A stretch of 50,547 bases of DNA from assembly GCA_028288485.1 (NCBI GenBank), contig JAQBNO010000011.1, positions 1 through 50,547 on the forward strand. Reading direction: 5' to 3'. Made by a program: the position numbers and the translations under genes. The stretch comes from Segetibacter sp. (GTDB taxonomy: Bacteria; Bacteroidota; Bacteroidia; Chitinophagales; Chitinophagaceae). How positions within the stretch are numbered: position 1 is the first letter of the stretch; every line of letters begins with the position of its first letter. The notes below the pieces were generated by a model that had not been told where the DNA came from, made no database searches, and was given only the letters and a program-made list of their open reading frames with translations. This document shows positions 1 to 50,547 of this stretch, in pieces.

Positions 1-591
1 GGTACTGTCACAAATGGAACAACGAGCCAAAAGGTACTGACCGACGAAAAAGGTTTCTTTCGCCTCGAAGCCGCACCTAATGATTTTATTTATGCTTTTG
101 CTTCGTCCTATCACTACGACACTTTAAGCTATTCGTTTCTTTTTACAGACACGATAACTATCTTTTTATCGCCTGCCGGAAACATTTTGCCCAATGTTTT
201 AGTTACTGTAAGGCACACGAAATACCAGCTTGATAGCATGGAGAGAAAAGCAACATTTGAGAAATTGAGAGGTACTTCGTTGAGCGCTATTTCTTCTGCA
301 CCTTCTGCCGGCTTTGGCGTTACGGTAAACCTCGACAGGTTCTTTAAAAAGAAATACAGGGATAAACAGCGGGAGGAAAGGATTTTCAGTAAGGCCGAAA
401 AGATGGCGTACGTCAACTATAGGTACTCGCCACGACTAGTTAATTTCTATACAGGTTTAAAAGGTGATGCTTTAAGAAGTTTCATGAATCGTTTCACTCC
501 CGACTATAATTGGTTAAGGTCGCACCCCACCAATGAAGATGTGATGTACTATATAAATGACAAACTAAAAGTAGCAGCGTCGAATAAATAA
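1..591 (+). CDS. Carboxypeptidase-regulatory-like domain protein (5' end outside window)
   Basis: The reading frame is open from base 1, so the first in-frame ATG at 235 and the GTT/TTG-type starts near 187 are not the real start; 196 residues are visible. The first part (GTVTNGTTSQKVLTDEKGFF) looks like the second half of a carboxypeptidase-regulatory / CNA-B-like beta sandwich, where a variable loop is followed by a T-D-x-x-G-x-F/Y turn. The rest is basic (an FKKKYRDK stretch near residue 113) and rich in aromatic residues. Proteins of this layout are common in Bacteroidota and usually secreted or surface associated, but the signal peptide would lie upstream of the window. No function can be assigned beyond the fold guess. 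Confidence 0.75.
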   Translation, partial: GTVTNGTTSQKVLTDEKGFFRLEAAPNDFIYAFASSYHYDTLSYSFLFTDTITIFLSPAGNILPNVLVTVRHTKYQLDSMERKATFEKLRGTSLSAISSAPSAGFGVTVNLDRFFKKKYRDKQREERIFSKAEKMAYVNYRYSPRLVNFYTGLKGDALRSFMNRFTPDYNWLRSHPTNEDVMYYINDKLKVAASNK

Positions 592-684
592 CAGAGGCAA
601 TAATCGAACTGCTATATCGATAAATGAATTGGCAATTGCAGTAATTTTCTGAAATCTGCGTTTATAGCACTCCCCTTATTCTTT

Positions 685-715
685 TTTGTTGCTACAGTAT
701 GTGTTATTAGCTTTG
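685..715 (+). promoter_or_regulatory. Bacteroidota-type promoter for the 72-residue ORF
   Basis: TTTG at 685-688, a 19-base spacer, then TAGCTTTG at 708-715. This fits the Bacteroidota consensus of TTTG (-33) and TAnnTTTG (-7) well. It lies about 85 bases before the ATG at 802. Confidence 0.6.
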
Positions 716-801
716 CAAATTGTTGCCTTCGGCCGGTTTTCATTTTGGTACAGGAACAATTAAGAGGTAACTTCGTTTAACTACAAAAAGAATTACGGAT
801 T

Positions 802-1020
802 ATGGATATTGATAGTTTTAAGAAATTAACATTAGAGGAGAAGCTGAGTGAGCTTAAATATAACGGCAAATTGCTTGGCCCGTATGAGCGCAACAGCGAA
901 CAGAACGGTACTAAAGTTCCCGGCGATATTTATGAAGTCGAAGATTTTTGGGTGTATTTAAGTGAAGATGAAAAAACCGTTATTCCCTCCAGAAGAAATC
1001 CGTTGCCACACCAACAATAA
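802..1020 (+). CDS. Small hypothetical protein, 72 aa
   Basis: ATG start. The product is small and charged, with an N-terminal amphipathic segment (MDIDSFKKLTLEEKLSEL) and an aromatic, acidic middle (YEVEDFWVYLSEDE). It has no signal peptide or membrane segment. A good promoter lies upstream and a strong hairpin directly downstream, so it appears to be a single-gene transcription unit, which supports it being real. I do not recognise the family. The predicted beta-hairpin-like middle (YEVEDFWVYL) is the only structural hint. Confidence 0.65.
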   Translation: MDIDSFKKLTLEEKLSELKYNGKLLGPYERNSEQNGTKVPGDIYEVEDFWVYLSEDEKTVIPSRRNPLPHQQ

Positions 1021-1036
1021 AATATTTTTCCTTTAA

Positions 1037-1078
1037 AATAGAAGCAAACAATCTCTAAGAATAATGTTTGCTTCTATT
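1037..1078 (+). terminator. Hairpin terminator after the small ORF
   Basis: Perfect 14-bp stem, AATAGAAGCAAACA (1037-1050) with its reverse complement at 1065-1078, and a 14-base loop. The U tract is weak, so it may act as a 3' end stabiliser as much as an intrinsic terminator. Confidence 0.5.
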
Positions 1079-1297
1079 ATTGCTATTCTTCGAATTCTTC
1101 CACGGCGCTGTTATTACTTCCATTTGCTTTACGCTTCGTTTTTACAATAGATTGAGCTTGCTCTCTTAGTAATTTTACAACAAGCATTGGCAGCCCTAAT
1201 TAAATCTCCTTTAAATAGAGTCTAGCCTGTGAGTTCAACGATTTAGAAAGAAATTAAGAACATTTCATAATATTACTGCTTTATCAATTTCCCTTAT

Positions 1298-2656
1298 ATG
1301 AAAAAAGTAGCTTTACTCCTCTTAACATTTTTAGCAGTTCATTCTCTATTTGCCCAACTCCAGATCAGCAACGACAAACTGCATTTAGTTAAAAAAGACG
1401 GCAGTCCTTTTTTTTGGTTAGGTGACACTGCATGGGAGCTTTTTCATAGGTTAAACAGGGAAGAAGCAAAATTGTACCTACAAAACCGGGCAAGCAAAGG
1501 TTTTACAGTTATACAAGCTGTCGTCCTGGCCGAACTGGATGGATTGCACACCCCAAATGCTTATGGAGACAAGCCTTTAATTAATAACGATCTGCTAAAA
1601 CCTAATGAAGCGTATTTTAAGCACGTCGACTTTGTTGTTAATGAAGCAGGAAAACTCGGGTTAATTATAGCCATGTTGCCATCGTGGGGCGATAAATGGA
1701 ATAAAAAGTGGGGAGTTGGACCTGAAATATTTACACCTGACAATGCTGCAGGCTTCGGAGAATGGATAGGTAAACGATACAAAAACAAACCAATTGTTTG
1801 GGTACTGGGAGGAGACCGCGACGTGGAAAACCAGGAAGATTTCACCATCATTCGCAGAATGGCCGCAGGTTTAAAAAAGGGCGACGGCGGAAGCCATCTT
1901 ATTACCTTTCACCCCCAGGGGGGACGAAGTTCCTTTGATTTTTTTGCTGACGACGAATGGTTAGACATAAACATGTCGCAAACAGGACATGAAGTTGCGG
2001 CTACTAACTATAAGTTTAATGTCAAAGCAAGGAACTTAACCACAGCAAAGCCTCATATTGACGGCGAGCCAAGGTACGAGGACCATCCGAACAAATTCAA
2101 TCCTGGTGAAAAGGGCTGGATGGACGACTTCGACACGAGAGTTGCCGCGTATTGGAATATGTTATCGGGCGGGGCCGGTCATACCTATGGTAACCATAAC
2201 ATCTGGCAGATGTACACAGAAAAAAGGCAACCTGTAACTTTTGCAAGAACACATTGGAGGGTTGCAATTAACCACGCCGGTGCTTTCCAGGTGGGTTGGA
2301 TGCGAAAAATGTTCGAGAAAAGAAACTGGCAAATGCTCGAACCAAATCAGGCTGTTATAATGGGTGAAAATGCAGAAGACCCTGAATATAAAGTAGCGTG
2401 TGTAAGTAAAAATGAAGATTTTATGATAGTTTATATCCCTTTCGGCAGAAAAACAACTGTGAACACAGGTGTGATTAAGGGAACAGAACTAAAAGCATGG
2501 TGGTTTAACCCGCGTGATGGGAGGACTATTGCCATACCAACATTCGAAAATACCGGCAAAAAAGATTTCACGCCATCCTCCATTGGTAGGGGAAGCGATT
2601 GGGTTTTGATTATAGACGATGCTTCAAAAAATTATCCTGATCCTGCAGTGGAATGA
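1298..2656 (+). CDS. Secreted DUF4038-type glycoside hydrolase (GH140 apiosidase-like)
   Basis: 452 residues with a clear signal peptide (KK then a hydrophobic run, A-Q cleavage near residue 19). The catalytic region is a DUF4038-type TIM barrel: FFWLGDTAWELFHRL near residue 40, WVLGGDRD at 168-175 and HIDGEPRY at 253-260. By analogy with GH140 endo-apiosidases, D173 and E257 are the candidate acid/base and nucleophile. The last ~90 residues (from about 365) form the small beta domain usually annotated as putative collagen-binding or DUF5605-like. The known GH140 member acts on apiose-containing side chains of rhamnogalacturonan II. Whether this protein shares that substrate is uncertain, because the gene stands alone, without SusC/D or other pectin-degrading genes nearby. 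Confidence 0.85.
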   Translation: MKKVALLLLTFLAVHSLFAQLQISNDKLHLVKKDGSPFFWLGDTAWELFHRLNREEAKLYLQNRASKGFTVIQAVVLAELDGLHTPNAYGDKPLINNDLLKPNEAYFKHVDFVVNEAGKLGLIIAMLPSWGDKWNKKWGVGPEIFTPDNAAGFGEWIGKRYKNKPIVWVLGGDRDVENQEDFTIIRRMAAGLKKGDGGSHLITFHPQGGRSSFDFFADDEWLDINMSQTGHEVAATNYKFNVKARNLTTAKPHIDGEPRYEDHPNKFNPGEKGWMDDFDTRVAAYWNMLSGGAGHTYGNHNIWQMYTEKRQPVTFARTHWRVAINHAGAFQVGWMRKMFEKRNWQMLEPNQAVIMGENAEDPEYKVACVSKNEDFMIVYIPFGRKTTVNTGVIKGTELKAWWFNPRDGRTIAIPTFENTGKKDFTPSSIGRGSDWVLIIDDASKNYPDPAVE

Positions 2657-3068
2657 AGGAAGTCACGGGGATTCTGCTCGGTTATTGTAACCCCCTGAAA
2701 TATTAGAGTAGGTTTTTATGAGCCGGGCAGTATCGTGCTGTCTTACTTCTGTTGCGTCGCACTCTTCTACGTTTCGTTCGGTATTCAGCTTATATGAAGT
2801 GTATTTTGTTATGCTAAACTCTAACGAATTGCCAGGGAGACCGGAACAAAAAGCAGGCAGGACTGTAAATAGTATTAATTAAAATCTAAAATACTGTCCC
2901 GGTAATTTAGTGATTTACAATTTACTTAATGTTGCAGCTTTATTTATTTAACTAGTGTTAAGTCTGCAGCAACTGTATTTAGAATAAGCGCAACATAATG
3001 AAACCGGTTATTTCTGGCTTTATTTGTGTTTAACCCGAGACAGTTTAAACCGACGCGAATAATTTTAT
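2657..3068. other. Gene-free stretch, 412 bp
   Basis: No credible ORF on either strand. It holds one member of the dispersed repeat family (2749-2780). The remainder is AT-rich with no clear terminator for the glycosidase gene and no convincing promoter for the metallopeptidase. Confidence 0.6.
2749..2780 (+). repeat. Dispersed intergenic repeat, copy 1
   Basis: Contains GTTGCGTCGCACTCTTCTAC at 2751-2770, closely matching the copies at 43238 and (reverse strand) 38107. See the finding on the dispersed family. Confidence 0.55.
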
Positions 3069-5027
3069 ATGAAATATTTTTCGGCTACCCTTTCTTTTTG
3101 TATTGCATTTCTTTCGAGTACGGGCCTTTCAGCGCAGGTTTCTGTTTTCGATCAACACCAGGCCTTCAATCCTGAATTTTATCCAAATCATGGTGATGAT
3201 GTCAGAACAGCCGCCGGTACCCCTGGTCCAAAATACTGGCAGAACGCAGCAAATTACAAGATCGGCGTTACGTTAGACGACAGCAATCATTCTGTTAGTG
3301 GGAATGTATTAATTACCTACAAAAATAATAGTCCTCAAAGTCTGTCGTTCCTATGGCTGCAGGCGGATCAAAACATCTATAGTCCTGCCTCTCGTGGAAT
3401 AATGCAAACAACGCTTACCGGTGGTCGCTGGGCCAACCTGAATTTTGACGGTGGTTACAATATTTCATCAGTTAGTATTGTAAAAGGCGGGAAAGAATCA
3501 AAAGCAGCTTTTTCTATTTCTGATACCCGCCTGCAGGTACAATTACCACAGGCAGTTAAAGCGAACGGAGATTCTGTTCAGGTTAAAATCACTTATTCTT
3601 TTAACATTCCCGAATACGGTACAGATCGGTTAGGGAGAGTATTAACTAAAAATGGCTGGATAAATGAAGTTGCGCAATGGTTCCCGAGAATGTGTGTGTT
3701 CGACAATATAGTGGGCTGGAATACCCTTCCATATTTAGGACAGGGTGAATTCTACCTCGAGTATGGAAACTTTGAATACAGTATCACTGCTCCAGCTAAT
3801 CACATTGTTGTTGGTTCGGGTGAATTGCAAAACGCTAAGGAAGTATTGACGGCAACCCAAATAGCAAGGTTGGCGAAGGCGAAATTAAGCGACGAAACAA
3901 TAATGATCCGTGGGGATAATGAAGTTACAGATCCTTCAACGCGTCCTTCCGGTAAAAGTACTTTGACATGGAAATTCAAATGTAACAATGCGAGAGATGT
4001 TGCCTGGGCGTCGAGTCCGGCCTTTGTTTGGGATGCAGCCAGGATTAACCTTCCAAATAATAAAACTGCTTTGGCAATGTCTGTTTACCCTGTCGAGAGC
4101 GGCGGCGATACGGCGTGGAAACGATCAACAGAATATGTAAAAGCATCAATCGAACATTACTCTGGTAAATGGTACCCGTATACTTACCCGGTGGCTGTAA
4201 ACGTTGCGGGCAGAGTTGGCGGAATGGAATACCCGGGAATTGTATTCTGCGGGATGAAAGCAAAGACAAAAGGTCTCTGGGGTGTAACGAGTCATGAATT
4301 TGGTCACAACTGGTTCCCAATGATCGTTGGAACAAACGAGCGAAAATATGCCTGGATGGATGAAGGTTTCAATACATTTATAAATACTATAGCCAACGAG
4401 TCCTTCAATAATGGCGAGTATGGAAACGATACTACCAGCCGTTATGAAAGGGCCAGGGAATATTTCTCGGATAGTACCGAAAGCATCTTTAATATTCCTG
4501 ATGTTAACTCTCCCAAAAACTGGGGTATAAACAGCTACAATAAGCCAGGACTTGGACTAACCATACTACGTGAAGAAATACTGGGACCTGCCAGGTTTGA
4601 TAGTGCATTTAGGTATTATATAAATAACTGGGCTTTTAAACATCCTACTCCCTGGGACTTTTTTCATGCAATAGAAAACTATAGCGGGGAAACGCTCGAC
4701 TGGTTTTGGCGCGGCTGGTTCATTAATAACTGGAAATTCGATGCGGCAGCAACAGGCGTAGATTATATAGAGAATAATCCTGCAAAAGGTGCAGTAATAA
4801 CTGTGGAGCTTATGCAGATGATGCCGATGCCTTTAACCATCCAGATAAACCTTGCAGACGGAAAATCGGGAATTGTAAAACTTCCGGTTGAGGTTTGGCA
4901 TCATGGAAGTAAATGGTCGTTTGCAGTAGCAACACCTGGCAAGATAAAATCGGTGGTTATTGATCCTGGAAAAAGATTACCCGATGTAAATGCAACGAAC
5001 AACACCTGGGTGTCAAAAGCGCTTTAA
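3069..5027 (+). CDS. Secreted M1-family zinc metallopeptidase
   Basis: 652 residues with a signal peptide ending near LSAQ (residue 23). The M1 hallmarks are present: a substrate-binding loop GGMEYPG at 384-390 in place of the classical GAMEN, HEFGH at 409-413, and the third zinc ligand E432 in WMDEG, exactly 18 residues after the HExxH motif. The N-terminal ~200 residues are the beta saddle domain. It should be a periplasmic or outer-surface aminopeptidase that trims peptides. The GxMEYPG form is frequent in Bacteroidota M1 proteins of about 600-650 residues, and exopeptidase specificity is not certain. A strong terminator follows the stop codon, and the gene appears to be monocistronic. Confidence 0.93.
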
Positions 5028-5063
5028 AAGAATGTACTCAGTTTTCGCTTTGAAATAATAATA

Positions 5064-5100
5064 AAAAAAGTGGGAGTTCGTCACTCCTGCTTTTTTATTT
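5064..5100 (+). terminator. Intrinsic terminator of the M1 peptidase gene
   Basis: A-run, then stem GTGGGAGT / ACTCCTGC (with G-U pairs) around a TCGTC loop, then a T-run (TTTTTTATTTT). Confidence 0.8.
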
Positions 5101-5371
5101 TACGGTTACATGTATTTGAAAGAGGGTATATTTTAAGACTATAGATAGTTGAATGACGTTTATGTATAAAGGGTTAGCGAAAAGCGGTTTAACCGAAGTA
5201 TTAACGGTTAAATTCCTTAAAATTCTAACAAATATGGCGGTGAAAAAATACCCATGAGCCTCTCTGACCGTCGGAGCTGTGCTGAAAAAAGGTATGTCGT
5301 TTGTACCATAATCACCTAATTAGCGTTCTATAATTAATCATCATTCCTTCTGTTTTCGTAAATTCGTTAAT

Positions 5372-7624
5372 ATGGAAGAGCAGGCAATTGTAACGGCACC
5401 GGTGTTGCCCAAATATAATTTAAACGAGGAGCAGGAAAAGAAGGAGATACTCCGGCATTACCGTGCTTTGCTTCGGGCGCTAAGACCAAAATTAAAAAAA
5501 GGCGATAAGGAACTTGTAAGGCATGCATTCGAAATGGCAGCGGACGCGCACAAAACCATGCGTCGTAAAAGTGGCGAGCCGTATATTATTCACCCCATTG
5601 CTGTCGCTATGATCTGCGTGGAAGAAATCGGCCTTGGTATTCGCAGTACCATTTGCGCACTGCTTCACGACACGGTTGAAGATACAGATCTAAGTCTGGA
5701 AGATGTTGAAAGAGAATTTGGGCACGAGATTGCCAGGATCGTTGATGGACTCACTAAGATCTCTAATGTAATCGACACTAATACAAGCCAGCAGGCAGAG
5801 AATTTCAAAAAGATCTTACTTACACTTACTGATGATCCAAGGGTTATATTAATCAAACTGGCAGACAGGCTTCACAACATGCGTACGCTTGACAGCATGA
5901 AGCGCGAAAAGCAGTTAAAAATCTCCAGCGAAACCGTTTGGGTATATGCTCCACTGGCCCACAGGATGGGCCTATACAATGTCAAGACAGAACTGGAAGA
6001 CCTGTCGATGAAATACATGGAGCCGGAGACGTACAAGGAAATTGCCAGGAAGTTGGCAGAAACCAAAAGAGAGCGTACCAGGTATATCAACGAATTTATC
6101 AGGCCGATTAAAGATAAACTGGAGTCGGGCGATCTTGATTTTGAGATTTACGGTCGTCCTAAAAGCATTCATTCTATCTGGAATAAAATAAAGAAAAAAG
6201 GAGTGGCTTTTGAAGAAGTGTACGACCTGTTCGCCATCCGCATTATTTTAAATTCACCTCATTCGAGAGAAAAAGAGGATTGCTGGAAGGTGTATTCAAT
6301 CATAACGGATGAATATACGCCGTCACCTGAGAGGTTGAGAGACTGGCTCAGTAATCCTAAAAGTAATGGTTACGAAGCTCTTCACACTACAGTAATGGGA
6401 CCGCAGGGAAAGTGGGTGGAGGTTCAGATAAGGTCGAAGCGGATGAATGAAATTGCTGAAAAAGGACTTGCTGCACACTATAAGTACAAAGAAGGCTCCT
6501 CCGATGAAGACCGTTTTGATAAATGGTTTGGACAGATCAGGGAGGTGCTGAATAACCAGGATACAGACAGCGTAGACTTTCTGCAGGATTTTAAGATGAG
6601 CTTCCTGGCCGAGGAAATTTACGTATATACGCCAAAAGGTGACGTAAAAATGTTGCCTATCGGCAGTACCGCCCTCGACTTTGCTTTTAGCATACATAGT
6701 GCTGTTGGAACAAAATGTATAGGTGCCAAGATCAACCACAAACTGGTTCCCATTAGTCATAAACTGCGCAGTGGCGACCAGGTAGAGATTATTACCAGCA
6801 ATAAACAAAAGCCGAGCGACGACTGGCTGAATTTTGTAGTTACCGCCAAGGCGAAAAACAAGATAAAGGATGCTTTAAAGGAAGTAAAACGAACAATAGC
6901 CGAAGAAGGCAAGTATATTCTTCAACGAAAATTGGAGGGTATGGGTGCCGCTTTCGTCCAAACTAATGTTGATACATTGGTCGCCTTTTACAAATTTCAT
7001 TCGCAGCTCGATTTTTATTACCAGGTTGCGATTAAGGCGCTGGACCTTAAGGAGTTGAAAGAATTTAATGTACTTGGCGATAAGCTTGAACCCCCAAAGC
7101 CGCCGAAGCCGCAGGTTCACGAGTTAGCGGTAGAACCGGTGCCGCATTATTCGAAGAAAGATTCTGAGTTGATCATATTTGGTGAAAGCAGCGATAAGAT
7201 CATGTACAACCTGGCAAAGTGTTGTAACCCCATACCCGGTGATGATGTGTTTGGTTTCGTAAGCACGGGCAAGGGTTTGATCATTCATCGTACGAATTGT
7301 CCCAATGCACCTAGCCTGTTGTCGAATTATGGCCACCGGGTTGTAAAAACGAAGTGGGCAAAAAATAAGGCGATCAGTTTCCTTACAGGTTTAAAAATTA
7401 TCGGAATGGACGATGTGGGTGTGGTAAATAAAATTACCAATGTTATTTCTGGCGATTTAAGGGTTAATATTTCTGCTATGACCATCGAATCACACGATGG
7501 GCTCTTTGAAGGGACTATTAAGGTGTTTGTGCACGATAAGGAGGAGCTTGAAGAACTGGTAATCCGTTTGAAACAGTTGAAAGGCATTCATTTGGTGGAC
7601 CGGTTCGATGCAGAGAAAGTATAG
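5372..7624 (+). CDS. Bifunctional (p)ppGpp synthetase/hydrolase (RelA/SpoT family)
   Basis: 750 residues, the usual length for long Rel proteins. Order of domains: HD hydrolase with HDTVEDT at 99-105; synthetase with YGRPKSIHSIW, a DLFAIRII strand and SNGYEALHTTV; TGS (near residues 410-470, EEIYVYTPKGDV); a linker and zinc-finger/RIS region with CCNPIPGD; and a C-terminal ACT domain (GVVNKITNVISG). The synthetase loop that separates bifunctional (RxKD) from synthetase-only (ExDD) enzymes reads RLRD at 321-324, the basic type, and the HD motif is intact. Both synthesis and hydrolysis of the alarmone are therefore expected. It probably carries stringent control alone or together with a second Rel outside the window. 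Confidence 0.95.
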   Translation: MEEQAIVTAPVLPKYNLNEEQEKKEILRHYRALLRALRPKLKKGDKELVRHAFEMAADAHKTMRRKSGEPYIIHPIAVAMICVEEIGLGIRSTICALLHDTVEDTDLSLEDVEREFGHEIARIVDGLTKISNVIDTNTSQQAENFKKILLTLTDDPRVILIKLADRLHNMRTLDSMKREKQLKISSETVWVYAPLAHRMGLYNVKTELEDLSMKYMEPETYKEIARKLAETKRERTRYINEFIRPIKDKLESGDLDFEIYGRPKSIHSIWNKIKKKGVAFEEVYDLFAIRIILNSPHSREKEDCWKVYSIITDEYTPSPERLRDWLSNPKSNGYEALHTTVMGPQGKWVEVQIRSKRMNEIAEKGLAAHYKYKEGSSDEDRFDKWFGQIREVLNNQDTDSVDFLQDFKMSFLAEEIYVYTPKGDVKMLPIGSTALDFAFSIHSAVGTKCIGAKINHKLVPISHKLRSGDQVEIITSNKQKPSDDWLNFVVTAKAKNKIKDALKEVKRTIAEEGKYILQRKLEGMGAAFVQTNVDTLVAFYKFHSQLDFYYQVAIKALDLKELKEFNVLGDKLEPPKPPKPQVHELAVEPVPHYSKKDSELIIFGESSDKIMYNLAKCCNPIPGDDVFGFVSTGKGLIIHRTNCPNAPSLLSNYGHRVVKTKWAKNKAISFLTGLKIIGMDDVGVVNKITNVISGDLRVNISAMTIESHDGLFEGTIKVFVHDKEELEELVIRLKQLKGIHLVDRFDAEKV

Positions 7625-7885
7625 GTTACCATTATTGTAAACGTTTTTAGGAAATTTGTGGTAGCCGGCAAATGAATGGTAAGGAGGCTTTTGTTGCCGC
7701 GCCGATTAAACGCGAGCAGTTTACCCAGGCCTGTCGCAGCGGTCGCACCCGGTACTTTGAGTAATTCTATTCGTCCACGAAAAATCGATAAGAAAAGTTG
7801 GATTTGTCCGGTATCTGCATAATTCGTCTTGAAGCTTAAAAGCGTTACAGCTAACACGAATAAAAGTAACCCCAATATTCTAACG

Positions 7886-7912
7886 ACGAACGGAGCGTCG
7901 CAAGCAAAGCCC
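7886..7912 (-). repeat. Dispersed intergenic repeat, copy 2
   Basis: GAACGGAGCGTCGCAAGC at 7888-7905 is the reverse complement of the core found at 16711 and 28062. Confidence 0.65.
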
Positions 7913-7985
7913 AATTCTTATGCGGTAGCTCACTCAATAAGAATTCTTTTTCTTTAACAATCCCGATTACTACAACCAGTTCCAT

Positions 7986-7993
7986 TAATTTTG
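7986..7993 (+). promoter_or_regulatory. Probable -7 box of purA promoter
   Basis: TAATTTTG, a perfect TAnnTTTG match 24 bases before the purA ATG. No clear TTTG -33 element at the expected distance. The box also argues against the upstream TTG (7991) as the start codon. Confidence 0.45.
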
Positions 7994-8017
7994 CCGCAAA
8001 AGCAAATAACTTTCAAA

Positions 8018-9280
8018 ATGGTTGATGTAATTCTTGGCTTACAATGGGGTGATGAAGGAAAAGGGAAGATCGTTGATTTTTTTGCTCCTAATTATGATGT
8101 AGTTGCCCGTTTCCAGGGTGGCCCGAACGCCGGACATACGTTATATGTAGAAGATAAAAAAGTGGTTTTACACCAGATACCTTCCGGTATTTTTCATCAA
8201 AATACTATTAATCTTATTGGCGGGGGCGTAGTTTTAGACCCGGTAACTTTAAAAAGAGAGTGTGACCTTGTTGCCTCTTTCGGTATTGATGTAACCAAAA
8301 ACCTGTTTATATCTGAACGAACCAATATTATCATTCCTACCCACCGTGCTTTGGATAAAGCTTCAGAAACTTCTAAGGGGACCGACAAAATAGGGAGCAC
8401 ACTAAAAGGAATTGGTCCGGCTTATATGGATAAAACAGGCCGAAACGCCATTAGGGTTGGTGATATTTTAGACAAAAGTTTTATCACCAATTATATTAAG
8501 CTAAGGATGAAACACCAGCGGTTATTGGATAATTTTCACTTTAATGAAGATATTTCTGAATGGGAAGATGCTTTTTTTGAAGGGATTGAATTCTTACGAA
8601 CGCTGAATGTGGTGAATGGAGAATATTTTATCAACAATAAGATTACAGAAGGGAAAAAAGTGCTTGCCGAAGGTGCCCAGGGAAGTATGCTTGATATTGA
8701 TTTTGGAACATTTCCCTTTGTGACTTCATCGAACACTATTTCTGCAGGAGTGTGTACAGGATTAGGAGTAGCACCGCAAAAAATAAAAGAAGTCATCGGC
8801 GTTTCTAAGGCTTACTGTACCCGGGTTGGAAGTGGACCATTCCCAACAGAATTGTTTGATGAAACAGGGGAAGAGTTACGCAAAATTGGATCTGAATTTG
8901 GCGCTACAACAGGAAGACCAAGACGTTGTGGATGGATGGACCTCGTAGCTCTACAGTATGCCTGCATGATTAATGGAGTTACACAAGTGGTGATGACGAA
9001 GGCAGATGTACTGGATTCATTTGACGGACTGAAGATGTGTACTTCTTATATGATAGATGGCGTAGAAAAGAAAGAAGTGCCCTTCCAGATCTCAAAAATT
9101 AAAATTGAACCTGTTTATCAATCTTTTAAAGGTTGGAATACCGATACAACAAGCGTTACTGATAGTGCGGGTGTACCGGGAACAATGTTAGAGTACGTGG
9201 AATTCATCAACCAATTTGTGGGTGCACCGGTAAAATATGTTTCCAACGGCCCGGGGCGAAACCAGATAGTTAAGTTATAA
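8018..9280 (+). CDS. purA: Adenylosuccinate synthase
   Basis: 420 residues from the ATG at 8018 (an in-frame TTG at 7991 would overlap the -7 box). It joins IMP and aspartate with GTP to form adenylosuccinate, the first step from IMP to AMP. The glycine-rich loop GDEGKGK (residues 11-17) gives the catalytic aspartate D12, and GGPNAGHT gives the catalytic H40. The family signature GIGPAYMDKTGR and the C-terminal base-binding region (TTGRPRRCGW) are intact. Full length for the family. It is followed by two co-oriented genes at short spacing (84 and 21 bases) that may be co-transcribed. Confidence 0.97.
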   Translation: MVDVILGLQWGDEGKGKIVDFFAPNYDVVARFQGGPNAGHTLYVEDKKVVLHQIPSGIFHQNTINLIGGGVVLDPVTLKRECDLVASFGIDVTKNLFISERTNIIIPTHRALDKASETSKGTDKIGSTLKGIGPAYMDKTGRNAIRVGDILDKSFITNYIKLRMKHQRLLDNFHFNEDISEWEDAFFEGIEFLRTLNVVNGEYFINNKITEGKKVLAEGAQGSMLDIDFGTFPFVTSSNTISAGVCTGLGVAPQKIKEVIGVSKAYCTRVGSGPFPTELFDETGEELRKIGSEFGATTGRPRRCGWMDLVALQYACMINGVTQVVMTKADVLDSFDGLKMCTSYMIDGVEKKEVPFQISKIKIEPVYQSFKGWNTDTTSVTDSAGVPGTMLEYVEFINQFVGAPVKYVSNGPGRNQIVKL

Positions 9281-9364
9281 TTATTGTTTTTGAAACATTA
9301 ATGAAAAAATTTGGTTGATAAAAAACAGTTTTAAATTTTATATACCTAAAAACCCTATTGGAAT

Positions 9365-9790
9365 ATGGCAGCGAAATCTGATAAGGAAAAACCTTCCTCT
9401 AAAAAAGATGCACCAAAGAAAGAACCGGTGGCGAAGAAAGCAGCTACAAAATCAAAGAAGCCGGTAGAAGATGATGAAGATGACCTGGAAGATGATGAAC
9501 CCAAAACAGCCAGAGCAGGTAAAAAGTCTGTAGCAGCAAAAAGCAAGGAAGAAGACGAAGATCTGGACGATGTAGACGAGGTGGATGAAGTGGATAAGCT
9601 AGTAGAAGACGAAGACTGGGATCCTGATTTTGATGAGTTTGATTTACCAAAATCGTCGAAAAAAGTTACCGGCGCAAAAAAAACGGCAAAAGACGATGAT
9701 GACGACTTTAAGGTGGATGACGAATTTAAAGACCTTTTTGGTGGGGGCGGCAAATCTTCCAAGTTTGACGATGATGAAGATGATTATTAG
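9365..9790 (+). CDS. Highly charged Lys/Asp-rich small protein, 141 aa
   Basis: Low-complexity protein in two charge blocks: residues 1-65 are rich in K, A, P and S (several AKK/SKK repeats), and residues 66-141 are dominated by D and E with short hydrophobic islands (WDPDFDEFDLP, EFKDLFGGG), ending in an acidic run plus Y. The lysine block recalls the H1-like AK-rich tails of bacterial histone-like proteins, and the acidic block recalls nucleic-acid-mimic tails. The protein is predicted to be disordered and soluble. ATG start; located between purA and pabB on the same strand. I do not recognise a named family. Codon usage is normal and the reading frame is kept through repetitive DNA, so I think it is expressed. 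Confidence 0.75.
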   Translation: MAAKSDKEKPSSKKDAPKKEPVAKKAATKSKKPVEDDEDDLEDDEPKTARAGKKSVAAKSKEEDEDLDDVDEVDEVDKLVEDEDWDPDFDEFDLPKSSKKVTGAKKTAKDDDDDFKVDDEFKDLFGGGGKSSKFDDDEDDY

Positions 9791-9811
9791 TAAAACTGTC
9801 TTTACACTGTA

Positions 9812-11110
9812 GTGGAAAGAACGTACTATACTTTCCGGGTCAATGATATGTTCTCTATTAAACAGCAAATGCTGAGCTGGGCCAACCGGTTCAACATTTG
9901 CTGTTTTCTGGATAATAATGAATATGGAACAAGCTATAATTCTGTTGAATGCATTGTTGGTGCAGGAGCGTTACACACTTTTTCGTCAACTGATTGTTTC
10001 TTCCCCTCCCTGTCTTCTTTTTTAAGCCTCCATAATGACTGGATCTTTGGTCATTTTAATTATGACCTCAAAAATGAAATAGAAGAAAAACTGGCTTCTC
10101 AAAATCCTGACTTCGTAAATTTCCCTGATTACTTCCTCTTTGTTCCGGCAATTTTTGTAAAGCTGCAAGCAGGTACACTTACAATAGGCGTAACCAATCA
10201 AAACGCGCAGTTGATTTATAAAGAAATAACGGATGAAGTTTTTGCAAATCAACCGGTAAAATCATTACAGGTTAAACCGAGGATCGACCGGGAAGAATAT
10301 GTGAAGACTATTGGTGAAATACAAAATCATATTAAACACGGCGACTGTTACGAAATAAACTTCTGCCAGGAATTTCACGCCACCGGAGGCATCGACCCAT
10401 TGTCGGTTTTTAAACAATTGAATGCGGTTTCTCCAAATCCTTTTTCTGCCTATTATAAACTCTTTGATAAGTTCTTATTATGCTCCAGCCCCGAACGATA
10501 CGTGAAAAAGGAAGGTAACAGAATAATTTCTCAGCCCATTAAGGGAACTTCAGCAAGGGATACATCGAACAAAGACATCGATTTGAATAATAAAAACGAC
10601 TTGTATAAAAGTTCGAAGGACCGTAGTGAAAATGTAATGGTTGTGGACCTTGTTAGAAACGACCTTAGCAGAGTGTGTAAGGAAGGGAGCGTGGTTGTAG
10701 AGGAACTTTTTGGTGTATATTCATTCCCAAATGTTCACCAAATGATCTCTACCATCAGTGGGGAATTAAAAGAAGATGTCGGTTTTTCTGATATTTTGAA
10801 AGCCACGTTCCCGATGGGTAGCATGACAGGTGCGCCAAAGCGAAAGGTAATGGAATTGATAGAAAAATTTGAAAAAAGCAAAAGAGGTTTATATTCTGGT
10901 ACGGTCGGTTATATTTCGCCCGAGAAAAATTTTGATTTTAATGTCGTAATCAGGAGCCTGATTTATAATCAAAGTACTGACTATTTATCTTTTCATGTTG
11001 GAAGTGCAATAACATCTTATAGCAATCCCGAAAGTGAGTACGAGGAATGTGTATTGAAAGGAAAGGCAATTATGAAAATGTTTGCAGGTGAAGATTTAAG
11101 CGAAAAATAA
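9812..11110 (+). CDS. pabB: Aminodeoxychorismate synthase component I
   Basis: 432 residues with a GTG start 21 bases after the previous stop. Chorismate-binding (anthranilate synthase component I type) domain: GDCYEINFCQEF, SSPERYV, PIKGT with K244, DLVRNDLSR, and FPMGSMTGAPK near the C-terminus. PIKGT, rather than the PIAGT of TrpE, indicates PabB, where this lysine attacks chorismate. Its product (4-amino-4-deoxychorismate) feeds p-aminobenzoate and folate synthesis. The glutaminase partner PabA and the lyase PabC are not in the window. An alternative annotation as a general anthranilate synthase component I family protein would be the conservative reading. Confidence 0.9.
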   Translation: MERTYYTFRVNDMFSIKQQMLSWANRFNICCFLDNNEYGTSYNSVECIVGAGALHTFSSTDCFFPSLSSFLSLHNDWIFGHFNYDLKNEIEEKLASQNPDFVNFPDYFLFVPAIFVKLQAGTLTIGVTNQNAQLIYKEITDEVFANQPVKSLQVKPRIDREEYVKTIGEIQNHIKHGDCYEINFCQEFHATGGIDPLSVFKQLNAVSPNPFSAYYKLFDKFLLCSSPERYVKKEGNRIISQPIKGTSARDTSNKDIDLNNKNDLYKSSKDRSENVMVVDLVRNDLSRVCKEGSVVVEELFGVYSFPNVHQMISTISGELKEDVGFSDILKATFPMGSMTGAPKRKVMELIEKFEKSKRGLYSGTVGYISPEKNFDFNVVIRSLIYNQSTDYLSFHVGSAITSYSNPESEYEECVLKGKAIMKMFAGEDLSEK

Positions 11111-11160
11111 ATAGAAATTGCCCGCTTATTTATTCAGCTCACTCAGTAACGTAGGACAAA

Positions 11161-12207
11161 TTAATAGTTGAGAAAGGATTGAATGCATTGCTCCAAAATC
11201 TCGTGCCTGTTTTTGGAAAAAAGTGGAAGCTTATCTTCCGGTAATCTTAAATGGTAGCTATTCCCGGTGGACACAAACCTATCAAAATTAGGGTTAAGCT
11301 TGGTAAAGGTTGCTAAGTCAATATTGAGATTTTTTGCAATGATAGAGGATTTGTATTTCCCGGCAATTTCGATAGTGCCAATATTGACACCATTCAAAGT
11401 TGTAAGGCTTTCATATTCCTTAGTTTGATCGAAATTTGAAATCTCCGAAGCTGTCATCGTGGTTAATCCACCGCTCCCTTCGAATATATAATGCGTACCA
11501 ATAAATCTTTTAACGTGATTCCTGGTTTCCAACGGCAGGTAAGGCTGCAAGTCCCAGAAATTCCTGCTTCCACTTTTTCTTATTGCCTGTCTTACCCGGC
11601 CGGCTCCGCAATTATATGCCGCAACTACCAAAGTCCAATCGTGAAACTGTTTATATAGCTCCTTCAAAATTCGTGCAGCTGCATGGGTACTCTTATAAAA
11701 GTTCGTTCTTTCATCTACTTTGCTGTTTATCCTAAGGCCCATCCTGGTAGCTTCTTCTGCCATGATTTGCCATGGTCCTACTGCGCCCGCCCATGAAACA
11801 ACATTTGGAAGCAAATCAGATTCTATTACCGATAAATACTTTAATTCTTTTGGTAATCCATGTTGCACCAGAATGCCGTCGTACATATCAAAATATGGCT
11901 TCCCCCAAAATTTCATTCTTTCAAGTCTTTTCCCGCTCGAGCGAATATATTGCTGGACAAATGGAACAGCCTTAGGGTTTAGCTGCGAAAAATAAGGTTT
12001 TGAAGGATCAAAATATGAAGCAGAAAAAAGACTTTTAAATCCGTTCTTATCAAGAAGTAAACTGTCTTTCGAAGAAAGTTTTTTAGGATCGCCGTCGGCA
12101 AACGATTTAAATGCACTGCTGCCTGCGAAAAGAACCAAGAGGAAAATACTAACTGCTAATGATTTTAGAAGCCGGGTGATGTTAACAATATGCTTCACAT
12201 TCTTCAT
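11161..12207 (-). CDS. Secreted lytic transglycosylase (SLT/MltD-like)
   Basis: 348 residues from the ATG at 12207. A longer frame to 12342 would run into gatA and puts 45 non-signal-like residues before an excellent signal/anchor sequence (SLAVSIFLLVLFAGSSAF), so I reject it. The SLT domain holds the catalytic glutamate E129 in VIESDL, then AGAVGPWQIM, and the AYNCGAGRVRQAI motif. The C-terminal ~90 residues (LTTLNGVNIGTIEIAGKY onward) look like a degenerate LysM-type module. It cleaves peptidoglycan glycan strands in the periplasm to give 1,6-anhydro ends. It lies 76 bases downstream of gatA on the same strand. Confidence 0.9.
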   Translation of the reverse strand: MKNVKHIVNITRLLKSLAVSIFLLVLFAGSSAFKSFADGDPKKLSSKDSLLLDKNGFKSLFSASYFDPSKPYFSQLNPKAVPFVQQYIRSSGKRLERMKFWGKPYFDMYDGILVQHGLPKELKYLSVIESDLLPNVVSWAGAVGPWQIMAEEATRMGLRINSKVDERTNFYKSTHAAARILKELYKQFHDWTLVVAAYNCGAGRVRQAIRKSGSRNFWDLQPYLPLETRNHVKRFIGTHYIFEGSGGLTTMTASEISNFDQTKEYESLTTLNGVNIGTIEIAGKYKSSIIAKNLNIDLATFTKLNPNFDRFVSTGNSYHLRLPEDKLPLFSKNRHEILEQCIQSFLNY

Positions 12208-12283
12208 GATAAAAGTTAAGTTGATAAACTTGTTTAGTGAAAAGGGTGCGTCAGTATTGGTAGCAAAGAACTTGATTAGCAGG

Positions 12284-13720
12284 TTATTGAAGGCCCTGTA
12301 AATCGATAAGCTGTTTTGAAAGAGTGAGCAAAGATAGCTCATTATGTTGAGAAGTCATCACCTGTAGTCCAAAAGGGAGACCGTCAGGCGTGTTAAAAAG
12401 TGGTAACGAGATGGCTGGTATGCCGACAAGGTTGGCGTAAACCGTATAAATATCAGCAAGAAAAATTTCTATAGGATCTTTCTTTTCTCCTATTTTATAG
12501 GCCGGCGTAGGAACGGTAGGTAAAATAATTGCATCGTATTCTTGGAAAATCTCCTTCGTTTTTTCTACTAAAAGTTTTCTTACCTTTTGTGCCTTAGTAA
12601 AATAAGCATCAAAATAACCCGCGCTTAAAACGAAGGTTCCAAGCAGGATGCGTCTTTTCACTTCACGACCAAACCCATCGCTCCTTGAATATTTATAGAG
12701 TTCGTCAAGGCTGTTTTTGTGCGAAGGGTTCCGGTAACCGTATTTTATACCATCGTACCTTGAAAGGTTACTGCTTGCTTCGGCAGTAGACAAAACATAG
12801 TAAGTGGGTACAATGTAGTTAAGCAGTTCAAAATCAACTCCTTCTACTTCATTTCCTTCTGACGTTAATTTTTCAATAAAGCCTCTTATTTCGGAAGCGA
12901 TAAAAGGATCGAGGCTGGGATGCTCCAATGCATTCGAGAAATAGCACAAGCGGTATTTCTTCTTTCCGCTATGTAGCCCGTTTACTTTATTGAGGGGTTT
13001 CCGGCTTGCTGTACTGTCAAATTCATCCGGTCCTGCAACTACATTCAGTACTGCATCTACGTCTTCGATTGTTTTTGCAAAAATTCCTATCTGGTCGAAA
13101 GAGGATGCATAAGCAATTAAACCGTAACGCGAAATAGTGCCATACGAAGGCTTCATTCCGATAATTCCACAGAAGTCTGCCGGTTGTCTTACTGATCCAC
13201 CGGTATCACTTCCGAGACTAACCATGCATGTTCCAGATTGCACAGCTACTGCTGATCCGCCTGAGGATCCCCCAGGCACTCTTTCTTCGTCGATCGCATT
13301 CTTTACCGGACCGTACGCAGAGTTTTCATTGGCACTGCCCATAGCAAATTCATCGCAGTTTTGCCTTCCGATAATAATTGCTTCTTCATCAATTAATCGT
13401 TGCGTTGCGGTGGCACTATAAACCGAAGTAAAGTTTTCAAGAATGCGGGATGATGCTGAAATCTTGTGGTCCTTATAGCAAATAACATCTTTAAGACCAA
13501 CAATTACTCCATGCAGCTTACCAATGGGCAATCCCTGCAGCCTTTGTTGATCAAGCTTTTCTGCTGTTTCAAGCGCTTCCGCTGAAAAGACTTCCAGCCA
13601 GGCATTTAAGTGTGAGTTCTCCGCTACTTTAGCTAAATAATGACGAACGGCCTCAACACAGGTGGTTTGGCCGTTCGTTAATAAAGTATGGTATGCGTTA
13701 ATAGACTGGAAAGTGAACAA
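12284..13720 (-). CDS. gatA: Asp-tRNA(Asn)/Glu-tRNA(Gln) amidotransferase subunit A
   Basis: 478 residues, typical length. Amidase-signature enzyme with the Ser-cisSer-Lys triad: K77 in GLKDV, S152 in GGSSGGS and S176 in DTGGSVRQP. NCDEFAMGSANENSAYG and KPSYGTISRYGL are characteristic of GatA rather than general amidases. In the GatCAB complex it releases ammonia from glutamine to amidate Glu-tRNA(Gln) or Asp-tRNA(Asn). GatB and GatC are not in the window. It lies 23 bases downstream of tatA, a linkage common in Bacteroidota, with no functional connection that I know of. Confidence 0.96.
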   Translation of the reverse strand: MFTFQSINAYHTLLTNGQTTCVEAVRHYLAKVAENSHLNAWLEVFSAEALETAEKLDQQRLQGLPIGKLHGVIVGLKDVICYKDHKISASSRILENFTSVYSATATQRLIDEEAIIIGRQNCDEFAMGSANENSAYGPVKNAIDEERVPGGSSGGSAVAVQSGTCMVSLGSDTGGSVRQPADFCGIIGMKPSYGTISRYGLIAYASSFDQIGIFAKTIEDVDAVLNVVAGPDEFDSTASRKPLNKVNGLHSGKKKYRLCYFSNALEHPSLDPFIASEIRGFIEKLTSEGNEVEGVDFELLNYIVPTYYVLSTAEASSNLSRYDGIKYGYRNPSHKNSLDELYKYSRSDGFGREVKRRILLGTFVLSAGYFDAYFTKAQKVRKLLVEKTKEIFQEYDAIILPTVPTPAYKIGEKKDPIEIFLADIYTVYANLVGIPAISLPLFNTPDGLPFGLQVMTSQHNELSLLTLSKQLIDLQGLQ

Positions 13721-13743
13721 ATCCTGTGCGTTTAACTAAATAA

Positions 13744-13977
13744 TTAAGGCTGCTGAACAGATGAATTCTGGGTAGCTTTTTTGACTTCTTTTTCTGTCAT
13801 CCCTTCTTCAATTTCTTTCTTCACATTATCTTTCGCATCGTTGAATTCGCGAATTCCCTTACCAATTCCCCTCATAAATTCAGGAATTTTTCTACCACCG
13901 AATAATATTAATACGGCAAGAACAATTAAGATCCATTCGCTTCCGCCTGGCATTCCTATGAATAAATTAGTAAACAT
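13744..13977 (-). CDS. tatA: Sec-independent translocase subunit TatA/TatE
   Basis: 77 residues. One N-terminal transmembrane helix (EWILIVLAVLILFGG), the FGGRKIPE hinge, then an amphipathic helix (MRGIGKGIREFNDA) and a charged tail. This is the pore-forming component of the twin-arginine export pathway. TatC is not in the window. The length and the FGG-K-P hinge favour TatA/E over TatB. Confidence 0.93.
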   Translation of the reverse strand: MFTNLFIGMPGGSEWILIVLAVLILFGGRKIPEFMRGIGKGIREFNDAKDNVKKEIEEGMTEKEVKKATQNSSVQQP

Positions 13978-14065
13978 TGCAAGTAATTTAGATTACAAAA
14001 ATAGGTGTATAAAATGATTAAAAGATAACCGACCTGTAAAATACGTGTAAAGATTCAAGAAGGAT

Positions 14066-14099
14066 TTAAATAAAAAACGGAAACCTATGGTTTCCGTTT
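14066..14099 (-). terminator. Terminator of rplS
   Basis: Read on the minus strand: a perfect 11-bp stem (AAACGGAAACC / GGTTTCCGTTT, plus-strand 14075-14085 and 14089-14099), a 3-base loop, then a T-rich tail (TTTTTTATTT). Confidence 0.85.
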
Positions 14100-14127
14100 A
14101 ATTATAAGTTTGCTTTAACAGCAACTA

Positions 14128-14475
14128 CTAATATCTTTTTTCTTTAATCCTTGCACTCTTACCACTTCTTTCTCTAAGGTAGAAAAGCTTTGCATGACGT
14201 ACCTTACCTACTTTATGAAGTATAATAGAGTCGATGTTAGGCGAATTAACAGGGAATAATCTTTCTACACCTACACCGTCAGAAATTTTCCGCACAGTAA
14301 ATGTAGCAGTGGCACCTTGTCCCTGGCGTTTAATTACATCACCTTTGAAAGACTGGATCCTTTCTTTATTACCTTCAACAATTTTATAGTTAACGGTAAC
14401 GTTGTCACCTGCTTTAAATTTAGGAACCTCTTTGTTAGCAGTTAACTGCTCGTGCACAAAAGCTACAGCGTTCAT
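14128..14475 (-). CDS. rplS: 50S ribosomal protein L19
   Basis: 115 residues, normal for L19. The recognisable core is [45 protein letters not shown], and [19 protein letters not shown]. It sits at the 30S-50S interface of the ribosome. On the minus strand the leader contains TACCTTCG about 30 bases before the ATG, a plausible -7 box (TAnnTTyG). A strong terminator follows, so the gene is monocistronic here, away from rpsP/rimM/trmD. Confidence 0.97.
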
Positions 14476-14675
14476 ATCAAATATTTTTTCGGATTGCGAA
14501 GGTAAGGGGAAAAGTTTAATTTAAAAAAGTTTTTCAACATTCTTTTGCAATCTAATTAACTTCTGCTTTTACACAAAGGTTTAAGCAATTGTCGCAACCT
14601 TCCGTTACACTTATGCCTCGCTTCATATTTCCTGGCATTAGTCTAATTTAGCATTTCCAATATTACCTTCGCGTC

Positions 14676-15713
14676 ATGTATTCTTTCCTGCGAGATATCC
14701 TTTTCAATTTTGATGCTGAAGCCGTACACTATTTCTCGATGAACCTGATGAAGGGTGCTTCCAGGGTCGCTCCACTTCACAAAATGCTTGCTAACGATTT
14801 TCAATACAACCATCCGTCTTTAGAAAAACAGGTTTTTGGACTGCCTTTCAAAAACCCCGTAGGATTGGGAGCAGGTTTCGATAAGAATGCTTTGTATTTG
14901 AAAGAGCTCGAAACAATCGGTTTTGGCTTCGCAGAAATAGGAACGGTAACACCGTTACCGCAACCAGGTAACGACAAACCCAGGCTATTCCGCCTTCCGG
15001 CGGATAAAGCAATTATTAACCGTATGGGCTTTAATAACGACGGGGTAAAAGTAGTAGCTGCAAGATTAAGGGAAGCAAAAAGAAACATTATTATTGGAGG
15101 AAATATCGGCAAAAATAAAGTAACCAATAACGAAGACGCGTGGAAGGACTATGAAATTTGCCTGAATGAATTATTTGACTGTGTAGACTATTTTGTGGTA
15201 AACGTAAGTTCCCCTAATACGCCCGGTTTACGTGAACTGCAGGAAAAGGCATCGTTGAAGAAAATATTAAGCCAGTTACAAAACATCAACCAGGGAAGAA
15301 TAAATACGAAACCATTATTGTTGAAAATTGCCCCCGATCTCACCGTTGGCCAGTTGGACGATATCATTGACTTGGCCAACGAGGTGAAATTGAACGGACT
15401 TGTTGCCACAAATACTACTATTAGTCGCGAGGCCCTGCTTTCCTCAAAAGAAACAGTTGGAAAAATTGGTGCCGGGGGTTTAAGTGGTAAGCCTTTACAG
15501 GAAAAATCTACACAAATCGTTCAATATATTAGCAGGCAAACAAACGGCACTATGCCTATAATTGCCAGTGGTGGCATTTTCAATGCCCGTGATGCTAAAG
15601 AAAAATTTGCAGCAGGAGCTTCACTTGTGCAGCTTTGGACCGGTTTTATTTATGAAGGACCTGCTGTAGTCAAGAGAATTTGTAAAGAATTAGCTGTGAA
15701 CCTGGAGGCCTGA
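14676..15713 (+). CDS. pyrD: Dihydroorotate dehydrogenase (quinone), class 2
   Basis: 345 residues. The N-terminal helical extension (MYSFLRDILFNFDAEAVHYF) that docks class 2 enzymes to the membrane and quinone is present. FMN-barrel motifs follow: NPVGLGAGFDKNA, EIGTVTPLPQPGN, INRMGFNNDG, NVSSPNTPGLRELQ (catalytic serine, diagnostic of class 2), GAGGLSGKPLQ and IIASGGI. It oxidises dihydroorotate to orotate in pyrimidine synthesis, passing electrons to the quinone pool. A TAnnTTCG-like box lies just upstream (TACCTTCG, near 14665). Confidence 0.97.
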   Translation: MYSFLRDILFNFDAEAVHYFSMNLMKGASRVAPLHKMLANDFQYNHPSLEKQVFGLPFKNPVGLGAGFDKNALYLKELETIGFGFAEIGTVTPLPQPGNDKPRLFRLPADKAIINRMGFNNDGVKVVAARLREAKRNIIIGGNIGKNKVTNNEDAWKDYEICLNELFDCVDYFVVNVSSPNTPGLRELQEKASLKKILSQLQNINQGRINTKPLLLKIAPDLTVGQLDDIIDLANEVKLNGLVATNTTISREALLSSKETVGKIGAGGLSGKPLQEKSTQIVQYISRQTNGTMPIIASGGIFNARDAKEKFAAGASLVQLWTGFIYEGPAVVKRICKELAVNLEA

Positions 15714-15776
15714 TTATTGCCATTACCTACAATTTTCAAAGGACCGCCGCATTTCCTTATCAACACTCGCTTCGAA

Positions 15777-15784
15777 TATATTTG
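15777..15784 (+). promoter_or_regulatory. Probable -7 box of the terC-like gene
   Basis: TATATTTG, 19 bases before the ATG at 15803. It overlaps the in-frame TTG at 15782, making that TTG an unlikely start. Confidence 0.4.
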
Positions 15785-15802
15785 TCGCTAAAAATTCTCT
15801 AC

Positions 15803-16609
15803 ATGGAATATTTGTTTTCAATTGATGCATTAATCAGCCTGCTCACTCTAACCGTTCTTGAAGTAGTTCTTGGTATTGACAATGTAATTTTCGTTTCAAT
15901 AATCATGGGCAGAATGCCCAAAAGCCAGCAATTGAATGCACGCAGGATTTGGATGTTTGCTGGTATTACAGTACGCATTCTATTGTTGGTCGCTTTAGGG
16001 TGGCTGATTAATCAAAAAGGTAAACCTTTGTTTGAGGTATTCGGAAAGGGCTTTGACCTTGCCAGCCTGGTAATGCTTGCCGGAGGCTTATTCCTGATAT
16101 ATAAAACGGTTAAAGAAATTCACCATAAACTGGAAGGTGAAGAAGAACACGCTTTGGGAACGGCCCCTAAACCAGCCTCTTTTGCAAGTGCGATCGGGCA
16201 AATAATCCTGGTAGACATGATCTTTTCTTTCGATAGTATTATTACCGCAGTAGGCATCGCTAAGCACCTTGAAGTAATGATCATAGCCGTTATTATTGCC
16301 ATGATTATTATGTTTACCTTCAGCCAGCGGATTGCTGATTTTATCGCGAAGCATCCTACTTTAAAAATGCTTGCTTTATCTTTTCTGGTAATGGTAGGTT
16401 TTGTGTTGATTGTAGAAGGGTGGGCCGGAGAGGCAGCACACAATCTTCACCTAAAAAATTATGTATATTTCGCTATGGCTTTTTCGTTTGCAGTAGAGCT
16501 GTTAAATATGAGATTACGGAAAACGGTGTCGAAACCGGTGGAATTACGATCGCCAAATTTAACCGACGCAGGCCTGGGAGAAGCGGCTAAGCCTATAACT
16601 GATAAGTAA
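15803..16609 (+). CDS. TerC family integral membrane protein
   Basis: 268 residues from ATG 15803. About seven membrane helices in two related halves, each with an acidic motif in a helix: LEVVLGIDNVIF near residue 20 and VDMIFSFDSIITAVG near residue 145. These are the paired Asp/Glu motifs of the TerC/Alx family. Family members are linked to metal (Mn, possibly Ca) export and tellurite resistance. No tellurite operon partners are nearby, so a metal-export role, perhaps loading or protecting exported metalloproteins, is the better guess. A terminator follows immediately. Confidence 0.9.
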   Translation: MEYLFSIDALISLLTLTVLEVVLGIDNVIFVSIIMGRMPKSQQLNARRIWMFAGITVRILLLVALGWLINQKGKPLFEVFGKGFDLASLVMLAGGLFLIYKTVKEIHHKLEGEEEHALGTAPKPASFASAIGQIILVDMIFSFDSIITAVGIAKHLEVMIIAVIIAMIIMFTFSQRIADFIAKHPTLKMLALSFLVMVGFVLIVEGWAGEAAHNLHLKNYVYFAMAFSFAVELLNMRLRKTVSKPVELRSPNLTDAGLGEAAKPITDK

Positions 16610-16610
16610 G

Positions 16611-16638
16611 AAAAAAGCATCCGAAAGGGTGCTTTTTT
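16611..16638 (+). terminator. Terminator of the terC-like gene
   Basis: AAAAAAGCATCC, GAAA loop, GGGTGCTTTTTT: a 12-bp stem with one G-U pair and a GNRA-type tetraloop, ending in T6. Confidence 0.9.
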
Positions 16639-16700
16639 AGTGTCAGGATAAAGGCAGCGGCTGGACGAAAGTTTTTTTTGAAGCCGGCTTATGTTATCCA

Positions 16701-16735
16701 ATTGAACATTGCTTGCGACGCTCCGTTCAACATTT
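16701..16735 (+). repeat. Dispersed intergenic repeat, copy 3 (left arm of an inverted pair)
   Basis: Contains GCTTGCGACGCTCCGTTC at 16711-16728, flanked by TTGAAC and GTTCAA, which can themselves pair. The bases 16713-16728 are repeated exactly in inverted orientation at 16826-16841. Confidence 0.7.
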
Positions 16736-16820
16736 TCTAATAATGTACCGGTTTGAAGGTTGAGATTAAATTACTCGAGGCAATATTAATTACTGCCTGT
16801 TTTGTTGCTATAAAAAACGA

Positions 16821-16850
16821 AGGCCGAACGGAGCGTCGCAACATCCGGCC
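16821..16850 (-). repeat. Dispersed intergenic repeat, copy 4 (right arm of an inverted pair)
   Basis: GAACGGAGCGTCGCAA at 16826-16841 is the exact reverse complement of 16713-16728. The copy is bounded by GGCC on both sides (16822-16825 and 16847-16850). Confidence 0.7.
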
Positions 16851-16895
16851 CATACCGATACTCCGCCCGTTACCAAAACAACCCATTCCACTCTT

Positions 16896-17597
16896 TCAAA
16901 TACATAACACGGTAGCAGCAACTACTCCCGCCGTTTCTGTGCGAAGCCTGGTATTTCCCAAGGTCACAGCATAATACTGGTTTTGGAGTGCCGCGGCGAT
17001 TTCCTCTTTTGTGAAATCTCCTTCCGGGCCTATTAATACCTGCACTGATTTCACTTTGCGAAATTCAGCTATTGAACTCTTGTTTTCCTCTAAACAATGA
17101 GCAACCAGTTTAGTGTCAAAAGAAGTGGCAGAGGAAGAAATAACTTTTGTAACATCTGTAGGTTCGTGTAAGAAAGGGAGCCATGCCTGTTTACTTTGCA
17201 TCATCGCACTTATTAAGATCTGTTTCATCCTCTCCAACCGAAAGTGTTGTTTTTCTGTTCTTTCGCACAGCAGCGGGATAACTTCAGTAACGCCGATTTC
17301 GGTAGCTTTCTCTAAAAACCATTCAAAGCGATTAGCATTTTTTAATAATGAAATAGCCACACAAACCTCCTGCGGCTTTTGAGGAACGGCCTGCCTTTGA
17401 ATTATTTTTACAGTACACTTTTTCTTATGATCGTCCAGTATTTCTGCAGTTAACAGGTTTCCTGCACCGTCGGTAAGTTGAAGTTTTTCCAAAGGCTTCT
17501 TTCTCAAAACCTGTACAACATGGCGGGAAGTGTCTTCATTTAGCGTAAGAAAATTTTCAGATGATAAGGTATCAAGAAAAAATATTGGCAGTTCCAT
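16896..17597 (-). CDS. rsmE: 16S rRNA (uracil1498-N3)-methyltransferase
   Basis: 233 residues. An N-terminal PUA-like domain (HVVQVLRKKPLEKLQLTDG) is followed by a SPOUT methyltransferase domain: LLKNANRFEWFLEKATEIGV, ERTEKQHFRLERM, IGPEGDFTKEE and, in the trefoil knot, LGNTRLRTETA. It methylates N3 of U1498 in 16S rRNA. It lies 63 bases downstream of dnaB on the minus strand, but a strong terminator separates the two, so it probably has its own promoter. Confidence 0.95.
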   Translation of the reverse strand: MELPIFFLDTLSSENFLTLNEDTSRHVVQVLRKKPLEKLQLTDGAGNLLTAEILDDHKKKCTVKIIQRQAVPQKPQEVCVAISLLKNANRFEWFLEKATEIGVTEVIPLLCERTEKQHFRLERMKQILISAMMQSKQAWLPFLHEPTDVTKVISSSATSFDTKLVAHCLEENKSSIAEFRKVKSVQVLIGPEGDFTKEEIAAALQNQYYAVTLGNTRLRTETAGVVAATVLCI

Positions 17598-17607
17598 AGG
17601 TGTAAAA

Positions 17608-17637
17608 ATAAAAATAAAAACCCCGGAAACCGGGGTT
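17608..17637 (-). terminator. Terminator of dnaB
   Basis: On the minus strand: an 8-bp GC-rich stem AACCCCGG / CCGGGGTT (17619-17626 and 17630-17637) with a 3-base loop, then a T-rich tail (TTTTTATTTTTATTTTT). It lies between the dnaB stop and the rsmE start. Confidence 0.9.
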
Positions 17638-17660
17638 AATAATATTATGTGATGGGTAAA

Positions 17661-19268
17661 TTAAAAAGGTGACGCTTCATCAAATCCTTCATCAAATTCG
17701 CCCGTATTCATTTTACTGCCTTTTTGAATGAACAACCGTGCACCATTGTCAGGAGCTGGTGCAGGACCAGGCCCTCCGCCCGGAGCAATAGGCTTCCAGT
17801 TACCCCCGCCTCCTCCTGTACCAGGTGCGGCTCCGCCACCACCGGGGTTGTTATCGTCTTCTTCCTCGACAAACTTTTGAATATGTAGCAACGCTCTTAG
17901 TTTAATAGTTTCAAGACTTCCATTACGGTGTTTTGCTATTCTTACGTGCGTTTCGCCGCGGTTGCTTTCACCCATTTCGTTGGTATTGATCTCGTAATAC
18001 TCCGGGCGGTACAGGAACATTACCATGTCAGCATCCTGTTCAATGGCACCAGATTCTCGAAGGTCACTCAACTGTGGCATCTTGCTTTCCTTACGTGTTT
18101 CTACCGCACGGCTTAACTGGCTCAGGGCAATAATAGGTACCTGTAATTCTTTTGCAAGGCTCTTAAGGTCTCTGGAAATACGGCTGATCTCCTGTTCGCG
18201 GTTACTGTTTTTGTCGCCACTACCACTCATTAGTTGTAAATAATCAATGATGATTAGACCAACCTTATGCTTGTTCACAAGCCTTCGTGCTTTTGCACGA
18301 AATTCAAATATGTTTAGGGCAGCAGTATCATCAATATATATAGGTGCATCGCTTAGTTTGGTAACACCTTTACTATACAATTGCTGCATTTCATAATCTT
18401 CCAAACGGCCGCGACTGATCTTTTCAAGCATAATGCCGCTCTCGGCGCTAAGGATCCTCGAGACCAACTGGGCAGAACTCATTTCAAGGCTGAAAAACGC
18501 AACGCCTGTAGGTTTAACGGGGTGCAACGCTGCACTGCGAACAAGGTTAAGCGCAAATGCAGTTTTACCCACCGCAGGACGGGCAGCAAGAATGATCAGG
18601 TCGGTAGGTTGCCAGCCAAAAGTAACCCTATCCATCGAAGGGAAACCGGTAGGCACGCCCGAAATTTCCTCCTGTTTATTGCGCAGGTCATCAATTCTTT
18701 GTATTGTTTTTACCAACACCGAACCGATATCGTCGAAGTTCTTTTTTAGATAATTGTTGGTAATATTAAACATCTTGCTCTCACTTTCATCGAGCAGGTC
18801 GAAAACATCGGTACTATCTTCATAAGCATCACCTATAATTTCTCCACTAATGCGAATTAGTTCACGCTGAATAAATTTCTGGAGGATAATACGTGCATGT
18901 GCTTCAATATTGGCAGTTGAAACCACCATATTTGTGAGCTTGGTAATGGCGTAAGGGCCACCAACAACATCCAGTTCTTCCCGTGTCTTTAATTCTTCAA
19001 CTACCGTAAGTATATCTATAGGTAGGCTCTTTTGCGCTAACGATTGAAAAGATTTAAAAATTCTCTGGTGAGCATCTACATAAAAACATTCAGGTTTTAA
19101 AATTTCAACAACATTGTCAAATGCACTTTTTTCAAGCATTATCGCTCCTAAAACGGCTTCTTCCAATTCCTTAGCCTGCGGAGGAACCTTGCCATAGACC
19201 ATGGTACTAAGGTCTATCGAGGGTTTTCTTCTGTTCTTGCGGTCTTTGTTTAAGTTCGTTAAATCCAT
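17661..19268 (-). CDS. dnaB: Replicative DNA helicase DnaB
   Basis: 535 residues, slightly longer than the usual ~460-510. N-terminal DnaB domain (PPQAKELEEAVLGAIML), then a RecA-like ATPase domain with Walker A AARPAVGKTAFAL, an LEMSSAQL motif, Walker B LIIIDYLQLM, and the H4-like ALSQLSRAVE. It unwinds DNA at the replication fork as a hexamer. The extra length is a C-terminal tail of about 65 residues: a Gly/Pro/Ala-rich linker followed by FDEGFDEASPF. The tip is acidic and ends in Pro-Phe, like the SSB C-terminal peptide (see findings). No intein is seen. Confidence 0.97.
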   Translation of the reverse strand: MDLTNLNKDRKNRRKPSIDLSTMVYGKVPPQAKELEEAVLGAIMLEKSAFDNVVEILKPECFYVDAHQRIFKSFQSLAQKSLPIDILTVVEELKTREELDVVGGPYAITKLTNMVVSTANIEAHARIILQKFIQRELIRISGEIIGDAYEDSTDVFDLLDESESKMFNITNNYLKKNFDDIGSVLVKTIQRIDDLRNKQEEISGVPTGFPSMDRVTFGWQPTDLIILAARPAVGKTAFALNLVRSAALHPVKPTGVAFFSLEMSSAQLVSRILSAESGIMLEKISRGRLEDYEMQQLYSKGVTKLSDAPIYIDDTAALNIFEFRAKARRLVNKHKVGLIIIDYLQLMSGSGDKNSNREQEISRISRDLKSLAKELQVPIIALSQLSRAVETRKESKMPQLSDLRESGAIEQDADMVMFLYRPEYYEINTNEMGESNRGETHVRIAKHRNGSLETIKLRALLHIQKFVEEEDDNNPGGGGAAPGTGGGGGNWKPIAPGGGPGPAPAPDNGARLFIQKGSKMNTGEFDEGFDEASPF

Positions 19269-19809
19269 TTTTTCTTAGGGTCTTAAGAATGATTAATTAA
19301 TTCCCATCTTCATCTTCATTCCACAAATTTCTATTTCCTCATGTTACCAAATTGTTATGAGAATTTCCGGGGAGAGCGAATATAGGCTCCAATTTTTTTA
19401 GGAAAAAACTTTTACTGTAACTATAGTTCTCCTATTTTAACCCACACTGTTGTTCCCTGATGTAACGCTTTTATCACCACAATAGTTAAAGATATTCACA
19501 AGTTGAAAAAGTTTTCCGCGATTTCAACCAGGCAATCCCCATCGGTTGTGCACAAAGAAAAGTGTTAAAAAACTTGTTTTGGTACAGGAAGATTTTACGG
19601 TTTCGGGGAAAATATTCTACAGTAATTTTTGCTTATATGTAATGAAGGCTATTCTCAATAAAAACAAAAACGCAAAAGGAACTTAGTAAATTTACGGTAT
19701 AAAAGGAGTGTTTTTACTATTTTTTCTACCGTTAAACAGTAACAAATCCTCCGTTTACTGGTTAAGCTTTTTCTACACGAAGCCGTTATAGTAATACGAG
19801 CAGTAGTTC

Positions 19810-19866
19810 CTATAGCTGCATCTTGGGTTGCAAGCACTTCAATTGCAAACATTATGGCAGCTATAG
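19810..19866. repeat. Nested inverted repeat
   Basis: Outer arms CTATAGCTGC (19810-19819) and GCAGCTATAG (19857-19866) are perfect complements. Within the loop, TTGCAA (19828-19833) pairs with TTGCAA (19843-19848). Confidence 0.5.
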
Positions 19867-20025
19867 CATTTTTGTTAAGTTTGTCGGTTCTTAAAATTAT
19901 TTCTTTCAGCCTTAGAGCAGTTCAATATTTAAGAGAGGTTTTGGGCTGTTTTGCTTACTATAGTAAAAAACCTTTTTGCCTGCCTGCCTCCGCCTCTATT
20001 GTTTTCTTAACGTCAACAAAAATCC

Positions 20026-20061
20026 TTTTGTTCTTAAACCTGACACACACTATTATATTTG
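20026..20061 (+). promoter_or_regulatory. Probable pheT promoter
   Basis: TTTTG at 20026-20030, a 23-base spacer, then TATATTTG (20054-20061), 24 bases before the ATG. The -7 box is perfect; the spacer is slightly long. Confidence 0.5.
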
Positions 20062-20085
20062 CACAATTGCAAAAAGAAGTTTTAA

Positions 20086-22512
20086 ATGACGATCAGTTAT
20101 AAATGGTTGAGTGAGTACCTGCCTGAAGAGGTAGATCCGCAGAGACTGTCCACAATTTTAACCTCGATCGGATTAGAGGTTGAAAGTCTTGAACAATATG
20201 AAAGCATTAAAGGTGGACTGGAAGGTATTGTTATAGGAGAAGTTTTAGAATGTTCACAGCATCCAAACGCTGACAAACTTAAACTTACGAAGGTTGACAT
20301 TGGAAATGGTGAAACTTTGAAAATTGTATGCGGGGCAGCAAACGTGGCGGCAGGGCAAAAAGTTTTAGTAGCAACCATTGGCACCACCATATTTCCAACA
20401 AATGGTCAGCCGATGGCAATGAAGGCTGCCAGGATAAGAGGTGAAGACAGCCAGGGAATGATCTGCGCAGAAGATGAAATTGGGTTAGGCTCCAGTCATG
20501 AAGGCATTTTGGTGTTACCAGGAAATGTAGTGGTAGGAACAAAAGCTACTGATTACTTTAAACCTTATACTGATTGGATCTATGAAATTGGGTTAACGCC
20601 AAACAGGATGGACGCAATGAGCCACTTAGGAGTTGCTAAAGATGTATGTGCATATTTAAGTTACCATAATCAAACCGATACTGAAACGGTAAGTCCTTTC
20701 ACCAACGATTTCAAGGCCGATAATCATTTACTTACTATCAAGGTTATCGTTGAAAATACAGAAGCCTGCAGGCGCTATTCTGGTGTAACTATTTCGGGTG
20801 TGACCGTGAAGGAAAGTCCAAAATGGTTAAAGGATAAATTGCAGGCGATAGGACAACGGACAATTAATAATATAGTAGATATTACCAATTATATTCTGAA
20901 TGAAACCGGCCAGCCCTTACATGCTTTTGACGTTGCTGCAATTAAAGGAGGGGAAATTATCGTTAAGAATTTACCCAAGGATAGCAGCTTTGTAACATTA
21001 GATGACAAGGAAAGAAAACTGGATAATTCAGATTTGATGATCTGTAACGCAGAAGAAGGGATGTGTATAGCAGGTGTTTTCGGCGGAGCAAAAAGCGGTG
21101 TGAAAAATGATACCAAAAGCATTTTTCTGGAGAGCGCCTGGTTTAATCCCACGAGTATTCGTAGAACGTCTTTCCGACATGGGTTGAGAACAGAAGCAGC
21201 AGCCAGGTTTGAAAAAGGAGTAGACATTTCAACTGTTGTAAAGGTTTTGGAACACGCGGCGTTATTAATAAAAGAAGTAGCAGGTGGTGAAATTTCTTCT
21301 GATGTTGTTGACGTATATCCCGTGCCAGTAGAAAAAGCAGAGGTATCTTTAAAATACCAGTATCTGACAAAATTGAGTGGAAAAAGCTATCCTGCTGATG
21401 CTGTTATTAGAATATTGACAAGCCTTGGTTTTGAAGTGATAAAAGATGAAACGGATGAATTAACTGTCTTAGTTCCCTTCAGCAAACCTGATATTACTTT
21501 GCCTGCCGATGTTGTAGAAGAAATTTTAAGAATAGACGGGCTGGATAATGTTGAGATCAAAGGCTCGATGACTATTTCCCCGTCAATCGATCAAAACATA
21601 TTGAAAGAAAGTCTGAAAGAAAAAATTGCCGGTTTTTTGACTGGCCTTGGCTTTAATGAAATTGTGACCAACTCTATTACTAACAGTCAATATTATAACG
21701 AAGCTGAATTGCAAGGCGCGGTAAAAATGATCAATAGCTTAAGTGCCGAGTTAGATGTTTTACGCGTATCGATGTTAGAAACCGGTCTTGAAACAATAGC
21801 TTATAATTTAAATAGAAAAAATAAAGGCCTGCAGTTTTTTGAGTTTGGTAAAACTTACCACGCTTCAGGTATCGGTAATTACAACGAGGAGGAGCATCTT
21901 TCATTATATCTTACAGGAGACTACCTGCCGGGTACCTGGAAGTCTAAACAAGTTTCAACAGATTTTTACAGGGCAAAGGGAATAGCAGCTTCGATTGTAG
22001 AGTTGTGCGGGCTCTCTAGTCCCCAGTATAGTCAAACTTCTGCAAACGGTTTTTCGCTTGCTGTTAGCGGAGCAGTGAATAATAAACCGCTAATTTCTGT
22101 GGGTGAAGTTGCTACCAGCAAATTAAAAAGCTTCGATATAAAGCAACCCGTCTTTTTTGTTGATATTAACTGGCTATTACTGGTTCAATTGGTGGGCAGT
22201 AAAAAAATTACTTATAAAGAAGTTCCTAAGTTTCCCGCTGTCGAACGGGATTTGGCAATCGTTATAAATAGTAATGTCACTTTTGAAGCAGTGGAAAATG
22301 CGGTCAAAAAAGTAAAAGTCGGTGCACTACAACAGGTACAACTATTCGACATTTTCGAAAGCGAGAAATTGGGTAAGGATAAAAAGTCAATGGCCATAAG
22401 TTTTACTTTTTTGAACGAAGAAAAAACGCTGACCGACAAAGAAATTGATGGAATGATGAACCGGTTGATCCAAAGTTTCGAGACGGAGTTGAGTGCTGAA
22501 ATCAGGAAATAG
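20086..22512 (+). CDS. pheT: Phenylalanine--tRNA ligase beta subunit
   Basis: 808 residues, full length. Domains in order: N-terminal helix pair; EMAP/OB-type tRNA-binding domain (about 40-150, with HPNADKLKLTKVDIG); B3/B4 editing domain (about 210-390, with NNIVDITNYILNETGQPLHAFD and FRHGLRTEAAARFEKG); B5 domain; catalytic-like core; and a C-terminal ferredoxin-fold anticodon-binding domain (KFPAVERDLAIVI to the end). It pairs with PheS, not in the window, to charge tRNA(Phe). It is followed by two division genes at 17 and 3 bases, so pheT-zapB-like-zapA probably form one operon. Confidence 0.97.
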   Translation: MTISYKWLSEYLPEEVDPQRLSTILTSIGLEVESLEQYESIKGGLEGIVIGEVLECSQHPNADKLKLTKVDIGNGETLKIVCGAANVAAGQKVLVATIGTTIFPTNGQPMAMKAARIRGEDSQGMICAEDEIGLGSSHEGILVLPGNVVVGTKATDYFKPYTDWIYEIGLTPNRMDAMSHLGVAKDVCAYLSYHNQTDTETVSPFTNDFKADNHLLTIKVIVENTEACRRYSGVTISGVTVKESPKWLKDKLQAIGQRTINNIVDITNYILNETGQPLHAFDVAAIKGGEIIVKNLPKDSSFVTLDDKERKLDNSDLMICNAEEGMCIAGVFGGAKSGVKNDTKSIFLESAWFNPTSIRRTSFRHGLRTEAAARFEKGVDISTVVKVLEHAALLIKEVAGGEISSDVVDVYPVPVEKAEVSLKYQYLTKLSGKSYPADAVIRILTSLGFEVIKDETDELTVLVPFSKPDITLPADVVEEILRIDGLDNVEIKGSMTISPSIDQNILKESLKEKIAGFLTGLGFNEIVTNSITNSQYYNEAELQGAVKMINSLSAELDVLRVSMLETGLETIAYNLNRKNKGLQFFEFGKTYHASGIGNYNEEEHLSLYLTGDYLPGTWKSKQVSTDFYRAKGIAASIVELCGLSSPQYSQTSANGFSLAVSGAVNNKPLISVGEVATSKLKSFDIKQPVFFVDINWLLLVQLVGSKKITYKEVPKFPAVERDLAIVINSNVTFEAVENAVKKVKVGALQQVQLFDIFESEKLGKDKKSMAISFTFLNEEKTLTDKEIDGMMNRLIQSFETELSAEIRK

Positions 22513-22529
22513 TTTCTTATATTAGTGAC

Positions 22530-22817
22530 ATGGAAGATATGCAGGAGCAAATACACCGAATTGAAGACAAAGTGCTGCAGTTGCTGAAGGAATATAATGT
22601 TGCTCAAAAGGAAATTCAGCGCTTGCAAAAAGAAAATAGCCGTCTGGCAGAGCAGCTTCAATCGCAAACTGAGCAGGCGGACCAGTTTCACCAAAAAGTA
22701 GACGCTATCAAAATCAGTTCATCTGGTTTGCACGACAATTCGAAAAAAGATTTGGAAAAGAGGATCAACACTTATCTGAAAGACATTGATAAATGCCTCG
22801 CGCTTTTACATTCTTAA
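22530..22817 (+). CDS. ZapB-like coiled-coil protein, 95 aa
   Basis: Residues 3-60 form a near-continuous heptad coiled coil (IEDKVLQLLKEYN, IQRLQKENSRLAEQL). The C-terminal 35 residues are a separate helical segment (LEKRINTYLKDIDKCLALL). ATG at 22530, 17 bases after pheT, with the stop 3 bases before zapA. Its position next to ZapA, with the same length class as ZapB, suggests a Z-ring-associated coiled-coil partner. Sequence alone cannot prove it is ZapB. Confidence 0.8.
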   Translation: MEDMQEQIHRIEDKVLQLLKEYNVAQKEIQRLQKENSRLAEQLQSQTEQADQFHQKVDAIKISSSGLHDNSKKDLEKRINTYLKDIDKCLALLHS

Positions 22818-22820
22818 TTT

Positions 22821-23111
22821 ATGGCACTCATACCTATAAATATAATCGTTGCCGACCGTAGCTACCGACTAAAAATTGAGCCGGAAGATGAAGAAATGGT
22901 GCGGAAGACGATTAAAACCATCAACGAGAAGATCGTCGATTACAAAACGAATTTTGCAGGAAAGGATATGCAGGATTATGTTTCAATGGTCTTGCTGTGG
23001 TTTGCAACCGAACAAACCAAACCAACTCCTGAATTAGAATCACAAACCGGAAATAAAGAGAAGCTCGATAAAATAGAAGAACTTCTGGACAAGGTACTTT
23101 TACAGAAATAG
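22821..23111 (+). CDS. zapA: Cell division protein ZapA
   Basis: 96 residues. Typical ZapA N-terminal globular part (INIIVADRSYRLKIEPEDEEMVRKTIKTINEKI) with the family's short beta hairpin and helix, followed by a coiled coil (KLDKIEELLDKVLL). It binds FtsZ and cross-links Z-ring filaments. The start codon is 3 bases after the previous stop, consistent with translational coupling. Confidence 0.9.
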   Translation: MALIPINIIVADRSYRLKIEPEDEEMVRKTIKTINEKIVDYKTNFAGKDMQDYVSMVLLWFATEQTKPTPELESQTGNKEKLDKIEELLDKVLLQK

Positions 23112-23150
23112 ACTTTGCCCAAATTTAAGTTTTTAAGTCCTCCTTTATCA

Positions 23151-23467
23151 TTACCAATAGTTCATCGGTAGCCGGTACGGCGCATCGCGGTTTATCACTT
23201 CACCCTTTGAATTATTTATTATATACCCTGGAATTGTTTTAATTTTCAATATTTTGATGAGCAATTCTTTGCTGGCCTTATTCATCAAATAGCTTGATCT
23301 GCGCGGTAGCTTGTGTTTTGTTTCTGCTTTTCTCCAACCGGTTGAGTCGTGGTCGATTGATATATACAATCGAAAAGTCTTAGGCAGTCTCTTACCGGAA
23401 GTCTTTGTGGATATTGGAATTGTTCGATACAAGGCTTGCACCAAGCCGCCCGGTTTTTAAATGCCAT
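23151..23467 (-). pseudogene. Decayed thioredoxin/TlpA-like gene fragment
   Basis: Two minus-strand frames together spell the end of a TlpA-like thioredoxin. From 23467 the first frame gives AAWCKPCIEQFQYPQ, with the redox CxxC as WCKPC. Near 23405 a frameshift moves the match to the second frame: RLYISIDHDSTGWRKAE, a KHKLPRRSSYLMN segment, then ILKIKTIPGYIINNSKGEV and INRDAPYRLP, where TIPGY holds the cis-proline loop. The order is exactly that of CxxC, LYISIDxD, WRKA, IPxYI and NAPRP in Bacteroidota thioredoxin-like proteins. Everything upstream of the active site is missing. It is therefore a truncated and frameshifted remnant, not an active oxidoreductase. Confidence 0.75.
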
Positions 23468-23549
23468 TATTTACTTATTAGTCAGAGATTTGAAAATAGC
23501 CCGAAAAAACTTTACAATAACGGCAGAAAGAATATTATGAATATATAGA

Positions 23550-23665
23550 AGCTAAGACTTTCTTGAGTTGAAAGTTTTAAGGATGTACCTTCTACCTAAA
23601 TAAATGCCCCTGTTTCCAGGGGCCATAGGGAAGGATACGGATAAAAACGGAATTAGTATCCTTAA
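23550..23665 (+). ncRNA. Candidate structured RNA between zapA and rny (possibly 6S-like)
   Basis: A stack of complementary segments: hairpin ACTTTC/GAAAGT (23557-23575); GTTTT (23574-23578) with AAAAC (23644-23648); GTACCTTC (23585-23592) with GAAGGaTAC (23630-23638); an asymmetric internal loop; and a GC-rich apical hairpin GCCCCTG-TTTC-CAGGGGC (23606-23623). A competing hairpin, AAGGATAC (23631-23638) with GTATCCTT (23656-23663), would break the long stem. The stem-bubble-hairpin layout and the position next to zapA (E. coli ssrS adjoins its zapA) make 6S RNA a thought, but I cannot match a 6S consensus by eye. Strand is assumed. Confidence 0.3.
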
Positions 23666-24118
23666 TAAATATACTATTTAATCGTACTTTTCTAATAATC
23701 TTTTTGAAAAGAAAAAAAGGTTAGATAGAATCCCTTGTTTTTGAGACGATAATACAATCTGCTGAAAGCGCCGCCGCTATCATTCCAGGGAAGTTGAAAA
23801 AGATTGCGGTACAAGTGAGTGACATGGCCAAAGGGATCTATTAGGACAAGATGTATAAACAGAAATTACACTGCCGGAAACCAAAGAAAAGCCTCTCGTT
23901 ACAGTTAAAGCCTCTGTTCTTACAGTAGCACAGGCTTTCCCAAAATTCCTTTTCCTGCGTTCCTTGCTTTCAAAAGGCTTCCGCAAATAGCAGTAACTTC
24001 TCTTTCAACTGCTTTTATCGTTCATAATAATTATCTTCGCGGACTTACACTCACTTTCACAGAAGTTATGAGGGTATGAGCCGTATGATTTAAAACCTAA
24101 AAAACAAACAAAAAAAGC
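23666..24118. other. Gene-free stretch upstream of rny
   Basis: No intact gene. A repeat-family member lies at 23806-23827. Short coding-like stretches occur around 23770-23990 in several frames with stops between them, possibly old gene debris. A TATCTTCG box (24032-24039) is the likely rny -7 element. Confidence 0.45.
23806..23827 (-). repeat. Dispersed intergenic repeat, degenerate copy 5
   Basis: GTACAAGTGAGTGACAT (23809-23825) matches the reverse complement of 34435-34450 (GTGTCACTCACTTGTAC) except for its last base. Confidence 0.5.
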
Positions 24119-25684
24119 ATGGTTTCGATAGTAATATCTATTATAGCTGGCATAGTAGGAATAGTTGCCGGGATTATAGCGGGAAAATTTATTTTTGCGA
24201 GGGACACAAAAAAGCAAGTTGAAGACGCTGACCAGCAGGCTCAGAGAATTATTGCTGATGCCCAAATGCAGGCAGAAACGCTGAAGAAGGAAAAGATCGT
24301 TGAAGCTAAGGAAAGGTTTGTACAGCTCAAAAGCGAGCACGACAAGGAAGTATTGGAAAGAAACCGAAAGATCAGCGACGTAGAAAACAGGCTGAAGCAA
24401 AAAGAGGTTTCTATTACTCAGAAAGAGGTGAATTTGGATAAACAGCTCAAAGACAATGAGGCAATTAAAGAAAACCTTAACCGACAGCTAGAAGTTGTTA
24501 GCCAGAAAAGAAACGAATTAGAAAAGCACCAGGAAGAACATATTCGTCGCCTTGAAAAGATAGCAGGCCTGACAGCGGAAGAAGCAAGAAACCAGTTAAT
24601 TGAAAGCCTGAAACAGGAAGCGCAAAGCCGCGCTTTAAGTATTCAGCAGGATATTATTGACGATGCCAAGCAAAAGGCGAATAAAGAGGCACGTAAGATA
24701 ATTATTCAAACAATTCAAAGAACTGCGGCTGAACAGGCTATCGAAAACGCGATAACCGTCTTCAACCTGGAAACAGATGAAATAAAAGGCCAGATCATTG
24801 GACGTGAAGGAAGAAACATAAGGGCGATTGAAGCTGCAACAGGCGTAGACCTTATAGTTGACGATACACCGGAAGCAATTGTACTTTCTTCTTTTGACCC
24901 GCTTCGTCGTGAAATTGCGCGTTTAAGTTTACAGAGACTTATTTCAGACGGACGTATTCACCCTGCACGTATCGAAGAGGTGGTTGAAAAAACCCGCAAG
25001 CAGCTTGAGGAACAAATAATGGAAATTGGTGAACGTACGGTGATAGAATTGGGGATTCACGGACTTCACAAAGAACTGGTTCGTATTGTTGGTAAAATGA
25101 GGTTTAGGTCATCTTACGGCCAGAACCTGTTAATGCACAGCCGAGAAGTAGCTAACCTTTGTGGATTAATGGCGAGCGAATTAGGCTTAAATCCGAAACT
25201 TGCAAAAAGAGCGGGTTTATTACACGACATAGGTAAAGTGCCCGACGAAGAAACTGAGTTAAGCCATGCCTTATTAGGCGCTAAGCTCGCTGAAAAGTAC
25301 GGTGAAAACCCGGCGGTGGTAAATGCAATCGGAGCTCACCACGATGAAATGGAAATGCAATACGTTATTTCCCCCGTAATCCAGGCCTGTGATGCTATTA
25401 GTGGTGCGCGGCCAGGAGCAAGGCGTGAAATTATGCAGCAGTACCTGCAAAGGATAAAAGAACTTGAAACACTTGCCCTTACTTACCAGGGAGTTGAAAA
25501 AGCTTATGCTATCCAGGCAGGTCGCGAACTCAGAGTAATTGTTGAAGCTGATAAAGTAACCGACAATGACAGCGACAAACTAAGTTTCGAAATCGCGCAA
25601 AAAATACAAACAGAAATGACGTACCCGGGACAAATAAAAGTCACGGTGATACGCGAAAAGCGGGCAGTGAATATTGCACGTTAA
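24119..25684 (+). CDS. rny: Ribonuclease Y
   Basis: 521 residues. An N-terminal transmembrane helix ([19 protein letters not shown]), a long charged coiled coil (about 25-190), a KH RNA-binding domain ([22 protein letters not shown]), and an HD phosphohydrolase domain with LLHDIGK (H369, D370) and a GAHHDE motif. It is a membrane-bound endoribonuclease that starts mRNA decay in organisms without canonical RNase E control. The gene lies 1 kb downstream of zapA, has a TATCTTCG box about 80 bases upstream, and is followed by a terminator, so it is probably monocistronic. Confidence 0.97.
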
Positions 25685-25705
25685 TCATAATAATAACATT
25701 TTTAC

Positions 25706-25740
25706 AAGACCTGGCGCAGTTTGAGAGCCGGGTCTTTTTA
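25706..25740 (+). terminator. Terminator of rny
   Basis: AAGACCTGGC (25706-25715) pairs with GCCGGGTCTT (25727-25736) with one G-U pair; 11-base loop; T-run TTTTTATTT follows. Confidence 0.85.
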
Positions 25741-25889
25741 TTTGAGAGCCGTAGATGCAACCAAAACAACGTTTTCAATAGTCTTAGTAGTAACATTATC
25801 AATTAATTATCCAATAATCCTCCGAAAAGCACAACCAATTTCAGAATAACCAATTGTTTAACACTTCAAAATTTATTGAAACAATTGTT

Positions 25890-26543
25890 ATGAAATCATT
25901 TGTCGCGTACCCGCTTGACCTCGAAAAGTTTTTATTTCCTGCTGTTACTGACAAGGGTCAGTCAGGAAAACTAATAGTTCATTATGAATTGTTTAAAAAA
26001 GTAAGCCATATTGAAGGAACTGTTGTTAAATGCGGAATTGCTGCGGAAGAAGGCCTAACGCGCCTGTCGATCTTCAGAAGCCTGATATCCTCAGCCCCAG
26101 ATCAAATGGTTGTTGCATTTGAAAGGTTTAATAAAAGCCTGTTTGTCGAAAATCGCGACAACGAAAAGGGGAGTTTACAGTATAAGGTGAAGAGATCAGC
26201 AACAGATCTCGAAAATATTAAGGAAACGCTTTTGCAAAAAGGCATCACTGGCAAAATCAATTTTGTACCGGGAAGTTTGGAATACACCATTCCTGATTAC
26301 CTGATCGAAAATCCTGACCTGAAAATATCTTTTCTTAATATAGATTTAGATGATTATGAAGCCACTTTAACTGCACTGCAATTTTTCTATCCGCGCCTCG
26401 TGCATGGTGGAATATTAGTCTTCGATAATTATTACAAAAAGGAAGAAGATTATAAAGCCATTACCGATTATTTTGGCAACTCAAAAATCGCGATCAACAA
26501 TCTTTCAGTAAATAAAGGGCCCCACTATACAATAAGACACTAA
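25890..26543 (+). CDS. TylF/MycF-like SAM-dependent methyltransferase
   Basis: 217 residues from ATG 25890; an in-frame TTG at 25854 would add 12 residues. The segment GTVVKCGIAAEEGLTRLSIF matches the TylF motif I region (normally G-D-V-V-E-C-G-V-W-x-G-G), and LNIDLDDYEATLTALQFFYP with GGILVFDNY matches the metal-binding D-x-D-Y-E and D-D-Y motifs of the macrocin O-methyltransferase family. In motif I the usual glutamate is K and the glycine pair is replaced (CGIAAEEG), so SAM binding may be altered. No antibiotic or polysaccharide cluster is adjacent. Substrate unknown. Confidence 0.8.
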   Translation: MKSFVAYPLDLEKFLFPAVTDKGQSGKLIVHYELFKKVSHIEGTVVKCGIAAEEGLTRLSIFRSLISSAPDQMVVAFERFNKSLFVENRDNEKGSLQYKVKRSATDLENIKETLLQKGITGKINFVPGSLEYTIPDYLIENPDLKISFLNIDLDDYEATLTALQFFYPRLVHGGILVFDNYYKKEEDYKAITDYFGNSKIAINNLSVNKGPHYTIRH

Positions 26544-26617
26544 TAGCAACGGCTTATCTTTTTCAGAAATGATAAGCAAGTAACGATCCTGTTAAAATTA
26601 GATTGGAGGAAACTTCC

Positions 26618-26661
26618 AGTAATAGCTGGCAAATGGAAATTTGCCAGCTATTACTTTTTTA
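26618..26661 (+). terminator. Very strong terminator after the TylF-like gene
   Basis: A perfect 17-bp stem (26618-26634 and 26639-26655) with a GGAA loop, followed by T6. A second, weaker hairpin GCTTATC/GATAAGC precedes it (26552-26577). Confidence 0.92.
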
Positions 26662-26761
26662 CCATTGTTTATATTTTTGTTGAGGTAGTTTAAAAAATTG
26701 GTTTTGGTTGTTTATGCAACTAATTATTTTATTTACTACCTTTATAAGATAAATTATACGT

Positions 26762-27940
26762 ATGCAGGAAGCTTATATAGTGGCAGGTTATCGAACTGCT
26801 GTTACAAAAAGTAAAAGAGGTGGATTTCGTTTTACCCGTCCTGATGACCTTGCCATTGAGGTGATTAAAGGCCTGATGGCGTCGCTGCCACAACTGGAAG
26901 CAAAAAGGGTAGACGATGTTATTGTGGGAAATGCAGTGCCTGAAGCAGAGCAGGGGTTACAGGTTGGTCGTATAATCGCAGCGCGGGCGCTTGGATACGA
27001 TACACCAGGAATGACTGTAAACAGGTATTGTGCAAGCGGACTTGAAACCATATCAATAGCTACGGCCAAAATCAGGATGGGGATAGCTGATTGTATTATC
27101 GCCGGCGGCGTTGAAAGTATGAGTATGGTTCCAACGGCGGGATGGAAGACGGTACCTGCATTCTCTATCGCTTCTGATGAGCCGGATTATTATTTAAATA
27201 TGGGCCTTACAGCCGAAGCTGTGGCGAAAGAATATAAAGTGAGCCGCCAGGACCAGGATGAATATAGTTATAAATCACATCAAAAAGCAATAAAGGCAAT
27301 AGAGTGCGGCTATTTTCAACCGGGCATACTGCCGATAAATGTTGAACAGGTTTACCTGGATGAAAAAGGCAAAAAGCAGAGGAAAACCTACGTAGTAGAT
27401 ACCGATGAAGGCCCTCGGGCTGATACAAGTTTAGATGCATTGGCTAAATTGAAGCCCGCTTTTGCTGCAGGTGGAGTAGTAACGGCAGGTAACTCTTCCC
27501 AAACGAGCGATGGGGCAAGCTTTGTAATTGTTATGAGTGAAAAAATGGTTAATGAATTGGCGCTAAAACCCATCGGCAGACTGGTAGCTTGTGCAAATGC
27601 TGGTGTCAACCCGCGAATTATGGGAATTGGACCGGTGGCTGCAGTGCCGAAAGTGTTAAAGGCTGCAGGTATCAACTTAAGTGAGATGGAACTGGTAGAA
27701 TTAAATGAAGCCTTTGCGTCACAGGCATTAGCAGTCATCAGGGAGTTGAACATGGATCCTTCTCTTGTCAACATTAATGGCGGCGCTATTGCCCTGGGGC
27801 ATCCCCTCGGTTGTACGGGGACTAAGCTCACAGTTCAGATCTTAAACGATTTGAAGCGGCTGAACAAAAAATATGGAATGGTAACCGCGTGTGTTGGAGG
27901 CGGTCAAGGCATTGCGGGGATAATTGAAAATTTAAGCTAG
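26762..27940 (+). CDS. fadA: Acetyl-CoA C-acyltransferase (thiolase)
   Basis: 392 residues. Complete thiolase: nucleophile C90 in NRYCASGLE, H347 in GGAIALGHPLGCTG and C377 in CVGGGQG, plus the GGVESMS and NEAFA motifs. It cleaves 3-ketoacyl-CoA in fatty-acid beta-oxidation or works in the reverse direction to build acetoacetyl-CoA. The AVTKSKRGGFRFTRPDD N-terminus is the type seen in FadA-like acyltransferases of Bacteroidota, often next to a FadB-type enzyme, but here the gene stands alone. The symbol is therefore provisional. Confidence 0.92.
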   Translation: MQEAYIVAGYRTAVTKSKRGGFRFTRPDDLAIEVIKGLMASLPQLEAKRVDDVIVGNAVPEAEQGLQVGRIIAARALGYDTPGMTVNRYCASGLETISIATAKIRMGIADCIIAGGVESMSMVPTAGWKTVPAFSIASDEPDYYLNMGLTAEAVAKEYKVSRQDQDEYSYKSHQKAIKAIECGYFQPGILPINVEQVYLDEKGKKQRKTYVVDTDEGPRADTSLDALAKLKPAFAAGGVVTAGNSSQTSDGASFVIVMSEKMVNELALKPIGRLVACANAGVNPRIMGIGPVAAVPKVLKAAGINLSEMELVELNEAFASQALAVIRELNMDPSLVNINGGAIALGHPLGCTGTKLTVQILNDLKRLNKKYGMVTACVGGGQGIAGIIENLS

Positions 27941-28054
27941 AAACAGGGGTGTAGGTATCCAGAATGATTTTGAGGAGATAATTTATTACCGCGCGAATTT
28001 TTCCTCGTGAAATTGTAAACGGAATTTTTTGTTACCGGCGGTATAACTGTTATC

Positions 28055-28085
28055 GCACTTTGCTTGCGACGCTCCGTTTACCAGT
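28055..28085 (+). repeat. Dispersed intergenic repeat, copy 6
   Basis: GCTTGCGACGCTCCGTT at 28062-28078, identical to the core at 16711-16727. Confidence 0.7.
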
Positions 28086-28242
28086 ATTAATTCTATTGAC
28101 CAATTTGGAGACTTTTAACCTGGTTATAGCATAAGGCCGAATAAGCAAAATAGAAGCGCAAAAGATGAACGTACCGCGACGTTTCGACAGGCTTAGGGTA
28201 AACCGCCCCTGCTATCAAAAAGTTCATTTGAAACCCTTCGGT

Positions 28243-28268
28243 GCATCGAGGCAACGATGTTTAATACT
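28243..28268 (-). repeat. Dispersed intergenic repeat, copy 7
   Basis: GCAACGATGTTTAAT at 28251-28265 is the exact reverse complement of ATTAAACATCGTTGC, found at 43228-43242 and 47968-47982. Confidence 0.6.
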
Positions 28269-28379
28269 TGCCCAAATGCTGGTCACAAAAAGATTACTAT
28301 ACAGCAGGAGTTCTGTTATCCTTCAGCACTCAAATATTCATATTTCCTCCAAATCAACAATCAGCAAAAAATACGGGTT

Positions 28380-29423
28380 CTATTTGGCTTCCAACGTAAA
28401 GCCGATAGTTGTACCTATATCGGGCTTACTTCGTACATGAATTGTTTGTCCGTGCGCCTCAATTATATGTTTGCAAATGGCAAGACCTAAGCCTGTGCCC
28501 CCGATATCCCTGCTTCTGCCGGCGTCGGTGCGGTAGAACCGTTCAAAAATTCTCGGAAGATGCTCTTCCGAAATACCAATTCCGTCGTCACTTATTTCAA
28601 TAAGTACGTGTTTTCCATCGGTTTTATAAATGCTGGCAACAATATGACCATTTTCTTTTCCAAACTTTGTTGAGTTGCTTACAATATTAATGATCACCTG
28701 CTTGATCTTTTCTTTGTCACCAAAAACTACAACAGTTTGGTCGCATCCTTTTTTAATGGTGCATTTTATATTCCTTCCGGCAGTTTTTATTGAAAGCGAT
28801 TCATATACTTCCTTTATCAGGTCCTGGATAATAAAGTTTACTTTATATAATGGTTGTTCTCCACTTTCAAGTTTAGTTATTTCATCAAGATCACTTACCA
28901 AAGTAACCATCCGGTCTACATTACGTGCAGCATTTTCCAGGAATTTTTTGCTCACGTCCTTGTTTTCTATCGCTCCATCAAGCAATGTGTCTACATATCC
29001 CTGTATAGCAAAAATGGGCGTTTTAAACTCATGAGCAAGGTTTTGAAGAAATTCTTTTCGATACGCTTCGTTGCTCTTTAAAACTTCAATTTCCTTTTTT
29101 TGCTGGATAGCCCAATTTTCCACATCTTCCCTTACTTCGTCTATACTTTTTTGCGGTAATATATATTTGTAATAAGTCTCTTCACGCCGCGAAGCCTTTG
29201 TTTGGTAAATAAACTTATAAATAAGTTTGATCTTCCTGTAAATAAAGCGTTCAAGCGTAAATTTGATAAGAAGAAAGCTGCCGGAAAAAATAATTACAAA
29301 AACAATTAAAGCTACCCACCATTTAGGATGCATAATAAAATACCCGGCCGTAATAGGTACAGAAAGTATTGCTGCAGTATATAAGGAAAGTTGTTGGGGA
29401 CTGAGATTTTTAGTTGCGAGCAT
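28380..29423 (-). CDS. PhoR-type sensor histidine kinase
   Basis: 347 residues. Two N-terminal transmembrane helices (about 12-30 and 36-55) with almost no periplasmic loop, a linker, then the HisKA H-box FLQNLAHEFKTPIFAIQGY with phospho-acceptor H131, and an HATPase domain with N-box IINIVSNSTKFG, G1 DDGIGI, F-box IFERFYR and G2 GGTGLGLAI. The missing sensory loop suggests it senses within the membrane or through a partner. The response-regulator gene is just upstream (46 bases), so they form one operon and presumably one signalling pair. Resemblance to PhoR of Bacteroidota is good, but phosphate sensing is not demonstrated by the context. Confidence 0.93.
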   Translation of the reverse strand: MLATKNLSPQQLSLYTAAILSVPITAGYFIMHPKWWVALIVFVIIFSGSFLLIKFTLERFIYRKIKLIYKFIYQTKASRREETYYKYILPQKSIDEVREDVENWAIQQKKEIEVLKSNEAYRKEFLQNLAHEFKTPIFAIQGYVDTLLDGAIENKDVSKKFLENAARNVDRMVTLVSDLDEITKLESGEQPLYKVNFIIQDLIKEVYESLSIKTAGRNIKCTIKKGCDQTVVVFGDKEKIKQVIINIVSNSTKFGKENGHIVASIYKTDGKHVLIEISDDGIGISEEHLPRIFERFYRTDAGRSRDIGGTGLGLAICKHIIEAHGQTIHVRSKPDIGTTIGFTLEAK

Positions 29424-29469
29424 CAGGGCTATGTGTTAAAGCTGGAGAATCAAATGCAACGATAGGTTT

Positions 29470-30153
29470 TTAATCCTGCATTTCAAATTTGTAGCCTACA
29501 CCTTTAACAGTGGTGATACAATCAATGCCCAGTTTTTGCCTGATCTTTCGAATATGAACATCTATGGTTCTGTCTCCTACAATAACCTCGGCTCCCCACA
29601 CCTGGCTTAGAATTTCATTCCGTAAAAATACCCGTCCTGGTTTCGACGCAAGAAGATACAGTAATTCAAATTCCTTTTTGGCAAGAATAACATCGTTGCC
29701 GTTTAAAATCACCATAAACTTTTCAGGGTCTATCACCATATTCCCCAGTTTTAGTGATTTACCGTCTTCTTTATTCAGCCGGCGGAATATCGCATTTACA
29801 CGACTCACTAATACTTTTGGGCTAATTGGTTTGTTAACATAATCATCAGCGCCTGTTTCCAAACCTTTGATTTGCGAAGATTCATCGTTAAGGGCAGTCA
29901 AAAAAATGATCAACGTATCATTGTATTCCTGTTGCGAACGCAGGTTTTTACACACTTCCACACCATTCATTTTAGGCATCATGATATCAAGAATAACAAG
30001 GTGCGGCTTAAAAAAGCTCACTTTTTCCAGTGCTTCAATTCCATTCTTTGCGGTTAATATTTCGTATCCTTCTTTTGAAAGGTTATAAGATATTATTTCA
30101 AGGATATCAAGTTCGTCATCAACAATCAAAACCTTTTTAGAATTCGGATCCAT
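29470..30153 (-). CDS. OmpR/PhoB-family response regulator
   Basis: 227 residues from the ATG at 30153 (a TTG at 30159 is also in frame). The receiver domain has VLIVDDELDIL, phospho-acceptor D56 in LVILDIMMPKMNG, T in FLTAL and the lysine in VNKPISPK. The C-terminal winged helix is of OmpR type (RNEILSQVWG, DRTIDVHIRKIRQKL, TVKGVGYKF). It is followed by its kinase gene. It is expected to bind direct-repeat operators as a phosphorylated dimer; no pho box was identified in this window. Confidence 0.94.
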   Translation of the reverse strand: MDPNSKKVLIVDDELDILEIISYNLSKEGYEILTAKNGIEALEKVSFFKPHLVILDIMMPKMNGVEVCKNLRSQQEYNDTLIIFLTALNDESSQIKGLETGADDYVNKPISPKVLVSRVNAIFRRLNKEDGKSLKLGNMVIDPEKFMVILNGNDVILAKKEFELLYLLASKPGRVFLRNEILSQVWGAEVIVGDRTIDVHIRKIRQKLGIDCITTVKGVGYKFEMQD

Positions 30154-30307
30154 TAACAAAATTTACACAAATTTAATTTTATGGGTTGCCGAAAACTGTA
30201 CTATGCCATTATTTAATTGTTAAGTCCTTGTTTATACTTTAGTTAAATGAAACCTTAAAGAAGAATAGCGGTCATATTAAAACCCGCTTTGGTAGTATTT
30301 TTGCTCA

Positions 30308-32479
30308 ATGATCTCAAGTATGATGAAATTTACATTGTTTTTATTTATTGTAGTACTCTCGGTTGATGGTTTAGCTCAATCTAAACCTGCTATTCCGCTT
30401 ATGAGAAGAATTTTTCATGAGAACATCGACAAGAACCAGAAATGGATAGACAAGCTGGATAGAAAGGAAGACAATAAATTTAATGCAAGTTCAGATACAG
30501 ATATCAATCTCCAGATTAACTATACATTATTTAAGAAAGTTGATGACCTTCAAACTGCGATAGAGTTAGATAGTTCATTGGATGCGAACGGAAAGATTAA
30601 ATTTCTCCGAGGTTTACATGAAGCTTTGGGTGCTTACGAAAGCGGTTACAGGCTAAAGGAATTAAAAGGAGAACAACTTCCTGAACTTATTAGTGCATTT
30701 CAGGACGCAATGAACCTTGAAAATAAAAAAGCCTCTATTGCACCTATCATAACTAACAACGATCCAGAAATCGGAGAAATTTTGGTAAAATGTTTTCCAT
30801 TTCTGAAAAATAAAGGGATTGGTGAAAGTAAGGAAGTGCTTCTCTTAAAAACTGCTGATAAGTATCCCCGCAAAATCCTACCCATCTTAAGGGCAAATCC
30901 TGATGCTACTTTTACCGACAGTTTATTAAGAATTGTTGCAAAAACACAACAGGAAGATATATATACGTATGCACAGTCTACTAATACCCCGTTAGGTAGA
31001 AAAATTCAGGAGATTGACGATCCCCTCATAAAAACAATTGCTCGTTTGGCAAATATGAAGGAAGGAAGGATGTATTTTCCATTTCTCGATAATTTATATA
31101 AGGGGAAGATAACAATTGATGAAATTGAAAAGAGCAGGGACGATATATATAGATATTATAAATTGCTCGTTACTACCCAGATTGATTATGCCGACCGGGT
31201 GCGCAGGCGTGATACCCCTATGGCGATGGAAGCTTTAACTAATATGTTAAGGCAAAAGGCAGTGGAAGAATTTGTAAATGTTATAAATGGTCTTCATGAC
31301 GAGCCTGACAATGTTCGGATGAAAAAAGTAGAGCCGTTAAGTGCGGAGGAGTTATACTATTTGTGTGTGATGGCAGAAACAGAGATATATACCAGCAGCT
31401 ACCTGAAGGTTTACGACCGTATTTTTCAAAGAATGAAAAATCCTAATAGCGACTCTCTTTTAATCAGTGTAAATTTTGATCATTTTAAGAAGTTTATTAA
31501 AATGGCGGCCAATTATAATACCCTTAATGATTTTGTAAAAAGGATGGATAAAGGGAACGCTGAAATTTTGATGGGTGCTTTCGCGGGAGGGTTAGAGCGT
31601 ACGGCAAGCCTCGAAGATGCAGTAGATGTTGCGGACAGTTATGCAAGTATTTCTGACAAACATCTGCGCCGGTTGATCCTTGAAACAGTTCAGTCAAACG
31701 TTACTCAACAAACAAGAGATGCTAATAAACGCGGTTTAGCTATTTACGACTTATTAAATAACATTTTCCAAAGCCTTGACTCATCCTCGCAAATTGATAT
31801 TTCTGCCAAATTCGGGATCCCTCCAATTTATACTGTTAAAAACAGCTCGTTGAAAAACGAGGAAGGTAAAATAATAGTGCAGCAATTTTTTTATGGCGAC
31901 AAAGATGGAGCTTATATTTTCAACCTGTTCAAAGCAGCCTACGCGAGTTCAGGATGGAAGGTCGTAACCAAGCCTGAATGGATTGAGGTAAGTTCAACAA
32001 AAGGAGTACCTGTAATAATTTATGCGAACAAACCCTTAGATGAAACCGAGGGTTTAGATGAAAAAGCCCAGGCGAGTTTAGAGGATTATCTTAACGAAAA
32101 GGATCTTAGCCCTACAATAGTTATTCACCGCGGACATAGTTACCACGTATCTTCTACCATTAAGCAACTATTTCCTACGTCAAAAGTAGTGTTGTTAGGT
32201 AGTTGTGGTGGTTACCAGAATATTAATAAAGTATTGTCTATTTGTCCTGAAGCGCATATTATAGCGAGTAAGCAAGTAGGTAGCGGAACCGTTAATGGTC
32301 CCATGATCATGAGCATAACCGAAACATTACGGCAGGGGAAAGACTTAAACTGGCCGCAGCTCTGGAAAAGTCTTGGAAAGCAACTGAAGAAGAATGATCT
32401 GTTCGAAGATTACGTTCCGCCCTATAAGAACCTTGGTGCACTTTTTATTATGGCTTACAATAGAGTAATGGAAGGGTAA
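30308..32479 (+). CDS. Secreted protein with candidate caspase-like (clan CD) C-terminal domain
   Basis: 723 residues. Signal peptide after a short N-terminal extension (start at ATG 30308, with alternative ATGs at 30320 and 30323; cleavage near GLAQ). Residues ~25-540 are almost all helical with no named repeat that I can fix by eye. From about 590 the character changes to alternating strands and helices: TIVIHRGHSYHV (H607, H610), a helix, then KVVLLGSCGGYQNI (C633), and IIASKQVGSGTVNGPMI. A strand ending in H-x-G-H-like and the next strand ending in S-C-G are the catalytic His/Cys positions of caspase, gingipain and CHAT folds. I infer a possible cysteine protease or a catalytically related scaffold in the periplasm. 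I do not recognise a named family. Confidence 0.8.
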   Translation: MISSMMKFTLFLFIVVLSVDGLAQSKPAIPLMRRIFHENIDKNQKWIDKLDRKEDNKFNASSDTDINLQINYTLFKKVDDLQTAIELDSSLDANGKIKFLRGLHEALGAYESGYRLKELKGEQLPELISAFQDAMNLENKKASIAPIITNNDPEIGEILVKCFPFLKNKGIGESKEVLLLKTADKYPRKILPILRANPDATFTDSLLRIVAKTQQEDIYTYAQSTNTPLGRKIQEIDDPLIKTIARLANMKEGRMYFPFLDNLYKGKITIDEIEKSRDDIYRYYKLLVTTQIDYADRVRRRDTPMAMEALTNMLRQKAVEEFVNVINGLHDEPDNVRMKKVEPLSAEELYYLCVMAETEIYTSSYLKVYDRIFQRMKNPNSDSLLISVNFDHFKKFIKMAANYNTLNDFVKRMDKGNAEILMGAFAGGLERTASLEDAVDVADSYASISDKHLRRLILETVQSNVTQQTRDANKRGLAIYDLLNNIFQSLDSSSQIDISAKFGIPPIYTVKNSSLKNEEGKIIVQQFFYGDKDGAYIFNLFKAAYASSGWKVVTKPEWIEVSSTKGVPVIIYANKPLDETEGLDEKAQASLEDYLNEKDLSPTIVIHRGHSYHVSSTIKQLFPTSKVVLLGSCGGYQNINKVLSICPEAHIIASKQVGSGTVNGPMIMSITETLRQGKDLNWPQLWKSLGKQLKKNDLFEDYVPPYKNLGALFIMAYNRVMEG

Positions 32480-32499
32480 AATTTAAAAAGTTTTTTTGT

Positions 32500-32530
32500 A
32501 GAGCTGCTGAAAGGCAGCTCTCTTTATTTA
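32500..32530 (+). terminator. Terminator of the caspase-like gene
   Basis: AGAGCTGC (32500-32507), TGAAAG loop, GCAGCTCT (32514-32521), then CTTTATTT. Confidence 0.8.
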
Positions 32531-32565
32531 AGCGTTTACTTCGTTAGTAATATTTTTGCAGTCTT

Positions 32566-34374
32566 ATGTCCGATGCAGTAAAAAAAAAGGTTTTTGATTT
32601 TTCTTTATTAAAGAGGGTTTTTCAATTTGTACGTCCTTACAATAAATATTTAATCATAAGTATTGTACTTTCTGTTTTGTTGGCCGTATTTGCTCCTGTC
32701 AGGCCCTATTTAATTAATCTTACGGTCGACGTAGCTACTGGCAAGCCGGTTCACATGCCCGAATGGTTGCGACTCGCTTTGTTTAATTCCGATTTATCCG
32801 ATGCAACACGGTTTATTATTGCAGTCACCATTTTCCAGGTAGTGTTTATTTTTATCGAAACCACTTTCAGGTTTATCTTTTCTTTTCTTACTGCATGGTT
32901 AGGCCAGAGTGTAGTAAAAGATATCAGGGTTACCGTGTATAAAAAGGTGATGAGCTTAAATCTTTCCCAGTTCGATAAAACGCCCATAGGTACTTTAACA
33001 ACGCGAACGATTAATGATATCGAAAGTATCAACGATATTTTTGCCGATGGTTTGATCCCGATAATTTCCGATCTGTTATCCATCATATTTACACTTGCCA
33101 TTATGTTTGTCATGGATTGGAAGCTGACGCTTATAAGTCTTATACCATTCCCGGTTTTAATAATAGCAACCTACTATTTTAAAGAAAGTGTAAATCGCTC
33201 TTTCATGCGAGTTAGAAATGCGGTATCAGCATTAAACGCTTTTGTACAGGAGCATATAACAGGAATGCAAATCGTGCAGGCATTTGCTGCAGAAGATAGA
33301 GAGTTCGACAAGTTTAAGAAGATTAATAAGGAGCACCGCAATGCCAACATTCATGCAATTTTCGCTTACTCCATATTCTTTCCTGTTGTGGAAGTTGTGC
33401 TTGCGGTGAGCATGGGTTTGCTGGTTTGGTGGATTGCCGGTAATGCATTAGATGCAGGTTTGCTGGTTGCTTTCATTCTATACCTCAACCAGATCTTTCG
33501 CCCCCTGCGGGTGATTGCCGATAAATTTAACGTAATCCAAATGGGAATGGTAGCAAGCGAAAGGGTGTTTAAAGTGCTTGATAATCCCGATGTAATTACT
33601 TCTGAGGGAAACTACGCGCCAGCCACAATAACAGGAAAAGTTGAATTTAAAAACGTGTGGTTTGCTTATATAAAAGAGCAGTATGTTCTTAAAAACATTT
33701 CATTTACAGCGCAGCCTGGCGAAACGATCGCACTTGTTGGCCATACCGGTAGTGGAAAAACTTCTATCATTAGCCTCCTTAACCGTTTATATCATATTCA
33801 GAAAGGCGAAATTAAAATAGACGACGTTAAGGTTGACGATTATAAACTGGATGTTCTACGTAGCAGGATTGGCGTGGTTTTGCAGGACGTATTTCTTTTC
33901 TCAGGAAGTGTTCTTGAAAATATTACGCTTCGAAATACTTCCATATCAAAAGAACAGGTGATCGAAGCAGCTAAAATGATAGGCGTTCATGATTTTATCA
34001 TGAGTTTGCCAGGCGGTTACGATTATAACGTAATGGAAAGAGGAAGTACCTTAAGCCTCGGCCAGCGCCAGTTATTAAGTTTTATCCGCGCTCTGCTATA
34101 TAATCCTTCTATCCTTATCCTCGACGAAGCGACGTCTTCTATAGATACAGAAAGTGAAGCATTAATTCAGCAGGCGATAGACAAACTTATAGCCGGAAGA
34201 ACTTCGATTGTTATTGCCCACCGGTTGTCAACTATCCGAAAGGCAAGTAAGATAATTGTAATGGATAAGGGCGAACTTAAAGAAATAGGGTCACACACCG
34301 AACTCTTGGCAAAAGGAGGTTTTTATGCTAATTTGCATAACATGCAGTTAGAGAAAAAACATGTGTACGCCTAA
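32566..34374 (+). CDS. ABC exporter, fused membrane and ATPase domains
   Basis: 602 residues. Six transmembrane helices in the first ~320 residues, then an ATPase domain with Walker A GHTGSGKTS, a Q-loop (IGVVLQDVFLFSG), the signature TLSLGQRQ (canonical LSGGQ; the first glycine is L here, a variant seen in related exporters), Walker B SILILDEATSSID and the H-switch IVIAHRLST. The half-transporter dimerises in the inner membrane. Layout and length fit the MsbA/multidrug/lipid exporter group. The -7-like box TATTTTTG lies just before the ATG, and a terminator separates it from the gene upstream. Confidence 0.94.
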   Translation: MSDAVKKKVFDFSLLKRVFQFVRPYNKYLIISIVLSVLLAVFAPVRPYLINLTVDVATGKPVHMPEWLRLALFNSDLSDATRFIIAVTIFQVVFIFIETTFRFIFSFLTAWLGQSVVKDIRVTVYKKVMSLNLSQFDKTPIGTLTTRTINDIESINDIFADGLIPIISDLLSIIFTLAIMFVMDWKLTLISLIPFPVLIIATYYFKESVNRSFMRVRNAVSALNAFVQEHITGMQIVQAFAAEDREFDKFKKINKEHRNANIHAIFAYSIFFPVVEVVLAVSMGLLVWWIAGNALDAGLLVAFILYLNQIFRPLRVIADKFNVIQMGMVASERVFKVLDNPDVITSEGNYAPATITGKVEFKNVWFAYIKEQYVLKNISFTAQPGETIALVGHTGSGKTSIISLLNRLYHIQKGEIKIDDVKVDDYKLDVLRSRIGVVLQDVFLFSGSVLENITLRNTSISKEQVIEAAKMIGVHDFIMSLPGGYDYNVMERGSTLSLGQRQLLSFIRALLYNPSILILDEATSSIDTESEALIQQAIDKLIAGRTSIVIAHRLSTIRKASKIIVMDKGELKEIGSHTELLAKGGFYANLHNMQLEKKHVYA

Positions 34375-34423
34375 CAGGTAATGAAGCACAGATTTATTTT
34401 TGGGACGAACAGAAGATTTCTAA

Positions 34424-34463
34424 TCGCCATCGTTGTGTCACTCACTTGTACTGTAATTTCTCT
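34424..34463 (+). repeat. Dispersed intergenic repeat, copy 8
   Basis: CATCGTTGTGTCACTCACTT at 34429-34448, continuing into GTACTGTAATTT. The 3' part (CACTTGTACTGTAA) is close to 43248-43262. Confidence 0.65.
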
Positions 34464-34527
34464 GCGCAGCGTTTAATCTCAAGGTATTATAAGCTTAGGA
34501 TAAAACAACCACTGCAAACGCATCAAA

Positions 34528-34710
34528 ATGAGCAATAACAAAAATTTGCTACAAGAACCATAGCCCGATTATGAGAAGGCGGAGATCGATTTGTTAAGAG
34601 ATGCATTAAAAAGAACTTACAAAGAGAGATTTTTAATGGCGACTACTTTGTACAAAGTACAACAAACAATGAAAAAGGCTACAATTACTCATTTCCCTTT
34701 TCATTCATAA
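34528..34710 (+). pseudogene. Decayed small partner gene of the nucleotidyltransferase
   Basis: From ATG 34528 the frame reads MSNNKNLLQEP, a TAG stop at 34561-34563, then continues without further stops: PDYEKAEIDLLRDALKRTYK, ERFLMATTLYKVQQTMKKAT, ending at TAA 34708. With the TAG read as a sense codon this is a 60-residue protein of the type that precedes Bacteroidota nucleotidyltransferase genes (helical, with R-T-Y-K-E-R-F and the LYKVQQTM segment). The reading frame after the stop is kept, so the nonsense mutation looks recent. The next gene starts 57 bases later and is also broken. Confidence 0.6.
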
Positions 34711-34767
34711 GCAGTCAGTACACCAGGCAATCCACTATGGTTAATACTTATTATCTTTCTTGAATTT

Positions 34768-35221
34768 GTGGATCAACGATTCGATTGTAGTGTTAAATAC
34801 ATTATGATTGGTGGGGATGCAACCAATGTTCACGGTTATCAAAGGTATACTGGTGACATCCATCTATGCACCGGAGATACAATCGAAAACAGAGCGGATG
34901 TAAGAAGAGCTTTTAGAGAATGTGAAATGGGAGACTATTATATGCTAGCAACAATGTAAATCGTTCGTGGCTTGACAAGCTTTAATCTAAACAATGGGTT
35001 GAAATTAAAGCTTGCTACTCCATGTAAAGGGGCTCGAAGGGTATTCTTTTGAGGAGTGTCTAAATATGTCTTCTAAGGCTGACATCGATGGCGTCATTGT
35101 CCGTTTCCCCCACCTTAATCACTTAATTGAATCTAAAAAAGCCACCACCCGGCCGAAAGACCAGATCGATGTTATTTATCTTGAAAAAATAAAAGAGCTT
35201 CTTAACCAGGATAACCTCTAA
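34768..35221 (+). pseudogene. Decayed MNT/AbiEii-like nucleotidyltransferase
   Basis: GTG start. Frame 1 gives VKYIMIGGDATNVHGYQRYT, then GDIHLC, the polymerase-beta-like nucleotidyltransferase motif (normally GGxAVNxHGxxRxTGDIDIW). At 34957-34959 a TAA interrupts it, the frame resumes as IVRGLTSFNLNNGLKLKL, and near 35005 a frameshift moves the match to the frame LLHVKGLEGYSFEECLNMSS, SKADIDGVIVRF, LNHLIESKKATTRPKDQIDV. So there is at least one nonsense mutation and one frameshift. The second catalytic aspartate (D-x-D/GDID) is H here. The ~7 residues expected between the start and VKYIMIGG are missing. The two-gene layout with the partner at 34528 resembles a type IV-like toxin-antitoxin arrangement, long dead. 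Confidence 0.75.
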
Positions 35222-35272
35222 TACTTTCATTCATTTTTCTGTTTCATATACAATTTTTTACTTTCCAAGTCA

Positions 35273-35280
35273 TATCTTTG
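35273..35280 (+). promoter_or_regulatory. Probable -7 box of the atp operon
   Basis: TATCTTTG, 19 bases before the atpB ATG; perfect TAnnTTTG. No good TTTG at the -33 position. Confidence 0.5.
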
Positions 35281-35299
35281 CCGCCAAAATGAATTAGGT

Positions 35300-36755
<1,456 letters not shown>

Positions 36756-36777
36756 TCAATACAATAGCACTAACTTA

Positions 36778-36886
36778 TTACTGCATCCTAGCACAGGGCG
36801 ACAGATGCAGTAATTAAACTTCGAGCCCCTGATGGGGCTTATAGAAAGAATTACTTCACGGTTTTAAAACACTCCCTTTAGGGAGT
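36778..36886 (+). promoter_or_regulatory. Three hairpins between atpE and atpF
   Basis: Hairpin 1: TTACTGCATC (36778-36787) with GATGCAGTAA (36804-36813). Hairpin 2: AGCCCC-TGAT-GGGGCT (36824-36839). Hairpin 3: ACTCCC-TTTA-GGGAGT (36871-36886), directly before GGAGGG (36887 region), a rare Shine-Dalgarno-like stretch 8-9 bases upstream of the atpF ATG. None has a long T tail, so I read them as mRNA 3'-end or stability and translation-tuning elements rather than full terminators. Confidence 0.55.
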
Positions 36887-36900
36887 TGGAGGGTCTACAT

Positions 36901-37395
36901 ATGGAACTGTTATTACCCGGAATTGGTTTGATTTTTTGGACACTGGTAGCTTTTTTAATCGTGTTCTTTATCTTGAAAAAGTTTGCCTGGAAACCAATTT
37001 TGGCTTCTTTAAAAGAAAGAGAAACAAGTATTGCTACTGCCATCTCTTCTGCCGAAAAGATGAAGGTAGAAATGGGGTTAATGAAAAGTGAGAATGAAGC
37101 ATTATTGGCGCAGGCCCGCGACGAAAGGGCAACGATAATCAAGGAAGCGAAAGACACAAGTAATAAAATGATCAACGAAGCTAAAGAAAAAGCAAGGGCT
37201 GAATACGATCGTATTATTGCAGAAGCACAAGTTGCCATTCTTCAACAAAAAAATGCTGCTTTAACCGACGTAAAGAACCAGGTCGGCCAGCTTGTGATCG
37301 AAGTTAGTGAGAAGGTACTACGCCGCGAACTCGCCAACAGAACCGAGCAGGAATCTTTTATAAAACAACAGGCTGAACTAGTGAAACTTAATTAA
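36901..37395 (+). CDS. atpF: ATP synthase F0 subunit b
   Basis: 164 residues from the ATG at 36901 (the TTG at 36886 lies in the hairpin/SD region and is rejected). N-terminal membrane helix (GLIFWTLVAFLIVFFILKKF), then W-K-P-I-L and a long charged coiled coil with many Glu/Lys/Ala heptads that forms the peripheral stalk. GGAGGG precedes the start, unusual for this genome. It is followed by atpH after 80 bases containing short AATTA repeats. Confidence 0.94.
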   Translation: MELLLPGIGLIFWTLVAFLIVFFILKKFAWKPILASLKERETSIATAISSAEKMKVEMGLMKSENEALLAQARDERATIIKEAKDTSNKMINEAKEKARAEYDRIIAEAQVAILQQKNAALTDVKNQVGQLVIEVSEKVLRRELANRTEQESFIKQQAELVKLN

Positions 37396-37475
37396 CAATT
37401 AACAATTACAAATTAGGAATTAGGAATTGGAAAACATAAAGACCATTCTCCATTTTTAATTTTTAAAATATAAAA

Positions 37476-38039
37476 ATGCTTAATCCACGTTTAGCAGGTA
37501 GGTATGCAAAAAGTCTGGTAGATCTTGCTGTTGAAAGAAACCAGCTTGAAGCAGTTTATAACGATATGCAGTACCTGCAGGCGGTTTGTAAGGCTAGCCG
37601 GCCTTTTGTTGCCTTGCTTAAAAGTCCTGTTATTCCTATGGATAAGAAAAGTAAGGCATTAACCGCGGTTACTACAGGTAAGATAAGCGAGTTAACGGCT
37701 GCTTTTAACCAGCTTTTAATTACCAAGAATCGTGAGTTTTATTTACCAGAGATCATAGATGCATTTATTGACCAGTATAACGCGATCAAAGGCATAAATA
37801 GAGTAAGATTAACCACAGCGTCTCCTATAAGTGAAGAATTGAAAAGTGCAATAGTTGCAAAACTTAAAACTGAAGCTTCTTTAAAAGAGGTTGAGCTGGA
37901 GACTGTAGTTAACGAGGAGTTGATCGGCGGATTCGTACTTCAATTCAATAATAATCTTGTTGATGTAAGCATACAAAGGGATTTACACGACTTAAAGGCA
38001 CAATTTGAAAAGAATATCTACGTACAACAAATCAGGTAA
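37476..38039 (+). CDS. atpH: ATP synthase F1 subunit delta
   Basis: 187 residues. Typical delta (OSCP) layout: N-terminal helical bundle starting NPRLAGRYAKSLVDLAVE, central KNREFYLPEIIDAFIDQYNA, and the C-terminal conserved segment ELIGGFVLQFNNNLVDVSIQ. It caps the F1 hexamer and holds the b-subunit stalk. The 178 bases before atpA are longer than the other gaps and carry a repeat-family member. Confidence 0.94.
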   Translation: MLNPRLAGRYAKSLVDLAVERNQLEAVYNDMQYLQAVCKASRPFVALLKSPVIPMDKKSKALTAVTTGKISELTAAFNQLLITKNREFYLPEIIDAFIDQYNAIKGINRVRLTTASPISEELKSAIVAKLKTEASLKEVELETVVNEELIGGFVLQFNNNLVDVSIQRDLHDLKAQFEKNIYVQQIR

Positions 38040-38104
38040 AAGGCCGGATGTCTTAGGGGAGAAAAGAGAGGCATGTACAAAGTGAAAGGTTGAATGAAGT
38101 GAGG

Positions 38105-38136
38105 GAGTACAAGAGTGCGACGCAACGAAAGTTAAA
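38105..38136 (-). repeat. Dispersed intergenic repeat, copy 9, inside the atp operon
   Basis: GTACAAGAGTGCGACGCAACG at 38107-38127 is the reverse complement of the GTTGCGTCGCAC-CTTGTAC type copy at 43238. It is located between atpH and atpA. Confidence 0.6.
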
Positions 38137-38217
38137 TAGCGAAAAAGAGTTGGGTTCAAAATAAATTTCTAACATTTCCAAACTCTGCTGAAGAGTTCGG
38201 AGCAAAACGATAGTAAT

Positions 38218-39795
38218 ATGGTTGACATAAAGCCAGATGAAATATCAGCGATATTAAGGCAACAGTTAAGCAACTTTAATGCATCCGCAGACCTGGAAGA
38301 AGTGGGTACAGTATTGCAGGTGGGTGACGGTATAGCAAGAATTTATGGGTTGAATAATGTGAGGAGCGGGGAATTGGTGGAGTTTGAAAGCGGAGTAAAG
38401 GCGATAGCTCTAAACCTTGAAGAAGACAACGTGGGTGTGGTATTGATGGGAGACCAGGACGATGTAAAAGAAGGATCAACTGTGCGTCGTACAGGAAAGA
38501 TTGCTTCTATCAAAGTAGGAGATGGGATGGCCGGCCGCGTAATAAATATGCTGGGAGAACCAATTGATGGTAAAGGTCCGCTTGTTGGTCAATTATACGA
38601 GATGCCATTGGAGCGTAAAGCACCTGGTGTAATTTTTCGTGAGCCGGTGAAAGAACCTTTGCAAACAGGTATTAAAGCTATTGACGCGATGATACCGATT
38701 GGAAGGGGTCAGCGCGAATTGGTTATTGGTGATCGCCAAACCGGTAAGTCTGCTATTTGTGTTGATACTATCATTAACCAGAAAGAATTTTATGCTGCAG
38801 GTAAACCGGTTTATTGTATATATGTTGCGATAGGTCAGAAGGCTAGTACAATTGCGGGTATCATGAAAACGCTGGAAGAAAATGGAGCAATGGCTTACAC
38901 CACCATTGTTGCGGCTTCTGCAAGTGACCCTGCGCCTCAACAGTTCTATGCTCCGTTTGCCGGTGCTGCGCTGGGTGAGTTCTTTAGAGATACTGGTCGT
39001 TCAGCTTTAATTATTTATGATGATCTTTCTAAACAAGCTGTAGCTTACCGCGAGGTGTCGTTGTTATTAAGAAGACCTCCGGGACGTGAAGCATACCCGG
39101 GTGATGTATTCTACCTGCACAGCCGTTTGCTGGAAAGAGCTGCAAAAGTTATTTCTAAAGATGAGATAGCTCAAAAAATGAACGACTTGCCTGAAACAAT
39201 TCGTCATTTGGTGAAGGGCGGAGGTTCATTAACAGCTTTACCAATCATTGAAACACAGGCGGGTGATGTGTCGGCCTATATTCCTACAAACGTGATCTCA
39301 ATTACTGATGGACAGATCTTCCTTGAAGGTAACCTGTTTAATGCTGGTATTCGTCCGGCAATTAACGTGGGTATTTCTGTAAGCCGGGTGGGTGGTAATG
39401 CACAGATAAAATCGATGAAAAAAGTGTCGGGTACTTTGAAACTTGACCAGGCGCTATATCGTGAAATGGAAGCCTTCTCTAAATTTGGTGGCGACCTTGA
39501 CCCAGCTACAAAAGCAGTATTAGACAAAGGTGCACGCAACGTGGAAATTTTGAAGCAGTTGCAATATTCACCTATGCCAGTTGAAAAGCAGGTAGCAATT
39601 ATTTACCTTGGTACACAAGGGTTATTGAGAGAAGTTGCGGTAAGAAGAGTTAAAGAATTTGAAGAACATTTTCTTGTTGAAATGGAAAATAAAATGCCGG
39701 AAGTATTAGCAGAATTTAAAAAGGGAGTTTTGAACGATGATAGCATTTCCAAAATGACCGGACTTGCTAAAAGCCTTACAGGCAACTATAAATAA
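38218..39795 (+). CDS. atpA: ATP synthase F1 subunit alpha
   Basis: 525 residues. N-terminal beta barrel, nucleotide-binding domain with the P-loop [27 protein letters not shown] and [33 protein letters not shown], and a C-terminal helical domain. Non-catalytic regulatory nucleotide-binding subunit of F1. atpG would be expected next on the same strand in many relatives but is absent: a terminator and an opposing gene follow at once. The catalytic beta (atpD), gamma and epsilon genes are not in the window. Confidence 0.97.
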
Positions 39796-39811
39796 TCGTT
39801 GAAGTTTTATA

Positions 39812-39853
39812 AAAAATAAAGGAAGCTGTTTTTAAACAGCTTCCTTTATTTTT
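39812..39853. terminator. Bidirectional terminator between atpA and the methyltransferase gene
   Basis: Perfect 20-bp inverted repeat (39812-39831 with 39834-39853), A-rich on one flank and T-rich on the other, so it can stop transcription from both sides. The stop codon of the minus-strand methyltransferase (39832-39834) lies in the loop, and its last codons are inside the stem. Confidence 0.9.
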
Positions 39854-40662
39854 TTAGCTATACACAAGATATTAGGTCCGTGATATTTCCCGATCAAAGA
39901 TTTCAGCAGCCGTATATAGGTAATTTTTCTATTGAAGTTAAGCGACGGAAACGGCCGGACTTTCAGATACACTATTTTAAAACCGAACAGCGGCAATATT
40001 TCTGAAATGTTTTCTATTGTGAAGAAGTTGATATGTACCGGCGGCCCTACCTGGTCTAACCTCGTTTTTTGTTTTTCTTTTGATTGATTGTAATACTTCT
40101 GGAAATTTGGAACGGTAAAACCAAAATAACCGTTTGATTTAAGAGAATGATTTATCATTTGCAGGCATTCTTTTAGATCTTCGATATGCTCGATAACTTC
40201 AAAAGCAACTATACAGTCCTTGTTTTTAATTGATTCCAGCTGTTGAAAAGACCCGTTTTTAACATTCACGCCTGCTTTTGCCGCAAGAGTGGCGGCTTGG
40301 TGGTCTAATTCAATCCCTTCATATTTTAACTGCTTGCTCTCGAGGTACTTGCCAACAATTCCTACACCCGCACCAATTTCTGCAAAGTTTGAACATCCTT
40401 TTTCCAGGAGTTTATTCAGGACAACTGTTTTATCATAACCAATGGGTGCTTGTTTTCCTTGCATAAGTTGATCTGCCTGCATTTTGTAAGCAGCGTAATC
40501 CTCCTGTTGATTATAGAGTTTGTCGTATAACTCTTTCACATACGTTTCGGACAGCGGATTTTTAAAAAAAATAAACCCGCATGTATTGCATTTAAGCAGC
40601 TCAAATTGAGGAAGGAAGCCGGAAGTAGTATTGCCGCAGATCTTACACGGGATAAAACTCAT
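39832..40662 (-). CDS. Zinc-ribbon class I SAM-dependent methyltransferase
   Basis: 276 residues. An N-terminal zinc ribbon with C6-x2-C9 and C25-x2-C28 (CKICG and CNTCG) is followed by a Rossmann methyltransferase: motif I EIGAGVGIVGKYL (E95 on), acidic loop GIELDH, and the FEVIEHIEDL motif typical of Methyltransf_23/UbiG-like enzymes. The ribbon plus methyltransferase layout occurs in sugar C-methyltransferases and tRNA or small-molecule modifiers, so the substrate is open. The last seven residues are encoded by a bidirectional terminator stem. No co-directed neighbour. Confidence 0.88.
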   Translation of the reverse strand: MSFIPCKICGNTTSGFLPQFELLKCNTCGFIFFKNPLSETYVKELYDKLYNQQEDYAAYKMQADQLMQGKQAPIGYDKTVVLNKLLEKGCSNFAEIGAGVGIVGKYLESKQLKYEGIELDHQAATLAAKAGVNVKNGSFQQLESIKNKDCIVAFEVIEHIEDLKECLQMINHSLKSNGYFGFTVPNFQKYYNQSKEKQKTRLDQVGPPVHINFFTIENISEILPLFGFKIVYLKVRPFPSLNFNRKITYIRLLKSLIGKYHGPNILCIAKKIKEAV

Positions 40663-40796
40663 TTTTCGCGTAAAATATTGAAAAATTATTTAGTAGCAAA
40701 AGAGAAACGTTTATTCTCTCATCCTTTTTAAAAACCGTCCATCATTTTGTTCTAAATTAATTTACGCTATTATTATGTTTATATAATAAACTAGTC

Positions 40797-40804
40797 TACG
40801 TTTG
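40797..40804 (+). promoter_or_regulatory. Probable -7 box of the TonB-dependent receptor gene
   Basis: TACGTTTG, 18 bases before the ATG; perfect TAnnTTTG. A weak TTATG-type match lies near the -33 position. Confidence 0.5.
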
Positions 40805-40822
40805 TAGGGCAAAACGAAACAA

Positions 40823-43066
40823 ATGAGAACTTTAATTCTACTTATAATCATATCTCTTCCCGTTAATTTATTGATCAGTCAAACAAGAGTTAGTGGAAGG
40901 GTGATAGACAATAAAGGAAAACCGATTGCAGGCGCAAGTCTTTCTTTAAAACAAACTTATGATGGAACTGTTACAGACTCTACTGGAAAATTTTCATTCC
41001 GTTCAACAGAAAAAGGAAAGCAAGTACTGGTGGCGTCTAATATTGGCTATAACCCGGTAGAGCAGTTAATTGACTTGCAAAATACTCCTTTGGACATGGA
41101 GATTGTTTTAAAAGAGAAGCTCGACGAACTGAGAGCTGTAATGGTAACAGCAGGGTCTTTTGCCGCAGGCGATTCTAAAAGAGCAGCGGTGATGAGTTCG
41201 TTGGATATAGCTACAACAGCAGGTTCCAATGCAGATATCACTGCAGCATTAAAAACATTGCCCGGGACACAGCAAGTGGGGGAGCAGGAAGGCTTGTTTG
41301 TGCGCGGTGGTGCCGGTTATGAAACAAAGCAATTTATTGACGGTACATTGGTGAATAACCCATACTTTTCAAGTGTGCCTGACATTGCCAGCCGGGGTCG
41401 TTTTTCTCCGTTTCTTTTTAAAGGAACTGTTTTTACAACGGGCGGTTATTCTGCTTTATATGGGCAAGCGCTGTCTTCGGCACTGCTACTTGAATCAATT
41501 GATCTTCCTGGAAAATCAGAAGTGAATGCTTCTATTTCTCCGTTGTTTTTAGGGCTTGGTACGCAGCAATTGGCAAAGAATAAAAAGTCTTCCTGGGGGG
41601 TAAACTATGGCTACGTAAATGTAGGCGTGTACTTTAAACTGGTAAAACAAACACCTGATTACTTTAAAACACCACAGTTTCATAACGGCGATGTTAACTT
41701 TCGTTTTAAAACAAAAAAGGGAGGCATCGTTAAGTTTTATTCCACTTTTGCCAATGGCAATCTTGGCTTAAGAAGACCTGATATCGACAGTTTGAATTTG
41801 AAAGACGCCTTTTCATTAACTAATTATAACTGGTATAACAACTTAAGTTGGAGAGAGAATTTAGGGAAGGAATGGAAGATGAATCTTGGGGCAGGTTATA
41901 GCACGAACAAAGATAATATCTCGCAACAGGTACAGGATCAAAGTAATCAGCCAAAGCATTTTCCTGGTAACATGTATTATATGCAAAACAAGAATTTTGA
42001 TTTGCAACGCAGGCAAGATCTTTCGCAGGTAAAGGCGGTTTTTGAAAAGAAGATCATTGGTATCAGTGCTATTCGTTTCGGAGGCGAGTTCTGGCATTCT
42101 TATGATAAAACAGTAATACACGATTCCTTATATAAGCTTATCGATAACTACACCGCTTTGTTTGCAGAATCCGACGTTTTTCTAACAAATGATCTTGCTG
42201 CAAAATTGGGTGTGCGGTTCGAGTATTCGGCGCTCCTTAATAAATCAGATATAGCGCCTCGTCTTTCACTTGCCTATAAAACCGGTAAAGATGCGCAGGT
42301 GTCACTGGCTTATGGCATCTTTTACCAGAAGCCCGAAAATAGCCAGTTGTATTATAGCACAGCTATCGGCATGACAAAAGCGAGCCATTACATCATCAAC
42401 TACCAGAAGATGAATCATGATAGAATTTTCCGCGTGGAAGCTTATTACAAGAAGTACGACGACCTCATTAAAATCTTTCCGGCGGCAAATTTCACCGCCA
42501 TTTATAATAACAGTGGGAACGGCGATGCAAAGGGAATTGATGTGTTTTGGAGAGATAAAAAATCGATCAAAAACTTTGATTACTGGGTAAGTTATTCTTA
42601 CATCGATACCAGGCGCGATTACCTGAATTATCCCGGCAAGCTGCAACCCAATTTTGTCGCGAACCATACTGCCTCAGTGGTAATGAAGCGCTTTTATACA
42701 CAAATAAAGTCGGGCTTTAATTTTACGTACACTTATGCAACCGGCCGGCCCTATTATAACCTGATGGTAAACAACAATAACAAATATATTATTGCCGACC
42801 AGGGTAAAACTAAAAGTTTTAACAGCCTGAACTTTAGTGCCGAGTATGTACCGAGCATAGGTAAGCAAAACGCAAAAACCTTTATTGTTCTATTTGCAAG
42901 CATGACTAATGTATTGGGTGCTAACCAGGTGTTTGGTTACAATTATTCGTACAACGGCATGTATAAAGAGCCCGTTACACCTCCTTCAAAAAGGTTCTAT
43001 TTTATTGGTTGCTTCTTAAGTTGGGGTGTAGACAGAAGTCAGGATGCTATTAATAATAATTTGTAG
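40823..43066 (+). CDS. TonB-dependent outer-membrane receptor with CarboxypepD_reg-like domain
   Basis: 747 residues. Signal peptide (LILLIIISLPVNLLISQ), then a carboxypeptidase-regulatory-like domain (about 22-100: RVSGRVIDNKGKPIAGASLS, TDSTGKFSF), a plug domain (ALKTLPGTQQVGEQEGLFVR, GGAGYETKQFIDG), and a ~500-residue beta barrel rich in aromatic residues with a phenylalanine/aromatic end. No SusD neighbour, so it is not a classical SusCD glycan importer. The ligand (siderophore, vitamin, metal or peptide) cannot be told from sequence. Possible local link: the zinc-ribbon methyltransferase gene is divergent upstream. Confidence 0.92.
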   Translation: MRTLILLIIISLPVNLLISQTRVSGRVIDNKGKPIAGASLSLKQTYDGTVTDSTGKFSFRSTEKGKQVLVASNIGYNPVEQLIDLQNTPLDMEIVLKEKLDELRAVMVTAGSFAAGDSKRAAVMSSLDIATTAGSNADITAALKTLPGTQQVGEQEGLFVRGGAGYETKQFIDGTLVNNPYFSSVPDIASRGRFSPFLFKGTVFTTGGYSALYGQALSSALLLESIDLPGKSEVNASISPLFLGLGTQQLAKNKKSSWGVNYGYVNVGVYFKLVKQTPDYFKTPQFHNGDVNFRFKTKKGGIVKFYSTFANGNLGLRRPDIDSLNLKDAFSLTNYNWYNNLSWRENLGKEWKMNLGAGYSTNKDNISQQVQDQSNQPKHFPGNMYYMQNKNFDLQRRQDLSQVKAVFEKKIIGISAIRFGGEFWHSYDKTVIHDSLYKLIDNYTALFAESDVFLTNDLAAKLGVRFEYSALLNKSDIAPRLSLAYKTGKDAQVSLAYGIFYQKPENSQLYYSTAIGMTKASHYIINYQKMNHDRIFRVEAYYKKYDDLIKIFPAANFTAIYNNSGNGDAKGIDVFWRDKKSIKNFDYWVSYSYIDTRRDYLNYPGKLQPNFVANHTASVVMKRFYTQIKSGFNFTYTYATGRPYYNLMVNNNNKYIIADQGKTKSFNSLNFSAEYVPSIGKQNAKTFIVLFASMTNVLGANQVFGYNYSYNGMYKEPVTPPSKRFYFIGCFLSWGVDRSQDAINNNL

Positions 43067-43136
43067 GGACCCGGGATATTTTGGATTATTTACGGATGGC
43101 GTGGAAAAGAAGGATGATAAATAAAGATTAAAAAGT

Positions 43137-43160
43137 AGAAGTGAGTGACACAACGATATC
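43137..43160 (-). repeat. Dispersed intergenic repeat, copy 10 (left arm of an inverted pair)
   Basis: AAGTGAGTGACACAACGAT (43139-43157) is the exact reverse complement of 34430-34448. Confidence 0.7.
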
Positions 43161-43225
43161 GAGGAAAGGTATGAAGCAGGTCAACAAAAAGAATAAAGAA
43201 AATTATGGACCCGGCACATGTAAGC

Positions 43226-43270
43226 CGATTAAACATCGTTGCGTCGCACACTTGTACTGTAAAATTTATT
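43226..43270 (+). repeat. Dispersed intergenic repeat, copy 11 (right arm of an inverted pair)
   Basis: ATTAAACATCGTTGC at 43228-43242 (15 bases shared exactly with 47968-47982 and, reversed, 28251-28265), then GTCGCACACTTGTACTGTAA. Confidence 0.75.
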
Positions 43271-43410
43271 TCAACAAGCATTTTCAATAAGAAATATAAA
43301 CATTATGAACATTCAAAATTCTAACTACCCAGCCACATCAAAAGACGAGGTGTTATGCAACATGAATACGAAAAATTAAAAAACCAACAAAAAAATTAAA
43401 ATCAACAATC

Positions 43411-44046
43411 ATGAAAAGTATCGTTTTATCATTTGCTCTTTTAGTGCTTTCAACCACTTCTTTTGCCCAGGGCAGCAAATTTCAGCAGGGAATGCAGGCA
43501 AACCTGGTCTTGTTCGATTCGATAAAAACACCTGACGACTATGTTAGCCTGGCTGCTACTTTTGAGCGCATCGCCGATGCTGAAAAAACACAGTGGCTTC
43601 CGTATTATTATGCAGCCCTTGCAACAATATTGAGGGGATTTTCCGATCCTAAAGCAGATAAAGATGCAGTGGCAGGTAAGGCAGAAGCTTTAATAGCAAA
43701 AGCCGAAGCCATTGAGCCTGAAAATGCAGAAATATTTTTATTGAAAAGCATGAATTCTACTTTGCATATGCTGGTAGATCCGCAGAGCCGCTGGCAACAG
43801 TATGGGGCGGCCGTAACCGAGTACAGGGAAAAAGCAAAACAATTAGATCCGAATAATCCGCGTGTTTATTACCTGGAAGGTCAGAACATATTTGGTACAC
43901 CTAAAGAGTTCGGCGGCGGAAAAGATAAAGCAAAACCACTATTTGCGAAATCACTTGAGTTGTTTAAGACATATAAACCTGCAGGAGCCTTCTATCCAAA
44001 CTGGGGACAAAAAACAACCGAGCAAATGCTGCAACAAGTTGAATAG
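43411..44046 (+). CDS. Secreted TPR-like hypothetical protein, 211 aa
   Basis: Signal peptide (KSIVLSFALLVLSTTSFAQ). The mature part is helical, with paired-helix segments that look TPR-like: AATFERIADAEKTQWLPYYY, AEALIAKAEAIEPENAEIFL, YREKAKQLDPNNPRVYYLEG and AKPLFAKSLELFKTYKPAG, each with the small-residue and Asn-Pro or Glu-Pro turn typical of TPRs. It should sit in the periplasm as a scaffold or substrate-binding helper. I do not know a specific function. No co-directed gene within 110 bases. Confidence 0.82.
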   Translation: MKSIVLSFALLVLSTTSFAQGSKFQQGMQANLVLFDSIKTPDDYVSLAATFERIADAEKTQWLPYYYAALATILRGFSDPKADKDAVAGKAEALIAKAEAIEPENAEIFLLKSMNSTLHMLVDPQSRWQQYGAAVTEYREKAKQLDPNNPRVYYLEGQNIFGTPKEFGGGKDKAKPLFAKSLELFKTYKPAGAFYPNWGQKTTEQMLQQVE

Positions 44047-44095
44047 TAAACGGGCAACTTGATTACACGAACAATTGAATTATAAATGTGAACAG

Positions 44096-44120
44096 ATGGT
44101 AAGTAACATAACTTACCGTT
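44096..44120 (+). terminator. Possible terminator after the TPR-like gene
   Basis: GGTAAGT, loop AACATA, ACTTACC hairpin; the T-rich tail is weak. Confidence 0.35.
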
Positions 44121-44157
44121 TGCTCGTGTTTAAAATAATCAAACTCATATTTGTACG

Positions 44158-44763
44158 ATGAATACCAGTGATAGCGATTTTAGTCCCCGGGAAAGCCTGC
44201 AGCTGATAAGGTCTATGATTGAGTCAACCAAAACCAGTATCAGCGACCACAGTCATTTTTTCCTGCTTTGGGGTTGGGCTACAATGATAGGTTGTTTATT
44301 GCAGTATTACTTGCTGGCGATAGTCAATTACCAGCACCATTATTACGCCTGGTTTATAACTATTGTTGCCGTAGTTCTCCATGTCATATTCATATATAAG
44401 TATGAACGTCACCAAAGGGTAAAAACTTTTATAGGCGAAGTACATGGTTATGTTTGGTTTATTATAGGCTTTTCATTTGTGGCGCTTGGTTTTGTATTTA
44501 CTAAAATTGGCTGGCAATATTCTTTCCCTTTTTACATTATGTTATATGGCATCGGCACTTACATTTCGGGTAGCCTGCTCAAGTTCACACCCATGAGAAT
44601 TGGTGGAGCTGCCTGCTTATTTTTGGTTGCACTGGCGCCTTACTTGGAGTATACGCTGCAAATTTTAATTACAGCTTTTGCCATTCTTATCAGTTATATA
44701 ATACCGGGGCATTTATTAAGAAATCAATACAGGAAATTAAAAATTACAGGTAATGGACGATAA
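44158..44763 (+). CDS. Membrane protein, paralog A of a pair, 201 aa
   Basis: A short acidic cytosolic N-terminus (SPRESLQLIRSMIESTKTSI), then about six membrane helices starting HFFLLWGWATMIGCLLQYY, and a basic end (YIIPGHLLRNQYRKLK). The following gene has the same plan: SGEESLMIIQQMINTAK, WIVWGWMLFLASILTVIN, and YIIPGHIANKEFKKL. The two share the ESL..I..MI..AK start, the W-G-W helix and the Y-I-I-P-G-H end, so they are paralogs from an old tandem duplication. The function is not known to me. The next gene starts 11 bases before this one ends. Confidence 0.85.
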   Translation: MNTSDSDFSPRESLQLIRSMIESTKTSISDHSHFFLLWGWATMIGCLLQYYLLAIVNYQHHYYAWFITIVAVVLHVIFIYKYERHQRVKTFIGEVHGYVWFIIGFSFVALGFVFTKIGWQYSFPFYIMLYGIGTYISGSLLKFTPMRIGGAACLFLVALAPYLEYTLQILITAFAILISYIIPGHLLRNQYRKLKITGNGR

Positions 44764-45385
44764 CGAAAAAGAACTTAGCGGGGAAGAAAGCCTGATGATC
44801 ATTCAGCAAATGATTAATACTGCCAAACACGAGCAAAAAGACGATGGTAAGGAATGGATCGTTTGGGGATGGATGTTGTTTCTTGCCTCTATCCTTACAG
44901 TGATCAACCTGCATTACCGCTGGCTCGACCTTTTTTTCTTTTGGAACATATTCGGCCTGGTAACTTTGGTTTACCTGGTGATAAGCATAATAAAATCTCG
45001 CTTTGTGAAAAAGGCAGTCAGAGTAAAAACGTATACGAGATCTCTGTTCGATAAATTGAACGCCGGTTTTTTTATCTGTATCATGTTTAACGTCGCTGCT
45101 ATAAACCTTGGTGTAGGGCCGGCAAAAGGTTTTGCTTTATTAATTGGTTTGTATGGTTTTTGGGTACTTATTTATGGAACTGCACTCGATTTTAAACCGT
45201 CCGTTATTGCTTCATTTGTTACCTGGGCGCTTGGATTTATTGCATTGTTTCAAACAGATTTCGAAGTGGTAATGTTATTGCATGCAGCGGCAGTATTATG
45301 TGGATACATTATCCCCGGCCACATTGCAAACAAGGAGTTTAAGAAATTAAGAGGTGGGAAAACAAATCAAAGCAGTGGTGTTTAA
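44753..45385 (+). CDS. Membrane protein, paralog B of a pair, 210 aa
   Basis: Second member of the pair, overlapping the first by 11 bases and the next gene by up to 32 bases, so translation is probably coupled through all three. It has the same N-terminal acidic helix, six predicted membrane helices, the W-G-W motif at the first helix and the conserved YIIPGH end. Acting with the first protein as a hetero-oligomer controlled by the winged-helix regulator downstream is an inference from order only. Confidence 0.85.
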   Translation: MDDNEKELSGEESLMIIQQMINTAKHEQKDDGKEWIVWGWMLFLASILTVINLHYRWLDLFFFWNIFGLVTLVYLVISIIKSRFVKKAVRVKTYTRSLFDKLNAGFFICIMFNVAAINLGVGPAKGFALLIGLYGFWVLIYGTALDFKPSVIASFVTWALGFIALFQTDFEVVMLLHAAAVLCGYIIPGHIANKEFKKLRGGKTNQSSGV

Positions 45386-45668
45386 AGAACTGGATCCCAT
45401 ATTACACTCTCAATTACGCCTGGCAGTCATGAGCCTGCTGATAAGCGTTAAGGAAGCGGAGTTTACCTTTATAAAAGAGAAGACAAATTCCACTGCCGGA
45501 AACCTGAGCGTACAGGTGCAAAAATTGAAAGATGTTGGCTATATCGAAGTAAGTAAGCAGTTTAAGGACAACTATCCTCAAACTACCTGCAAAGTAACGC
45601 AAAAAGGAGTGGAGGCTTTTGAAGACTATGTACAAGCCTTACAGCAGTATTTGCAGGTTGGGAAGTAA
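45354..45668 (+). CDS. Winged-helix transcriptional regulator, 104 aa
   Basis: GTG start at 45354, or GTG at 45375/45378, which would give a tighter overlap with the previous stop and a shorter N-terminus; family relatives I recall start a few residues before ELDPILHSQLRLAVMS. Core: LDPILHSQLRLAVMSLL, TFIKEKTNSTAGNLSVQVQK (recognition helix), LKDVGYIEVSKQFKDN (wing start) and TCKVTQKGVEAFEDYV. This is a MarR/ArsR-like one-domain DNA-binding protein that dimerises through the C-terminal helix. No sensor domain is present. It likely regulates its own operon and the membrane pair. Confidence 0.85.
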   Translation: MGKQIKAVVFKELDPILHSQLRLAVMSLLISVKEAEFTFIKEKTNSTAGNLSVQVQKLKDVGYIEVSKQFKDNYPQTTCKVTQKGVEAFEDYVQALQQYLQVGK

Positions 45669-46013
45669 TTTTTGTTCACACTATTCTTCCTTTAATTCTA
45701 TTCCTTTTTTCTATTCGTCTTCATTTAAATAGCTATGTAAGATACTTGCTGTGAAATTAATGAGTGTTGATGGTAAGGAACTGCTACCCATAATATCTTC
45801 GAATTTTTTCGTCTTATTTAAAACAGCCCTATATCCTTTATAATAAATGGGCTTCCCATCTATCAATTAAAATACAAGGTAATCACGCCCTTTCCTTTGT
45901 TTGCAAACCGATTTTTTCCCCGTAGTAATGATAACATTCAATTTTTGTAAAAAGAAGTTTCCAAATTAACTGCTCTTCTTTCAACTAACTTTACCTTTCA
46001 TTGTTATGTATAC
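45669..46013. other. Gap of 345 bp holding a possible gene remnant
   Basis: No plus-strand gene. The minus-strand remnant at 45711-45866 is listed separately. A plausible promoter-like T-rich stretch precedes the ABC gene at 46014, but no clear -7/-33 pair. Confidence 0.4.
45711..45866 (-). pseudogene. Possible N-terminal remnant of a Uma2-like nuclease-fold protein
   Basis: A 51-codon minus-strand frame from TTG 45866 reads IDGKPIYYKGYRAVLNKTKK then FEDIMGSSSLPSTLINFTAS and SYLNEDE, ending at TAG. In-frame codons just upstream (YLVF, then TAA) seem to continue the same protein. The phrase (D)G-x-P-I-Y-Y-K-G-Y, K-x-F-E-D-I-M-G-S-S is how I recall the N-termini of Uma2/DUF820-type proteins of this bacterial group. 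The rest of such a protein (PD-(D/E)xK-like core) is missing. Recognition is from memory and needs a search. Confidence 0.35.
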
Positions 46014-46952
46014 ATGCAGCCTGTTATTAAGGTAACCAATCTTTCAAAGCACTTCAAAGAATTCGCAGCAGTAGATAATCTTTCTTTTTCGGTAAATAAA
46101 GGCGATGTATACGGCTTCCTGGGCCAGAACGGAGCTGGGAAATCTACCACAATCCGAATGTTACTTACGCTTATTGAGCCTACCGCCGGTGAAATTGAAA
46201 TGTTCGGAATGCAATTGTCTGCTCACCGAAAAGAGATCCTGAAACAGGCAGGTGCAGTTATAGAAAAACCAGACGTTTATAAATATCTCACGGCATTCGA
46301 AAACCTACAGTTATTTTCCAGGATCAGCGGTGGCATTAAACTGTCAAGAGCTCAATTGCTTGATCAACTTGAGATAGTTGGTTTGAAAGACCGGGCTTTT
46401 AGTAAAGTGAAAACTTTCAGCCAGGGCATGAAGCAACGACTGGGAATTGCAATAGCGCTGGTTCACAATCCGCAACTGCTGATCTTAGACGAACCTACCA
46501 ATGGATTAGATCCTCAAGGCATTGCCGATGTCAGGAACCTTATTCTTCACTTAAGTAAAGAGCGCGGTAAAACGATCGTAGTTTCTTCCCACTTGTTAAG
46601 CGAAATACAGTTAATAGCCAACAGGCTTTTAATTATAGACAAAGGCAAAAAGATGGTCGAAGGAAATGCTTCAGAGTTATTTGATCCGGCCCAAACATTG
46701 GTCGAACTTGAAACGGTTGACAATAAACAGGCATTTGCAAAATTGCAGGCAAGCCAATGGTCACAAAATATGCAACCGTTGCGAGAAGCGACCATCGTTT
46801 TGAAAATCGATAAGCAGGATATCCCGTCATTGCACCGCTCACTCGTTGAAATGCAAATTCCGGTATTGTCATTACGGCCTCGCCATTCACTGGAAGATTA
46901 TTTTTTACAAGTAACAACCGGAAATCAACATGTGGAAGCTTTTACAAATTGA
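46014..46952 (+). CDS. ABC transporter ATP-binding protein
   Basis: 312 residues. P-loop GQNGAGKST (37-45), signature FSQGMKQRLGIA, Walker B LLILDEPTNGLDP, and an H-loop in VVSSHLLSEI. The C-terminal ~80 residues form a regulatory-like extension often found in CcmA/BcrA-type ATPases. It pairs with the permease that starts 23 bases before its end. The cargo is unknown; the BcrA-type layout is common for peptide or drug efflux, and also for gliding or lipoprotein-type machines. Confidence 0.93.
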   Translation: MQPVIKVTNLSKHFKEFAAVDNLSFSVNKGDVYGFLGQNGAGKSTTIRMLLTLIEPTAGEIEMFGMQLSAHRKEILKQAGAVIEKPDVYKYLTAFENLQLFSRISGGIKLSRAQLLDQLEIVGLKDRAFSKVKTFSQGMKQRLGIAIALVHNPQLLILDEPTNGLDPQGIADVRNLILHLSKERGKTIVVSSHLLSEIQLIANRLLIIDKGKKMVEGNASELFDPAQTLVELETVDNKQAFAKLQASQWSQNMQPLREATIVLKIDKQDIPSLHRSLVEMQIPVLSLRPRHSLEDYFLQVTTGNQHVEAFTN

Positions 46953-47805
46953 GTTGTTTAAAATATTTAAACGACCGCGAACATATATAAGTTTTGCTGC
47001 TATTGCTTGCCTGGTTCTCATTATCCAGTTTGGGTTAAAAGTCGATGGCCAGCTCTATATCGAATTCATGTTGCGCGACCTCTCTGCATCTTTCGACATA
47101 ACCGGGAACATACTAAATGGATACCTGGTTTGCTTTATCATCCTGCAACTATTGCTGGTGCATGTGCCATTGCTTATTACCTTGATAGCTGCCGATCTTA
47201 TTTCTGGAGAAGCAAATATGGGAACTTTACGTTTGCTGCTTACAAAACCTGTTAGCCGAACCGAGGTAGTACTTACAAAGTTCCTTGCTGCAACTATCTA
47301 TACTTTACTGCTGCTCATTTTTATGGCTGTTCTTGCCCTGTTTGTTTCAATGGCGTTGTTTGGCACCGACGATATGCTGAACCTGAAAAGTGGTTACATT
47401 GTGCAGTTAAAAAGCAACGACATTTTGTGGCGATACGTTTGCGCGTTTTGTTTTGCTGCATTGTCGATGTTAACCGTTGCAGCCCTGGGTTTCTTTTTAT
47501 CTATTTTCGCAGAAAATTCTATTGGCCCAATTGTGACTACCATGAGCATTATTGTAGTATTTACTATTTTAAGTACGCTCGATATTCCCATTTTTAATTC
47601 AATGAAACCTTTCCTGTTTACTACACATATGATCGGCTGGAAGGGTTTTTTCGATGTTAAAGTAAACCCGGATAACGAGGCAATAGTAGGTTCAATACAA
47701 AATCTTGGAAAAGTCATGCAAGCCGCAGGAGTGCTGGTATTGCATATCATCGGCTTGCTTGTGGCGTCGGTTATTGTTTTCAAAAAGAAGGATATACTAA
47801 GTTAA
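46930..47805 (+). CDS. ABC-2-type transporter permease
   Basis: 291 residues, ATG 46930 overlapping the ATPase gene by 23 bases. A short N-terminal amphipathic part (LLQIELFKIFKRPRTYISFA), then about six membrane helices, the middle of which (SGEANMGTLRLLLTKPVSRTE) is the conserved cytosolic coupling segment of ABC-2 permeases. Forms the membrane part of the exporter with the ATPase upstream. Confidence 0.92.
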   Translation: MWKLLQIELFKIFKRPRTYISFAAIACLVLIIQFGLKVDGQLYIEFMLRDLSASFDITGNILNGYLVCFIILQLLLVHVPLLITLIAADLISGEANMGTLRLLLTKPVSRTEVVLTKFLAATIYTLLLLIFMAVLALFVSMALFGTDDMLNLKSGYIVQLKSNDILWRYVCAFCFAALSMLTVAALGFFLSIFAENSIGPIVTTMSIIVVFTILSTLDIPIFNSMKPFLFTTHMIGWKGFFDVKVNPDNEAIVGSIQNLGKVMQAAGVLVLHIIGLLVASVIVFKKKDILS

Positions 47806-48189
47806 AAGTTGGATGCTTATAATCGGTTGTAAGGCGGTCTTTTTAATTTTCGTACCTGCGATTTATTCTCAACAGAAGTTAAAAACACCTTATTGAATCT
47901 TCAAAAATTCATCTATCGAGCGTGTAAAATCTGGAAGTTTTTTTTATGAAGCGAGCAAAGTATAGTAATTAAACATCGTTGCCACGCTCGGTTCACATGC
48001 AATTTTTCATAGCAACGGTGGCAGTTTACCGTGAGAAGGTCGAAGGGTCGCACACTGCAGCGTTTAGTTCACTCTCTTGAGGCAGGGGTAAAAAAAATGG
48101 GAGATTAAACTATTAGTTCTTATTCGCGTCACCTATTCACCATGTCAATTTTATCCGGCATACCGTATCTTGCCACTTATCCATCAACA
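47806..48189. other. Gene-free stretch, about 380 bp
   Basis: Contains one repeat-family member (47966-47995) and, at about 48047, a partial resemblance (GTCGCACACTGCAG) to the repeat's inner part. Frames from 48142 in the LolA-like gene are excluded because the real start is at 48190. Confidence 0.5.
47966..47995 (+). repeat. Dispersed intergenic repeat, copy 12
   Basis: ATTAAACATCGTTGC at 47968-47982, identical to 43228-43242, then CACGCTCGGTTCACAT, which resembles the GACGCTCCGTTCAACAT end of the copy at 16711. This copy links the two sub-types of the family. Confidence 0.7.
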
Positions 48190-48879
48190 ATGAAAAAAAT
48201 AATATTCCTCCTGTTGTCTCCCTTCATCTGTCAACTCTCGTCATTTGCACAGGATCCAAATGTTCTTATAAAAAAAGTGAAAGCAAAACTTGATAAGGTG
48301 AACGATTACGTAGCAGAAGGTAGAATGAAAACAGACGTTGCATTTATAAAAGCGCCCGCCGGCAAAGTGAAAGTCTTTTATAAAAGACCCGATAAATTTA
48401 AGTTGCAAAGAAATGGAGGGATCTCTATTTTACCGAAAGGAGGTGTTTCTTTTAGCATGAGTTCTGTATTATCAGGCGACAGTTACACCGCTATTTCATC
48501 TGGCGAAAGTATTGTAGCAGGTACAAAAGTTAAAGTGGTTAAACTATTGCCATCCGATGAAAATAGTGAAATAGTACTAACAACACTTTATATTGATGAA
48601 GGCAACCTGTTAATAAGAAAAGCAAATACAACTACGCGCGAAAACGGAACCTTCGAAATGGAAATGAGTTATGGGAAATACTCAGAATACAGTTTGCCCG
48701 ATAAAGTAATTTTTGCCTTTAATACAAAAGAGTATAAACTACCCAAAGGAATTACCCTTGAATTTGAGACAGGCGACGCTCCAAAACAGGATTTGAAGAA
48801 TAAAAAAGGGAAAGTAGAAATCAGTTATTCATCATACGTAATAAATAAAGGGGTCTCGAATACGGCATTTAACAAGTAA
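48190..48879 (+). CDS. LolA-like periplasmic lipoprotein-carrier fold protein
   Basis: 229 residues from ATG 48190, chosen because it begins a proper signal peptide (KKIIFLLLSPFICQLSSFAQ); the longer frame from 48142 adds 16 residues with no signal features. The mature part is a LolA/LolB-like half-barrel: VLIKKVKAKLDKVNDYVAEG, KVFYKRPDKFKLQRNGG, and repeated antiparallel strands. Many Bacteroidota have several such proteins (some annotated as outer-membrane lipoprotein-sorting proteins). Whether it carries lipoproteins or another hydrophobic ligand is unknown. Confidence 0.85.
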   Translation: MKKIIFLLLSPFICQLSSFAQDPNVLIKKVKAKLDKVNDYVAEGRMKTDVAFIKAPAGKVKVFYKRPDKFKLQRNGGISILPKGGVSFSMSSVLSGDSYTAISSGESIVAGTKVKVVKLLPSDENSEIVLTTLYIDEGNLLIRKANTTTRENGTFEMEMSYGKYSEYSLPDKVIFAFNTKEYKLPKGITLEFETGDAPKQDLKNKKGKVEISYSSYVINKGVSNTAFNK

Positions 48880-49051
48880 TGTTGGTAAAAAAATCTTTCT
48901 CCATTCTGCTTTTATTGAAAAAAAGCTTTGTATTTTGTCCTCACCCTGATGCTTTTTTAAGAAACAAGAATAAAGATTCGTGTTGTAATTAAAGTTTAAG
49001 TTGCTGCACTACATCAATTCGCTTTCTGATTATTTTATTAAGATTTACAAT

Positions 49052-50254
49052 ATGAGTGTGATAGAAAAGCAGGCATTGGGTATCCAAAACGTTGCTAATT
49101 CAAACTACCTGACGTACTTAAACGGCTTAAGAGCACTGGCGGCTGTATACGTCCTGGTTCATCACGGATTTTTTCATTTTGCGACACCTGCAGGTTCTTT
49201 CGCTTATTATATGGCCCTTGTTTTTAAAAGGGGACATTCAGCTGTAAACTTATTCATCATTATTTCCGGATTTTGTCTTATGCTACCGCTTCTGCGTAAC
49301 AACGGAAAAATTGAAGGTGGTGTCGGCAGGTTTTTTAAAAAGAGAGCGCGCCGTATCTTACCTCCGTTTTATATAACGCTAATCATTTCAATACTCCTTC
49401 ATGTAGCCTTCTTACATCGTAAAACAGGAACGCAATGGGATGGTACCTTCCCGTTCACCTCATTTGATGTATTTTCAATGTTGTTTCTATTCCAGGATGT
49501 ATTTGAACGTACACAGTCAAAAATTAATTATTCGCTCTGGTCTGTTTCTGTAGAATGTCATATATACCTGCTTTTTCCTTTGTTGGTTTTAACCTGGAAA
49601 AAGCTCGGTTCAATACTTACTGCAATACTTACTATTATCGTTGCCCTCATTATCTGGCTTTTGATTTTGCCGGTAGAAGGTCTAAACATTTCCCGTTCGG
49701 GTATAAATCCCCAGTATTTATGCCTCTTTACTTTTGGATTTCTTACGGCTTATTTTTCTTATTCCAACGATGAAAGAGCAGAACGATTTAGGAAAATACA
49801 TTTTGCAAAAATTATTATTGCAGCGGTTTTGATTTTTGTTTTTTTCTCCGCTTTATTCGTCGCTTTCCGGCGCTTCTCACCTTTGCCTCCTCATGCATTA
49901 AGAGATTTAAAAGAAGGAATGATTATATCAGTAGTTGTATTTGCGATTGCTACAGGAAGAATGAAAAGAACGCTTGCATTTCTATCGTGGAAGCCTTTAG
50001 TATCAATAGGGCTTTTTAGTTATAGCATTTACCTGATGCATGCACCGTTGCTTCAACTATTCACACAGTATATCGTTCAGCCTCTTCAACTATCAGCAGT
50101 ATCTGCGAGCTTTGCGTTGGTATTTGTTGGAACTCCTTTAACCGTGCTTTTTTCGTATTTATTTTACCTCGCTTTTGAACGTCCTTTTATGACAAGCAGG
50201 CACGATGATAAAAAATTCGAAAAAGGACGAAAAAAGCTGTTCAACGCAGCTTAG
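49052..50254 (+). CDS. Acyltransferase family 3 membrane protein
   Basis: 400 residues from ATG 49052 (an in-frame TTG at 49001 adds 17 residues). About ten membrane helices. The hallmarks of acyltransferase family 3 (OafA/YrhL type) are present: YLNGLRALAAVYVLVHHGFF with the histidine pair near residue 40, the HSAVNLFIIISGFCL motif, FFKKRARRILPPFY and SLWSVSVECHIYLLFP. It transfers acyl groups (often acetyl) to sugars or surface polymers from the membrane. Which polymer is unknown; no polysaccharide operon is adjacent. Confidence 0.93.
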   Translation: MSVIEKQALGIQNVANSNYLTYLNGLRALAAVYVLVHHGFFHFATPAGSFAYYMALVFKRGHSAVNLFIIISGFCLMLPLLRNNGKIEGGVGRFFKKRARRILPPFYITLIISILLHVAFLHRKTGTQWDGTFPFTSFDVFSMLFLFQDVFERTQSKINYSLWSVSVECHIYLLFPLLVLTWKKLGSILTAILTIIVALIIWLLILPVEGLNISRSGINPQYLCLFTFGFLTAYFSYSNDERAERFRKIHFAKIIIAAVLIFVFFSALFVAFRRFSPLPPHALRDLKEGMIISVVVFAIATGRMKRTLAFLSWKPLVSIGLFSYSIYLMHAPLLQLFTQYIVQPLQLSAVSASFALVFVGTPLTVLFSYLFYLAFERPFMTSRHDDKKFEKGRKKLFNAA

Positions 50255-50299
50255 CTTATCATTGTACACACTTCTTGCATCGAATTCGAGTGTTTGCTT

Positions 50300-50547
50300 C
50301 TAAAAAGCCTGGATGGTGAAAGAAGCTATAAACACATCTGCAGGCTGTAAACTATTGATACCTTCTTTCTCTTCGAGTTTCCCCGAGGCGTTAACATTAT
50401 CTGCGATTCCGCACCACGGTTCAATACAAACAAAGTCGCCTCCTTTCGTTTCCCAAATACCCAGGTAAGGGAAGCCCTCAAAACCTACTCTTAATTTATA
50501 TTCGGTTTTTGTGCTTTCAATGGTAACAGAAGTCGACTTTAGACCTA
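50300..50547 (-). CDS. Aldose 1-epimerase-like protein, C-terminal part
   Basis: Open minus-strand frame from the window edge to TAG at 50300-50302; 82 codons visible, the rest lies outside. The visible part reads KTEYKLRVGFEGFPYLGIWE, TKGGDFVCIEPWCGIADNVN, then a GxLEEKEGI turn. This is the C-terminal half of the LacX/galactose-mutarotase-like fold, in which FPYLGIW and CIEPWCGIAD are well-kept motifs. It would interconvert alpha and beta anomers of a sugar or bind it; specificity is unknown. Convergent with the acyltransferase gene. Confidence 0.85.
   Translation of the reverse strand, partial: GLKSTSVTIESTKTEYKLRVGFEGFPYLGIWETKGGDFVCIEPWCGIADNVNASGKLEEKEGINSLQPADVFIASFTIQAF

Follow-up and report, generated by a model that had tools for sequence, protein, structure and literature searches.

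A candidate exported caspase/separase-type cysteine peptidase with a helical arm in Segetibacter

In a 50,547-nucleotide stretch of DNA from Segetibacter sp. (contig JAQBNO010000011.1; hereafter the window), we identified a gene whose 723-residue product is likely to be exported and to act as a cysteine peptidase akin to caspases and separase, as judged from sequence conservation and predicted structures. This supports an earlier sequence-only reading, which had proposed a possible caspase-like site in a periplasmic or exported protease, or in a signalling protein, with a helical recognition arm. The gene is near-universal in a large family of environmental bacteria, lacks a Pfam or NCBIfam model, and carries an intact-looking protease site. 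The features of the gene are as follows.

30308..32479, plus strand: coding sequence of the whole protein, 723 aa (ATG at 30308, stop ending at 32479)
30308..30376, plus strand: probable signal peptide, residues 1-23 (N-terminus MISSMMKFTLFLFIVVLSVDGLAQ, judged by eye)
30398..31852, plus strand: all-helical arm, residues 31-515 (AlphaFold model)
31853..32476, plus strand: C-terminal alpha/beta (caspase/CHAT/separase-like) domain, residues 516-723 (predicted models and structural comparison)
31898..31909, plus strand: D531-K-D533-G534, candidate S1-pocket acid(s) between strand 1 and helix 1
32126..32140, plus strand: His motif H607-R-G-H610-S611 (strand 604-608 and helix 611-619 in the model)
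32198..32212, plus strand: Cys motif G631-S-C633-G634-G635 (strand 627-630 and helix 635-645 in the model)
32294..32296, plus strand: N663, invariant (132/132), past the strand that follows the Cys strand
32500..32521, plus strand: hairpin with an 8-bp stem, then a T-rich run; probable terminator, read directly in the sequence

The open reading frame has the position and length first assigned to it, and the N-terminus fits the proposed signal peptide by eye. Similar N-termini were found in most of 13 members compared; the exceptions, L030 and L039, deviate probably because a script chose the start methionine too early. The roughly 500 helical residues read from the sequence were borne out by the AlphaFold model, which is alpha/beta beyond residue 515, and a probable terminator of the gene itself was located, a GC-rich hairpin followed by a run rich in T.

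Residues around the putative active site are kept in nearly all relatives. For the loci of relatives, 127 relative-encoding stretches were found, and the best 80 of the 127 were used together with relatives from further genome searches; 183 domain matches were then reduced by a rough redundancy filter to 132 catalytic domains, the window protein included. The segments TIVIHRGHS (H607 and H610) and KVVLLGSCGGY (C633) are present as described, and the proposed check of their conservation among orthologs gave 132/132 for H607, 131/132 for H610 and 132/132 for C633, far above chance. We found that H607, R608, G609, S611, G631, C633, G634, N663, W682, W686, Y702 and P705 are invariant in 132/132 domains, with a constant spacing of 23 between H610 and C633 and of 30 between C633 and N663. 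The only H610 exception among the 132 is a 931-aa paralogue (L105) that reads HRGYS with the cysteine retained. Another count, over 136 distinct rows, gave 135/135 for H607 and C633 and 134/135 for H610; the 136th row is a contig that ends without the His/Cys stretch, so the denominators are 135. Two traits of clan CD were observed at these motifs: a glycine beside the putative catalytic His (G609, 132/132) and a small residue ahead of the Cys (Ser 127, Gly 6, Ala 1 and Asp 1 in 135 rows). H610 and C633 are the putative catalytic residues, with H610 favoured as the histidine.

The core invariants recur in a full-length alignment of 78 proteins, in which N327, in the arm, is a further invariant. 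The arm part 301-515 almost matches the catalytic domain in conservation (median identity to the window protein 0.54 vs 0.57). A second site at N327/H330 was considered and dropped, the 1000-aa paralogues shown lacking H330. For separase, a second, degenerate protease domain has been claimed (PMC4626109); when the 78 full proteins were scanned sensitively for such a domain in the arm, only chance-level pieces came up (best E 0.24), and this candidate was rejected as well.

The predicted structures place the two residues as in a clan CD peptidase. The full-length model (78-sequence alignment) has a mean pLDDT of 93.7 and a pTM of 0.82, and the domain model (132-sequence alignment) has values of 93.9 and 0.91. 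The domain model begins with strand 522-528, helix 534-544, strands 550-554, 558-563 and 569-574, and helix 583-597; it continues with strand 604-608, H610, helix 611-619, strand 627-630, C633, helix 635-645, strand 650-654 and further helices. The clan CD core is described as four parallel strands in sheet order 2-1-3-4 and three helices, with His at the end of strand 3 and Cys at the end of strand 4 (PMC4357240), and the C11/C80 form as having additional edge strands ahead of the His strand (PMC4357240; PMC4850288). Along the chain, the order of elements in the predicted domain fits this core and matches the C11/C80 form. On the models, H610 and C633 follow the C-terminal ends of successive strands (604-608 and 627-630).

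Structural comparison gave a mixed outcome for the expectation that prediction and Foldseek would reveal a caspase-like core. The alpha/beta domain with His and Cys at strand ends was found, but the top of the Foldseek ranking for the domain is occupied by GTPases (best E 8.9e-4, TM 0.39, rmsd 14); for the whole chain, Foldseek returned no match with E <= 1e-3. The domain model superposes on CHAT, separase and C11, and likewise on GTPases. In the domain comparison, CHAT and separase score above every GTPase among the matches listed. VIA-align scores C11 and Craspase no differently from GTPases, at 8.6 and below, and separase loses its lead over GTPases when the whole chain is compared. Gingipain, caspase and legumain are absent among the structural neighbours listed, an absence from the listing that does not amount to exclusion. 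At the level of the predicted models, it is well supported that the domain resembles CHAT, separase and C11 in fold and site.

At the level of sequence models, membership in the CHAT, separase or C11 families is not supported. Pfam searches of the window protein up to E 10 gave no CHAT, C50, C11, C25 or C14 match; for 48 member domains, PF03568 and PF12770 were absent among 25 of 26 families listed, and both were absent for nine further member proteins. Overall, nothing exceeded the Pfam cut-off (best weak match E 0.0028, to unrelated families) or, for the protein family, the NCBIfam cut-off. Neither the single protein nor either of two profiles matched any PDB sequence, and viral contigs gave 24 pattern matches and 0 relatives. 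The profile comparison proposed against CHAT, C14 and C25 did not return the hoped-for significant match (P 0.03 to 0.34, C11 included): P was 0.034 for CHAT (26 columns, Cys in register), 0.085 for C14, 0.34 for C25 and 0.22 for C11. This negative result is a weak one, because 3 of the 20 C14 rows were empty or wrong-frame and the C11 alignment has 2 rows only. Other genes of the window genome match C25 (2) and C14 (1), with 0 matches to PF03568 (C50) at E <= 0.01 and 0 to C11. A literature search, with most subscription journals outside it, showed no description concerning the protein family among the papers listed. Since the CHAT, C50 and C11 models fail to recognise the protein, we regard it as representing a new family, so far without a name, of clan CD type.

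Craspase is active in the cytoplasm, whereas the Segetibacter protein is probably exported, and the Pfam CHAT model (PF12770; SAVED-CHAT, TPR-CHAT of Craspase) does not match it. Its His-Cys interval is indeed short, as had been remarked from the sequence: 23 residues, against 26 in human separase (H2003/C2029, with G2002 preceding the His; PMC12609080), 27 for a C2110-H2083 pair given in the securin/separase section of a review (PMC7863939), 42 in TPR-CHAT (H585/C627; PMC9729208) and 46 in PmC11 (His133/Cys179; PMC4850288). Among the systems compared, the spacing is closest to that of separase (C50, PF03568), from which the protein differs in being bacterial, probably exported and without a Pfam C50 match. 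The second P1 acid of separase, described as Asp1082 on helix 4 in C. elegans (PMC4626109), has no obvious counterpart; in its place in the chain, roughly, stands the invariant N663. In C11 (clostripain, PmC11, iotapain; PF03415), which the protein does not match in Pfam, the additional helical part is C-terminal rather than N-terminal, and the acid found two residues ahead of the catalytic Cys in PmC11 (Asp177; PMC4850288) is replaced by G631 in 132/132 members. With gingipain (C25) and caspase/metacaspase (C14), the protein shares the clan logic, without a Pfam match.

We also found two conserved acids that might line the S1 pocket: D531 is kept in 131/132 domains (one Glu) and D533 in 129/132. 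In gingipain R (Asp163) and MALT1 (Asp365), a helix 1 Asp is described as binding P1 Arg, and in separase Glu917, right after strand 1, as an acid in the P1 role (PMC4626109). On the basis of this similar placement, D531 and D533 are inferred to act as S1 acids, and there is about an even chance that Arg or Lys is preferred at P1. Single members gave weak EF-hand model matches at DxDG (Pfam, E 0.013, below cut-off), and the two acids might bind metal instead of serving a P1 role.

The same residues could be read in other ways. It is unlikely, though conceivable, that the caspase fold is kept without a protease role, as a cysteine-dependent transferase or hydrolase, or as a scaffold whose reaction is lost or changed. 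We know of no clan CD signature that contains the invariants R608, S611, N663, W682, W686 and Y702, and one member carries Tyr at position 610. Pseudo-caspases in which Tyr/Ser replace His/Cys have been described in prokaryotes (PMC6426788). However, site loss is not the rule here, since the Cys is kept in 132/132 domains and His610 in 131/132. We regard as highly improbable a metal site, with H607-x-x-H610 and C633 as ligands of zinc or iron, in a protein acting as a hydrolase or sensor. Its plausible ligands, HxxH plus Cys, include an H607 as invariant as C633, but the models put H607 within the strand and H610 beyond it, so the two may point differently, and the member with Tyr at 610 retains C633.

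Another three-layer alpha/beta fold with a GTPase-like order, in which His and Cys came to lie near strand ends by convergence, is a further reading that we consider quite improbable. GTPases carry the consensus patterns GxxxxGK[ST] and [NT]KxD; the former occurs in 0/132 members and the latter in 5/132, the Foldseek GTPase rows superpose at an rmsd of 5-18 A, and CHAT and separase outscore all GTPases among the matches listed.

For an exported cysteine peptidase, the following mechanism may be proposed. By sequence and prediction, a single chain combines a start resembling a signal peptide, an extended arm of helices and an alpha/beta domain whose invariant Cys and near-invariant His lie at successive strand ends. 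H610 would activate C633, which would then attack the peptide bond, and D531 (with D533) would line S1 and favour P1 Arg or Lys, in the manner of Asp163 in gingipain R. The arm may serve to dock a specific periplasmic or external substrate, comparable to the HEAT and TPR-like parts of separase, and expression may depend on the divergent PhoB/PhoR-like pair. More tentatively, and with considerable doubt, the protein could found a new peptidase family within clan CD: an exported one-chain separase-like machine under PhoB/PhoR-like control in Chitinophagaceae, which would hold one or a few specific envelope proteins by its arm and cut them behind a basic residue. Its His-Cys interval would be the shortest in the clan that is known to us. 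It would then be a periplasmic counterpart to the regulated proteases separase and CHAT. If the protein cleaves, it would add a clan CD family and a structural bridge linking CHAT, separase and C11, and would offer a simple system for substrate selection by a helical arm. The gene would also be a first handle on the role of an exported protease adjoining a PhoB/PhoR-like pair in Bacteroidota.

The setting between a PhoR/PhoB-type pair and an ABC exporter was confirmed, with the pair upstream on the minus strand and the exporter downstream.

28380..29423, minus strand: PhoR/PnpS-like histidine kinase (PF00512 and PF02518; below NCBIfam equivalog cut-offs)
29470..30159, minus strand: PhoB-like response regulator, divergent neighbour (PF00072 and PF00486; best NCBIfam match PhoB, below cut-off)
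30207..30223, plus strand: conserved intergenic element CATTATNNNATTGTTAA, pattern [CTG]ATTATNNNATTGTTAA, in the divergent promoter region
32566..34374, plus strand: MsbA-like ABC exporter, the next gene (below NCBIfam equivalog cut-off)

Neighbourhoods were compared in 96 stretches (the window, the best 80 of 127 and 15 further), several of whose contigs end early; gene names were taken from one example locus, L037. Homologues of the response regulator occur in 76/96 stretches, of the kinase in 70/96, and of the MsbA-like exporter in only 9/96. The regulator is upstream and divergent in 73/96, as counted by a script that skips minus-strand protease genes, and also in L114 on the map. Typically behind the kinase are homologues of DUF47 (28/96), a phosphate transporter (25/96) and an epimerase (25/96); typically downstream of the protease gene are a metallo-beta-lactamase-fold gene (40/96) and a protein of about 1140 aa (38/96). 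This last neighbour (L037:7988-11413 and 37 further loci) has a weak TolB-propeller match, and one example scanned had no Pfam match. In most deeper relatives shown the regulator neighbourhood is absent, which makes the connection to Pho a trait of the lineage and no proof of function.

The intergenic element is found with at most 2 mismatches in 68 of 73 regions, and its reverse strand, TTAACA-N5-ATAATG, is reminiscent of an 11-bp-spaced PhoP/PhoB-type box. In 12 aligned regions the element stays at a constant distance from the regulator gene but not from the protease gene, and an exact copy occurs once in the genome. This suggests that the element is probably the regulator gene's own operator; as a sign of co-regulation of regulator and protease it is weak evidence. 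Its use as a regulon marker was dropped, given the single exact copy.

Among relatives from named genomes, the closest are from Segetibacter (72% identity, L003). The window genome (6.4 Mb, 220 contigs) carries a 55% identical paralogue (L002, G000:C173:40940-43090, minus strand), which keeps the catalytic motifs and has different neighbour genes. Matches at E <= 0.01 were found in 131/298 genomes of the order sample, including 83/85 of the own family, Chitinophagaceae; 3 of the 131 are weak (G050, G474 and G573, E 0.003-0.009) and were excluded from the members. The search for relatives matched 41/59 genomes (own family 35/36). In the phylum sample 15/395 matched, 14 from the own family; the fifteenth, G162 (outside Chitinophagales, E 0.0015), was rejected as spurious, a short frame with stops across three forward frames.

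Beyond the Bacteroidota, the family turned up in 4 of 72,556 plasmid records, each of them from Azospirillum (L258, L259, L260 and L261); the proteins are encoded on large plasmids, have 591-738 aa and are annotated as hypothetical. Two of the four were aligned and keep DDPDG, HRGHSYH, GSCGG, N663, both tryptophans, Y702 and P705, as well as YTSS in the arm, and one has a signal-peptide-like start by eye. Ethanolamine ammonia-lyase and DUF1194 genes are nearby in 3/4 of these loci.

Deeper Chitinophagales families have a paralogue of 930-1080 aa with additional N-terminal sequence. In L103, L104 and L105, this paralogue of about 1000 aa lies directly upstream of the 700-aa gene in tandem, and L106 and L108 have a member of about 1000 aa without a tandem partner. 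The tree places the nine 1000-aa rows together on one side of a branch (support 100/97).
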